The notes beneath the pieces are model-generated. The model did no database searches. It worked only from the letters and a program-made list of their open reading frames with translations, and was not told the origin of the DNA. A stretch of 43,483 bases of DNA from a virus. Positions 1 through 43,483 of this stretch are shown here, in pieces. The stretch's first letter is position 1; each line of letters opens with the position of its first letter. The DNA lies in IMG/VR virus record IMGVR_UViG_3300031758_000151, positions 1 through 43,483 of that record; one strand, given 5' to 3'. The translations under genes were made by a program, and so were the position numbers.

Positions 1-37
1 GTTTAAAAGTATAAAATAACATTAAAAAATTTAAAAA

Positions 38-1447
38 ATGTCAGTATTATCTACACCAGGCTTTGATTTGCAGCCTTCAGCAGAGAGAAAAACTCTTGCG
101 TCAAATTACATCACAAACTTTGACTTCTTGAATCAGTATCTTCCAGATACTTACGAGAAAGAGTTTGAAAGATATGGTAACCGTTCAGTTGCGTCTTTCT
201 TAAGAGCAGTTGGAGCTGAGATGCCATCTATCTCTGACCTTATTAAATGGGCAGAACAAGGTCGTTTACACACTAAATATGTTAACTGTGTATCTGATTC
301 TGGAGCTACATTAGATACAGCTACTATTACAGTGAATGATACATTAGTACCAGGTAACGGTGGAATTGCATTTAGAATTGGTCAGACTGTTTTCTTGTCA
401 GACAACAACGAGGCTTCAAAATCTAACAAGGCTATTATCACTGACGTTGACTACGCTGCTGGAACTTTTGACGTAGCTTACTACGAGGCTGGTGGTCAAA
501 CATTTGGTACTTCTGATACAGTAACTGCATTCGTTTATGGTTCAGAGTTTAGAAAAGGAACTGAAGGAATGGTTGAGTCTTTAGAGGCTGATGACTTGAT
601 CTTAGAGAACAGCCCAATCATCATCAAAGATAAGTACGCAGTATCTGGTTCAGATATGGCTCAAATCGGATGGGTTGAGGTTACTTCTGAGAACGGAGCT
701 ACAGGTTACTTATGGTACATCAAATCAGAGCACGAAACTCGTTTGAGATTTGAGGATTACTTAGAGTTAGCTATGATCGAAGCTGTGCCTGCTGAGTCTG
801 GTTCAGGAGCTGCTAACCAATCTGCTGTTGGTAACAAAGGTTCTGAAGGTTTATTCTACTCAGTTTCTCAAAGAGGAAACGTATGGGGTGGTGGTAACCC
901 AACTACATTGTCTGACTTCGATACTATTATCCAACGTCTTGACAAGCAAGGTGCTATCCAAGAGAATGTGTTATTCGTTAACCGTCAGTTCTCTTTCGAT
1001 ATCGATGATATGTTAGCTGCTCAAAACTCTTACGGAGCTGGTGGTACATCTTACGGTTTATTCGATAACGATAAGGATATGGCTTTGAACTTAGGGTTTA
1101 CAGGATTCAGAAGAGGTTACGACTTCTACAAAACTGACTGGAAATACTTAAACGATGCTGCTACACGTGGTGGAGTAGTTGGTGGTGCTATCAATGGTGT
1201 GTTAGTTCCTGCTGGATCTACAACTGTTTACGACCAAGTATTAGGTAAAAACGCTAAGAGACCATTCTTACACGTACGTTACAGAGCTTCTGAAACTGAA
1301 GATCGTCGTTACAAAACTTGGATTACTGGTTCTGCTGGTGGTGCTTCTAACTCTAGCTTAGATGCTATGGAGGTACACTTCTTATCAGAGAGAGCTTTAT
1401 GTACTTTAGGTGCTAACAACTTCTTCTTATTCGAAGCTAATAGTTAA
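38..1447 (+). CDS. Major capsid protein (probable)
   Basis: This 469-aa protein is the likely major capsid protein, which builds the icosahedral shell. The call rests on size, position at the head of the virion module, and a segment near residues 55-80 (FLRAVGAEMPSISDL followed by a QGRLH motif) that resembles capsid proteins of Bacteroidota podoviruses as I remember them. Residues about 84-170 are rich in small and beta-forming residues and look like an inserted surface domain. Codon use is strongly biased (gct, ggt, tta, aac), unlike many neighbours, as expected for a very abundant protein. The ATG follows an A-rich leader with no Shine-Dalgarno sequence. A strong terminator follows directly. 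The promoter is not visible, because only 37 bases precede the gene. An HK97 fold is inferred, not seen. Confidence 0.8.
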   Translation: MSVLSTPGFDLQPSAERKTLASNYITNFDFLNQYLPDTYEKEFERYGNRSVASFLRAVGAEMPSISDLIKWAEQGRLHTKYVNCVSDSGATLDTATITVNDTLVPGNGGIAFRIGQTVFLSDNNEASKSNKAIITDVDYAAGTFDVAYYEAGGQTFGTSDTVTAFVYGSEFRKGTEGMVESLEADDLILENSPIIIKDKYAVSGSDMAQIGWVEVTSENGATGYLWYIKSEHETRLRFEDYLELAMIEAVPAESGSGAANQSAVGNKGSEGLFYSVSQRGNVWGGGNPTTLSDFDTIIQRLDKQGAIQENVLFVNRQFSFDIDDMLAAQNSYGAGGTSYGLFDNDKDMALNLGFTGFRRGYDFYKTDWKYLNDAATRGGVVGGAINGVLVPAGSTTVYDQVLGKNAKRPFLHVRYRASETEDRRYKTWITGSAGGASNSSLDAMEVHFLSERALCTLGANNFFLFEANS

Positions 1448-1463
1448 TAATAAATGAATACCC

Positions 1464-1499
1464 AACAGGGAGATGAGATACTCTCCCTGTTATTTTTTT
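1464..1499 (+). terminator. Intrinsic terminator after the capsid gene
   Basis: A 10-bp perfect stem (AACAGGGAGA pairing with TCTCCCTGTT) with an 8-nt loop is followed by a T-rich run. It lies 17 nt after the capsid stop codon. No TAnnTTTG promoter is visible before the next gene, so that gene probably depends on read-through. Such read-through would set capsid mRNA far above downstream mRNA. Confidence 0.9.
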
Positions 1500-1519
1500 A
1501 ACAAATTAAATTATATCAA

Positions 1520-2260
1520 ATGAGTAAAGAAACTGCATTAGTAGATAGAATCTACGTATTAAAAAAAAGAAACACTCCGTTGTCATATATGTTGACATCG
1601 AAGAACACTTCAAGAAGTCCGTTATACTACTTTGACGGAAAATCAAACAGACCACTTAGATATGCAAGAAACCAGAAGACACCTTTCGAGGATGAGCAGG
1701 ATGGTTCTGCTATTTTAGAGCCTATTGTATTTGTTGACGGATCATTAACCGTGTCTAAAACAAATCCAGTACTACAAAAATTCTTAGAGTATCACCCAGG
1801 AAATGGAACAATATTTGAGGAAGTAAATACAGAGAAGGATGCGTCTGCACAGTTTGACAAGTTAACTACAGAGTTGGATGCACAGTTGGCAGCAAGAGAC
1901 CTTACGGTTGATATGCTTGAGGCTGTCGCTAGAGTTGTATTGGGAGGTAAGATTGACAAGATGTCAACTGCTGAGCTTAAGAGAGACGTGCTTGTTTACG
2001 CAAGATCGTACCCTCAGAAGTTTATGGAGTTGCTTAACGATCCAATGTTACAGTTACAGAACACCTGCGCTAAGTTATTTGATCAGGACGTGTTGAGGCT
2101 TAAAAATAAAGGTAGAGATGTATACTTCAACCTTGAGACAAACAAGAAGAAGTTGTTAACAGTTCCTTACGGTGAGAATCATTTATTCATCTTGGCATCA
2201 CACCTGAAGTCAGATGATGGAATTGAGACACTTAGACTGCTTGAGAGCCATTTAGATTAG
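1520..2260 (+). CDS. Putative virion protein, function unknown
   Basis: This 246-aa protein is not assigned to a family. It lies between the capsid gene and other structural genes, so a head or head-completion role is inferred from position only. A central block has VDGSLTVSKTNPVLQKFLEY at about residues 74-93. A mainly helical, charged region follows (about 105-200). There is no signal peptide, membrane segment or catalytic motif. The start is the only good ATG after the capsid terminator and follows an AT-rich leader. It seems to lack its own promoter and is probably served by read-through. Confidence 0.75.
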   Translation: MSKETALVDRIYVLKKRNTPLSYMLTSKNTSRSPLYYFDGKSNRPLRYARNQKTPFEDEQDGSAILEPIVFVDGSLTVSKTNPVLQKFLEYHPGNGTIFEEVNTEKDASAQFDKLTTELDAQLAARDLTVDMLEAVARVVLGGKIDKMSTAELKRDVLVYARSYPQKFMELLNDPMLQLQNTCAKLFDQDVLRLKNKGRDVYFNLETNKKKLLTVPYGENHLFILASHLKSDDGIETLRLLESHLD

Positions 2261-2272
2261 TATTTTTTTTAG

Positions 2273-2280
2273 TATCTTTG
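2273..2280 (+). promoter_or_regulatory. Late promoter -7 element TATCTTTG
   Basis: TATCTTTG fits the Bacteroidota -7 consensus TAnnTTTG and is followed by CA. It sits 32 nt before the start of the 93-aa gene, in the short gap after the preceding stop codon. The same octamer recurs at 2651, 10205 and 43142. No TTTG is found at the expected -33 distance. Confidence 0.7.
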
Positions 2281-2312
2281 CAAGGATTATTAATCATAAA
2301 CAAAAGATAAAA

Positions 2313-2594
2313 ATGGAAAAATTTTTAAGTATCCCTGTAACTAACGAGCAATTTCAAATTGTATCTGCTACAGACATTAAACTTATCGAGCAAGCATCTA
2401 CTACTACTGTTACCATCACTTACGGTGGAGGTAAAGTTGTTACTATCACTCACGCTACTGCTGGTGCTGGTGTTGAAACAGAGAGAGACGCTATTGAGGC
2501 GGCTGTTGTTGCAGCATTAAGCGAGGGATGGACAAAGGTAACTTACGATGTTACATTATTACCATTCGCTGTTTCTGGAATAGCTATTGCGTAA
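2313..2594 (+). CDS. Small, probably abundant virion protein
   Basis: This 93-aa protein is rich in Thr, Val and Ala, with beta-prone segments (TTTVTITYGGGKVVTITHAT near residues 30-49), a helical AAVVAAL stretch, and a C-terminus ending in GIAIA. It has no Cys and no catalytic motif. It has its own TATCTTTG promoter and its own strong terminator, and it uses the same optimised codons as the capsid gene. That combination suggests a high-copy virion component such as a capsid decoration protein. That role is inferred from context; I do not recognise the family by motif. Confidence 0.75.
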   Translation: MEKFLSIPVTNEQFQIVSATDIKLIEQASTTTVTITYGGGKVVTITHATAGAGVETERDAIEAAVVAALSEGWTKVTYDVTLLPFAVSGIAIA

Positions 2595-2622
2595 TTGTTT
2601 TTGTTCTTAAGGAAAGCTAAAG

Positions 2623-2648
2623 GCACTCTAATCAGAGTGCTTTTTTTT
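2623..2648 (+). terminator. Intrinsic terminator
   Basis: A perfect 7-bp stem (GCACTCT / AGAGTGC) with an AATC loop is followed at once by eight T residues. It closes the one-gene unit of the 93-aa protein. Its T-run runs almost directly into the next promoter. Confidence 0.92.
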
Positions 2649-2650
2649 AT

Positions 2651-2658
2651 TATCTTTG
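2651..2658 (+). promoter_or_regulatory. Late promoter -7 element TATCTTTG
   Basis: TATCTTTG lies immediately after the terminator T-run and 15 nt before the next start codon, giving a leader of only about 10 nt. It probably drives the connector and tail genes from 2674 onwards. The upstream flank TTTTTTTTAT resembles the other late sites. Confidence 0.7.
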
Positions 2659-2673
2659 TAAAAAGTTTTTAAT

Positions 2674-3438
2674 ATGATAAACTCAGTTAGAAATACAGTT
2701 CTATCTGTTATAAATAAGAATAACTACGGCTATATTACACCTGCTGATTTCAACTTATTTGCCAAGCAGGCGCAGATGGAAATATACGAGGAGTACTACT
2801 CTTCCTATAACAAAACCATCAATATGGAGAATGCTCGTATGTCAGGAACAGGATATGCTGATATTGAGCAGCCAATAGCCGAGACTCTTGAGTCATTCTT
2901 AGTTACAGCAAACCTTACAAACATACAGGATAACGAGTGGAGTGTACCAACTATTGGTACCACAGGGACTGAGGCATATATGATACTTAGGGTTGACTGC
3001 CTTAACAGTTCAGGAAGTAGAATAGCCACAGCTGACAAGGTGTCTAGCGATAAGGTAATGATGCTTTCAGACTCAAACCTTACAGGACCGTCACTTCTAT
3101 ACCCTTGCTACACGTACGAGAGCGACAATTTAAACGCTTCATTTTTAAGGCTGTATCCTGATACTATAAATGATACGAATGGTTATGATATAAGATGTAC
3201 CTACTTTAGCTATCCTAAGGATCCTAAGTGGACATACATTACAATTTCAAATGGTGAGCCGATGTTTGATCAATCTCAACCAGATTATCAAGACTTTCAA
3301 CTTCCTGCAGAGGATGAGTATAAACTAGCTATGAAGATACTACAGTACGCTGGAATATCAATAAGAGAGCAAGAGGTTGCTGCTTACGCATTAGGTCAAG
3401 AACAACACGAACAACCAACATTTAGTCAACAACAATAA
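2674..3438 (+). CDS. Head-tail connector-like structural protein
   Basis: This 254-aa protein opens a run of tightly packed structural genes; the next ATG is 2 nt after its stop. The N-terminus (about 1-45) is helical and contains FNLFAKQAQMEIYEEYYSSY, a layout I associate with small head-to-tail ring or adaptor proteins of Bacteroidota podoviruses. The middle is beta-rich. The C-terminus is helical (DEYKLAMKILQYAGISIREQ) and ends in a Gln-rich tail. The ring-protein role is inferred from gene order, since it precedes a second connector-like gene and the nozzle gene. Confidence 0.65.
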   Translation: MINSVRNTVLSVINKNNYGYITPADFNLFAKQAQMEIYEEYYSSYNKTINMENARMSGTGYADIEQPIAETLESFLVTANLTNIQDNEWSVPTIGTTGTEAYMILRVDCLNSSGSRIATADKVSSDKVMMLSDSNLTGPSLLYPCYTYESDNLNASFLRLYPDTINDTNGYDIRCTYFSYPKDPKWTYITISNGEPMFDQSQPDYQDFQLPAEDEYKLAMKILQYAGISIREQEVAAYALGQEQHEQPTFSQQQ

Positions 3439-3440
3439 TT

Positions 3441-4358
3441 ATGGCATACTTAACTGGCTATCAATACTATGAGAACGCTGGAAACTCTCCAGAGAATGAA
3501 AACTGGGGAACGTACCAGTATGTATCACTAAAGGATATAGTTAACAACTTTATGTTGATGTATGTAGGTAACAATAAGCTTGTTAATAACGTTGACAAGT
3601 ACGAGATCTTGTTTCACGCAAAGAGAGGTATTCAGGAGTTGAACTACGATGCCTTGAAAGAGATTAAGATCGTGGAGCTTAGTATATGTGACGACCTTAA
3701 GTTGGTTCTGCCACCAGACTACGTGAACTATGTTAGAATATCATTGTACAAGGACGGTGTTTTAAGACCACTGACTGAGAACATTCAGACAAACTATAGT
3801 AATTCATACCTACAGGATAACAGCTGTAGAGTATTGTTCGATCAGGACGGCAACGTGTTGGAGGGAACATCTATATTAGACTACGACAGGATACATAAGT
3901 TAAACAAGAGCATTTACTTAGGTGACGGTGATTTTAACGGTATGGAAGGATACAACCTTGACGGTAAGTGGTACTTCAACCACACTATAGGTGCAAGGTT
4001 TGGTCTGAACACAGAGACTGCAAACGTAAACCCTACGTACAGAATAGACAAGAAGTCGGGCGTTATAAACTTTGGATCAGGTATGGCTGGTCAGCTTTGC
4101 ATACTTGAGTATGTTACTGACGGTATGGAGGGAGGAGACGACTCTGAGGTTACGGTAAACAAGATGGCTGAGGAGTTCTTATACGCATACATTAAGTACA
4201 ACGTGCTTACAAATAAGTACGGAGTTCAGGAGTATGTTGTGAATAGAGCTAAGAAAGAGAAGACAGCCCTTCTAAGAAACGCAAAGATAAGATTGAGTAA
4301 CATACACCCTGGAAGATTATTGATGAATATGAGGGGCAAAGATAAGTGGATTAAATAA
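3441..4358 (+). CDS. Second connector or tail-ring protein
   Basis: This 305-aa protein starts 2 nt after the previous stop and ends 2 nt before the nozzle gene, so the three are probably co-translated. Notable blocks are KYEILFHAKRGIQELNYDAL (about residues 53-72), VLPPDYVNYVRISL (about 94-107), and a C-terminal helical segment with AEEFLYAYIKYNVLTNKYGV. It has no catalytic motif, signal or membrane segment. In related Bacteroidota phages, proteins with this LPPDYVNYVR-type core are annotated as structural, between portal-side adaptors and the tail tube. A connector role is inferred from that memory and from position. Confidence 0.65.
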   Translation: MAYLTGYQYYENAGNSPENENWGTYQYVSLKDIVNNFMLMYVGNNKLVNNVDKYEILFHAKRGIQELNYDALKEIKIVELSICDDLKLVLPPDYVNYVRISLYKDGVLRPLTENIQTNYSNSYLQDNSCRVLFDQDGNVLEGTSILDYDRIHKLNKSIYLGDGDFNGMEGYNLDGKWYFNHTIGARFGLNTETANVNPTYRIDKKSGVINFGSGMAGQLCILEYVTDGMEGGDDSEVTVNKMAEEFLYAYIKYNVLTNKYGVQEYVVNRAKKEKTALLRNAKIRLSNIHPGRLLMNMRGKDKWIK

Positions 4359-4360
4359 GT

Positions 4361-7300
4361 ATGGATTTAAATACTACGTTCCTTAAGGGTAGAATGAATA
4401 AGTCGCTTGACGAGAGAGTTCTTCCAGATGGAGAATATATTGACGCGTTAAATATAAGGATAGGTTCCACTGAAAACAATAGCGTTGGTGCTATTGAGAA
4501 CTCGTTAGGTAATACTAAGATAACGACTATTCTTTACGATGGAGATCCTTTATCTACTAATGCAAGGTGTATTGGTGCGTATGAGGATAGCCAGCACGAG
4601 ACAATATACTGGTTCGTAACAGATCCAGGTAATGTTGATATGATTCTATCGTACAACGAAAGAACAAGCACACTTATATATCACGTTATATCTACCACTG
4701 TACTAAACTTTGATACTCAGTATCTGGTAAATGGTATTGACTTAATTGACGATCTTTTATTCTGGACGGATAATCTTAACCCTCCAAGACGAATAAACAC
4801 AAGGGGATCGTATGCATACCCTACAATGGGGGTAGATAATATTACAGAGGACGACATCTCTGTTATTGTTGCTCCGCCTTTAGAGTCTCCTATAGTTATT
4901 GCAAATCCATTATCTGGAGAGAAGAACTATATGACTGATAAGTTTATATCTTTCTCTTATAGATACAAGTACAAGGACGGAGAGTATAGTGCACTATCAC
5001 AGTTCAGTGATATAGCGTTTGAGCCAAAGTCATTTTTTATTGACTATACATTTTATGGTAACGGAGCGATGCAGAATTTATATAATTCTGTAAATGTTTC
5101 GTTTAATACTGGAAACGAAAATGTTATACAGATTGACTTATGCTTTAAACTGTCTGACTCAAGTATTGTAAATATTATAGAGAGATATATAAAGGATGAG
5201 AATGGATGGGGAGATGATCAGATTCAATCTATTAATTTTGATAATAAAAAAATATATACAGCCCTTCCAAGTTCAGAACTTACAAGACTTTTTGATAACG
5301 TACCTCTAACAGCTAAGTCTCAGACCACTATGGGCAATAGGCTTATATATGGAAACTATGTGGACGGTTACGATATAGACACGGTTATTGACTATGATGT
5401 TGTTGGTGTTAGTGAGGACATAAATGTATCTGAAATAATAGTGTCTACGTTAGAAGGTGTTGAATATAACATAAACCCTTTAACTCCAGTAACATATTTA
5501 GGAAGTAAAATAAAATTAGATTTTACAGATGTAGATATTAAAGAAAACTCTATACTTAACATAGATTTTGCTATAATACATAAAGAATTTGGAGGAAGTG
5601 CTTTGTATGACGATACAGTAAATGATTGTCCTGCACCACAAAATAATTATAACTATAACTATTCTTTTAGCATACAAGAAGATTTTACAAATGCTTATCA
5701 GCTATCTGTAAATCCAGGATTTATAAATAGTATATATACAAGCATTGCTCTTCCTGGTTGTGATGGCTTCTCTGTTACAGATGATTTTAACTGCAATACA
5801 GCAACAAAGGATGTTGTATGCGATCCTATAAATGGGGGTTGGGATAAACTTGGTAGTGGTATAGATGCTATTGGTCAAGGATTTACAATAACATCTTCTC
5901 CAGCAGAGCCAAACTACATATATATTCAGTTCCCTGCAATTAAGTTTGAAGGGTATAATGACGATACAAGTACTTATGAGTATGCATATGAGTATTTTTC
6001 AGAGTCAAATACAATTGCCTCTATAACAAAAATAAATTCAAGAAGAAGCTTACATAGTAATAGAGATTTTGAGGTTGGTATTGTATATCAGGACGAGTAC
6101 CTAAGAAGCTCTACTGCTTTAGTTTGTGATGGAAACACAGTATTCTTTCCAGCATCAGATTCAGATAAAAAAAACTATATAGTTTCAACAATAAATAACT
6201 TACCTCCATCTTGGGCAAAGAGATATAAGTTTGTAGTAAAGCCGTCTAAGTCTAAGTACGAGACAATTTATACAAGTTTATTTTTTCCTGATACTACGGG
6301 TTTTACTTGGTTTAAGTTAGAGGGAGAGAATATAAGTAAGGCAAGAGTTGGTGAAACTCTTATTGTAAAGATGGACACTGATGGCTATGTTGGTTCATTA
6401 GTTACTACAGAAGTTTTAGAGGTTAAGGCTCAGTCAAATAATTTTATAACAAACCCACCATCTACTGACAAGGTAATATACGAGCCAGCTGGTACGTATA
6501 TGCGTCTCAAGGCATCAAACTTTCAGGCGGAATATAATCAAAATTCTTTTATAGAGGCAGAGGAATATAAACCACCTGCTTTTCTTACAAAATTCAGACA
6601 TAGAGCAAGTATTTTGTTTGAAGAAAATCCAGAATTTAATAATTCATTACCTAATTCTCCAACAAACCGAAGATTTATACCATACGCAATTCCCGCTGGT
6701 AGTATTATAAATATAAGATGGAAAATAAATAGAAATAAAGCTGGATTAGATTCTGGGTGTGGTTCTTATAGTTATCTATATGAAAAAACAATAGTGGCTA
6801 ACGCTAACTACGATAATTTCTATGAATTTGCTATAGCTCAAAATGTACAGTTAGATACTGGGATTCAAGGCGGAGGCGATGAATTAGCTGGTATTACAGT
6901 GACACAACAAATTAATGGATGGAATTTTTTTGCAAATCAGAACTTAGATGATCCTCCACAACCTCAATATCCACTATTAGAACCTGCTGAAACAGGATTA
7001 AACCTAGTTGGTTTTTGTAAGGTAGAGGAAGACGGAGAGTGGGATGGAAGTATGTATTTAGTAACAGCATCTGGAATACCAGCTTGTAGTGGTAAATCAG
7101 CTTACAACAACATAAGTGTGACGCTACAATTAGCTAATGGAACTATTGTATTTGAGACAGATGCTTTAGATGCTGACGGAGAGATTTTCTACGAAGGTAG
7201 CGATAGCTTTCCTATCACCAATGGATATCATATGAGTGGTGACGCAGATGCAGACCAAGACCAGACATCTTCATTACCAGCTATTGTGACGCTTAACTTC

Positions 7301-9400
7301 TTCGACTGCTTTAGCTTTGGTAATGGAGTTGAATCCTATAAGATAAATGATGCACTTACTGGTGATCCGTTCTACTTAGGTGAGCGTGTTACAGCTGTGG
7401 CTCAGGAGCAGTATAGAAAGGCTGACAGGTACGCGTCTATGACATACAGTGGGATATACAATGCAGAGACAAACATAAACAAACTAAACGAGTTCAATCT
7501 TTCTTTAGCAAACTTTAAGGACCTAGAGAAGTCTTTCGGACCTATCAATAAGTTATATGCAAGACGTACAGATGTTCTAGTTCTTCAAGAGGACAAGGTG
7601 TCATATGTTTTGGCTGGAAAGAACTTACTGTCTGACTCCGCTGGAGGTGGACAGATCGCATCTATACCAGAGGTACTTGGTACTCAGATAGCAAGGATTG
7701 AGGACTACGGAATTAGTAACAACCCTGAGAGCTTTGCAGTGTTTGGTGGTGAGGTTTACTTTACAGATATCAAGCGTAATTCAGTGTTAAACCTAAGAGG
7801 TGGATCAGCTCAGAGTGATGCGCTTAGTGTTGTATCTGATATGGGTATGAAGTACTGGTTCAGAGACGAGTTTAAGAACTCTCCAAACTACTTTAAGATA
7901 GGTGGTTATGATCCGTATATGGATGAGTACGTGCTTCACCTTACTGAGACAGCTATGCCTACAGAGCTAGATGTTTACGGGTGTGGTGTTACAATAGCTA
8001 AACAAAATGTGAATGGAGTGTACGAGTTTGATGTGGAGATAGGTGACGAGATAGGGGAGGTTACTGTAAGCCTTACGTTGTTTGACGGAGAGGTTGATAT
8101 TACGGTTGAGTACGATGATGATATTATATGGGATGACAATTTAACAGATCCTGATGACTATACATTTGTATTTCAAAAGACAGCGGCTCTTCCTAACATT
8201 ATCAGAGTTACTATAACTTCTACCGATGCGTCTTATTCTACAAGCACATCGTGCGTAAATATAGTTGATTATATAACCGTATACAGAGTTGTATATAACA
8301 ACCCAGGATTAGAAGATCAGACCATACATAACAGCTATAAATGGAGTTTGTCAGGCTACAGCAGCCCAAGTTTAGGTGACTTTATAACTATGGAGGCGGA
8401 CGGAGTATCTCTATACGCAAGTCAGTTTGGAGGACTGTCTCAAGGTATGATACCAGCAGATGGAAGTGATATAACACTTATTTCGAAAAAGATAGAGGGA
8501 GACACGTTTACATTTAATCCAGTCCTAAACTCGTTCAAGTATTTAGTATCTAACACACTATACACTGCTAATGATTTACTTCCTTTATTAAACACTATAA
8601 CTCCAATAACTGGAGAGTATCGTGCGACTATAAATGATGTTGTGCTGTCAGGTTTTGACTACCTATACCTTGTGTGGGACTATAGAAGTATGTTAGAGAT
8701 AGAGCTGTGCTATCACGAGAGCAATCCTTTCTCATTATGCTGTGGAGCGTGTTCTACTGGAAGCTATTACATAGACTCAGACTTGTTCGATACCGCTACA
8801 AGTATCTGGTTAGACGAGCTACAGACAGAGTTAGCTCCAGACGGATTATATTTACTTGACGGTACATACAGACAGCTTCTATCTGGAGTGCTTTTAGATC
8901 CCGTCCCTTGCCCTGGATGTGAGGTTCAGAGCAAGTGTTTTGAAGGTGTTTGGGAGGAAGGCGATATATTACACCCAGACGGAGGTAGCATAACCTATGT
9001 GAATGCAGACGCGTATACCATAACACAAGATCTTATATGGTTAGGAGACCTTGTTGTTATAGAGTACCTAGAGATAATATCTGTCACTGGTGTTGTAGAG
9101 ATTGATTGCGGAAGTATAGAGTTAACAGAAGGATTAAGAAGTGATGGGTTTGTGAGTAGTGATATATGTGGAGAGGCTTTAGAAAATACTGTATTTATAT
9201 ACGGAAACGTAGGATGTGTTATAGAGAATGAAAATATAGCGTGCAACAGTAACAATATACTAGATCCTTTTGAGGGTAATAATGAGTACTATACTATGTA
9301 CTTACTTTTATGCGACACATCTTCTTACACTTATGTTTGTCAGATAGATAATGATGGATTAATAACAGTAATAGAAAATTGCCCCGCACCACCACCATAA
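4361..9400 (+). CDS. Giant tail nozzle / stabilization-like protein
   Basis: This 1679-aa protein begins with FLKGRMNKSLDERVLPDGEY, the conserved start of proteins labelled tail stabilization protein in crAss-like and other Bacteroidota podoviruses. It probably forms the tail nozzle (the role of T7 gp12 or P22 gp10). The N-terminal half contains beta-propeller-like strands. A block near residues 1080-1150 (LYARRTDVLVLQEDKVSYVL and PESFAVFGGEVYFTDIKRNS) repeats that style. From about residue 1440 the protein becomes Cys-rich. At about 1468-1513 it carries a DTATSIWLDELQTELAPDG module that I have seen at the ends of Bacteroidota phage surface proteins. Codon style changes inside the gene: about 5000-6900 is AT-richer than 7300-9000. 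The mature form and receptor role are unknown. Confidence 0.78.
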   Translation: MDLNTTFLKGRMNKSLDERVLPDGEYIDALNIRIGSTENNSVGAIENSLGNTKITTILYDGDPLSTNARCIGAYEDSQHETIYWFVTDPGNVDMILSYNERTSTLIYHVISTTVLNFDTQYLVNGIDLIDDLLFWTDNLNPPRRINTRGSYAYPTMGVDNITEDDISVIVAPPLESPIVIANPLSGEKNYMTDKFISFSYRYKYKDGEYSALSQFSDIAFEPKSFFIDYTFYGNGAMQNLYNSVNVSFNTGNENVIQIDLCFKLSDSSIVNIIERYIKDENGWGDDQIQSINFDNKKIYTALPSSELTRLFDNVPLTAKSQTTMGNRLIYGNYVDGYDIDTVIDYDVVGVSEDINVSEIIVSTLEGVEYNINPLTPVTYLGSKIKLDFTDVDIKENSILNIDFAIIHKEFGGSALYDDTVNDCPAPQNNYNYNYSFSIQEDFTNAYQLSVNPGFINSIYTSIALPGCDGFSVTDDFNCNTATKDVVCDPINGGWDKLGSGIDAIGQGFTITSSPAEPNYIYIQFPAIKFEGYNDDTSTYEYAYEYFSESNTIASITKINSRRSLHSNRDFEVGIVYQDEYLRSSTALVCDGNTVFFPASDSDKKNYIVSTINNLPPSWAKRYKFVVKPSKSKYETIYTSLFFPDTTGFTWFKLEGENISKARVGETLIVKMDTDGYVGSLVTTEVLEVKAQSNNFITNPPSTDKVIYEPAGTYMRLKASNFQAEYNQNSFIEAEEYKPPAFLTKFRHRASILFEENPEFNNSLPNSPTNRRFIPYAIPAGSIINIRWKINRNKAGLDSGCGSYSYLYEKTIVANANYDNFYEFAIAQNVQLDTGIQGGGDELAGITVTQQINGWNFFANQNLDDPPQPQYPLLEPAETGLNLVGFCKVEEDGEWDGSMYLVTASGIPACSGKSAYNNISVTLQLANGTIVFETDALDADGEIFYEGSDSFPITNGYHMSGDADADQDQTSSLPAIVTLNFFDCFSFGNGVESYKINDALTGDPFYLGERVTAVAQEQYRKADRYASMTYSGIYNAETNINKLNEFNLSLANFKDLEKSFGPINKLYARRTDVLVLQEDKVSYVLAGKNLLSDSAGGGQIASIPEVLGTQIARIEDYGISNNPESFAVFGGEVYFTDIKRNSVLNLRGGSAQSDALSVVSDMGMKYWFRDEFKNSPNYFKIGGYDPYMDEYVLHLTETAMPTELDVYGCGVTIAKQNVNGVYEFDVEIGDEIGEVTVSLTLFDGEVDITVEYDDDIIWDDNLTDPDDYTFVFQKTAALPNIIRVTITSTDASYSTSTSCVNIVDYITVYRVVYNNPGLEDQTIHNSYKWSLSGYSSPSLGDFITMEADGVSLYASQFGGLSQGMIPADGSDITLISKKIEGDTFTFNPVLNSFKYLVSNTLYTANDLLPLLNTITPITGEYRATINDVVLSGFDYLYLVWDYRSMLEIELCYHESNPFSLCCGACSTGSYYIDSDLFDTATSIWLDELQTELAPDGLYLLDGTYRQLLSGVLLDPVPCPGCEVQSKCFEGVWEEGDILHPDGGSITYVNADAYTITQDLIWLGDLVVIEYLEIISVTGVVEIDCGSIELTEGLRSDGFVSSDICGEALENTVFIYGNVGCVIENENIACNSNNILDPFEGNNEYYTMYLLLCDTSSYTYVCQIDNDGLITVIENCPAPPP

Positions 9401-9406
9401 TAAAAT

Positions 9407-10198
9407 ATGAAGTACACACTAACATACAACAAGAACGTAGAGGGATGGACATCATTCTTTTCATACCACCCAGAGATGATGGTAGGTATGAACGGAGCGT
9501 TCTATTCCTTTAAGGGAGGTGAGCTGTACAAGCACAACACCAATGTAAACAGGAACACGTTCTACCAGGACTGGTGGGATAGGGTTGATTTTCCAATAGT
9601 TCCTTCACCAAATGCGTTTGAACCATCTAAGGTAACGTCTGTGTTTAATAAGGAGCCTCTGACTATCAAGAACTTCAAGACTATTGCCACCTATGGGAAT
9701 AGCCCCTGGAGCTGCTCTGTCATAACAGACCTCTCTACTGGAGAGATAGACTCAAGTTACTTTGTAGAGAAGGAGGGGAACTGGTTCGCATATATCCGTA
9801 GCCTATCAGGCGATGATAACTTAAAACTTAGATCTGCTCAGGGTGTAGGATCGGTAGACACTGTGGATGATCCAGGGACTGCTACTACCGTCTTAAACTT
9901 CACGTTTAACATAGGAACAATAGTAAGTATTGGCGACTTGGCGTACAGAAATGATGCTGGAACTATAGAGTTTATAGGTGCTATTACAGCATTTACGAAC
10001 ACGTCTATAACAATAAATAACACGCCTCCTTTAGCTAACGCAGTGAGTAACGGAGACTACATACTGTACATAAAGAACAGCGTGGCTGAATCTTACGGTG
10101 CACGTGGATACTATATGCAGTACGAGCTGGAGAATGGATCGAAAGATAGAGTTGAACTATTCTCAGTTAAATCAAACGTATTTAAAAGTTATCCTTAA
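9407..10198 (+). CDS. Tail protein, companion of the nozzle
   Basis: This 263-aa protein follows the nozzle gene by 6 nt. Its N-terminus (KNVEGWTSFFSYHPEMMVGM, about residues 9-28) and AFYSFKGGELYKHN resemble a beta-propeller blade, as in the nozzle. The motif is a common opening for a protein that follows the nozzle gene in Bacteroidota podoviruses. Residues about 150-225 look like a small inserted beta domain. The C-terminus has YGARGYYMQYELENGSK before the end. It is probably part of the distal tail. No enzyme motif is visible. It ends just before a new promoter, so it closes this transcription unit. Confidence 0.65.
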   Translation: MKYTLTYNKNVEGWTSFFSYHPEMMVGMNGAFYSFKGGELYKHNTNVNRNTFYQDWWDRVDFPIVPSPNAFEPSKVTSVFNKEPLTIKNFKTIATYGNSPWSCSVITDLSTGEIDSSYFVEKEGNWFAYIRSLSGDDNLKLRSAQGVGSVDTVDDPGTATTVLNFTFNIGTIVSIGDLAYRNDAGTIEFIGAITAFTNTSITINNTPPLANAVSNGDYILYIKNSVAESYGARGYYMQYELENGSKDRVELFSVKSNVFKSYP

Positions 10199-10204
10199 AA
10201 TTAT

Positions 10205-10212
10205 TATCTTTG
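10205..10212 (+). promoter_or_regulatory. Late promoter giving a near-leaderless mRNA
   Basis: TATCTTTG is followed by CATA and then the ATG at 10217. With the usual start site 3-7 nt past the TTTG, the mRNA would begin at or within a few bases of the start codon. The flank AAAATTATTATCTTTGCA closely matches the site at 43142. Confidence 0.72.
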
Positions 10213-10216
10213 CATA

Positions 10217-10612
10217 ATGCATCAGTGTAGATTAGAAAATAAAGTTGATTTTTATAATACATTATGTATGTGGTGGGATGAATGGAATTTTCCACACGTG
10301 TCATACACATCGCTACCTGATAGAATGTTTGTGGTTAGTATGGACGGTATAGATTTATATGCTATACCAGTATATGTAGGGGACTCAGATATTTGCTTAA
10401 TGGGGTTTGTTACAGGTAATAAAAAAAGTACAAAGGAATTAAGATCTGGAGCGTTAAATATTCTTAACAAGTATATTGAAGAGGTTATGAAGCGTGACGG
10501 ATATAGAATAATTATGACAGTTACTGGCACTCCAGTTTTAAAAAAAATGTTTTCAGATGAAGACTACATAATGTCAGGAAAAGATTATAACGAATATATA
10601 AAAGTATTATAA
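10217..10612 (+). CDS. GNAT-like protein at the T7 gp13 position
   Basis: This 131-aa protein has the order of a small GNAT-type fold: an N-terminal helix (VDFYNTLCMWWDEW), then strands DLYAIPVYVGD and ICLMGFVTGN, a helix ALNILNKYIEEVMKRDG, and a strand RIIMTVTG. The canonical acetyl-CoA loop (Q/RxxGxG/A) is not clear, so catalysis is doubtful. It is the first gene of the ejection-protein unit, the place held in T7-like phages by gp13 (138 aa). The start is fixed by the promoter 5 nt upstream. A role in virion assembly is more likely than metabolism. An active acetyltransferase remains possible. Confidence 0.55.
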   Translation: MHQCRLENKVDFYNTLCMWWDEWNFPHVSYTSLPDRMFVVSMDGIDLYAIPVYVGDSDICLMGFVTGNKKSTKELRSGALNILNKYIEEVMKRDGYRIIMTVTGTPVLKKMFSDEDYIMSGKDYNEYIKVL

Positions 10613-10613
10613 T

Positions 10614-11447
10614 ATGTCAAAAGAAGCTGCGGCAGTTACATCGCCAAGTTCAAGTTTTACAGCTGCTGCTCTACCAAGCAGCATAGGATTTACTCCTGAC
10701 GCAGCAGGTACTGCTCAAGGATTATTAGGAGGTGCAGGAGATCTTACTGAAGGTGCAACAGGATTATCTAAAGCCCTTGGTTTTTTACCATTAGGTCTGT
10801 CAGGTGTTTCAACACTTTTATCTATGTCTGAGGCTGGAAAGGCTGCTGACGCACAGAGAGCTGCGAAAAGAGCTTCAGATAAAGCATTAATTGAAATGAA
10901 AAGACTACAGGAGCAGAATTTCTACGAGGCTCTAAGAGTGCCTACAGAGGCTTATGATAGACAGTTTAGAGAGAGTACTGCTGCTGGTTCAGAAGCAATA
11001 AATGCTTTAGCTCAGGATCAACGATCGTTAATTGGAGGTGCTCAAGGTGTTCAAGAGGCTACAATAGAAGGTCAAGCAAAGACTAGAGAGGCTCTAGCTG
11101 ATAGACTATATAACTTAGATGTTATGAAGGCTCAAGCTGCTACACAGCAGGCGGATGACTTGTCTAAGATTGCTGCGGAAGAGGCTAAGGGAGCTCAGAT
11201 CGCTGCTATGGCTGCCGAGAAGGCTAAGATAGGACAGCAACAAGCTATGCTACAGGGGGCAGGAGGGATTTTAACTCAGGGTGTTTCTCAGATAGGAACT
11301 TACGGAGGACTTGCTGGAATGGAAGATAAACTTCAAGGATTATTAGGAGGGACTTCATTTGCAAAACCATCCTCTCAATCTACTCAGGGGATAGATCCTA
11401 AGATGATTCAAGCATTTATGCAACTTATGAGCCAACAAAAAGTATAA
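10614..11447 (+). CDS. Small internal virion (ejection) protein, gp14-like
   Basis: This 277-aa protein is rich in Ala and Gly. After a disordered start it has an apolar segment (about residues 38-68, GLSKALGFLPLGLSGVSTLL) that could insert in a membrane. A long coiled-coil-prone helical region follows (about 75-210: AGKAADAQRAAKRASDKAL, TREALADRLYNLDVMKAQAA), then a Gly/Gln-rich tail. The pattern and the place before a mid-size and a giant protein match T7 gp14, which leaves the head during DNA ejection and helps span the envelope. The gene starts 1 nt after the previous stop, so translation is probably coupled. Confidence 0.68.
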   Translation: MSKEAAAVTSPSSSFTAAALPSSIGFTPDAAGTAQGLLGGAGDLTEGATGLSKALGFLPLGLSGVSTLLSMSEAGKAADAQRAAKRASDKALIEMKRLQEQNFYEALRVPTEAYDRQFRESTAAGSEAINALAQDQRSLIGGAQGVQEATIEGQAKTREALADRLYNLDVMKAQAATQQADDLSKIAAEEAKGAQIAAMAAEKAKIGQQQAMLQGAGGILTQGVSQIGTYGGLAGMEDKLQGLLGGTSFAKPSSQSTQGIDPKMIQAFMQLMSQQKV

Positions 11448-11450
11448 TCT

Positions 11451-12998
11451 ATGTCAAATTATTATCAATATCAGAATCCAGCTGAAATAGGTGCAGCTCC
11501 AACGCTTGATTGGGGTACTGTAATCAGCAACGTAAACCAGAACCTAAAGGCTCAAGAACAGCAGCGTTACGAGAATAGAGAGGCTGACAAGAAGCTTACC
11601 AACGATATCCTTACAAAGGCTAACGAGATTACTGCTAGTAGTGATCCTAACTTAGGAGCTATTATGCAGAAGTCTGCTGATCTAATTAAATTTAATAATT
11701 TTGAAAGATATAAATTACTTAAAGAAGGAAAAATAGGTAGATCTGATTTTGCTATATTCGGTCAAAATACAAAATCAAGTATAGCTCAGTTAGATAGTTT
11801 TGTAAAAAATTGGAATCCAATATATACACAAGCGATTGATTTAAGAAAGAAAGGGCTTACAACAGACTTAGCAAACGCTGTACAAGATGTGGTAGGTGGG
11901 TTTCAAAATTTTAGAGATAAAAAGTTAATTCAAGGAAATGATGGTTTTCTTAATACGGCTTTGATAGATCCTAATACAGGTAAACCGTACGATAGCTCTT
12001 TAGGAATTATTACTACGCAGACTTTGGCTAATGTACAAAATTATACTGATTTAAGAATGAATCTTCAAGACGAGGCTAATAAGTATGCTAAGGATATGAA
12101 GCCTTTTATTACTGTATATATGAAAGATGGAGTAAGAACACTTGAAACTCCAAAGCAAGAAGACAATACAGACTATGCTAATTTTTTAGATAATGCGTTT
12201 AATGGAGTTGCTGTAAACAATAATAAAATTTCTGACATACTTACCACGTATGGAGATTATAAAACAGATTTGACTTTAACAGATTCAGATAATGCCTCTA
12301 AAAAAATTACAGCAAAACAAAGTAACGGAACTTTTATTGCTGATATCACTCCAGAGATGCGTGAAGAGGCTAAGAAAATATTTGAAAGACAGTTACTATC
12401 TCAAGTTAAATACGAAGAGACTCCAAGAGCTGAGTTTGCTCCTAGAGAACCTATAGAACCTAAAAAAACACCTCCGCCACCAGCTTTTGGAGAGGTTGCT
12501 TTTATTAATAAAACTTCATCAACTGGTAAAAAATATACTTCAGGAGTATCTCAATCTGTTGGTAATGTATCATTTTCTGGAGGAAAAGGAATTGAACACG
12601 TTGTTCAAAAAATAGGTTATGAAGTAGATCCTAAAACAAAAAAAGGAAGTTTATTTTTACAAGGATATACTATAACAGGTAAGGAATCTAGTGAAGGATT
12701 TATAGATGAGACTAGTAAAAACGTTGTTAGAAAAGATATTTGGGGTAATGTTATTAAGTATAAAACAGATGAGTTAGGGAAAAAGGTTCCTGTTAAGACA
12801 AATAAAATTACAGCAGATAAGAATAGAGATATTGTTTCTATGTATGTAAGTCAAATACCAAATCCATCAACTGGACAACCATTTAACAGTATAGAAGAAG
12901 CTGAACAATATTATGCTGGTACTTTAGAACAAGGAATTGCTAAAGCTAGAGGAGGTTCTAATGTAAATAATAACGATCGGTTAAATTTAGGTATATAA
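11451..12998 (+). CDS. Internal virion protein, gp15-like position
   Basis: This 515-aa protein lies between the small ejection protein and the giant protein, the place of T7 gp15. The N-terminal third is helical and charged (QNLKAQEQQRYENREADKKL near residues 30-49) and could form an internal core or tube. The middle has mixed strands (about 200-290). Residues about 325-345 are Pro-rich (EPIEPKKTPPPPAF). The C-terminal third is beta-rich and basic. There is no catalytic motif. Codon use changes near 11690: the first part is GC-richer and what follows is AT-rich, which hints at mosaic ancestry. Function is inferred from position and size only. Confidence 0.6.
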   Translation: MSNYYQYQNPAEIGAAPTLDWGTVISNVNQNLKAQEQQRYENREADKKLTNDILTKANEITASSDPNLGAIMQKSADLIKFNNFERYKLLKEGKIGRSDFAIFGQNTKSSIAQLDSFVKNWNPIYTQAIDLRKKGLTTDLANAVQDVVGGFQNFRDKKLIQGNDGFLNTALIDPNTGKPYDSSLGIITTQTLANVQNYTDLRMNLQDEANKYAKDMKPFITVYMKDGVRTLETPKQEDNTDYANFLDNAFNGVAVNNNKISDILTTYGDYKTDLTLTDSDNASKKITAKQSNGTFIADITPEMREEAKKIFERQLLSQVKYEETPRAEFAPREPIEPKKTPPPPAFGEVAFINKTSSTGKKYTSGVSQSVGNVSFSGGKGIEHVVQKIGYEVDPKTKKGSLFLQGYTITGKESSEGFIDETSKNVVRKDIWGNVIKYKTDELGKKVPVKTNKITADKNRDIVSMYVSQIPNPSTGQPFNSIEEAEQYYAGTLEQGIAKARGGSNVNNNDRLNLGI

Positions 12999-13005
12999 TA
13001 ATATT

Positions 13006-16000
13006 ATGGAAGAAACTCAAGATCCACCATTAACACCCCAACAATTTTCAGCAAAAATTAAAGCTAAATATCCTGAATATAAAGATGTTGACGATATTGT
13101 TTTAGCTAAAAAAATTATTGAAAAATATCCAGAATACGCAAAAAAAGTGTCTTTTGGTGAAGTAAAAAAAAAAGTGTCTTCAGTATCCACTCCACAAGAA
13201 GCTGCTGGGGTATCTCCTACGAGAACTACCACTCCAGGTACTTCATCGGATACAGAGCCACCAACAAGAGCGCAGGCTTCGGGTGGTTTAGGTGGTCAAA
13301 CAGGTAATCCTTTTCAAAGCATTGATCCATTTGGAGGTAAAGGTGTAATTGGAGCTATAATTAGTGAACAACAGAAGACTGCAACATTACCTTCATATTC
13401 TTTAAGAGATAAACTATATCCTGGAGAAGATGAATATTTTAAAGAAAATCCTCACGTAAGAGGTATGGCTACTGAAGATAACAAGGTTATTATTAATCCA
13501 TACTCTGGATTAACTGATCAACAAAAACAAGGTATTATAATAAATGAGTCAGCTAGACTTGCAATGCGTAATGGATATCCAAGACCAACATTTGAATTAA
13601 CTCCTGAGCAAAAACAATCTTTTAAAAATTATTCTTCAAATATACAAGATCAGAGAGAAACTATTGTAGGTAGAATTTTATCTGGCGATCCAAGTGCAGG
13701 TAATGTTACTCCAGAACAAAAAAAATATGCCGAAGGTCTAAGAGGTATTATGAATCTTAATAATGAGCCACCAACAAGAGCGCAGGCTTCGGGTGGTTTA
13801 GGTGGTCAAACAGGTAATCCTTTTCAAAGCATTGATCCATTTGGAGGTAAAGGTGTAATTGGAGCTATAATTAGTGAACAACAGAAGACTGCAACATTAC
13901 CTACAAAAAAAGCAGCACCTGCTGTAACTAAAAAAGTTGAACCTCCTAAAGAAGAAGATTACTTTACAGGAGGTTTTGGTAATTTTTTAAGAGGGGTTGA
14001 CAAAATAGTTCCTATAGGAATTGGAGACTTCGTAGACGATATGGCTCGTAGTGTTTCGGCAGGATATAGACAAGGCACTCTTGCTGAAGCTGCAGATAAA
14101 TTATTACTTAAAGGACACAAAGCTACTCCTGAACAAATACAAAAATTCATTGACGCAAATAAAGACGCTCAACAGATGAAGCCTTCTGATGAGATGCAGG
14201 ATTATACTAAAACATACGAAGAAGAAGGAAAAGGTTTCTGGGGAGTTGTAAAAGGGATATTTAAAAATCCAACAGTAGTAGCTGAATTAATAACAAGCTC
14301 ATTAGTTGGAATGGCTACTAATAAGGACGCACTTTTATCAGGTGCTGCGACTATTGGTGCTGGAGCTACTATTGGAGCAACAACAGGGGCAAGTGCAGGC
14401 ACTGTAACTCTTCCTGTTGTAGGAACTGTTGGTGGAGCAGCTGCAGGTGCAATAGCAGGAGCAGAGGCTTCAATTCCTTATGCGTTTGGTGTAGCTAGTT
14501 CAGTAGTTGAGGCAGGATCTACATTTGGAGAATTACTTGCAGAGGAGCTTAAGGGAGAAGATATGACCAAAGAGAATGTAAGAGCTATACTTGAAAATCC
14601 AGAAAAATTAAATTCAATTAGAAATAAAGCTATTGCAAGAGGTGTTATAATAGGTACTGTTGACGCACTTACAGGTAAATTAGCTTCTAGTGTTGGTGCT
14701 AAAGTAATGACTAAATCAGCTGCTAAATCAGCAACTGGAGCAGTGACTAAAGGAGCTGTAGTACGTGCAACAGCTGCTGGTGCTGGAGTAGAGTCTGTTG
14801 GAGGTTCTTTAGGAGAGGCTACAGCAAGAGGTGCGGTAGGACAGGAAATGGACGTATCTGAAATAGCACTTGAAGGAATTGCTGAGTTACCAGGTGGTGT
14901 AAGATCAACTATTCAAGCAAGACTTGCTAGACCTTCGTATAGAGTTAATGGAGAGAAAGTTGATGCTGATCAAATAGACGAGTTAATAAATACGATGACT
15001 CCTGAGCAGTTAGCTGCTACAGATTTTAAAATAAAGAACGACTACACTGGTAAAGAATTTAAAATACAAGATAAGATTGTAACAAATTCAATCAAACAAG
15101 ATGTTAAAAAAGCCAATCCTGATTTAAACGAGCCTAGTCTTAATGCTATCACTCAGTTAGAAAAGGAGTTGCAAGGTTTAGAAGGAAATAAAACACAGAC
15201 TGGAAAGGATAAGGCTGCCGCTCTTAGAACGCAGATAAAAAATATTCAAGAAAATCAAATTCAGGAGGAAGCTGTTGTTGAAACTGAAAAGGCAGAAGGT
15301 ATGAGTGTGAAAGCTCCTGAGACTATTGATAATCTTCCATTAAAAGAACAAGATAGATTAAAACGTGATGCATTAACTCAGTTGACTAAGGAGTTAAATC
15401 CTGAGGGTAAAGAAAATATTGTAATAAGTAATGAACAAATAACCAAAAGAGCTTTTGAAATTTACTCAAAAGAAGTTGAGAATATGATTGTGAAAGCTCC
15501 TGAGAAGAATGTGTTTTACTATTACGAGGCAAAGGGAGAGAAAGCGCCTACTGAAGTTCCAGCTGGATACACTTCTATGAAGAGAGTAGAGAACAGTGAG
15601 GAGGTTAAGCTGTGGAAGGTTCAGAAGCCTACTGAGGTTACTCCTGCCGAGGCTAAGAAAGCGTTAGAAGAAGTTAAGCCTGCTGAAGTAATTGAAGAAA
15701 AAATAGATACTAGACCTATTGCAGAGAGACAAGCTGAAACAGAAGCTAAAATAAAAAATAAAAATTTATTTATAGGGGTAGGAGATTTTTCTAAACAACT
15801 TGGGGATAGTGATAAAGCAGCAGTTCCTATATCTCGTGGAGAAAACAAGGGTATTGAGATTGTTGAATATTCACATCCAGATACAGGTAGTGTTGATGTA
15901 ATTGCAACAGGAAAGACAGATAATGATTTTGTTGGGTTTTATCGTCTTTACGAAAACGGCAAACCTACTAACAAATGGAGTTCTAAGTTTGAAAATCAGT

Positions 16001-19000
16001 CAAGAAATAAAGAGGATTTTAAAACAATGATTTCAGGTGTTCAAAAGTTATTACCTGAAGGACACGAATACACTGAAAAAACATCTATTTCTACCGACGG
16101 TTTAAGAGTTTGGAAACAACAATTAGACAGAGGATATGAATTACAATATGACGAAAAAGGAAATATATTAACAAATACTGTAGCTATAAATGGAGACGCT
16201 ATAGTTAACGAATTAGGAGTTGATGTTAATAAAGGTAATTTTGAAAATATAAAAATAACAAAAGATCAATTTGAAACAGTTAAAAAAGCTCTACTTCCAT
16301 ATTTAGAAAATTTAGGTTTAAACGAAAGTAATATAAGGTATTCAGGAGAAAAAGTAAATATACCAGGAGTTAAGGCAAGTGTACAAATAGACCTTCCTGT
16401 TTTAAGAAAAACAAAACCTATTGAAGTAAAAGAAATAGTTGCTCCTAAGGAAGATTTAACTGCTGGTAAAGGATTGTTTTCAGAGCCTGTAGAGCACGTA
16501 ATAAAGACAGCAGAGGGTTATAAAAAATCTAAAGGAATAACTGTTGATGCTGGAGAAAGAATAACAGATATAGACGTAGAGAATTCTAAGAAAATAGCTG
16601 ACGCTTATGATAAGATGGAGAGTAATCCAAATGATCCTGAGGTTAAAGCCGCATATAATGCAATGGCTAATGAAACTATGGATCAGTTCAAATATCTAAT
16701 AGATAATGGATACACTGTTGAATTGTATGACGGAAAAACTGAACCTTATAAAAACTCTGAAGAAATGCTTAAGGATCTTAGAGATAATAAGCACTTATAT
16801 GTTTTTTCAACTGAGGAAGGATTTGGAGATACACCTATAACTGAAAAAGACAGACAAGAAAATCCTTTATTAAAAGATAGTGGTTTTACAGATAAGAATG
16901 GTAAGAAACTATTAATTAATGATGCCTTTAGATTTGTTCACGATATTTTTGGACACGGAGAAAGAGGTAATTCATTTGGAGCTAAAGGTGAAGAAAATGC
17001 TTGGGATGTTCACTCAAGAATGTATTCTCCAGAAGCAAGAAGAGCTATGACTACTGAAACAAGAGGTCAAAACTCTTGGGTTAATTTTAATAAAGGGATG
17101 CGTAATGAAGACGGATCCATTAAAAAGAAAGGTGATAAAGGATATTTATCTCCTACAGAAAGACCTTTTGCAGATCAAAAAATAGGATTACTTCCTGAGT
17201 GGGTAAGTAAATCAATTTATGAAACTGCACAAAAACCTACGGAGCCAACTAAAAAAAATACAGAGAAAGCAAAAGAGTTAGCTGACAAAGTAAGAAGTTT
17301 AGATTTACCTGATTGGCTTAAAGCTAATATTGAGGGTGGTAAAAAGCAAGGTGTTGATGCTGATACTATGAAAGAAGCATTAGCCAAGGCTATCGAAAAG
17401 ACTGGTGAGTTAATGGATAAAGGTATTGAGTTTGCTGAAGCTGTTAAGGAAGCTATTAACGATATAGTTAATTTATTAGGTGAAGATAAAAGAGCATCAA
17501 TAGAGAAAGACTTTGCTGATTATTATCAGTCTACTCAGAAGCCATTGGAAATGGAATCTAAAGGGTTAGATGTGATATCTAAAGGAGTTGCTAATATGGA
17601 TGACTTCTTTAATGAAATGTCTAAAGATAAGGATTTCAATTCCTTAACGGAAGAACAAAAGAAAGACCTATACTATAACTCTGTTAGTAAGTACTCAACA
17701 TCTCAAGCTGTTGATCAAGCTGCACAAGCTCCTAATTTAATAAACTTAAAGGATCAGTCTTGGCTTAAGAAATTTATACAGGCTTTTCAAAATAAAATGA
17801 TAAGAGTCAAAGATGTTCAAGAACAAATGGAAGGCGCTTTAGGTATAAAGATACTTAAGGAAGCTAATGTTGCCTTGAAGTTTGAGCTGTTAGTTGGAAA
17901 GACTATAAACATTATAGAGGATAAACAAAAAGAAATTTTTGATAAAAGCAATAAAAATTCTTGGGCTAATAGAGCTAAAAAAGACGGTGTAGATATTGAC
18001 CAGGTAGGTATGTATATGTATGCGTTGCACGCTGAAGAAAGAAACTTAGCTAATGCCACTGAAAGAGAAGAAAACTTTAAAAAAGAAGTAGACGCTTTAA
18101 ATGAAAAGATAAAGAATGCTGAAACTAAATCCTTAAAAACAAGGTACGAGAATGAGTTAAAGAAATTAATATCTGGACAAGGAAAGGTTAAATTACTTAA
18201 AGAGGCTGGTAGTGGTATGACGAATGAACAAGCTCAAGAAATTATAGATAATGTAGAGAAGTCTGGTAAAAAAGAATTATTTGATAAGTATGCAAAGGAG
18301 TTTAGAGAGAAGGTAATTAAACCTGCGCTTGATGACAAATTAAAGTATGGTCTTATAGATCAAGATTTATACGATAAATTACAGACTCAATATAAGAACT
18401 ATGTTCCTCTTCAAGTAGTTGAAAAGGCTATGACAAAAAGAGCTGGAGGAGCAGGAGCAGGAGCAAGTGTTAAAGGTAGAGATATATTTAAGGCTAAGGG
18501 TAGTGATTTATATAAATATACAGACAGATATAACCCTATATTTTCTTCTATGTTTGAGTATCAAAATACAGTAGCAAGAGGAGAAAGAAACCAAGCAGCA
18601 CAAGCGTTAATAAATCTTGCCGAACTTGATAAAAATAACGAAGTATTTGAGGTGCATAAACCTAAATACACAGCTATTCTAGATTCTAATGGTGATATAA
18701 AATATATGTTACCGACTACATCACAAAAACTAATTAATGATTCTGTAGAGTTAAAGGTAGATGGTAAGCCAGTTTATGTAGAGATTAAAGATAAGGCTAT
18801 GAGAGATGCTCTTCAAAGTCAAGGTATTCAAAGAGGTATAAGAGGTCTTTATGTAATAAATAGTTGGATAAGATCTACTGCTACATTAATGAACCCTAAC
18901 TTCTTGATTACAAACTTCTTAAGAGATTACCAGTCTGCATTAATAAATATCCAGTCAGAGATAAAAGACTTAGATATAAAAAATGTTACAGGACAGATAG

Positions 19001-20460
19001 CAAATCCTAAAAATTTAAAATCTGCTGGTAAAGGTATTATACAAGACTCAAAAGGCAAATATGATTCTGAGTGGGCTAAATTAGCTAAGGAATATAGAGA
19101 TAGTGGAGGTAAGGTATCTTGGTTTCAAAAAGAAACTCTTGAAGAGTATGTGGATAGCTTGAGAAAAGATATCGAGAAGATAAACAAGGGAGAGAAGATG
19201 TATACTGCAGCGCTAAACAAATTAGGCAACACGCTTATGCTTGCTCAGTCTGTAGTAGAACAGTCAGTAAGACTTAGTACATTTAAGGCGTTAAAAGATG
19301 CAGGAGTATCTACTGAGGAAGCAGCAAGAGCCGCTAAGAATATAACCGTTAACTTTGAGAATAAAGGTACGTGGGGAGGATTAATGGATAGTTTATATTT
19401 ATTTGCTACCGCTGGTCTTAGTGGTACGGTTAGAATGGCTACTTCATTATCTAAATCCAAAACAGCTAGAACTATAGCTGGAGGTATGTTTGCTTATGGT
19501 ATTTTAGAGGCAGCGCTTAACTCTCATTTAGGAGGAGATGATGATGACGATGAAAAGATAGATGACGGAATAAAAGAAAGAAACTTTGTATTGGTTAATC
19601 CTAAAGATTCTAAGCAAGAACCATTATTACTTCCAATGGCTTATGGATTAAATGTATTTAAGTATGCTGGTAATTTAACATATGATGTAGCTACAGGAAG
19701 AAAAGATGCTACTGAGGCAACATCAAAAATGTTTATGACTATATACAATCAGATATCTCCATTACAAGGACCTACATTGTCACAAGCAGTAGCTCCAACA
19801 GCATTTGATCCTTTTGTTCAACAATCTGAGAATAAAAATTTCTTTGGGGCTCCAATAAAACCTGAGCAACCAAAGTTTGGACCTAAGAAAAAAGAAAGTG
19901 ATTTGTATTTTGAATCAGTTAGAACTGAATCTTTATGGACTGCCAAGAAGCTAAATGAATGGACTGGTGGAAGCGCTATGGAGAAAGGCTATGTAGATAT
20001 TAGTCCAGAGATATTAGATCACTATTACGATGCGCTTGGAGGAGGAACTGGTAAATTTATAGCTGATGTTGGATATACTGGTAAGATAGCAGTTAAAGAA
20101 GTAGTGGAGTCTATACACGGTAAAGAAATGAAAGATAAGGATGAATTTTCTTTAAGAAGATTACCTTTTGTAAAAGCATTCTTTGGAAGTAAACCAGAAA
20201 AAAAAGAGTTGCAATATATATATGAGACTTTTGAAAGAAGTGCTATAGACCAATTAAGCAAAGAAGAGATTACTAAATTTAAAAATCAATTAAAGGAAGC
20301 CGTAAAGTCTAAAGCATTAGATAGACAAGACGCTAAGCAAATGTATAATACTGTTATGGAAGGTCAATATAAAATAAAAAAATACAAAGGAGTTCAAGAA
20401 GTGAGACCAGCCGATATGACTAAGAAAGAATATATTAAATTTATAAAGGGAGCTAAATAG
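13006..20460 (+). CDS. Giant polyvalent ejection protein with LPD38-like region
   Basis: At 2484 aa this is the largest protein here; its place is that of T7 gp16. In order: a short domain with paired KYPEY motifs (about 15-50); two identical 46-residue repeats bracketing a 124-residue cassette with NPHVRGMATEDNKVIINPY; a Gly/Ala-rich glycine-zipper-like segment (about 440-490) that may enter membranes; coiled regions; an uncharacterised domain (about 911-1139); and a His-rich domain (about 1153-1405) with FRFVHDIFGHGE and TETRGQNSWVNF, which looks enzymatic. The last part (about 1940-2200) carries RSTATLMNPNFLITNFLRDY at 1956 and EQSVRLSTFKALKDAG at 2085, hallmarks of the large polyvalent protein domain LPD38. 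It is probably packaged in the head and injected with DNA. The stop codon lies inside a terminator. Confidence 0.75.
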   Translation: MEETQDPPLTPQQFSAKIKAKYPEYKDVDDIVLAKKIIEKYPEYAKKVSFGEVKKKVSSVSTPQEAAGVSPTRTTTPGTSSDTEPPTRAQASGGLGGQTGNPFQSIDPFGGKGVIGAIISEQQKTATLPSYSLRDKLYPGEDEYFKENPHVRGMATEDNKVIINPYSGLTDQQKQGIIINESARLAMRNGYPRPTFELTPEQKQSFKNYSSNIQDQRETIVGRILSGDPSAGNVTPEQKKYAEGLRGIMNLNNEPPTRAQASGGLGGQTGNPFQSIDPFGGKGVIGAIISEQQKTATLPTKKAAPAVTKKVEPPKEEDYFTGGFGNFLRGVDKIVPIGIGDFVDDMARSVSAGYRQGTLAEAADKLLLKGHKATPEQIQKFIDANKDAQQMKPSDEMQDYTKTYEEEGKGFWGVVKGIFKNPTVVAELITSSLVGMATNKDALLSGAATIGAGATIGATTGASAGTVTLPVVGTVGGAAAGAIAGAEASIPYAFGVASSVVEAGSTFGELLAEELKGEDMTKENVRAILENPEKLNSIRNKAIARGVIIGTVDALTGKLASSVGAKVMTKSAAKSATGAVTKGAVVRATAAGAGVESVGGSLGEATARGAVGQEMDVSEIALEGIAELPGGVRSTIQARLARPSYRVNGEKVDADQIDELINTMTPEQLAATDFKIKNDYTGKEFKIQDKIVTNSIKQDVKKANPDLNEPSLNAITQLEKELQGLEGNKTQTGKDKAAALRTQIKNIQENQIQEEAVVETEKAEGMSVKAPETIDNLPLKEQDRLKRDALTQLTKELNPEGKENIVISNEQITKRAFEIYSKEVENMIVKAPEKNVFYYYEAKGEKAPTEVPAGYTSMKRVENSEEVKLWKVQKPTEVTPAEAKKALEEVKPAEVIEEKIDTRPIAERQAETEAKIKNKNLFIGVGDFSKQLGDSDKAAVPISRGENKGIEIVEYSHPDTGSVDVIATGKTDNDFVGFYRLYENGKPTNKWSSKFENQSRNKEDFKTMISGVQKLLPEGHEYTEKTSISTDGLRVWKQQLDRGYELQYDEKGNILTNTVAINGDAIVNELGVDVNKGNFENIKITKDQFETVKKALLPYLENLGLNESNIRYSGEKVNIPGVKASVQIDLPVLRKTKPIEVKEIVAPKEDLTAGKGLFSEPVEHVIKTAEGYKKSKGITVDAGERITDIDVENSKKIADAYDKMESNPNDPEVKAAYNAMANETMDQFKYLIDNGYTVELYDGKTEPYKNSEEMLKDLRDNKHLYVFSTEEGFGDTPITEKDRQENPLLKDSGFTDKNGKKLLINDAFRFVHDIFGHGERGNSFGAKGEENAWDVHSRMYSPEARRAMTTETRGQNSWVNFNKGMRNEDGSIKKKGDKGYLSPTERPFADQKIGLLPEWVSKSIYETAQKPTEPTKKNTEKAKELADKVRSLDLPDWLKANIEGGKKQGVDADTMKEALAKAIEKTGELMDKGIEFAEAVKEAINDIVNLLGEDKRASIEKDFADYYQSTQKPLEMESKGLDVISKGVANMDDFFNEMSKDKDFNSLTEEQKKDLYYNSVSKYSTSQAVDQAAQAPNLINLKDQSWLKKFIQAFQNKMIRVKDVQEQMEGALGIKILKEANVALKFELLVGKTINIIEDKQKEIFDKSNKNSWANRAKKDGVDIDQVGMYMYALHAEERNLANATEREENFKKEVDALNEKIKNAETKSLKTRYENELKKLISGQGKVKLLKEAGSGMTNEQAQEIIDNVEKSGKKELFDKYAKEFREKVIKPALDDKLKYGLIDQDLYDKLQTQYKNYVPLQVVEKAMTKRAGGAGAGASVKGRDIFKAKGSDLYKYTDRYNPIFSSMFEYQNTVARGERNQAAQALINLAELDKNNEVFEVHKPKYTAILDSNGDIKYMLPTTSQKLINDSVELKVDGKPVYVEIKDKAMRDALQSQGIQRGIRGLYVINSWIRSTATLMNPNFLITNFLRDYQSALINIQSEIKDLDIKNVTGQIANPKNLKSAGKGIIQDSKGKYDSEWAKLAKEYRDSGGKVSWFQKETLEEYVDSLRKDIEKINKGEKMYTAALNKLGNTLMLAQSVVEQSVRLSTFKALKDAGVSTEEAARAAKNITVNFENKGTWGGLMDSLYLFATAGLSGTVRMATSLSKSKTARTIAGGMFAYGILEAALNSHLGGDDDDDEKIDDGIKERNFVLVNPKDSKQEPLLLPMAYGLNVFKYAGNLTYDVATGRKDATEATSKMFMTIYNQISPLQGPTLSQAVAPTAFDPFVQQSENKNFFGAPIKPEQPKFGPKKKESDLYFESVRTESLWTAKKLNEWTGGSAMEKGYVDISPEILDHYYDALGGGTGKFIADVGYTGKIAVKEVVESIHGKEMKDKDEFSLRRLPFVKAFFGSKPEKKELQYIYETFERSAIDQLSKEEITKFKNQLKEAVKSKALDRQDAKQMYNTVMEGQYKIKKYKGVQEVRPADMTKKEYIKFIKGAK
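13255..13392 (+). repeat. 138-bp perfect direct repeat, copy 1
   Basis: This segment is identical base for base to 13765-13902, including all synonymous positions. It encodes EPPTRAQASGGLGG through QQKTATLP (46 codons) in frame. The offset is 510 bp, exactly 170 codons. Confidence 0.97.
13765..13902 (+). repeat. 138-bp perfect direct repeat, copy 2
   Basis: This is the second copy of the repeat, in the same frame. Recombination between the copies would delete 510 bp and keep the giant protein in frame, removing one repeat and the 124-residue cassette. The bases just outside the copies differ (A versus T before, T versus A after), so the repeat is exactly bounded. Confidence 0.97.
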
Positions 20461-20467
20461 CTCCCTT
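20446..20467. terminator. Bidirectional terminator at convergent gene ends
   Basis: A perfect 9-bp stem (AAGGGAGCT / AGCTCCCTT) with a 4-nt loop separates the plus-strand virion module from the minus-strand early module. Both flanks are A/T-rich rather than long pure T-runs. The stop codons of both convergent genes lie within the hairpin. Confidence 0.78.
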
Positions 20468-20596
20468 AAATTTCTCTTCAACAATCTTTCTGTATACATT
20501 ATTTACAGATTCCTTATTTCCGCCACGCAAATGAAGGTAGTTCATCACTATCTTTATCCTCTGCATTGGGGTTATTGTTTGTGCCTTTCTACCCAT
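20453..20596 (-). CDS. 47-aa basic helical protein
   Basis: This small gene encodes MGRKAQTITPMQRIKIVMNY and then a second helix ending EEKFKGAI. It is basic and looks like two helices, perhaps a DNA- or RNA-binding peptide; the family is not recognised. Its start overlaps the end of the 86-aa gene upstream by 8 nt, as expected in this operon. Its stop overlaps the end of the convergent giant gene by 8 nt. It is the last gene of the long minus-strand operon. Confidence 0.68.
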   Translation of the reverse strand: MGRKAQTITPMQRIKIVMNYLHLRGGNKESVNNVYRKIVEEKFKGAI

Positions 20597-20849
20597 TGTG
20601 TTCTTGTTTTAGTTTCTCTAAATATAGTATCATATCCATTGCCTCTTGTTGGGCGTGATTCAGCCAGTCTAAGAAGCTTAAATCCTTTCGATCTAAGTTA
20701 GTTCCGTACTTAGCAAATCCTACGTTAGAACGCTCTATAAAGCTTTCTATGACGTTGTTTACTATCGAGTCTCCAGTTAGCTTAGGAAACTCTAATACCT
20801 GTGGTTCATTTACCACTATATCTCTGATGTGTTCGTCTAAGTATGTCAT
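20589..20849 (-). CDS. Small MazG-like or phage-conserved helical protein
   Basis: This 86-aa protein has a C-terminal helical core with FAKYGTNLDRKDLSFLDWL followed by HAQQEAMDMILYLEKL. The KYG...L...HAQEE..D..LY.EKL layout is common in small phage proteins. It resembles the helical core of MazG-type nucleotide pyrophosphohydrolases, whose metal-binding acidic residues lie in an ExxxD pattern (here EAMD). The full MazG motif is not present, so activity is uncertain. It lies 6 nt after the metallophosphoesterase gene in the same operon. Confidence 0.6.
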   Translation of the reverse strand: MTYLDEHIRDIVVNEPQVLEFPKLTGDSIVNNVIESFIERSNVGFAKYGTNLDRKDLSFLDWLNHAQQEAMDMILYLEKLKQEHNG

Positions 20850-20855
20850 AATTAA

Positions 20856-22076
20856 TTAAAATAAATGTGTTATTCTGGCTATCTGACCATTGTTTTTATC
20901 GTGAATAAACGCTTCAACTGCTTTTGGCGCGTGCTCATATCCATTACGGCTATGCCAACTGTCTGTACCACTAGGAGTTCTTAAAGCTTCAACACAAACA
21001 CTCATATAATCCTTACTTATCTTGTGGTGAAAGTGATGTATGTAAAAGTACTTGTGCTTGCAATTAACCCAGTCCTTACTTTCGTGAGCCATCAACAGAG
21101 GTAAGTCTTGTTGTTTTGCTCCGTCTCCGTGAGTAGTGCCTATTAAATTCTTACCATAAGTAAAATATTTACGATGTGAAATACTACAATCAAACTTTAC
21201 ATTATCACAGTTTCTAAAGTGAGTCTCTATAAGTTGAGCTAAAAAGAATCCGTTAGTGTAGTCGTGATTAGATGGATTAAACACCACATCTACATCAGCA
21301 ACGCATATTAACTTTTCAATAATATCTACATACAACTGTTTAGCTATCAGGAAGTTATCGTACCACATTCCATCAGTGTCTTGTGGAGTTCCGCTTGTAG
21401 TGGTTCTCTTTGGATTATCAATATGTAAGATATCGTTACCAATAACAAATAATATCTTATCAATATTAAAGCTGTTGACCTTACTTAATATTCCGTCAAC
21501 ACCATCCATAACTCTTTTGACTGCTATTTGATTGTTGTAACTTTCACCAACCTCAAATGAGCTACATAACTTACCGATATGAACGTCTGCTGGATCTACT
21601 ATTAGTAAGTGACCATCAATATATTCTTGCCTCTTATACGTATTATACTTAGGAGCGTAAGACTTTAAATCATTTAAGAATAATTCATAAAGATTACCTA
21701 GCTCTTCATTCTTTATAACGTTACTAGCAATATTATAGTACGGAGTTCCAGTATGGGTTACTAATTTATAGGTTCTAACCTGCTCGAAAGGTATACCGTA
21801 GATACTGCAGTACTCCTCAATATTCATAAGGGTTCCGTCTGACTTTCTGGCAGATAGCTGAGTATCAGCTTCGTACTGATTAGTGTCAGTATATGTTATG
21901 TTCTCTGTGGTCTCGTTAACCTTGTTTATATGGTTTGAGAAGTGTCTCCTAATAGAGTCTTCGTAAGGGTAACCATACTCCTTGCACGCCTCCCTGGAGG
22001 CTGCGGTTATAGATAACCCTTCGGACACAAGAGAGAGAACCCTCTCCTGCATCTCAATTGGATAGTTGTGTTTCAT
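20856..22076 (-). CDS. Calcineurin-like metallophosphoesterase with N-terminal HTH
   Basis: This 406-aa protein is a metal-dependent phosphoesterase or nuclease. Motifs in order: DPADVHIGK (161-169, metal ligands D164 and H166), GNDILH (213-218), NPSNHD (267-272, the GNHD-type motif), THGDGAK (315-321), and HHFHHK (347-352, the GHxH-type motif). The first ~55 residues (LSITAASREACKEYGYPYED) look like a small helix-turn-helix. Phage enzymes of this type act in DNA processing or nucleotide turnover; the substrate cannot be told here. The start overlaps the stop of the 55-aa gene upstream (TAATG), so translation is coupled. Confidence 0.85.
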   Translation of the reverse strand: MKHNYPIEMQERVLSLVSEGLSITAASREACKEYGYPYEDSIRRHFSNHINKVNETTENITYTDTNQYEADTQLSARKSDGTLMNIEEYCSIYGIPFEQVRTYKLVTHTGTPYYNIASNVIKNEELGNLYELFLNDLKSYAPKYNTYKRQEYIDGHLLIVDPADVHIGKLCSSFEVGESYNNQIAVKRVMDGVDGILSKVNSFNIDKILFVIGNDILHIDNPKRTTTSGTPQDTDGMWYDNFLIAKQLYVDIIEKLICVADVDVVFNPSNHDYTNGFFLAQLIETHFRNCDNVKFDCSISHRKYFTYGKNLIGTTHGDGAKQQDLPLLMAHESKDWVNCKHKYFYIHHFHHKISKDYMSVCVEALRTPSGTDSWHSRNGYEHAPKAVEAFIHDKNNGQIARITHLF

Positions 22077-22243
22077 TATATTTCTTCTTTAAATGTCTGC
22101 TGTACTTCCTTAAGCAGAGCTGTTAGTAGGTAGATGCTTCTGTTCAATTCATCTCTGTCTCCATCCATAAGGCTCTCATAGATGTTGTCGGTGTACAAAT
22201 TTATTGACTTCATAACCGAATTAACGTGGGCTGTATTACTCAT
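22076..22243 (-). CDS. 55-aa helical protein
   Basis: This small gene encodes MSNTAHVNSVMKSINLYTDN and then a helical region ending in KEVQQTFKEEI. It is all-helical and acidic, and the family is not recognised. Its stop codon shares bases with the start of the metallophosphoesterase (TAATG). That coupling, plus a good A-rich leader (CACACAAAATG), is the reason for calling it a gene. A perfect palindrome lies 26 nt upstream. Confidence 0.7.
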   Translation of the reverse strand: MSNTAHVNSVMKSINLYTDNIYESLMDGDRDELNRSIYLLTALLKEVQQTFKEEI

Positions 22244-22269
22244 TTTGTGTGTTTTTTATTGCAATTTAT

Positions 22270-22289
22270 GTCATAAATTAATTTATGAC
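22270..22289. promoter_or_regulatory. 20-bp perfect palindrome beside the DnaA-like gene
   Basis: The half-site GTCATAAATT is followed directly by its reverse complement AATTTATGAC. Pairing continues outward by three more positions with one G-T wobble. It lies in the only sizeable gap of this operon section, between the DnaA-like gene and the 55-aa gene. It lacks a T-run, so it looks more like a protein-binding site than a terminator. Confidence 0.6.
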
Positions 22290-22300
22290 GTAAAAAGTTA

Positions 22301-22765
22301 TTAACAGTTCATCTTGATTATTGATTCAAGCCTCTCGTAAACTATAGATACCTTGTCCGCTGGAACCTTGTCAACAAGCGCGTGCAAGCCAGACTTCAGT
22401 TTATTCTCAAGCTTCTCAACTTTTGTTGATAAAACTATATTATCGTACCAAACCTTGTTGGTCTCGTTTATGTCCTTTATCTCCAATCCCTTAGAGTAAA
22501 CGTTTAAGACGTTAAAGTACTTGTTTCTCAGCCTGTCGTCATACTTCATCCAGGAATCAAAGTTCTTGATGTAGTGGTATATTGTGGCGTGGTTCTTTCC
22601 AAGCAACCTTCCGATCTTTGTGTAGCCCATATGATGGTACGAGTACATAATCTTTGAAAATATAGCCCTAGCCTCGACACAATCCTGCGTCCTGTTACTG
22701 TTGAATATGTCTACATTATATTCAAACTCCATAATTTTTATTAGTTCATTTATATTATTCTCCAT
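22301..22765 (-). CDS. DnaA domain IV-like DNA-binding protein
   Basis: This 154-aa protein carries the DNA-binding signature of the replication initiator DnaA: RTQDCVEARAIF (25-36), then YTKIGRLLGKNHATIYHY (48-65), equivalent to the GRDHSTV motif that reads the DnaA box. The AAA+ ATPase domains are absent. The rest is helical with a coiled-coil-like segment (VEKLENKLKSGLHAL). It probably binds a DNA box at the phage origin, or acts as a repressor of similar specificity. It overlaps the VRR-NUC gene by 11 nt and sits next to a 20-bp palindrome. Confidence 0.8.
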   Translation of the reverse strand: MENNINELIKIMEFEYNVDIFNSNRTQDCVEARAIFSKIMYSYHHMGYTKIGRLLGKNHATIYHYIKNFDSWMKYDDRLRNKYFNVLNVYSKGLEIKDINETNKVWYDNIVLSTKVEKLENKLKSGLHALVDKVPADKVSIVYERLESIIKMNC

Positions 22766-22994
22766 TGTATAATTCTGTTTTAAATCCGTAACTCTCTAAT
22801 TCTTTCATTCTGTACTTCTGTATCTCAGACAGCTTACCCTTAGGTGTCTTAATTTCTGAGAACAACACCTCTCCTTCCTTGATAGCTATCAAATCTGGTA
22901 TACCATTGCGATTTGTTTTTATGAGCTTCAAGACGTAGTATCCCTCTGCTTCGAGCTGTTTAATTCTCTTGGCTTGTATTTGTTGTTCAGTCAT
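22755..22994 (-). CDS. VRR-NUC domain nuclease
   Basis: This 79-aa protein is a minimal VRR-NUC nuclease of the PD-(D/E)XK superfamily. It shows GIPDLIA (31-37, with the catalytic Asp) and FSEIKTPKGK (45-54, with the E-x-K pair), followed by LSEIQKYRMKELESYGF (55-71). Stand-alone phage VRR-NUC proteins cleave branched DNA such as Holliday junctions or flaps. It lies in the replication module with 4-11-nt overlaps on both sides. The length matches single-domain phage members. Confidence 0.88.
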   Translation of the reverse strand: MTEQQIQAKRIKQLEAEGYYVLKLIKTNRNGIPDLIAIKEGEVLFSEIKTPKGKLSEIQKYRMKELESYGFKTELYNGE

Positions 22995-23208
22995 ATAATT
23001 TAATAAAGTTATTGTTCTTATCGTAAACCCTTGTCAGTCCAAACTTTTTATCGATGTGCTCAAGTATATTATCAAGGTTTACCGAGTTGAACACCATACC
23101 AAACGTGTTTATGTCTATACTATCACCGCTGTTCTGTATGTAATAGTCGTAGAACCACTGCAGGTCATACCTACCAGTGTTGCGCATTTTTATATACTTT
23201 TCTTTCAT
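22987..23208 (-). CDS. Hypothetical protein, 73 aa
   Basis: The sequence has an N-terminal basic helix (KEKYIKMRNTGRYDLQWFYD) and a C-terminal half with NLDNILEHIDKKFGLTRVYD. It has no motif I recognise. It overlaps the nuclease gene by 8 nt and the gene upstream by 4 nt (ATGA), so it belongs to the same translated run. Function unknown. Confidence 0.72.
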   Translation of the reverse strand: MKEKYIKMRNTGRYDLQWFYDYYIQNSGDSIDINTFGMVFNSVNLDNILEHIDKKFGLTRVYDKNNNFIKLYD

Positions 23209-23846
23209 TTTGTTACCTCGTTTATGTCATAGTAAAAGGAGTTCTCATTAGAGCTAACCCACCTGTCACTCTTAGCCTCAACGCACTGAAGCTCAGTGTC
23301 CACCTTAAAGTCCTTAGGATCAACTGGGAACTCATTGGTGATGAAGTTAGAGTCCTTCCAGAATATTCTGTTGTTGGGTTGACACAGCATGTAGCCGTCA
23401 TCAGCTAAGAGAATGTGTCCACACTTATAGTCTGTAGGTTTGTCAGAGTAAGGATTGCTAAACCAATCAACAGTAAATAAGTACGTAGCCCATACCATCC
23501 TCTTGTCTTTAAGTATAACCTTGCATCTTTTTTCTGCCAAGTATAAGTACTCAATAATACTAACGTTCTCGCTGAAGCAGTCCCACAGCTGCTTGAAGTC
23601 AGCAGGTATGTCGTTATCTGTCTCCTTCAGGAACAGCTCAGATATAGGCACTCGACTTCTTAGCATACCGTAGTCCGTCATTATGTGGAACGTAAGGATC
23701 TTACCTGCTATGCTCTGCACCGCAAACGCGTAGCAGTTATCATAAGTGTTTAGGTCCTCGTCATTCTTTGTAAGCCAACTCCTGCGAACCTTTAACTTTA
23801 GGTTTGGAATATTTGCATTTAAAACATTCTGCTCGTTTGTTATCAT
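23205..23846 (-). CDS. Conserved phage protein, 213 aa, unknown function
   Basis: This protein has a beta-rich core with several aromatic motifs: WATYLFTVDWFSNPYSDKP, then CGHILLADDGYMLCQPNNRI, and a C-terminal FYYDINEV. I recall the GHxLxxDDGYxxxQPNNRIxW pattern from other phages without a known function. It has no membrane segment or signal peptide. It overlaps the thioesterase gene by 4 nt (ATGA). A role in DNA or nucleotide metabolism would fit the neighbours but cannot be shown. Confidence 0.72.
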   Translation of the reverse strand: MITNEQNVLNANIPNLKLKVRRSWLTKNDEDLNTYDNCYAFAVQSIAGKILTFHIMTDYGMLRSRVPISELFLKETDNDIPADFKQLWDCFSENVSIIEYLYLAEKRCKVILKDKRMVWATYLFTVDWFSNPYSDKPTDYKCGHILLADDGYMLCQPNNRIFWKDSNFITNEFPVDPKDFKVDTELQCVEAKSDRWVSSNENSFYYDINEVTK

Positions 23847-24253
23847 AACTCTTTATATATTTGTTTAACCTTCCCTGAAATTGGTATCGCATCTCCGCCC
23901 TCGTCTATCCTTACAAACTTCATATTTGTATCTAGTATTGTATTTTGTTGTCCAGAATAAACGCTGTGTGATCGAGCCTCCATATAAATTGTTATGGACG
24001 TGTTCCCTATCTTAGAGACTCTGCCATAAATCTTAATCAGTTGCCCCTCCTTTGCAGGTTTTTTAAATGAACACTGATCAATCATCACGGTGACCATTCT
24101 TGGTGTGTCACAAACCTGCATCGCAAAGGCAGCAGCTGAGGCATCCATCCAAGCTAGTAACTTCCCTCCAAACAAGTTACCGTGAAAACCTAGGTCTGAT
24201 TTCTTAATAGGATGAGTTGAGATCAACTCCATAAATTCTTCTTGCTGTGTCAT
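23843..24253 (-). CDS. Hotdog-fold acyl-CoA thioesterase
   Basis: This 136-aa protein resembles the YciA/BFIT group of acyl-CoA thioesterases, which release CoA and a free acid from acyl-CoA. The hallmark GNLFGGKLLAWMDASAA (25-41) matches the N-x-x-GG-x-x-x-x-x-D pattern of the hotdog active site. The strand MVTVMIDQCSFKKPAKEGQ and GRVSKIGNTSITIYMEA also match. The length is that of one hotdog domain, which works as a dimer or higher. A metabolic enzyme is unusual in a replication operon. It is translationally coupled on both sides (4-nt overlaps) to the helicase and to a conserved phage gene, so it is a resident gene. The substrate is unknown. Confidence 0.85.
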   Translation of the reverse strand: MTQQEEFMELISTHPIKKSDLGFHGNLFGGKLLAWMDASAAAFAMQVCDTPRMVTVMIDQCSFKKPAKEGQLIKIYGRVSKIGNTSITIYMEARSHSVYSGQQNTILDTNMKFVRIDEGGDAIPISGKVKQIYKEL

Positions 24254-25473
24254 AGGTAATCCTTTTTAAAGTGATTGGTTGTGTATGATTTCTTTTTAAT
24301 GACCGACTTGTAGATCTTCTCCTCGATACCTCCCTCGGAGAATACCCAGTATATCTTGTTGAACTTACGATCAATGGTCGTCATTCGATCCCTAGCCTGC
24401 CAGTAGCTCGTGGCTGAGAAGTCTATGTTGTAGAAGACTAAGTACTCAGCGTTCTTCAGAGATATACCCTCACGTCCAGAGACAATCTGGAGCGCGATTG
24501 ACTTATCGGTATTGTTAAACTCATCAAGATCTGTAGTCAACCTGTCGCCAAAGATAGTTTTTAATGCGTTAAGTTCTTCCACAAACTTGTAAAATATCCC
24601 AATTTTTTTATCCTTAAAATAAGAAGATATAAACTCTGCCTTGCTTAGATCTATAACCATAGAGTCACCGCTCTCAAACTTAATGGTACCTGAGTACATC
24701 TGGTGTAGCTTCTGCTGTAGCTTGACAGAGGTGTCTGCAAGTATGACCTGGTTCTTACCCTCTATCACAAGGTCCTTGCGTAGTCTGTCGCACATTTCGT
24801 ACGTAGAGTTCTTCATCCTAACCTTAAGGATCTCCTCCTCAATTTCAGACGTGAAGCCAGCCTGCTCCTGCGTGAAGGTAATTATGTACGGCTTTATCAC
24901 ACTCATAATCTTGTTGATGTCAGCATCGGTGTAGTCCTTCACCTGTGCGTAGCCTAGGTGCTTCATCTTGATCTTCACATAGTTAGCAGCCCACTTGTAG
25001 AAGTTAACCTCCTTAAACGGTGAGAACATACTGCACCAGAACTGGTGATAGAACTGAGAATAGTTCTCAGGAGACATAGTTCCACTTAACAATATTAAAG
25101 GTATGTGACTAAACATTTTTTTGAAGGTCTTAGCCCCAAGGCTTGGCTTTGGAAATGATCCGAAACGATGTGATTCATCGTGTACCACTAAATCAAACTT
25201 ACCATCGATCTTGTGCATAGACTCGTCATTGTGAACGAACAACTCGAAGTGACTGTCGTAGCCGAAATTAATGTAGTCAGACTCGATAGACGATATAGCC
25301 TTCTTCTTAGTAAGAAACAAGACTCTCTTAGCATCAAATAACCTAGCTGTCTCAAGAGATACTAAAGTTTTACCTACACGTACTTGTAGCGCGTAGTAAA
25401 CTATTCCCTTTGATTTAAGTATATTAACTCCTTTATTAGCTATATCTACTTGATAATCCCTTAGTTTTTGCAT
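24250..25473 (-). CDS. SF2 (SNF2-like) DNA helicase
   Basis: This 407-aa ATP-dependent helicase or translocase has motif Q-like RDYQVD (5-10), Walker A VRVGKTLV (31-38, lacking the usual first Gly), motif II DESH (99-102), motif III SGT (130-132), motif V SGREGIS (332-338) and motif VI QARDRM (359-364). This is the compact form common in phages. Its start overlaps the end of the HNH gene by 38 nt. The first ~150-190 bases are AT-richer than the rest and resemble the HNH gene in style. The motif VI arginines are present, so it is probably active in replication or recombination. Confidence 0.9.
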   Translation of the reverse strand: MQKLRDYQVDIANKGVNILKSKGIVYYALQVRVGKTLVSLETARLFDAKRVLFLTKKKAISSIESDYINFGYDSHFELFVHNDESMHKIDGKFDLVVHDESHRFGSFPKPSLGAKTFKKMFSHIPLILLSGTMSPENYSQFYHQFWCSMFSPFKEVNFYKWAANYVKIKMKHLGYAQVKDYTDADINKIMSVIKPYIITFTQEQAGFTSEIEEEILKVRMKNSTYEMCDRLRKDLVIEGKNQVILADTSVKLQQKLHQMYSGTIKFESGDSMVIDLSKAEFISSYFKDKKIGIFYKFVEELNALKTIFGDRLTTDLDEFNNTDKSIALQIVSGREGISLKNAEYLVFYNIDFSATSYWQARDRMTTIDRKFNKIYWVFSEGGIEEKIYKSVIKKKSYTTNHFKKDYL

Positions 25474-25951
25474 AATTTAAATATTTATTATAAGCTTCTA
25501 GTTCACATTCAAACCTACCTAAATTAGTAGTTTTTCCGTTCTCTTTTATTTTAGCAGTCCATTTATTTCTATTTTTATCAAAACTAACCCCTATATACTT
25601 AGAACTTCTTTTTTGACTAAACTCATAATGATGTGTATTTTCTCTTTGAGAAACCCATTCTAAATTAGAAACATTATTGTTTAATGTATTAAAATCTTTA
25701 TGGTTGACAATATTTTTATCCTCAGGTTTTTCAATAAAATATTCAGCAACAAGTCTATGCACTGAAAACATTTTGTCTCCTAACTTTTGAAACCTATATC
25801 CTCCATACCCAATATTAGAATTTAATATTTTTTCTTTTGAAAAATAAAAAGAGTATCTGTTTTTTAATTTTCTAGACAAACTTTTAATTCTTCCTAAATT
25901 AGATATTTGATAAATACCTTCATAACCTTCAATATCTTTCCAAACTTCCAT
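25436..25951 (-). CDS. NUMOD4-HNH-AP2 homing endonuclease
   Basis: This 171-aa protein has a NUMOD4 DNA-binding motif (VWKDIEGYEGIYQISNLGRI, 3-22), an HNH nuclease core (HRLVAE 65-70, NHKDFNTLNN 83-92, NLEWVS 96-101) and an AP2-type DNA-binding domain (KYIGVSFDKNRNKWTAKI, 118-135, to about 165). It is a free-standing homing endonuclease, selfish DNA that cuts alleles lacking it. It is AT-rich and its codon use differs from the primase and from most of the helicase, so it is a recent arrival. The 3' end runs 38 nt into the helicase gene. A structured leader and promoter lie directly upstream. There is no sign that it sits in an intron. Confidence 0.92.
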   Translation of the reverse strand: MEVWKDIEGYEGIYQISNLGRIKSLSRKLKNRYSFYFSKEKILNSNIGYGGYRFQKLGDKMFSVHRLVAEYFIEKPEDKNIVNHKDFNTLNNNVSNLEWVSQRENTHHYEFSQKRSSKYIGVSFDKNRNKWTAKIKENGKTTNLGRFECELEAYNKYLNYAKTKGLSSRYS

Positions 25952-25954
25952 AAT

Positions 25955-26040
25955 AAAAAAACCACCAAATCAAAAGGTCGTCGTCTTTATCATTGGTGGA
26001 ATTTGCATAAAATTGTTACTGTAGCGACGACTCTACAAGT
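25955..26040 (-). ncRNA. Kissing-hairpin leader or small RNA ending in a terminator
   Basis: On the minus strand, hairpin 1 (26037 to 26020) is UGUAG / CUACA with the 8-nt loop AGUCGUCG. After a 20-nt linker, hairpin 2 (25999 to 25962) has an outer stem CCACCAA / UUGGUGG, a symmetric UGAU/UGAU internal loop (tandem G-A pairs possible), an inner stem AAAG / CUUU and the 8-nt loop ACGACGAC. Seven U residues follow. The two loops are complementary over 7 nt (GUCGUCG with CGACGAC), so a kissing complex is possible. Hairpin 2 plus the U-run is an intrinsic terminator ending 4 nt before the HNH start codon. The RNA could be a free ~85-nt transcript or an attenuator of the HNH gene. Its existence as RNA is inferred. 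Confidence 0.6.
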
Positions 26041-26041
26041 G

Positions 26042-26049
26042 CAAATATA
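26042..26049 (-). promoter_or_regulatory. Promoter -7 element TATATTTG for the leader RNA
   Basis: Read on the minus strand, TATATTTG fits TAnnTTTG and lies 4 nt before hairpin 1, so transcription would begin at the base of that hairpin. No TTTG is seen at the usual -33 distance. A 9-bp direct repeat ATTGTTACT at 26012 and 26058 brackets this promoter and hairpin 1. Confidence 0.6.
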
Positions 26050-26061
26050 GTAAAAATATTG

Positions 26062-26589
26062 TTACTCATTTAAGTTACTCCTGTTCTGGTGCACTTCCTT
26101 CTCCATCTGTTCGTAGAATATAGTCACCTTACGTGTCTCGCATCCCATCTTATGTTTCTTACCTGCAAGACCGCAGTAGTCACACTTCTCTGTGATGATC
26201 TTGTAACCAGTATCGATCTTTTGGAAATCTTTCACTACATAGTCCTTGAATCCAAATCCATCCATTGACATACCTCTAGTGATATAAGGACCTCCTGACG
26301 GATCCACCATCTCGATCTCATTAACCAGTGAGCTAACCATTCTGACGTACTTGTCGTATATGTACTGATGCGTCTCGTCATCATACTCGTGAACGGCTTC
26401 CTTAAACTGTTTAAGTGGCATCAAGGATTGAACGTGTTCGTTATCCTTTAGATAAGCCTCGTAAGCCCTTATGTAGTCATTCGGCATACCAATCCTGCAG
26501 TACTCAAAGTTACCCTCCCATAAAATGTCCTGGTGATCATCCTCTGTAAATGTGAACACATCACCGTATCTGTTTTTATATTCTCTCAT
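26062..26589 (-). CDS. Phage protein with C-terminal zinc-binding motif
   Basis: This 175-aa protein is helical and charged for most of its length (HVQSLMPLKQFKEAVHEYDD, about residues 52-71). It ends with CDYCGLAGKKHKMGC (about 136-150), where two Cys pairs with a His can bind zinc. Its last bases lie next to the promoter of the leader RNA. It overlaps the gene upstream by 4 nt. The family is not recognised. Confidence 0.75.
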   Translation of the reverse strand: MREYKNRYGDVFTFTEDDHQDILWEGNFEYCRIGMPNDYIRAYEAYLKDNEHVQSLMPLKQFKEAVHEYDDETHQYIYDKYVRMVSSLVNEIEMVDPSGGPYITRGMSMDGFGFKDYVVKDFQKIDTGYKIITEKCDYCGLAGKKHKMGCETRKVTIFYEQMEKEVHQNRSNLNE

Positions 26590-27026
26590 AGTTTTAATTT
26601 TATAATTTCAATTAACAAATCTTTATCTATAGATAAAATATTCTTTTTTGTGTCTTCTTTAAAGTTCCACATAATGTCAGTATAACTTAAACAAGGTTTA
26701 TTATCTAATATAAACTCCTCTGCCTCTTCTTTTGTTTTGAAGTACTGTCTACTATCGTTAGATTGGTATAAACAAGTCTCAATTAGGTGTGGCTCGTACG
26801 GATTAAATACCGTATCTTTTTTAGTAAATACAATCCACCACAAATTATCATTAACCTTCTCCCAGTACTCAGGGTTATCTTCGACGTGATAATCATAAAT
26901 ACACCATCTTTTGTCTCCTTCACGATAGTAATAACTAGTGTTAGATTTTATCTTTGATTCTTTCTCTGCAACAGTCCCAAGATTAGGACTGCCAGGGTAC
27001 TCTTTAATTAGCTTATACTTCGTCAT
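26586..27026 (-). CDS. Conserved Bacteroidota phage protein, 146 aa
   Basis: The N-terminus YKLIKEYPGSPNLGTVAEKE and the block NPEYWEKVNDNLWW follow a pattern very common in phages and prophages of Bacteroidota (a peptide beginning KLIKEYPGSP, later a PEFWE motif). It has a second similar element, SRQYFKTKEEAEEFILDN, of the type that often follows. The function of this family is unknown. It overlaps its neighbours by 4 and 14 nt, as part of the operon. Confidence 0.78.
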   Translation of the reverse strand: MTKYKLIKEYPGSPNLGTVAEKESKIKSNTSYYYREGDKRWCIYDYHVEDNPEYWEKVNDNLWWIVFTKKDTVFNPYEPHLIETCLYQSNDSRQYFKTKEEAEEFILDNKPCLSYTDIMWNFKEDTKKNILSIDKDLLIEIIKLKL

Positions 27027-27177
27027 CTGTCTTAAAATATTCGTTAATAGTATCTATATGAAACCCGTAATTCATAAGCATTCCCTTGAAAGAATTTACA
27101 ATCTGTTCCATAGATATATCCATATTAGTAAACTCTGTAGAGTATATCTCGAATTTATCTTCAATTATTATTTTCAT
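27013..27177 (-). CDS. 54-aa hypothetical protein
   Basis: This gene encodes MKIIIEDKFEIYSTEFTNMD and ends with INEYFKTDDEV. It fills what would otherwise be a 147-bp gap. It overlaps the gene before by 4 nt (ATGA) and the gene after by 14 nt, which supports it as real. One strand and two helices are likely. Function unknown. Confidence 0.72.
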   Translation of the reverse strand: MKIIIEDKFEIYSTEFTNMDISMEQIVNSFKGMLMNYGFHIDTINEYFKTDDEV

Positions 27178-27446
27178 AGCCTCTCTTTTTTAGTTACTAC
27201 CTCGTATGTTGTTTTTCTGTTGATTAACTTAAGCATAATAGTCAGCATCTCTGCTGTATCATAGTCTAGATAGACTAGCTTCTCATCTTCTGTAGTAACT
27301 GCTAATCCGTTACCGTCATCTGTTATTCTTAACGCTAAATCTCCTGGGTATGACCACTCACCATTGTCTGAGTAGTACAACTCGTGGTGGTTATTATCTA
27401 AATTGTAATCGTACTCGTGCTTGTTATCTATTAGTATCTGTTCCAT
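27174..27446 (-). CDS. Hypothetical protein, 90 aa
   Basis: The protein is acidic and His/Tyr-rich at the start (EYDYNLDNNHHELYYSDNGE). It then has short strands (LALRITDDGNGLAVTTEDEK) and a helix (AEMLTIMLKLINRKTT). No motif is recognised. It overlaps both neighbours (4 and 23 nt). Confidence 0.68.
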   Translation of the reverse strand: MEQILIDNKHEYDYNLDNNHHELYYSDNGEWSYPGDLALRITDDGNGLAVTTEDEKLVYLDYDTAEMLTIMLKLINRKTTYEVVTKKERL

Positions 27447-27690
27447 ATCTTAAATATTTATAAACCTTTGGCAACACCTCCATCGCCATTTCTATTTTTT
27501 TATAATACACCTTACCTAAATTTTCTTTGGAGTAGTACTCCATACCTGTCTCCCTATCGTAGTGGTAGTCCTTACCACACGCGGTTATGCCTCCCTTCCT
27601 GACGGCTATGTACGCCCCACCTCCGTAGGGCTTGATGTACACCTGCCAGTCATTCTGTATCGCCCACCTGAAGTCGTCTGGATCTATCAA
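27424..27690 (-). CDS. Hypothetical protein, 88 aa
   Basis: The sequence has a Gly/Tyr-rich centre (VYIKPYGGGAYIAVRKGG, about residues 17-34) and a C-terminal helix (MAMEVLPKVYKYLRYG). It could be a small beta-sheet protein. Its start overlaps the primase-helicase stop by 4 nt, so it is probably expressed with it. Function unknown. Confidence 0.68.
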   Translation of the reverse strand: MIDPDDFRWAIQNDWQVYIKPYGGGAYIAVRKGGITACGKDYHYDRETGMEYYSKENLGKVYYKKIEMAMEVLPKVYKYLRYGTDTNR

Positions 27691-30089
27691 AACTTAAACT
27701 CTTCAGCGTTGTGCGTGTCTCCATCCTTGGTGATGAACTTGATCCATCTGCCGTTAGCGTCCCTACCCTCAAGAGGAGTTACACCCGTAACATACAGTCC
27801 GTAAGACACTAACCACTTGTAGAACAGCGTCCTACTTATGGTCATCTTAGCCTTTGGTGCAAAGTCTGGGTTGTCCATAATAAAGTCCAGGTATAGATCC
27901 TGCTTATATAACAACTCATCCAATCGCATCTTGTCGTTGTGAGAGTTACCGTCAATCATACCACACCAGTCGATGAACTCGTGGCAGGTCTCTGCAGACA
28001 GCTTACGAACCTTAAGGTTCACAAAGGTACTCTTTATCAGTCCAGTGCTCAAGTATGACTTCAAATTGTTTATCATATAGTTGTCGAACTTGCACCACTC
28101 CTCCTCGTCCCAGTCGTTGAACAGCATACGTCCGAACTCCACAAACGGTGTGAACTCCTTGCTGTAGAACTGCCTGAACTCTAGCTCCCACTTACGCCTC
28201 TCGAACGAGTTCCCCTTGCCCTTGATGGCATAGTTGGTGGTTATCATAATCTTAGGCGAGCGGTTGAACGGTAGCTTGATCGCGTCCTTGTTCTTCTTCT
28301 CAACCGTGAGCCCCTCGGTAACAACGCTGAACAGACGCTCGAAGTCGAAGTGCTTCTTAACATCATCGAAGCACAGCACCTGTGTGCCGACGTTGACTGT
28401 CTGATACGCGAACGACTTGTCAAAGTTAAACGACTTACCGTCTATGGTGACCGTCTTCTTGATCTTAGACAGCGCGTTGACAAACAGCCCCTTGCCCGTG
28501 CCACCCTCAGGGTTGTCAGATATGACCTCATCGTTCAGGATGATCGCTGGGCAGTATGACGGGTTCTTGTACCCGTGCATAAGGAAGCCTATCGTGCTCT
28601 CCATCGAGCTAACCCTCTGGGTGTCATCACCCGCGATGTTGGAGACGAAGGTCTTGAAGTCGCACTCGGTCACCTCACATATCGCGAAGTCCCTGTCTAT
28701 CACCTGATCCATCCATATGTAACCCTCAAGGTCGATGTAGTCTATTATGTCCACCTTGTCCTTGGTCACCTTGACAGCGCAGTTGTTGTAGTACAGGTGA
28801 GCAGTGTCTGAGGTGTCCTCCACGAAGTACACGTCAACCGAACCTAGCAGTGACAGGAAGTCCTCCTTGAAGAACCGCGTCTTGTCTGCGAAGTAGTTGT
28901 ACACCGACAGGTCGTCCATATTCTCAAGGTACGCAAGCACGAAGTCCTTTATCTCATCCTCCGACGTATTGTCTATCAGGTTGTTTGTGACCTTGACAAA
29001 GACAAACGTCTTGGTGTTCTCAGGGTAGAACTTATAGAACCCGTTATCCTCCAAGAACTCCTTGAATAGGAAGTGAACAATGCTCACAGCACCCTTGTCA
29101 TTCTTGGTCCAGAACCGCTTTGTGTCGCTATCAATCTTATCCAAGACCGCGTCGATGACACCCTCCTCAATGTCGGTCATCTCAGACTTAATCTGCTTGG
29201 CTGTCGCCCCGTCCTTCACCTTCTTCTTAAGCTGAGACACACGTGCCGTGTCCTCGTAGTACTTCGTGCCAAACTTATTGGTGTGGCTGTAGGCTGAGTT
29301 GATGGTCATCTTGATCTCAGACATAGGGAAGTCGGTCTGCTCGAACTGACCTATGATGTACTCCGCCAGTGACTTGTTTATCCCGTAGTCGTTGAAGGCT
29401 GCAGCCAGTATATACACGTTGTGATTACGCTCACCGTCCACCATACCGTACTTGGATGTCCACCACTTTAAAAGTATGTCGACGATCTTGTTCTCGTTGG
29501 TGATCGGTATAGTAGGAGCGCTAGATGTCTTCTGTATCTCCACGAACTCGTCCTCGTGCATCTGATCCCAGACCATAGACTCCTTGTTGATGTAGATCTC
29601 GCTGTCGTACGACTCGTAGCACACCCTTGATATGTTCTTTGACGTGGTGTCGAAGTACGGTGAGTTGAAGTGTCTCTCAAGCGCGTTGAAGTACCTGATG
29701 TGGTTCTCAATGTCCTGAGGTATCTTTACCAGAACCTTCAGTCCATCCCCAGACGGAGATACAAAGACAGACATAACGTACTCGTCTGACGCAATAGAGC
29801 GCTTCTCAGCCATCATCTCCTTCTTACTGGCATATCCATCAAAGTCAAGGCAGATCAGTCCGCTGTGCTCAGTTATTGAGTTATCGGCACGCTTGGTGAA
29901 TATACCTGAGAAGCATATCGCGGGGAGTGACTTCTTCAACTCGTTACGGGTTGACTTGTCCTGCTCCTGCTGTATGCTCTCGATAAGTTCCCTGCTTGAG
30001 CCTGTTCTTATCCTCTCAAGCACCACGTCTATGTGACGGTAGAACGGTGTTGAGGTGCTTCGGATGTCCTTAAATATTGTTATTTTCAT
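27687..30089 (-). CDS. Primase / SF3 helicase
   Basis: This 800-aa replication protein joins two parts. Residues 1-180 match the VirE/BT4734-type N-terminal domain of Bacteroidota primases, with LICLDFDG (78-85) and SPSGDGLKVLV (111-121). Residues about 510-660 form an SF3, D5-like helicase: Walker A GGTGKG (529-534), Walker B VLCFDD (571-576), sensor MITTNY (615-620) and an Arg pair at 631-632. It probably makes RNA primers and unwinds DNA at the phage fork. Codon use is clearly GC-richer than the HNH gene and the small genes nearby. Downstream and upstream overlaps are 4 and 20 nt. The polymerase partner is not in the window. Confidence 0.9.
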   Translation of the reverse strand: MKITIFKDIRSTSTPFYRHIDVVLERIRTGSSRELIESIQQEQDKSTRNELKKSLPAICFSGIFTKRADNSITEHSGLICLDFDGYASKKEMMAEKRSIASDEYVMSVFVSPSGDGLKVLVKIPQDIENHIRYFNALERHFNSPYFDTTSKNISRVCYESYDSEIYINKESMVWDQMHEDEFVEIQKTSSAPTIPITNENKIVDILLKWWTSKYGMVDGERNHNVYILAAAFNDYGINKSLAEYIIGQFEQTDFPMSEIKMTINSAYSHTNKFGTKYYEDTARVSQLKKKVKDGATAKQIKSEMTDIEEGVIDAVLDKIDSDTKRFWTKNDKGAVSIVHFLFKEFLEDNGFYKFYPENTKTFVFVKVTNNLIDNTSEDEIKDFVLAYLENMDDLSVYNYFADKTRFFKEDFLSLLGSVDVYFVEDTSDTAHLYYNNCAVKVTKDKVDIIDYIDLEGYIWMDQVIDRDFAICEVTECDFKTFVSNIAGDDTQRVSSMESTIGFLMHGYKNPSYCPAIILNDEVISDNPEGGTGKGLFVNALSKIKKTVTIDGKSFNFDKSFAYQTVNVGTQVLCFDDVKKHFDFERLFSVVTEGLTVEKKNKDAIKLPFNRSPKIMITTNYAIKGKGNSFERRKWELEFRQFYSKEFTPFVEFGRMLFNDWDEEEWCKFDNYMINNLKSYLSTGLIKSTFVNLKVRKLSAETCHEFIDWCGMIDGNSHNDKMRLDELLYKQDLYLDFIMDNPDFAPKAKMTISRTLFYKWLVSYGLYVTGVTPLEGRDANGRWIKFITKDGDTHNAEEFKF

Positions 30090-30414
30090 TTTGAATAAGT
30101 TGTTGTTTGTATCTTAATATAACACCTAGTATCTCAAGCGCCACTGTGTCAGGTACTTGAATGCTTAGTCCGTTGTCCTCTACCTCTTGTTTTATCTCGC
30201 TAGAAGAAAAGAAAAACCCTGAAGCCGTGGTAGTAGTCCACTGTGGGGTGCTCATCTCTTTTAAAAGGTCGCTCTCTAAATCCATAGAGATCCACACGTT
30301 TGTGCTGTTGTCAAGTAGCCTCTCTGCCGTAGTCTGAACCTCGGTGATTTCAATTTCTATAGCCTGGATCCTCTCGTAAGCCTCTGATATTGCCTTCATT
30401 TTCTTTTTGTTCAT
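30070..30414 (-). CDS. Hypothetical coiled-coil protein, 114 aa
   Basis: The N-terminal half is a likely coiled coil (MKAISEAYERIQAIEIEITE and onwards). A Ser/Thr-rich linker with three Phe residues follows (TTTTASGFFFSSS), then a C-terminal helix (VALEILGVILRYKQQLIQNE). It overlaps the primase by 20 nt and the gene upstream by 4 nt, which could suggest a primase partner. Not recognised. Confidence 0.68.
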   Translation of the reverse strand: MNKKKMKAISEAYERIQAIEIEITEVQTTAERLLDNSTNVWISMDLESDLLKEMSTPQWTTTTASGFFFSSSEIKQEVEDNGLSIQVPDTVALEILGVILRYKQQLIQNENNNI

Positions 30415-30656
30415 ATTTCTTTTTTATAGATTTCTAATAGTTCATTCATTTTATATTTACTGATATTGCCGTCAATAGTATACGTCTCTCCAATTTCTGT
30501 GCTATCAAAGAAGTCTATTCTTTTTTTAATACACCACGATGCAAAGCCAATAGCAAAGTTATCTACATCTTTCTGTGTAGTAACTAACTCTCCAGGAAAT
30601 GAAACTCTAAATTTTAAATCCTTTAATGCTCCATCTAAAAAGTCCTGTGCTCTCAT
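30411..30656 (-). CDS. FAIGFA / LEIYKKE family small protein, 81 aa
   Basis: This is one of a set of related small proteins in the operon. It contains NFAIGFASWCIKKR (about 33-46) and ends in NELLEIYKKEI. The same two motifs recur in the genes at 30889 and 33269, and the end motif also at 30653. The family is frequent in Bacteroidota phages as I remember it, with no known role. The 3' end is conserved at DNA level. It overlaps both neighbours by 4 nt. Confidence 0.72.
   Translation of the reverse strand: MRAQDFLDGALKDLKFRVSFPGELVTTQKDVDNFAIGFASWCIKKRIDFFDSTEIGETYTIDGNISKYKMNELLEIYKKEI
30421..30443 (-). repeat. 23-nt repeat shared by 3' ends of small genes
   Basis: The plus-strand sequence TTTTTATAGATTTCTAATAG then TTC encodes the reverse of ELLEIYKK. 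Identical or near-identical copies lie at 30669-30691 (exact), 30905-30927 (two differences) and 33507-33529 (one difference). All end members of the LEIYKKE family in the same frame. Confidence 0.85.
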
Positions 30657-30892
30657 AACTTATTTTCTTTTTTATAGATTTCTAATAGTTCTTTTGCTTT
30701 AGTTTTATTGTAACCTGTTTGAATAAATATTAAATCAGAAACATTAGTCCAAAAGTCTTTTCTTGTATGTCTTGTAGCTAATCTTGCTTTTTGACCTACA
30801 ACTTCTTTTAGTACAAATCTCATTCTTTTATCACTTTGCCAAGTTGTATGATAATTACACCCGACTACTATTATATTTTCGTTTGTACTCAT
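30653..30892 (-). CDS. LEIYKKE-ended small protein, 79 aa
   Basis: The body (VVGCNYHTTWQSDKRMRFVL, about 9-28) differs from its neighbours and looks like a small beta barrel. The C-terminus KELLEIYKKENKL is shared with the LEIYKKE family and lacks the FAIGFA motif. So the shared end is attached to an unrelated body. It overlaps both neighbours by 4 nt. Function unknown. Confidence 0.7.
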   Translation of the reverse strand: MSTNENIIVVGCNYHTTWQSDKRMRFVLKEVVGQKARLATRHTRKDFWTNVSDLIFIQTGYNKTKAKELLEIYKKENKL

Positions 30893-31104
30893 AGTCCTTT
30901 TTCTTTTTTATAGATTTCTAAAGATTCTTTATTACTGTATCTTGGTCTTTTAATTAACCACTCTGCAAATCCAATAGCAAATTCGTCTGCTATTTTTTCT
31001 AAATGATTTAATTCATATTCACTTAACATTGTGCATCTAACATCGCAATAAGGCATATTACAATCACTACAACTTATTGCGTCAAACTTTTCTTTTAGTG
31101 TCAT
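30889..31104 (-). CDS. Cys-rich FAEW / LEIYKKE family protein, 71 aa
   Basis: An N-terminal Cys cluster (CSDCNMPYCDVRC, about 12-24) could bind zinc. It is followed by ADEFAIGFAEWLIKR and the end SLEIYKKEKGL. It is the first gene after the terminator that follows the SSB-like gene. No promoter is seen between, so read-through is needed. Confidence 0.72.
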   Translation of the reverse strand: MTLKEKFDAISCSDCNMPYCDVRCTMLSEYELNHLEKIADEFAIGFAEWLIKRPRYSNKESLEIYKKEKGL

Positions 31105-31118
31105 AATAATAAAGGTTT

Positions 31119-31143
31119 AAAAAGCCCCTCGTGAAAGGGGCTT
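31119..31143 (-). terminator. Intrinsic terminator after the SSB-like gene
   Basis: On the minus strand a perfect 8-bp GC-rich stem (AAGCCCCT / AGGGGCTT) with a 6-nt loop ends in a T5 run. It lies 8 nt after the stop codon of the SSB-like gene. It probably reduces expression of the genes further along. Confidence 0.88.
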
Positions 31144-31150
31144 GGTTAAT

Positions 31151-31414
31151 TTAGAATGGTAGTGTGCCATCATTTACTGGCTCTGGCTGTTGAGCAGGAG
31201 CCTGCTGTTGTGCCTTAGGCTCGAACGTGTCCAACTCGATGTAGTACTTACCACCTTGTGAATTTTTTACTTGTAAATTCACCCATCCGTTCTTGTCGTG
31301 CTTCCTTAAAAATGCCACAGCATCTTCAACCTTAACACTAATCCCTCCCACCACAAAGTCAGGAGCCTTCTCGTTTCTCTTAAATACGAAACCATCTGCA
31401 AAAATTTTTTCCAT
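31151..31414 (-). CDS. SSB-like small protein with acidic-tip C-terminus
   Basis: This 87-aa protein has a compact strand-rich core (MEKIFADGFVFKRNEKAPDF; later GWVNLQVKNSQGGKYYIELD). A Gln/Pro-rich linker leads to the end NDGTLPF. That layout (core, disordered linker, acidic tip ending in PF) is the signature of bacterial SSB, whose tip recruits partner proteins. The core is shorter than a normal OB-fold SSB (about 65 versus about 110 residues), so this is likely a distinct phage ssDNA-binding family. It lies next to the exonuclease and annealing genes. Direct DNA binding is inferred. Confidence 0.7.
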   Translation of the reverse strand: MEKIFADGFVFKRNEKAPDFVVGGISVKVEDAVAFLRKHDKNGWVNLQVKNSQGGKYYIELDTFEPKAQQQAPAQQPEPVNDGTLPF

Positions 31415-31432
31415 TTTTATTTAATTTAATTG

Positions 31433-31696
31433 TTAATACTTATTCCTCTTTATCAGATCAAACATCCTAGTAAACACGTCGTTTATAAACCTCGTGAATA
31501 GTTTCTCCCTCAGCGCGTCTGCGTCCGCGTTCTTCTTTATGTACTCCTTGAACACGAAGCAGTTATTCTCAGAGATGCCGAACTCTATGTTCATATACTC
31601 TTCTTTCTGCACAAATGTAAAATAAAATTTCTTATTATTTGCAGAGGTCTCGTTAAACTTATCAACCAACTCCTTAACTATCTGCTCAGAACTCAT
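31433..31696 (-). CDS. Hypothetical protein in the recombination cassette, 87 aa
   Basis: The protein has a helical start (SSEQIVKELVDKFNETSANN), two strands (KFYFTFVQKEEYMNIEFGIS) and a basic C-terminal helix ending FDLIKRNKY. It lies between the exonuclease (4-nt overlap) and the SSB-like gene, so it may serve the same process. No known family is recognised. Confidence 0.7.
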   Translation of the reverse strand: MSSEQIVKELVDKFNETSANNKKFYFTFVQKEEYMNIEFGISENNCFVFKEYIKKNADADALREKLFTRFINDVFTRMFDLIKRNKY

Positions 31697-32424
31697 AACG
31701 TATCCTGTATGAAGTAGTTGTTAATGTCCTCAGTCGCGTCCTTGCTGAAGAACTTCTTGTACACCTCGATGGCTCGCATCACCTTGTCTCTGCCACCTAA
31801 AACGAAGTCGTCTGACGGTTCAAACACGCCCAATCGGTGACTCTTCTTACACACCACGTAGAACACCAACGGCTTACCGAACAGCTGGCTGTAGATATAA
31901 GCCTGTGAGTCGTAGTTGTACTTCTTAGCCGACCACCTGAAGTCGTCGATGTCTGAGGTGGTCTTGATGTCGATCAGGATGTCCTCACTAACTATATCAG
32001 CCTTACCCTTGAACGGCATACCGAATATCTCACCAACCGCTGGCTGTTCGAACACGTTGCCATCTCGGTAGATGTTCTCGTAGAAGAAGAAGTTACCCTT
32101 CATCGCACTCACAAGCGAGTCAAGTTCGTCCTGCTCGTTCTTCAACAGCAAGATCGAAGATGATGAGTGTGAAACAGCATCCTTGTAGATGTTCGTGTTC
32201 CTAGTTGAGGCCTCGACAACCTCAAAGTTCACAAGTTTCTCAGGCTCAAGCATAGCCGTGTGCAGGTACGAGCCCTGAATCATAGGAACCGTTGGCTCCT
32301 CCTTAACCTTGAACATACGAGGGTTCTTTAAAAGCGTGTTAATATCGCTATTGCTGATATACTTAGCTCCTACTGAGCCGTAGTAAGATTCATCATTCTT
32401 TAATTCTTCGATTATATTTTTCAT
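31693..32424 (-). CDS. PD-(D/E)XK exonuclease, RecE/Exo VIII-like
   Basis: This 243-aa protein resembles the nuclease domain of exonuclease VIII-like phage proteins. Motifs: SNSDINTLLKNP (24-35), GSYLHTAMLEPE (51-62, with the His), FKGKADIV (138-145) and LIDIKTT (150-156, the D-x-K pair), then YDSQAYIYSQLF (171-182). It would resect double-stranded ends to give 3' single strands for the annealing protein encoded directly upstream (3-nt gap). This is the size of stand-alone phage versions. Confidence 0.86.
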   Translation of the reverse strand: MKNIIEELKNDESYYGSVGAKYISNSDINTLLKNPRMFKVKEEPTVPMIQGSYLHTAMLEPEKLVNFEVVEASTRNTNIYKDAVSHSSSSILLLKNEQDELDSLVSAMKGNFFFYENIYRDGNVFEQPAVGEIFGMPFKGKADIVSEDILIDIKTTSDIDDFRWSAKKYNYDSQAYIYSQLFGKPLVFYVVCKKSHRLGVFEPSDDFVLGGRDKVMRAIEVYKKFFSKDATEDINNYFIQDTL

Positions 32425-32427
32425 ATT

Positions 32428-33009
32428 TTATTTCAATAAATCACCTAAGGTCTTCTTAACTGAAGTACTTAAATTATATTTTACACTAAGGTTTTTAACG
32501 ATTGTCGCTAGGTCTAGTTTTGTTTTGTTGGCTTCAACATACTTGACAACACCTGCCCAGTTCGTGTCATTTACAGCCAGATCGATCTTTGTGGATGTCA
32601 TAACCTTAGCCGTCTTTGTCGAGTCTACTAAATCTTCACCACTCCACAATTTAAGTCCTAGTCCGTGTAGCGCAAGCGCCTTAACCGTACTACGTTGGAT
32701 GGTCTTGTTTACGTCCATAGACGTAACCTTCTCGATAAGGATAGACTGATTACGGAAGTCCATAATTGGAAGATAGTCGATATGCTCCAATCCGTCTATA
32801 ACAATCCCAACCTTAACATAGGCAGTCTTGCCATCGTTAAAGTAGTTAAGTCCAGTCATACTGTCCTCATACACAACACGTTGCATTGAAGGGTACAGCT
32901 GTTTAGCCAACCCCCACGCGTGACTCCAAGACAAGTAGTCTTGGTTACCTTTTTTCTCTACCTTGTCAGAAACATTTATCTCTGACAACTTTTTAAATAC
33001 GTTTTCCAT
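32428..33009 (-). CDS. Sak3 / DUF1071-type single-strand annealing protein
   Basis: This 193-aa protein matches the DUF1071 (Sak3-like) annealing proteins: YLSWSHAWGLAKQLYP (25-40), YVKVGIVIDGLEHIDYLPIM (64-83), then TIQRSTVKALALHGLGLKLW (103-122). The C-terminal part is a separate helical region, as in the family. These proteins pair complementary single strands during phage recombination. With the exonuclease and SSB-like genes it forms a complete recombination cassette. It is preceded by a short AT-rich gap without a clear promoter. Confidence 0.85.
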   Translation of the reverse strand: MENVFKKLSEINVSDKVEKKGNQDYLSWSHAWGLAKQLYPSMQRVVYEDSMTGLNYFNDGKTAYVKVGIVIDGLEHIDYLPIMDFRNQSILIEKVTSMDVNKTIQRSTVKALALHGLGLKLWSGEDLVDSTKTAKVMTSTKIDLAVNDTNWAGVVKYVEANKTKLDLATIVKNLSVKYNLSTSVKKTLGDLLK

Positions 33010-33067
33010 TTTAATTAATTTAAGTTTGCTAATATAATACTTTTTTATTTCTTATTTGTTTTTTTTG

Positions 33068-33259
33068 TTAAAAATTTTTTGTTTCATACGGTGCAATGGA
33101 TATTACAAATGAAATAATTCCTCCACACAATACAAAGCCAAACCTGCTAATCTCACTCCATTGAGTAAAATCAAGCGTTAGTTTTACAAATGAAACCAAT
33201 AAATATATGATTGAAAATACAGTCAATCCTATAGATAATCTTATTAAAATGTTTCTCAT
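33068..33259 (-). CDS. Small membrane protein, two helices
   Basis: This 63-aa protein has two apolar segments, LSIGLTVFSIIYLLVSFVKL (about 8-27) and FGFVLCGGIISFVISIA (about 41-57), separated by a polar turn with DFTQW. It is probably an inner-membrane protein. Holin-like or host-modifying roles are possible but not shown. Early location argues against a holin. Confidence 0.62.
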   Translation of the reverse strand: MRNILIRLSIGLTVFSIIYLLVSFVKLTLDFTQWSEISRFGFVLCGGIISFVISIAPYETKNF

Positions 33260-33268
33260 AGTTTTATT

Positions 33269-33667
33269 TTATATATCCATTAAACATTCTCTCCTGCAAC
33301 TATCACAGCAGTTACAACTGTCCGAGTACCCACTATTAAACTCCTCATCAAAGGGGCAGGAGTGAGAGCCTCTGGACTCCTTGCCACACTTGTCGCAGGT
33401 GCAGTCGTTATCTATTAACACTGGCTCGTCTCCTTCTGATATACTACCCTTAGTGTTAAGTACGTCTATAACTGAATTGATTTGCTCTTGGCTTGTCTTT
33501 TTACTGTTTTTATAGATTTCTAATACTTCTTCTGACGTGTAAGGTTTAAGTCCTAATTTAATAATCCAATTCCCATTAGGTAATCTGGTATTATCGTATT
33601 TATACAACCACTCTGCAAATTCAATAGCAAATTCATCCCTTAATATTTCGTGTGTTCTTTCGTTCAT
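33269..33667 (-). CDS. FAEW family protein with Cys-rich zinc region, 132 aa
   Basis: The N-terminal half has FAIEFAEWLYKYDNTRLPNG (14-33) and SEEVLEIYKNSKK, the paired motifs of the FAEW/LEIYKKE family. The C-terminal half is Cys-rich: CTCDKCGKESRGSHSC, then CNCCDSCRREC. It is enough for two zinc sites. It appears to be a family member extended by a zinc module. The 23-nt DNA repeat lies inside it, not at its 3' end. Function unknown. Confidence 0.75.
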   Translation of the reverse strand: MNERTHEILRDEFAIEFAEWLYKYDNTRLPNGNWIIKLGLKPYTSEEVLEIYKNSKKTSQEQINSVIDVLNTKGSISEGDEPVLIDNDCTCDKCGKESRGSHSCPFDEEFNSGYSDSCNCCDSCRRECLMDI

Positions 33668-33668
33668 A

Positions 33669-34031
33669 TTATTTGTTTTTAAGTTCTCGTTTCCAACTAC
33701 TGATAAATAAGTCCACGTTAGTTATCGTGATCGAATTATCTACTGAGTTTCTTTTTAACGTGTCAAACATCTCGTCGTACACGTCTTGCTTATCAATCTC
33801 CCTAGCCTTCTCAACGTACCTTGTCAGGTCGACGTGTGACTTGAAGCTGTTCATGTACTGAATACGTGGCTTTTCAGTCAACTCTCCTTCCTCGTCAAAG
33901 TAAATTTCTTGCTCGTGCAGTATCTCGCTTATCAGGTACTCAAGTCCAGAATTGTGTACTTGATTGTACAGTCCTAACTCCTCGTCTGCTCTCATCATAT
34001 CTATGATGGCTTGTTTTCTATTTGTCTCCAT
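33669..34031 (-). CDS. Hypothetical protein, 120 aa
   Basis: The protein is acidic and helical (METNRKQAIIDMMRADEELG; YVEKAREIDKQDVYDEMFDT) and ends SSWKRELKNK. I chose the ATG at 34031, which overlaps the preceding gene by 14 nt. An upstream ATG at 34055 would add eight residues and a longer overlap. Not recognised. Confidence 0.68.
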   Translation of the reverse strand: METNRKQAIIDMMRADEELGLYNQVHNSGLEYLISEILHEQEIYFDEEGELTEKPRIQYMNSFKSHVDLTRYVEKAREIDKQDVYDEMFDTLKRNSVDNSITITNVDLFISSWKRELKNK

Positions 34032-34233
34032 AGTGTTCTTCTTCAAAATGTTCATACAAAATTATCAGTGCTAACGTGTGTTTCTTTGTCAGCCATTCGG
34101 CAAAGTGAATAACCTTGTTGTCGGTATTAGTCTGCTCCATTTCCTTGGCTTCTTCAATCATTGACTGAACATCTTTAATGCTAGTTGGTAGATATTCACC
34201 AAGTTCTTTTACTAACCATTCTACTGCTGTCAT
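34018..34233 (-). CDS. MTAVEWL-family small phage protein, 71 aa
   Basis: The start MTAVEWLVKELGEYL and the central MIEEAKEMEQ match a very common small-protein type in Bacteroidota phages (MTAVEWL ... QAKEMEK). This copy also has HFAEWLTKKH (about 43-52), so it may be a hybrid with the FAEW family. It is helical throughout. Function unknown. Confidence 0.75.
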   Translation of the reverse strand: MTAVEWLVKELGEYLPTSIKDVQSMIEEAKEMEQTNTDNKVIHFAEWLTKKHTLALIILYEHFEEEHYGDK

Positions 34234-34249
34234 ATTTCATTTGCGTTAT

Positions 34250-34266
34250 ACTACACAATGTGTAGT
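34250..34266. promoter_or_regulatory. 17-bp palindrome, possible operator
   Basis: ACTACACA, one A, then TGTGTAGT is a perfect palindrome in the short gap between two minus-strand genes. It shares the core TACACAATGT with the larger palindrome at 37197-37217 (positions 37211-37220), so one regulator could bind both. Confidence 0.5.
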
Positions 34267-34267
34267 G

Positions 34268-34534
34268 TTATTTGTTTTTAAATTTGTTAAACCAACTAAA
34301 AAAATTAGCAGGTCTTATTTCCCCTTGTGCTGTAACTAAACTACCTATCTCCCCATCATCTTTATGTGTAAGTGCCTTTTGTAATAGTTCAATTACTTCT
34401 TCCTCACTATAACTTCTTTCTTGTTGCCATTTAGCACCATTAATAAAAGTTTCTGCAGGATCACAATCAAATGGAAATTGAAATATTTTAGCGTGATTAT
34501 CAGCAGCTTCTTCAAGTGTTTCTTTATTCTTCAT
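34268..34534 (-). CDS. AKWQQERSYSEEEV family phage protein, 88 aa
   Basis: The block FINGAKWQQERSYSEEEVIE (about 30-49) and the end NFFSWFNKFKNK are typical of a widespread small-protein type in Bacteroidota phages. The N-terminal half is helical and acidic. Its function is unknown. It overlaps the upstream gene by 11 nt. Confidence 0.75.
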   Translation of the reverse strand: MKNKETLEEAADNHAKIFQFPFDCDPAETFINGAKWQQERSYSEEEVIELLQKALTHKDDGEIGSLVTAQGEIRPANFFSWFNKFKNK

Positions 34535-34736
34535 ATCTTATTGCTGTTACCATTACGTATTGAAAGTCTCCGAATCTATCTAGAAAGTGTTGAATAAATT
34601 CAATTTTATAATCTAAGTAGTCATCATCTGTTCCTATAATTGTTATTGACTCATTCTTTTTAGGAGTCTCCATCTCTGTCATAAAATCATTGTCTACCTT
34701 GCCATCGTACATCAGCACTAGTCTTACCTTACTCAT
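34524..34736 (-). CDS. Hypothetical protein, 70 aa
   Basis: A beta-alpha-beta pattern is likely: VRLVLMYDGKV, then SITIIGTDDDYLDYKIEFIQ, and YVMVTAIRYEE at the end. No motif is recognised. It overlaps its neighbours by 11 and 4 nt. Confidence 0.68.
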   Translation of the reverse strand: MSKVRLVLMYDGKVDNDFMTEMETPKKNESITIIGTDDDYLDYKIEFIQHFLDRFGDFQYVMVTAIRYEE

Positions 34737-35113
34737 TGCTTCAGTAGTTCTAATGTTGTTACGAACCTGTTGATTACAACGTCTCTGTACCTTACGAGCA
34801 TATTGTACCTCTTTAGGTTCTTCATTGTCTTAATCTCCTCCTGTATCTTCTCCGAGATTATGTTCAGAGCCTTGCGGTTGTTGCGCGTGGCTACTAGGTA
34901 GCACCCAGTCCTCCATCCGTTCTTCTTAAATATATCGTACTCCTCCTTCGTCACCTCTTGGTAGTAGTCCCCGTTAAACTTTGTGTTTAGTATGCGTATC
35001 CCGTCCTCGTCCTTAATTATCTTCACACCCTTGTAGATGTACGACTCCGATGTTGGAGTCGATAGCCTTGTCGACAGCAGGTCACCTACTGCCTGATTAA
35101 ATATTTGTTCCAT
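34733..35113 (-). CDS. Hypothetical protein, 126 aa
   Basis: A central strand pair (YIYKGVKIIKDEDGIRILNT, about 25-44) is followed by YQEVTKEEYDIFKKNGWRTG and a basic C-terminal helix bundle (RYNMLVRYRDVVINRF). The basic end could bind nucleic acid. The start is 2 nt from the upstream stop codon. Not recognised. Confidence 0.7.
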   Translation of the reverse strand: MEQIFNQAVGDLLSTRLSTPTSESYIYKGVKIIKDEDGIRILNTKFNGDYYQEVTKEEYDIFKKNGWRTGCYLVATRNNRKALNIISEKIQEEIKTMKNLKRYNMLVRYRDVVINRFVTTLELLKQ

Positions 35114-35115
35114 TG

Positions 35116-35517
35116 TTATTTTAATGTTTCTGTTATTATGTTTTCGTTTAAAAGTTTTGATACTGAAGCAGACTCAATGAGGCTGTCATTGTCTGTGATG
35201 TTCTGAACTAAATCGTTATATTCTGACTCGTTAGATAATGAACCACATTGTGTTGCCACAGAGTCATAGTGTTTAATTCTATAGGCACCATATGGTTCTT
35301 TAAGTTCTTTTTCTTCTCTTACTACATTATCAATAGCAAATTCCTTACTCTCATCTATTTTTATCATTTTACCCTCGTCATCTCTTTTGATAATATAAGA
35401 GTAATGATAGCCACAACTACTGCAGTTAATGTATTCTTCACCTGTTTTGTAATAGTAATCGCTAAATGCTTCTTCTTTGCAGTTAGGACACTCTATGTAA
35501 TCAATTACGCTTCCCAT
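35116..35517 (-). CDS. Zinc-ribbon protein, 133 aa
   Basis: Residues 9-37 form a zinc ribbon: YIECPNCKEEAF, then INCSSCGYHYSY (CxxC plus CxxC with about 17 residues between). The rest is acidic and probably flexible, with DESKEFAIDN that weakly recalls the FAI motif. Such phage zinc ribbons often bind DNA or RNA polymerase; the target here is unknown. The leader AAATAAAAAT before ATG is AT-rich. Confidence 0.75.
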   Translation of the reverse strand: MGSVIDYIECPNCKEEAFSDYYYKTGEEYINCSSCGYHYSYIIKRDDEGKMIKIDESKEFAIDNVVREEKELKEPYGAYRIKHYDSVATQCGSLSNESEYNDLVQNITDNDSLIESASVSKLLNENIITETLK

Positions 35518-35633
35518 ATTTTTATTTGTTTTAAGTTAGAAAATAATGCCCGTCTCTCCGAGCAGTCACGCATAAGATGATTTGTGTGTGTTATGAAAAC
35601 ATTGGCACCACCCACACACAGCGACACGACCAT
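35505..35633 (-). CDS. Possible 42-aa protein (weak)
   Basis: An open frame starts MVVSLCVGGANVFITHTNHL and ends KQIKIWEA, overlapping the next gene by 13 nt. It fills most of a 139-bp gap, but there is no leader match or family support. The gap also holds a TGTGTGTG / CACACACA inverted pair and may be non-coding. Confidence 0.3.
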   Translation of the reverse strand: MVVSLCVGGANVFITHTNHLMRDCSERRALFSNLKQIKIWEA

Positions 35634-35656
35634 CACCTCGACCTACATTGTAGCGT

Positions 35657-35815
35657 TTACAAGGACTCCTTTATGGTGGTGCCGTTTATATTGTTGTACA
35701 CCCTCTCGAATGCCTCTGACATACGCTTGTTGTCCGCGTAGTGTATTGATTTTACCTTTGTGCGCATCCACCTGTCGAAGCGATGCATCTCTTTTTCTGC
35801 TTTCTTGTTTCTCAT
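35657..35815 (-). CDS. 52-aa basic protein
   Basis: The gene encodes MRNKKAEKEMHRFDRWMRTK and ends NGTTIKESL. It is strongly basic and helical, so nucleic-acid binding is possible. Its ATG overlaps the stop of the gene upstream by 4 nt, which makes it convincing despite its size. Confidence 0.72.
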   Translation of the reverse strand: MRNKKAEKEMHRFDRWMRTKVKSIHYADNKRMSEAFERVYNNINGTTIKESL

Positions 35816-36036
35816 ATCTCTCTTAAGTTTTGTATAAATACCTTCGTGTTCTTTGCCATAGACTCTATAGCCTCTCTATTTATCCTATAGTACTCCTCGG
35901 GGATGTCTATCTCTATCAGCCTGTTGTCCATCATCAGATGATTGAACTTAGGCATAATAAACATACTGCCACCGTTCCTAAGCGCTATGTACTTGTCGTT
36001 TGTATTGGCTTCGTGCCTTCTTAGTGTCCTCCTCAT
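35812..36036 (-). CDS. Hypothetical protein, 74 aa
   Basis: A basic start (MRRTLRRHEANTNDKYIALR) precedes a hydrophobic strand region (GSMFIMPKFNHLMM) and a C-terminal helix (REAIESMAKNTKVFIQNLRE). It lies 1 nt after the upstream gene. Not recognised. Confidence 0.7.
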   Translation of the reverse strand: MRRTLRRHEANTNDKYIALRNGGSMFIMPKFNHLMMDNRLIEIDIPEEYYRINREAIESMAKNTKVFIQNLREI

Positions 36037-36037
36037 A

Positions 36038-36229
36038 TTAGCAGTTCCTTAATAGATGACTCAGTGTCTTCTGAGCCAAATTTTTATTAACTTGATTTTT
36101 TGCGTCAGTCCAGCAGAGGTCACACTCATCAGATATCATTCTGACAAGTGTGCCGTATACTCTCTTGCGTCTCTTTTCTTCCTGCAGGTAGGCTTTTATG
36201 TCTACCCTAGTTACTATCCTTGGTCTCAT
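36038..36229 (-). CDS. Hypothetical basic protein, 63 aa
   Basis: The protein is very basic (MRPRIVTRVDIKAYLQEEKR, then RKRVYGTLVRM) with two Cys close together (CDLC) and one at the C-terminus. It could be a small DNA-binding protein. It begins 1 nt after the upstream stop. Not recognised. Confidence 0.68.
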   Translation of the reverse strand: MRPRIVTRVDIKAYLQEEKRRKRVYGTLVRMISDECDLCWTDAKNQVNKNLAQKTLSHLLRNC

Positions 36230-36230
36230 A

Positions 36231-36380
36231 CTAGTACGCTTTAATAGGGTTGCTCGTGTCTTCCTTCCACTTATGCCAATACTTCCACACCCTTATAAGT
36301 TCGTTGGCTCTCACCACGTCCCTATCGGTTATATTCTTCTTCGCGAAGATGTCTCTGACCTGTCTCTCTACTGACTCCAT
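36231..36380 (-). CDS. 49-aa basic, Trp-rich protein
   Basis: The gene encodes MESVERQVRDIFAKKNITDR, then RVWKYWHKWKEDTSN near the end. It is helical with a cluster of three Trp among basic residues. Start and stop fit tightly between neighbours (1-nt overlap upstream, 1-nt gap downstream), so it is probably real. Confidence 0.7.
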   Translation of the reverse strand: MESVERQVRDIFAKKNITDRDVVRANELIRVWKYWHKWKEDTSNPIKAY

Positions 36381-36559
36381 TACTTACTTGGTATTGTGCC
36401 GTAGTATGAACATAAGGCTAGGTTAAACAATGCAGGGATGAATCCCCAAAAGAAATTAGGGAATGCCTCTTGGCTTCCCTCTATAGTGCCTACAAAGAAG
36501 AAGGCACCGAATACTACTGCTGATACTAGGAACCATAGCTCCCAAACTTTTTGTTTCAT
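36380..36559 (-). CDS. Small membrane protein, two helices, 59 aa
   Basis: It encodes MKQKVWELWFLVSAVVFGAF and a second apolar stretch (FPNFFWGFIPALFNLALCSY) before a short polar end. Two membrane helices are likely. I chose the ATG at 36559 because it follows the conserved AAAACTAAACAAA leader. An upstream ATG at 36592 would overlap the gene before and lacks that leader. Confidence 0.68.
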   Translation of the reverse strand: MKQKVWELWFLVSAVVFGAFFFVGTIEGSQEAFPNFFWGFIPALFNLALCSYYGTIPSK

Positions 36560-36570
36560 TTTGTTTAGTT

Positions 36571-36834
36571 TTATTGGGCGCATAAGTCCCACGCGTTAAT
36601 ACTTGTTTTTCTTGTTATGCCTAGTTCATCGCATATGAACCTTGCTAGTCTTTTGTTTACTGCAGGCACCTCTATTTCGGGAGAGCCAATCGCTGAGACA
36701 ATAGCACTCGGAGATACTCCGAGAACTCTTGAGCAGAATTTAACGTCCTGCCCTAGATAATATTGCTTGCCGTATGCCTCTAGTGTCCACTCGTGACCGA
36801 AGCCGTAGCTCCCTCTTGTTATATGTACTTTCAT
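36571..36834 (-). CDS. Hypothetical protein, 87 aa
   Basis: The first part has strands (VHITRGSYGFGHEWTLEAYG). A helical centre follows (FCSRVLGVSPSAIVSAIGSP) that resembles a helix-turn-helix, then KRLARFICDELGITRK. A small DNA-binding role is possible. It starts 4 nt after the upstream gene. Not recognised with certainty. Confidence 0.68.
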   Translation of the reverse strand: MKVHITRGSYGFGHEWTLEAYGKQYYLGQDVKFCSRVLGVSPSAIVSAIGSPEIEVPAVNKRLARFICDELGITRKTSINAWDLCAQ

Positions 36835-36838
36835 AATG

Positions 36839-37051
36839 TTATTTTCTTTTTAGTTCTTCGTTCTCTGCAATATCGGTAATGTACTCATTTATAAATTCAA
36901 TTACATTGTCACGTGTAAGTGACCAATATAATATGTCCTGCGCTTGATCGTCCGTACACTCAAAATTGTTTTGTACGTCGCTAACGTGCCAAAGGTTATC
37001 CACAAAGTAACCCTGGTTTCTTAATACTTGTTTTGCTTCTGCTGTAGTCAT
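36839..37051 (-). CDS. Conserved NLWHxxDVQ phage protein, 70 aa
   Basis: The block GYFVDNLWHVSDVQNNFECT (14-33) followed by DDQAQDILYWSL fits a small-protein type seen in many phages of Bacteroidota (GYxxxNLWxxxDVxxxxxCTxxxA). The family has no known function. The start follows the leader AAAAACTAAAAACAATG. Confidence 0.78.
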   Translation of the reverse strand: MTTAEAKQVLRNQGYFVDNLWHVSDVQNNFECTDDQAQDILYWSLTRDNVIEFINEYITDIAENEELKRK

Positions 37052-37063
37052 TGTTTTTAGTTT

Positions 37064-37162
37064 TTATAATTGGATTAATACTGAAAATATTATTACAAAA
37101 AATGTGAATAATGTTATTTGAATAATTGTGTTAATTGTCGTATCTGTTTTTTTACGTCTCAT
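37064..37162 (-). CDS. 32-aa single-span membrane peptide
   Basis: It encodes MRRKKTDTTINTIIQITLFT then FFVIIFSVLIQL: a basic start and one apolar helix. The leader (AACTAAAAACAATG) matches that of the other early genes. It is the first gene after the regulatory block at 37.2-37.4 kb. A host-membrane target is likely; function unknown. Confidence 0.58.
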   Translation of the reverse strand: MRRKKTDTTINTIIQITLFTFFVIIFSVLIQL

Positions 37163-37196
37163 TGTTTTTAGTTTTAGTTTGTCCGTGTTTTTAAAT

Positions 37197-37217
37197 TTGT
37201 GTAATTAAATTACACAA
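37197..37217. promoter_or_regulatory. 21-bp perfect palindrome, likely operator
   Basis: TTGTGTAATT, one central A, then AATTACACAA. It lies 35 nt upstream of the 32-aa gene and just downstream of the 38-nt inverted element. It shares TACACAATGT with the palindrome at 34250. It is probably a repressor or activator site. No TAnnTTTG is evident here. Confidence 0.6.
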
Positions 37218-37225
37218 TGTCAGAA

Positions 37226-37288
<63 letters not shown>

Positions 37289-37323
37289 TAGAAAGTAAAG
37301 AAAAAATCAGAATTCTAGCATAG

Positions 37324-37369
37324 AAAACGTTAAGCCTTGATTCTATTGACCTCAAGGCTATGACGTTTT
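37324..37369. other. Interrupted hairpin in the regulatory block
   Basis: An outer stem AAAACGT / ACGTTTT and an inner stem AGCCTTGA / TCAAGGCT, with a small internal loop and an 11-nt loop, form a strong hairpin. Neither side has a good T-run. Two copies of TCTAGCATAGAA (37314-37325 and 37400-37411) flank it. Possible structured RNA or protein site; role unknown. Confidence 0.5.
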
Positions 37370-37370
37370 T

Positions 37371-37397
37371 AAAAAAAATCGACATTGTTGTGTCGAT
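37371..37397 (-). terminator. Intrinsic terminator, minus strand
   Basis: A perfect 7-bp stem (ATCGACA / TGTCGAT) with a 6-nt loop, then eight T residues on the minus strand. It closes the unit that ends with the 52-aa gene at 37401. A new unit then starts beyond the element at 37226. The stem repeats the ATCGACA word of the 38-nt element. Confidence 0.85.
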
Positions 37398-37400
37398 AAT

Positions 37401-37559
37401 CTAGCATAGAAGTGCTATACTCTCTATCTTTCTATAGACTGGCTTACTATCTAGGAACTTTTTCATTGCCTCGATTAAGTCATTGGCCTCAATAATTACT
37501 TCGATGTCCGTCGGTTCGTCATTTATTTCCGCCCAATATTTGATGACGTACCTGCTCAT
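37401..37559 (-). CDS. 52-aa hypothetical protein
   Basis: It encodes MSRYVIKYWAEINDEPTDIE and then a helix (ANDLIEAMKKFLDSK) ending IESIALLC. The beta-alpha pattern is that of a small sheet protein. Its ATG overlaps the stop of the gene upstream by 4 nt, and a terminator follows at once. Function unknown. Confidence 0.72.
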   Translation of the reverse strand: MSRYVIKYWAEINDEPTDIEVIIEANDLIEAMKKFLDSKPVYRKIESIALLC

Positions 37560-37897
37560 ATCTTAATGTATTTAAAGTACTGACTATCGAATTTATAATT
37601 TTCACCATCGTAGGCAGGATTAAAGGCTAAGACCTGCATTTTGTCGGTCACTAGCGCGATGCTTTCCTGAGTCATAACTGAGGCTATATTCTCGAAGTCC
37701 TGCAGTATCTTTGACTGTCTCGAGTAGTTGTACTCTAGCAGACCTACAAAGGTAGGCTCGACCTTGCCTTGAAATTCGCTGTCGACTATCTGATAGGCCA
37801 TAAGCCTATACTCCTTATTACTTGCGATGTAGTCTATTACTTCTTCTGCTGTGAAAGGGTTATTGTTTAACCCGATGTTAATTTGTAGTGTCTTCAT
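37556..37897 (-). CDS. Conserved phage-like protein, 113 aa
   Basis: The sequence MKTLQINIGLNNNPFTAEEV opens the protein, and the middle has EPTFVGLLEYNYSRQSKILQ. The pattern with an early LNNNPFT and a later paired-strand region recalls small conserved proteins of Bacteroidota phages, without known function. It overlaps its neighbours by 4 nt each. Confidence 0.72.
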   Translation of the reverse strand: MKTLQINIGLNNNPFTAEEVIDYIASNKEYRLMAYQIVDSEFQGKVEPTFVGLLEYNYSRQSKILQDFENIASVMTQESIALVTDKMQVLAFNPAYDGENYKFDSQYFKYIKI

Positions 37898-38079
37898 TTT
37901 GTTATAGTTGTTAAAAAATTATTAATACAGTCTAGTTCCGATTGATTATAATCGTTGAACTCACTCTCTAAAAATTCGTCATATAGTTTAGTTGATGTTT
38001 CCCAAACTTCGTCTAGGTCTCTTTCTTTACCTTCTAGTAACTGACTTGCTATGCAAAAAATTGAATACGATTTATCCAT
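37894..38079 (-). CDS. Hypothetical helical protein, 61 aa
   Basis: It is acidic and helical (DKSYSIFCIASQLLEGKERD; LYDEFLESEFNDYNQSELDC). The start follows the common leader AAAAACTAAATACAATG. Not recognised. Confidence 0.7.
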   Translation of the reverse strand: MDKSYSIFCIASQLLEGKERDLDEVWETSTKLYDEFLESEFNDYNQSELDCINNFLTTITK

Positions 38080-38084
38080 TGTAT

Positions 38085-38243
38085 TTAGTTTTTAAATGTC
38101 CCCTCGTTTGTTGGGACGTGGTTGTTAATTAATTCCTTTAGTCTCTCAAGGCTTTGCGCCTCTATGAAGCCTTTACCTACATAGGCACGATAGATAAGCC
38201 TAGTCGTGCCGTTATACTTTTGTTCGTATACTTCGTAATTCAT
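38085..38243 (-). CDS. 52-aa hypothetical protein
   Basis: It encodes MNYEVYEQKYNGTTRLIYRA, then a helix (AQSLERLKELINNHV) and the end NEGTFKN. Its start overlaps the stop of the 34-aa peptide upstream (TAATG). A small beta-hairpin plus helix is likely. Function unknown. Confidence 0.7.
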   Translation of the reverse strand: MNYEVYEQKYNGTTRLIYRAYVGKGFIEAQSLERLKELINNHVPTNEGTFKN

Positions 38244-38347
38244 TAGTTAATTATCTTATTTAATTCGATAATTGAAACGCTTAATACTATCGTTAAAAGT
38301 ATTAATACAAATACGCTTTGCCCTAAATTTTGTTTTATTGTCTTCAT
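38243..38347 (-). CDS. 34-aa single-span membrane peptide
   Basis: It encodes MKTIKQNLGQSVFVLILLTI then VLSVSIIELNKIIN, with one apolar helix and a basic start. It has the leader TTTTAAAACAATG and is coupled to the next gene through TAATG, so it is probably translated. Function unknown. Confidence 0.62.
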   Translation of the reverse strand: MKTIKQNLGQSVFVLILLTIVLSVSIIELNKIIN

Positions 38348-38351
38348 TGTT

Positions 38352-38930
38352 TTAAAAGTTGTTTTGAATTGAACCCCATATTATAGCCTGATATTCGAAG
38401 CCTTTAAGCCCTAGTTTTTTAGCCTTGCTTAAGGTAATTTTTTGTAGTTGCTCATAAGCCAAGTCCCCGATTGAGCCCATTGTCATATCGAAGCACGCTC
38501 TTAAATGCCACACGTCAACTGTAATGTAGTTCTCGTTTAAGTTCGCAATATTCTCACAAAATGCAAACGTCTTCTTACTCTCGCTAGTTATCGTTACTTT
38601 GCCTTGTGCTATGGCGAAGGCTTTGAACTTATTCGTATGAAACGTACTAACTTTTGTATCAACCGCCTCGATGTTATTTTTTACTGCCTCAAAGACTGTA
38701 TACGCGTCCTGAATATTTTTAGCCCATTTGTTTCTAGGACTGAGCGCGCTTATTACTCCCGAAGCAATAAACGTCGTCGTGTCGTACTTTTGCGCTATAT
38801 CTTTGCAAATGTCGTTGGCTTGTTGGTACCAAACTAAACCTAGTTGTATGTCTTCATCGGTAGCCATATTGAAATATTTATCTAAGTTTTTAGATATTTT
38901 TTGTAGTTGATATTTTGTTAATTTTTTCAT
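38352..38930 (-). CDS. HhH / DNA glycosylase-like fold protein, 192 aa
   Basis: The motifs ASGVISALSPRNKWAKNIQD (56-75), TNKFKAFAIAQG (99-110) and YITVDVWHLRAC (135-146) define a protein type common in phages. The VD-x-W-H-x-R-A segment recalls the VD-x-H-V-x-R-V motif of endonuclease III, with the catalytic Asp retained, and the all-helical layout would fit the HhH-GPD fold. A base-excision or DNA-end binding role is inferred and not certain. It begins 1 nt before the stop of the 37-aa peptide's unit. The leader AAAACTTAACTAAG precedes the ATG. Confidence 0.65.
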   Translation of the reverse strand: MKKLTKYQLQKISKNLDKYFNMATDEDIQLGLVWYQQANDICKDIAQKYDTTTFIASGVISALSPRNKWAKNIQDAYTVFEAVKNNIEAVDTKVSTFHTNKFKAFAIAQGKVTITSESKKTFAFCENIANLNENYITVDVWHLRACFDMTMGSIGDLAYEQLQKITLSKAKKLGLKGFEYQAIIWGSIQNNF

Positions 38931-38931
38931 C

Positions 38932-39045
38932 TTAGTTAAGTTTTATAATGTTATTTAAGTCTAGTATTATTAATAATACGGCAAAGCCTAATACTGTAAT
39001 GGTGAAGTAAATTTCACCTTCGTTTCTTTTAATAAATTGTTTCAT
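38932..39045 (-). CDS. 37-aa single-span membrane peptide
   Basis: It encodes MKQFIKRNEGEIYFTITVLG then FAVLLIILDLNNIIKLN: a basic start and one apolar helix. The leader AAAAACTTAAACACAATG is the clearest example of the early-gene leader. It ends 1 nt before the HhH-like gene. Function unknown. Confidence 0.65.
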   Translation of the reverse strand: MKQFIKRNEGEIYFTITVLGFAVLLIILDLNNIIKLN

Positions 39046-39062
39046 TGTGTTTAAGTTTTTAA

Positions 39063-39236
39063 TTAGTTATAATATTTTTTGAAGCCATTTTCTTCACTAC
39101 CGAAATACATTTCAGTATAATCAATACCGTTTACATTGTAAACTATTCTTATTGTGTCATTTGTATCTTTAAAAAAAGAAGCGCCTGTTTTTATTGCTAA
39201 ATTTTTTAAGTCTTTAATAGAGAATAAATTTGTCAT
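39063..39236 (-). CDS. 57-aa first gene of the early operon
   Basis: It encodes MTNLFSIKDLKNLAIKTGAS and ends SEENGFKKYYN. It is the first gene after the tandem early promoters at 39540-39600, at the end of a structured leader of about 300 nt. A small beta-sheet (TIRIVYNVNGIDYTEMYFG) is likely. As the most promoter-proximal gene it may act early against the host, but nothing shows how. Confidence 0.65.
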   Translation of the reverse strand: MTNLFSIKDLKNLAIKTGASFFKDTNDTIRIVYNVNGIDYTEMYFGSEENGFKKYYN

Positions 39237-39259
39237 TTTAATAAAGTTTTAAAGTTAGT

Positions 39260-39314
39260 GCCCTAGTTCAATAAACGAATTGAATAAAATTCTGAATTCT
39301 AGGGCTATTTTTTT
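39260..39314 (+). other. Long hairpin with plus-strand T-run
   Basis: An outer stem GCCCTAG / CTAGGGC encloses an inner hairpin TTCAAT / ATTGAA. Seven T residues follow on the plus strand, so it can stop plus-strand transcription that would run into the early operon. On the minus strand it lies in the early leader, 24 nt before the first start codon, and could affect translation there. Confidence 0.6.
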
Positions 39315-39539
39315 GTTTACTTTTTCGATATCCGTTACAAGCTACAAAGAATTCCCTTTGAATTCGGGCTTTGTACTAATTAGGGTGCTACCTGGTAAAC
39401 TTTCAATATGTCAATGAACTATTTTTTTGTTTTGTTGTTCTTGTTTCCAAACAGCGCCCGTCGTTAAACTGTTGTAATAACTTTCAATTTCGGGATGTCA
39501 TTGTTTCCAATCATTCAAGCAAAACTTTTAAGAACTTAT

Positions 39540-39571
39540 CAAAACTACTTGTTTCATTTTGACAGTACAAA
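39540..39571 (-). promoter_or_regulatory. Early promoter P2 (TTTG-N20-TAGTTTTG)
   Basis: On the minus strand TTTG (39571-39568), 20 nt, then TAGTTTTG (39547-39540). This is the canonical Bacteroidota -33/-7 spacing. The -33 is the last four bases of the P1 -7 element, so the two promoters share bases. The transcript would have a ~300-nt leader with a possible 16-codon frame starting at 39514. Confidence 0.62.
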
Positions 39572-39600
39572 CATACGACGACAACAATTAAACTACCAAA
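39568..39600 (-). promoter_or_regulatory. Early promoter P1 (TTTG-N21-TATGTTTG)
   Basis: On the minus strand TTTG (39600-39597), 21 nt, then TATGTTTG (39575-39568). Sequence and spacing match the Bacteroidota consensus. It faces the whole early operon. The spacer contains GTCGTCG, the same word as in the leader RNA of the HNH gene, perhaps by chance. Confidence 0.72.
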
Positions 39601-39760
39601 TTTTTTTTGAAGTTTTTTTAAATTATTTTCACTTTCCTAGTGTTTACGGGGCTTCGCAAGGATTACAAATGCAGTAGTTTCCTACAAGTTTAATTCTTAC
39701 TATTCTAAAGTATTGAATATCAGTCAGTTAGGATATATAGAGTTTTTGTATATATAGTAT

Positions 39761-39780
39761 TGCGTGCGCGCGTGCGCATA
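39761..39780. other. Alternating purine-pyrimidine tract (Z-DNA-prone)
   Basis: Twenty bases alternate strictly (TGCGTGCGCGCGTGCGCATA), very GC-rich in an otherwise AT-rich region. It follows TATATATAG. Such tracts can flip to Z-DNA under negative supercoiling. Confidence 0.7.
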
Positions 39781-39975
39781 GCGATGATGATAATTGCCTT
39801 CATCTACTTACCTTTTACAATTTTTTAAACCTATTCAAGTTTCAATCTATAATCAGAACTGAGAATTTACTTACATTTTGTAATCCAGCATCATTACCTT
39901 TCTTCGTAAGAAAAACCTTAGGGCTTAGGGTTTATGTTGCGAAGATTAGTAACGAGTTCTATTTTACATAATAGC

Positions 39976-40008
39976 CGACAACAAACGGTTACAAACGACA
40001 ACAAACGG
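39976..40008. repeat. Iteron-like ACAAACG repeats
   Basis: ACAAACG occurs at 39981, 39991 and 40001, exactly 10 bp apart, within a 13-bp direct repeat CGACAACAAACGG (39976 and 39996). Equal one-turn spacing suggests a protein binding one DNA face, as at iteron origins. Confidence 0.65.
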
Positions 40009-40050
40009 CTTTTCTTTCCTACAAAATAAATGTAAGGCTTGCCCTGCAAA

Positions 40051-40084
40051 ACATAGTAGTGTGCATAACATAGTAGTGTGCATA
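40051..40084. repeat. Perfect 17-bp tandem repeat
   Basis: ACATAGTAGTGTGCATA is present twice without a gap (40051-40067 and 40068-40084). It lies 43 bp after the ACAAACG repeats. Confidence 0.95.
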
Positions 40085-40455
40085 AGATACAACCATAGGG
40101 ACGCAAAACGTAGGGCACCCTGCAGGAAGGTACCTATGTAGGAAAAGTCAAAAATTCTGTAAGGAAATTCTGAAATCAAGACCCCCGTGTCAAAATTGTA
40201 CGCGTTTTCCTACAGCGAACTCGCACGCAAATCCTATATATAACCCAAATACCCCACATTTCTAACATATTTTTTTACCTCATCCCAGTAACCACGGGCT
40301 TTGTGTCGAAAATTGTCAAAAAATGACGTCTCCTGACGATTTTAAAAAAGTTTGTCATTGGATAACTTATTGATTATCAGTACTTTATATTTAATATTCC
40401 AGAAATGTCGTTTTTACTCTTACTTTTTACAGAAAAAAAAATAAAATATATATAT

Positions 40456-40493
40456 AAAATATATATAAGAGAATAGAGAGAAGTAAATCGACA
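40456..40493 (+). repeat. 38-nt regulatory element, plus-strand copy
   Basis: This copy begins AAAATATATATAAGAGAATA and ends AAATCGACA. A second ATCGACA follows at once. It is 34/38 identical to the minus-strand copy at 37226-37263 and ends 34 nt before the -33 box of the chaperonin promoter. Confidence 0.85.
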
Positions 40494-40527
40494 AATCGAC
40501 ATAAGCCTATTTTTAAATAGGATTAAA

Positions 40528-40555
40528 TTGCGTATATAATTTTACACTATATTTG
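40528..40555 (+). promoter_or_regulatory. Promoter of the chaperonin unit (TTG-N17-TATATTTG)
   Basis: TTG at 40528-40530, 17 nt, then TATATTTG at 40548-40555. It gives a leader of about 20-25 nt before the 41-aa gene. It fits the Bacteroidota consensus and differs from the TATCTTTG late sites. Confidence 0.72.
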
Positions 40556-40582
40556 CAGAATAATAATCTAATTTTATTTTAT

Positions 40583-40708
40583 ATGGAAATTACAATTGCA
40601 CCAAACTATCTATTGTTTGGTTTATCCTGGTTCTCACCAGACAAAGACTTTGACTACTCGGAGATCAACATCTACATCCTATGTTTACACATTCAATTTA
40701 CATTTTAA
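40583..40708 (+). CDS. 41-aa peptide upstream of groEL
   Basis: It encodes MEITIAPNYLLFGLSWFSPD, then FDYSEINIYILCLHIQFTF. I recall similar short peptides (WFSPDxDxDYSExNIYxLC) in other Bacteroidota phages, so it is probably a real conserved gene. It is apolar and Tyr/Phe-rich. Its stop lies 2 nt before the groEL start, so it may couple translation of groEL. Function unknown. Confidence 0.68.
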   Translation: MEITIAPNYLLFGLSWFSPDKDFDYSEINIYILCLHIQFTF

Positions 40709-40710
40709 TT

Positions 40711-42300
40711 ATGAGTACTGAATTATCATTCGAAGAAGAAGGAAGAAAAAAATTAGTAGAAGGTATTACTAAGTTAAGTAGGGCTGTAAAATCTACATTA
40801 GGTCCTCGTGGAAAGACTGTTCTTATAGAGTCTCAATTACATACCCACGGAATAACAATCACTAAAGACGGTGTTACAGTAGCTAAATCAATTAGCTTAG
40901 CTGATCCAGTTGAGAATTTAGCTGTTAAAATCTTGAAAGAAGCCGCGGACAGGACTGCTACCAGTGCAGGTGATGGAACCACGACAGCGATTGTGCTGAC
41001 GGAGGCTATGGTCACAAGGGGCAACGAGTTCATCACGGAGAGGAACAACCCGACTGAGGTGCTTCGTAACGTGAACACTGTCGTGGACGGTGTTGTGAAG
41101 AGCCTGGAGAAGATGAGCAAGAAGGTGAGCGGTAAGACGCTGAAGGACGTTGCCTCTATATCCGCCAATAACGACAAGGAGCTTGGCGCTATTATCGCTG
41201 ACGCGTACAATAAGGTCGGCAGGGAGGGGATCGTTACGGTCGAGAACTCGCAGACGGACAAGACATACAGCGAGGTGACCAATGGTATAAAGATAGGACG
41301 CGGATACACCAGCAGACTCTTCGTGAACGATATGAAGAAGGAGGAGTGTATAATGGAGGACGTGTACGTTATGGTGACCGACCAGGAGATAAGCAACATA
41401 CTCTCTATAGAGAACGTTCTGAAGCCAATCATAAACGGGCAGAAGAAGTTACTGATTATAGGACCGTGTACTAGTAACGTGATCAACACGCTGGCTGCTA
41501 ATGTGGCTCATAATAACCTTAAGTTCTGTAATATCCAGCCACCACAGTTTGGGTACAAGCAGCAGGAGCTGATGCAGGACATCGCGCTTGCGGTTGGTGC
41601 TAAGTACTTCAGCGAGCAGACTGGTGATGATCTATCTTTAATTACTATAGACCACCTCGGCAAGGCGGACAGAGTGATCGTCGGAAGGGACAGCACCGTA
41701 CTGGTTCGAAGCGAGACCTCAAATGAGGCGATTAGAGAGCGTGTTGAACAGTTATGGATACAGCACAACAACTCGACAAGAAAGGGCGACAGGGATGCCA
41801 TAAAGGAGCGTATAGCGTCACTAACAGGTGGTGTCGGTGTTATATATGTCGGGGGAGGCTCGGACGTTGAGCAGAAGGAGAGGTATGATAGGGTTGACGA
41901 CGCGGTCTGCGCGGTAAGATCAGCGCTTGAGGAGGGCATACTGCCAGGTGGTGGTGTGGCTCTGTTTAATATTGCGTCCGACATCATAGCATACGCTGAC
42001 GATAGTATGGACCACATAAGCCACGACCAGTACACCGCGATGCAGATCGTTGGATGGGCGATACAGTCACCTCTGCTTCAGATAATGGACAACGCGGGTA
42101 AGGACGGGTACGAGATGATGTCAAACGTAGACGCACAAGGACACGGGTACGATGTAAAGAACGAGTGCTACGGTGATATGTTTGGGATGGGGATCATAGA
42201 TCCGCTGAAGGTGACGAAGAATGCGCTGAAGAACGCGGTCAGTGTAGCCACCACGATACTGAGCACCAACGCGATTATAACCTTAACAAGACAGCAGTAG
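40711..42300 (+). CDS. groEL: Viral group I chaperonin GroEL
   Basis: This 529-aa protein is a divergent GroEL that would fold proteins in an ATP-driven double ring. ATP-site motifs are intact: TKDG (51-54, D53), GDGTTTA (88-94), RVDDA (394-398, D397 for hydrolysis) and LPGGGVA (411-417). Length matches the full equatorial, intermediate and apical domains. The C-terminal Gly-Gly-Met tail of bacterial GroEL is absent (it ends TLTRQQ). I chose the ATG at 40711 because homology starts there; an in-frame ATG at 40681 lies inside the preceding gene. The first ~75 codons are AT-rich and the rest is abruptly GC-richer. It probably helps fold capsid or tail proteins, and groES follows. Confidence 0.95.
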   Translation: MSTELSFEEEGRKKLVEGITKLSRAVKSTLGPRGKTVLIESQLHTHGITITKDGVTVAKSISLADPVENLAVKILKEAADRTATSAGDGTTTAIVLTEAMVTRGNEFITERNNPTEVLRNVNTVVDGVVKSLEKMSKKVSGKTLKDVASISANNDKELGAIIADAYNKVGREGIVTVENSQTDKTYSEVTNGIKIGRGYTSRLFVNDMKKEECIMEDVYVMVTDQEISNILSIENVLKPIINGQKKLLIIGPCTSNVINTLAANVAHNNLKFCNIQPPQFGYKQQELMQDIALAVGAKYFSEQTGDDLSLITIDHLGKADRVIVGRDSTVLVRSETSNEAIRERVEQLWIQHNNSTRKGDRDAIKERIASLTGGVGVIYVGGGSDVEQKERYDRVDDAVCAVRSALEEGILPGGGVALFNIASDIIAYADDSMDHISHDQYTAMQIVGWAIQSPLLQIMDNAGKDGYEMMSNVDAQGHGYDVKNECYGDMFGMGIIDPLKVTKNALKNAVSVATTILSTNAIITLTRQQ

Positions 42301-42302
42301 AT

Positions 42303-42560
42303 ATGAAGCCACTAGGGAAATATATAGTGATCAACCAGATAGATGAGCAGGTCAAGTCTGACATCGGTCTGATAATGTCTGGGACGGACACCTCTAAGAT
42401 GCGTTACAAAAAGGCAGAGATAGTGAAGAAGGGCACGGACGTGCAGTCAATTAATGACGGAGACATCGTCTACTACGACAAGAACGCTGGCTACAGTATG
42501 ATGATAGGCGACAAGACCTACACCGTCATAATGGAGCGGGACGTGATCGTGGTGATCTAA
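42303..42560 (+). CDS. groES: Viral co-chaperonin GroES
   Basis: This 85-aa protein is a short Cpn10 that would cap the GroEL ring. KPLGKYIVI (2-10) is the first strand, IGLIMSG (21-27) the mobile loop that binds GroEL, and DGDIVYYDKNAGYSMMIG (52-69) with TVIMERDVIVVI (74-85) the end of the barrel. It is about ten residues shorter than bacterial GroES. It starts 2 nt after groEL, the reverse of the usual bacterial order. A terminator follows. Confidence 0.92.
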   Translation: MKPLGKYIVINQIDEQVKSDIGLIMSGTDTSKMRYKKAEIVKKGTDVQSINDGDIVYYDKNAGYSMMIGDKTYTVIMERDVIVVI

Positions 42561-42567
42561 TACTAAC

Positions 42568-42595
42568 AACCACCGACTAATATCGGTGGTTTTTT
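42568..42595 (+). terminator. Intrinsic terminator after groES
   Basis: A perfect 9-bp stem (AACCACCGA / TCGGTGGTT) with a 6-nt loop, followed by T residues. It ends the chaperonin unit and may also protect against transcription from the convergent 158-aa gene. Confidence 0.9.
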
Positions 42596-42660
42596 ATACA
42601 ATATATTAGCTATTATTGCGCATAATACGACACACTATACAACATATTAGCTAGTACTGC
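42595..42660. repeat. Imperfect 25-bp direct repeat
   Basis: TATACAATATATTAGCTATT (42595 onwards) and TATACAACATATTAGCTAGT (42636 onwards) are part of a 25-bp repeat with 22 identical positions, 41 bp apart. The second copy covers the stop codon of the 158-aa gene. Confidence 0.75.
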
Positions 42661-43127
42661 TTAGCCCTCTGTATCGCCTCGTTCATCTCGATGATCATCT
42701 TGCGATAACCACGCGCGATATAACCAGCGTCCTTTCTAAATATAGGGTTCTTGCTTGGGTGGGTGGTGATACCCTCCTCACCGCTAAGCTTCTTATAGAC
42801 AGCGTTTATCAGTCTCTTTCCCTTGAATGACAGCGTGTATAGCGCCTTCTCGTTTCCGTTCTTCTCACGCCAGGGCACGATCCAGTCTCCACTAACCAGC
42901 CTCTTAAACCTGTTCGTGTCCCAGGACATAATCCTCTCAAACCTCTCAAAGTCGTGCTCCGAAAAGAGGTCCTCGGAGTATAGAAACAGTAACATCTCTA
43001 AGTCTGGGTAGGATAGCCCATAAGCTTCTGAAACCCAATACCTTACAACCCTCCAGTACTTCAACCAGTCGTGCTTAGGCTCGACCTTGTAGTGTGTCTT
43101 TGTGATTATTTTCTTTCTTAATTTCAT
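42651..43127 (-). CDS. Winged-helix (MarR-like) regulator, putative
   Basis: This 158-aa basic protein has WRVVRYWVSEAYGLSYPDLE (25-44), then MLLFLYSEDLFSEHDFERFE. Helices with RFKRLVSGDWIVPWREKNGN and a wing-like hairpin (KALYTLSFKGKRLINAVYKK) follow. This order of helices and wing is that of MarR-type DNA-binding proteins, and similar phage proteins are annotated so. It is transcribed away from small late genes across a perfect palindrome that also carries a -7 element in each direction. It may regulate both units. It lies isolated from the early operon. Confidence 0.68.
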   Translation of the reverse strand: MKLRKKIITKTHYKVEPKHDWLKYWRVVRYWVSEAYGLSYPDLEMLLFLYSEDLFSEHDFERFERIMSWDTNRFKRLVSGDWIVPWREKNGNEKALYTLSFKGKRLINAVYKKLSGEEGITTHPSKNPIFRKDAGYIARGYRKMIIEMNEAIQRAKQY

Positions 43128-43140
43128 TTTGATTTAATTA

Positions 43141-43158
43141 TTATCTTTGCAAAGATAA
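43141..43158. promoter_or_regulatory. Palindromic divergent promoter / operator
   Basis: TTATCTTTGCAAAGATAA is a perfect 18-bp palindrome. It contains TATCTTTG on each strand, so two -7 elements stand back to back, one facing the regulator gene (start at 43127) and one facing the 46-aa gene (43172). Each leader would be about 10-15 nt. No -33 element is obvious. Confidence 0.75.
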
Positions 43159-43171
43159 AACATTTAATATT

Positions 43172-43312
43172 ATGCCATTAAAATCAGGGTGCTCATCAAA
43201 AACGATAAGCTCAAACATAAGAGCAGAGATTAAATCTGGAAGACCACAGAAGCAGGCGGTAGCAATCGCTCTGTCCAAGGCTAGTAAATGTAAAAACAAA
43301 AAAAATAAATAA
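43172..43312 (+). CDS. 46-aa MPLKSG-type conserved phage protein
   Basis: It encodes [20 protein letters not shown], then [20 protein letters not shown] and a Lys-rich end. The pattern MPLxxGxSxxxxxxNIxxxxxxGxPQKQAxAIA is widespread in small phage proteins, often near the start of the structural region. The function is unknown; DNA binding is suspected. It is expressed from the palindromic promoter. Confidence 0.82.
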
Positions 43313-43314
43313 TT

Positions 43315-43425
43315 ATGAAAGCAAAAGCGACAAAAAAAGTAATGACAGAGAAATCTAAAGGTATGAAGAATGACAAGATGGCTATGATGAAGGAGAAGAT
43401 GATGATGGCTAAAAAGAAAAAATAA
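43315..43425 (+). CDS. 36-aa Met/Lys-rich peptide
   Basis: It encodes MKAKATKKVMTEKSKGMKND, then KMAMMKEKMMMAKKKK. Nine of 36 residues are Met and fourteen are Lys. It starts 2 nt after the previous gene, and its stop overlaps the next ATG (TAATG), so it is probably translated. The composition is simple and could favour nucleic-acid or metal binding; no function is known. Confidence 0.65.
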   Translation: MKAKATKKVMTEKSKGMKNDKMAMMKEKMMMAKKKK

Positions 43426-43483
43426 TGAAAACTAAGAAACAAATATTATTCCCAAAAGATAAATCTATATTATGTGTATTAGG
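43425..43483 (+). CDS. Partial gene at the right edge
   Basis: A frame begins MKTKKQILFPKDKSILCVLG and runs off the window. The start is coupled to the previous stop. Too little is present to judge the product. Confidence 0.5.
   Translation, partial: MKTKKQILFPKDKSILCVL

Follow-up and report, generated by a model that had tools for sequence, protein, structure and literature searches.

A stretch of viral DNA of 43,483 nucleotides (the window) carries, just upstream of a homing endonuclease gene, a compact leader of two hairpins with complementary loops, which comparison with its relatives confirms as real and beyond chance. Among flavobacterial viruses, such leaders stand before many replication and homing-endonuclease genes, and their loops change often, though always jointly, from relative to relative, which points to an RNA control element not described before. 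The element would probably be the 5′ leader of the downstream gene, acting as a transcription attenuator via a kissing complex formed in cis; a probability of about 0.58 is assigned to this reading. Two hairpins, loop pairing, T-run, promoter spacing, pre-ORF position, and modular spread are all supported at the level of sequence comparison.

In the window, which is a virus record, all parts of the leader lie on the minus strand and are arranged as follows:

26042–26049, minus strand: putative −7 box TATATTTG of the Bacteroidota promoter type, assigned by consensus
26020–26037, minus strand: hairpin 1, stem UGUAG/CUACA, loop AGUCGUCG at 26032–26025, located at the predicted RNA 5′ end
26025–26031, minus strand: kissing segment 1, GUCGUCG, with an exact partner 3′ of it in 90/92 relatives
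26000–26019, minus strand: A/U-rich linker from hairpin 1 to hairpin 2, according to alignment A1
25962–25999, minus strand: hairpin 2, CCACCAA-UGAU-AAAG-ACGACGAC-CUUU-UGAU-UUGGUGG, a terminator-like stem with a symmetric UGAU/UGAU internal loop
25977–25984, minus strand: hairpin 2 loop ACGACGAC
25977–25983, minus strand: kissing segment 2, CGACGAC, complement of 26031–26025
25955–25961, minus strand: U7 tract after hairpin 2, intrinsic-terminator-like
25436–25951, minus strand: homing endonuclease ORF of 171 amino acids, with NUMOD4, HNH_3, and AP2 by domain content
25474–26061, minus strand: unit missing as a whole in relatives (contigs L386/L387), comprising the element and most of the HNH ORF

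Both loops comprise 8 nt and are complementary over 7 nt, GUCGUCG (26031–26025) being matched exactly by CGACGAC (25983–25977). An earlier note on this DNA had described the two hairpins with 7-nt complementary loops, a promoter ahead of hairpin 1, and a terminator-like hairpin 2 followed by U7, and these parts are borne out at their coordinates; the AUG of the HNH gene, which it had placed 4 nt past U7, is at 25951, leaving a gap of 3 nt. RNA-seq of Flavobacterium johnsoniae has yielded the −7 consensus TTTG/TANNTTTG with a G at −5 (PMC6847099), and on the basis of this Flavobacterium element the RNA start is predicted at 26037, the first base of hairpin 1. The UGAU/UGAU internal loop of hairpin 2 (25992–25989 with 25972–25969), in which tandem G-A pairs are possible, is retained by most, not all, relatives.

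As is typical of attenuator leaders, a stem and a U-tract are found between promoter and ORF. Upon folding, hairpin 2 with its U tail is assigned −11.9 kcal/mol (z −3.2), and 0/200 shuffles were equally stable. By nested MFE, the 116-nt stretch as a whole departs only moderately from expectation (z −2.2), since this method leaves the kissing pairs unmodelled; nested folding by itself cannot reveal loop-loop kissing. Hairpin 2 was not picked up by the terminator scan of the window, probably due to its internal loop, and the sigma-70 promoter scan addresses a promoter type that differs from, and does not cover, the one of this element.

The relatives are grouped here as kissing-leader family A, defined by TANNTTTG, N5, GUAG-A-N7-CUAC, the complement of N7 in the loop of a second hairpin, a T-run, and ATG, and the window carries this full set. 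With model R1, the window scores 119.5 bits (E 4.9e-25), R1 having been built from alignment A1 with the window included. Copies are present in Flavobacterium phage isolates and in many IMG/VR contigs. Early seeds contained loop sequences, so that the first alignments were biased; this was remedied by a stem-only search and by a hairpin-1 search with free loop bases. The unbiased sample was defined by promoter and hairpin 1, with 5/7 loop bases free and no downstream condition, and the count was taken over all loci collected, earlier and new (92 distinct matches). Downstream, 90/92 contain the 7-nt reverse complement of loop 1 without mismatch, the remaining 2/92 having 6/7 Watson-Crick pairs, and the decoy targets (reversed, complemented, or identical loop) gave 0 matches among the 92. 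One of these two exceptions, L291, has a U-G pair, which is midway between U-A and C-G. Compensatory changes in both loops, which the earlier note had named as the key check, are found, the unbiased sample comprising 14 loop types.

An alignment of 63 distinct copies shows no unpaired cell in the loop-loop helix, in which a single G-U occurs and 3/7 of the pairs have changed on both sides. Double changes are also seen at all four GUAG/CUAC pairs of hairpin 1, and both stem parts of hairpin 2 covary. The stem cells of the sense strand include 16 G-T against 0 A-C, and therefore point to selection acting on the RNA.

A run of at least four T residues follows hairpin 2 in 93/93 family members, and in 88/93 an ORF starts at a tight distance past the U-tract, the median from T-run start to ATG being 11 nt; the other 5/93 have no ORF directly after the leader. 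A search of 295 Bacteroidia genomes with R1 gave one match, with the loops CUCGAC/GUCGAG, and no further one among 64 genomes of the family of that match; on this bacterial genome contig, the leader precedes the same DUF6291 gene that is found 3′ of phage leaders. A loose loop pattern, AGTCGTCG-N-ACGACGAC, was also tried over viral and genome contigs and discarded, as it returned mostly GC-rich chance matches.

Several observations concern the sequences 3′ of family-A leaders. In L307, L310, L318, and L355, the leader lacks an endonuclease ORF and is directly followed by the sequence TATAACG, which may mark the boundary of an inserted cassette, of the type also suggested by certain palindromes in Flavobacterium phage hattifnatt9-1. 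The latter, TATAACGTT...GTTATAA, lie between short minus-strand genes (L378, about 2000–6100) and resemble gene-cassette recombination sites. A conserved protein of 78-79 amino acids and unknown family (MNTISVQGFKIDINHF...) is encoded regularly 3′ of a family-A leader in L351 (8528–8764) and 12 relatives. In L305/L337, the leader is followed by a protein, MKQLEKEFVLKLIPYFEK..., with a PD-(D/E)XK-like pattern by eye (RIDLIL...GIECK), possibly a further nuclease type.

The layout is not confined to family A. In contig L307, the loop pair of a second copy, GUGGAAG/CUUCCAC, differs altogether from that of the first, which prompted a general scan for TANNTTTG followed by two hairpins with loop complementarity of at least 7 nt (score cut-off 19). 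Beyond family A, 31 matches were obtained, versus 0–2 in shuffles and 2-3 at two decoy motifs, namely, the two without overlap with the true promoter; a few of the 31, lying inside genes, are probably chance. Some 20–30 further predicted loop pairs are present in the same layout outside the family, and a clean terminator is found by a strict test in 19/30 non-family matches. The genes located 3′ of leaders encode primases (BT4734-like/PriCT; Prim-Pol/DUF3987; DUF5906), a helicase, a DNA methylase, Lin1244-like and DUF6291 proteins, and NUMOD4-HNH and GIY-YIG endonucleases. Hattifnatt9-1 has leaders with three different loops at three genes (helicase gp034, endonuclease gp041, and gp044), and Flavobacterium phage 11b has one leader, as does Cellulophaga phage phi19:1, where it lies ahead of gp030. 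With the strict scanner, crAss001, phi38:1, and phi19:1 gave no match, the phi19:1 leader having come from inspection.

Orthologous genes are preceded by leaders with different loops. In front of prim-pol orthologues, the loops GCAUCAC, CAUCCAC, CCUCUUAC, and AGUAGAGUUU occur, the pairs in full being GCAUCAC/GUGAUGC versus CAUCCAC/GUGGAUG for the first two; DUF6291 orthologues have GUGGAAG, CUCGAC, and GGGCAG, gp044 orthologues GUGAGACG, CUUCUGAC, and GUACGAC, and BT4734 primase orthologues GCUCAAC and CUACGACA. Contigs L300 and L315 show about 95% identity in both flanks of the leader, with the leader alone swapped, and the leaders of L361 and L440 are 97% identical with one compensated loop difference. 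The main NUMOD4-HNH cluster by itself comprises 11 loop types; the idea that loops are constant in leaders of homing endonucleases was rejected on this count.

The element is not specific to homing endonucleases, in front of one of which the earlier note had described it, the same family and its diverged relatives preceding primase, helicase, methylase, and other replication genes. In contigs L386 and L387, element and HNH gene are lacking together and the flanking genes are 2 nt apart, the missing stretch sitting between the stop of ORF 26062–26589 and the helicase ATG (25473). Likewise, phage filifjonk9-1 is without the element-HNH pair at a site where mumin6-1 carries both. At the helicase site of L389, L391, L392, L393, and L396, a related HNH gene occurs with no such leader. 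Since endonucleases are found at the same site with and without it, the leader is, as judged from these contigs, a separable module travelling with some endonucleases. The leaderless HNH ORFs (about 3090–3545) share approximately 80% DNA identity with that of the window and begin adjoining the preceding stop codon.

According to the attenuator reading, the RNA would begin at hairpin 1, whose loop would capture the loop of the emerging hairpin 2 over 7 bp in the window and 7-10 bp in relatives. Hairpin 2 would represent an intrinsic terminator ending just before the AUG and, after readthrough, would fall within the translation initiation region; in F. johnsoniae, structure near the AUG lowers initiation (PMC6847099). 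The kissing contact would set the level of RNA polymerase readthrough and perhaps also ribosome start, with the outcome that promoter-proximal expression would be restrained for phage replication genes and leader-bearing homing endonucleases. We infer transcription and termination, as well as an effect of the contact on termination and the direction of that effect. Since the terminator can form while the kissing complex is closed, the complex could raise or lower termination or leave it unchanged; a classical antiterminator helix was not seen upon inspection of the leader. A 5′ leader that needs readthrough is favoured because of the tight spacing between T-run and ATG together with the lack of an obvious second promoter, and because the leader must be read through, an attenuator is favoured whose 5′ hairpin touches the terminator loop in cis. 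Of the two roles offered by the earlier note, a leader and a small RNA of about 85 nt, the leader fits better, with an ORF at tight spacing in most members, and the stand-alone small RNA fits less well.

A self-acting small RNA is nevertheless a minority possibility. Termination would release a stable RNA, about 80 nt long and equipped with both loops, and this RNA would target in trans any nascent or readthrough leader that has identical loops, resulting in copy-number feedback or in immunity or incompatibility toward related phages. With both partners in one RNA, any copy can pair with any other, and the loop turnover between near-identical genes would suit such a role. Contigs with two family-A-like leaders share a loop in 0/17 cases, while a match would be expected in about 26% of pairs from sample frequencies (naive p about 0.006); the 17 contigs are partly related and hence not independent, and some second copies are distant family members, so that the within-contig difference is suggestive only. 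Moreover, orthogonal loops could merely prevent cross-talk among cis elements. Precedents are the CI RNA of satellite phage P4, where phage replication genes are controlled through premature termination, and the prophage RNA IsrK, whose short form acts on its own readthrough transcript (PMC4825925); accumulation and trans action of the present RNA would follow by analogy to these. Rather doubtful is an extension of this scheme to an RNA address system, in which each phage operon would possess its own self-complementary loop code and terminated leaders would act in trans on leaders of the same code, which would result in superinfection incompatibility and in copy-number feedback specific to each operon. 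The fast paired loop changes and the wholesale replacement of leaders would then be driven by diversifying selection, and homing endonucleases would carry the leader in their mobile unit.

Alternatively, the kissing complex might shield the mRNA 5′ end or govern access to the start codon, the U-run being the ordinary A/U-rich pre-start region of a phylum without Shine-Dalgarno sequences. The position of hairpin 1 at the predicted 5′ end would agree with this, as would that of hairpin 2, some 20 nt or less from the AUG, a zone in which structure is known to reduce initiation in F. johnsoniae (PMC6847099). An A/U-rich start region that is left free, however, need not adjoin a stable stem, and the T-run follows hairpin 2 in every family member, which makes a stabilising or translational element improbable.

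Loops and stems also form inverted repeats in the DNA, which might be read as an operator or as a recombination or replication site. Binding to an operator close to its own gene is known for endonucleases, as in the case of I-TevI. A DNA-level element is nonetheless very unlikely in view of the excess of G-T over A-C in sense-strand stems, the fixed order of promoter, hairpin 1, hairpin 2, T-run, and ATG, and loops that vary freely with pairing kept upstream of unrelated genes. Chance hairpins beside an ordinary terminator, for which it may be said that about 60 nt of one sequence could happen to hold a 7-nt match, have a negligible probability and are refuted by pairing that is conserved while the loop sequence changes, with exact partners in 90/92 where about 0.4% would be expected for each.

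Summarizing, the leader would constitute a new RNA family in structure, of the leader-attenuator kind, its function being what we infer. The earlier note, which named no described element of this layout, agrees with the absence of such a leader from the open literature searched; a paper on Baltic Flavobacterium phages leaves hairpins, promoters, and terminators unmentioned. Rfam 15 gave 0 matches in the whole window at gathering score and, for the element alone at E≤10, 3 weak matches only, all far below gathering. If the proposal is correct, the leaders would form a widespread, unannotated class of phage regulatory RNAs in a phylum with poorly known phage gene control, with primases, helicases, and mobile endonucleases encoded 3′ of them. 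The varying, always matched loops would provide natural orthogonal kissing pairs, and the timing of replication genes in these phages would become testable by few base changes. Action in trans, if true, would mean that these phages possess an RNA-based system of immunity or incompatibility of a new kind.

Among known systems, the HEARO or omega RNA of IscB is likewise a structured RNA and lies 5′ of an ORF for an HNH nuclease. Here, in contrast, the nucleases are NUMOD4-HNH, GIY-YIG, and others, many downstream genes encode no nuclease, and the Rfam scan yielded no match to the HEARO/omega covariance model. In the T4 I-TevI leader, the ribosome site of early transcripts is masked by one hairpin; leaders of this type share the RNA structure near a phage endonuclease start codon, but have neither kissing loops nor covarying addresses. 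The put element of HK022 also belongs to the early leader of a phage and has two hairpins close to the promoter; it suppresses distant terminators by binding RNA polymerase, whereas the second hairpin of the present leader is terminator-like and the loops are complementary and variable. The antisense attenuator of plasmid pT181 (PMC3753616) is a leader before a replication gene as well, with kissing loops tied to an intrinsic terminator and variant loops that can be orthogonal. Kissing-loop recognition tied to a terminator is found here in cis, on comparative evidence; pT181 employs a separate antisense RNA and a sense antiterminator, while here both partners reside in one leader with no antiterminator helix seen, and it is by the two-RNA nature of such known kissing attenuators that the present leader is set apart. 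P4 CI and IsrK (PMC4825925) resemble it in that RNA-RNA pairing in a phage leader controls premature termination before replication genes, with short and readthrough forms possible. CI, however, is a processed RNA that pairs with seqA and seqC, whereas here loops of 7-10 nt pair within one compact leader, and a single phage has several genes with such a leader, the loops differing among them.
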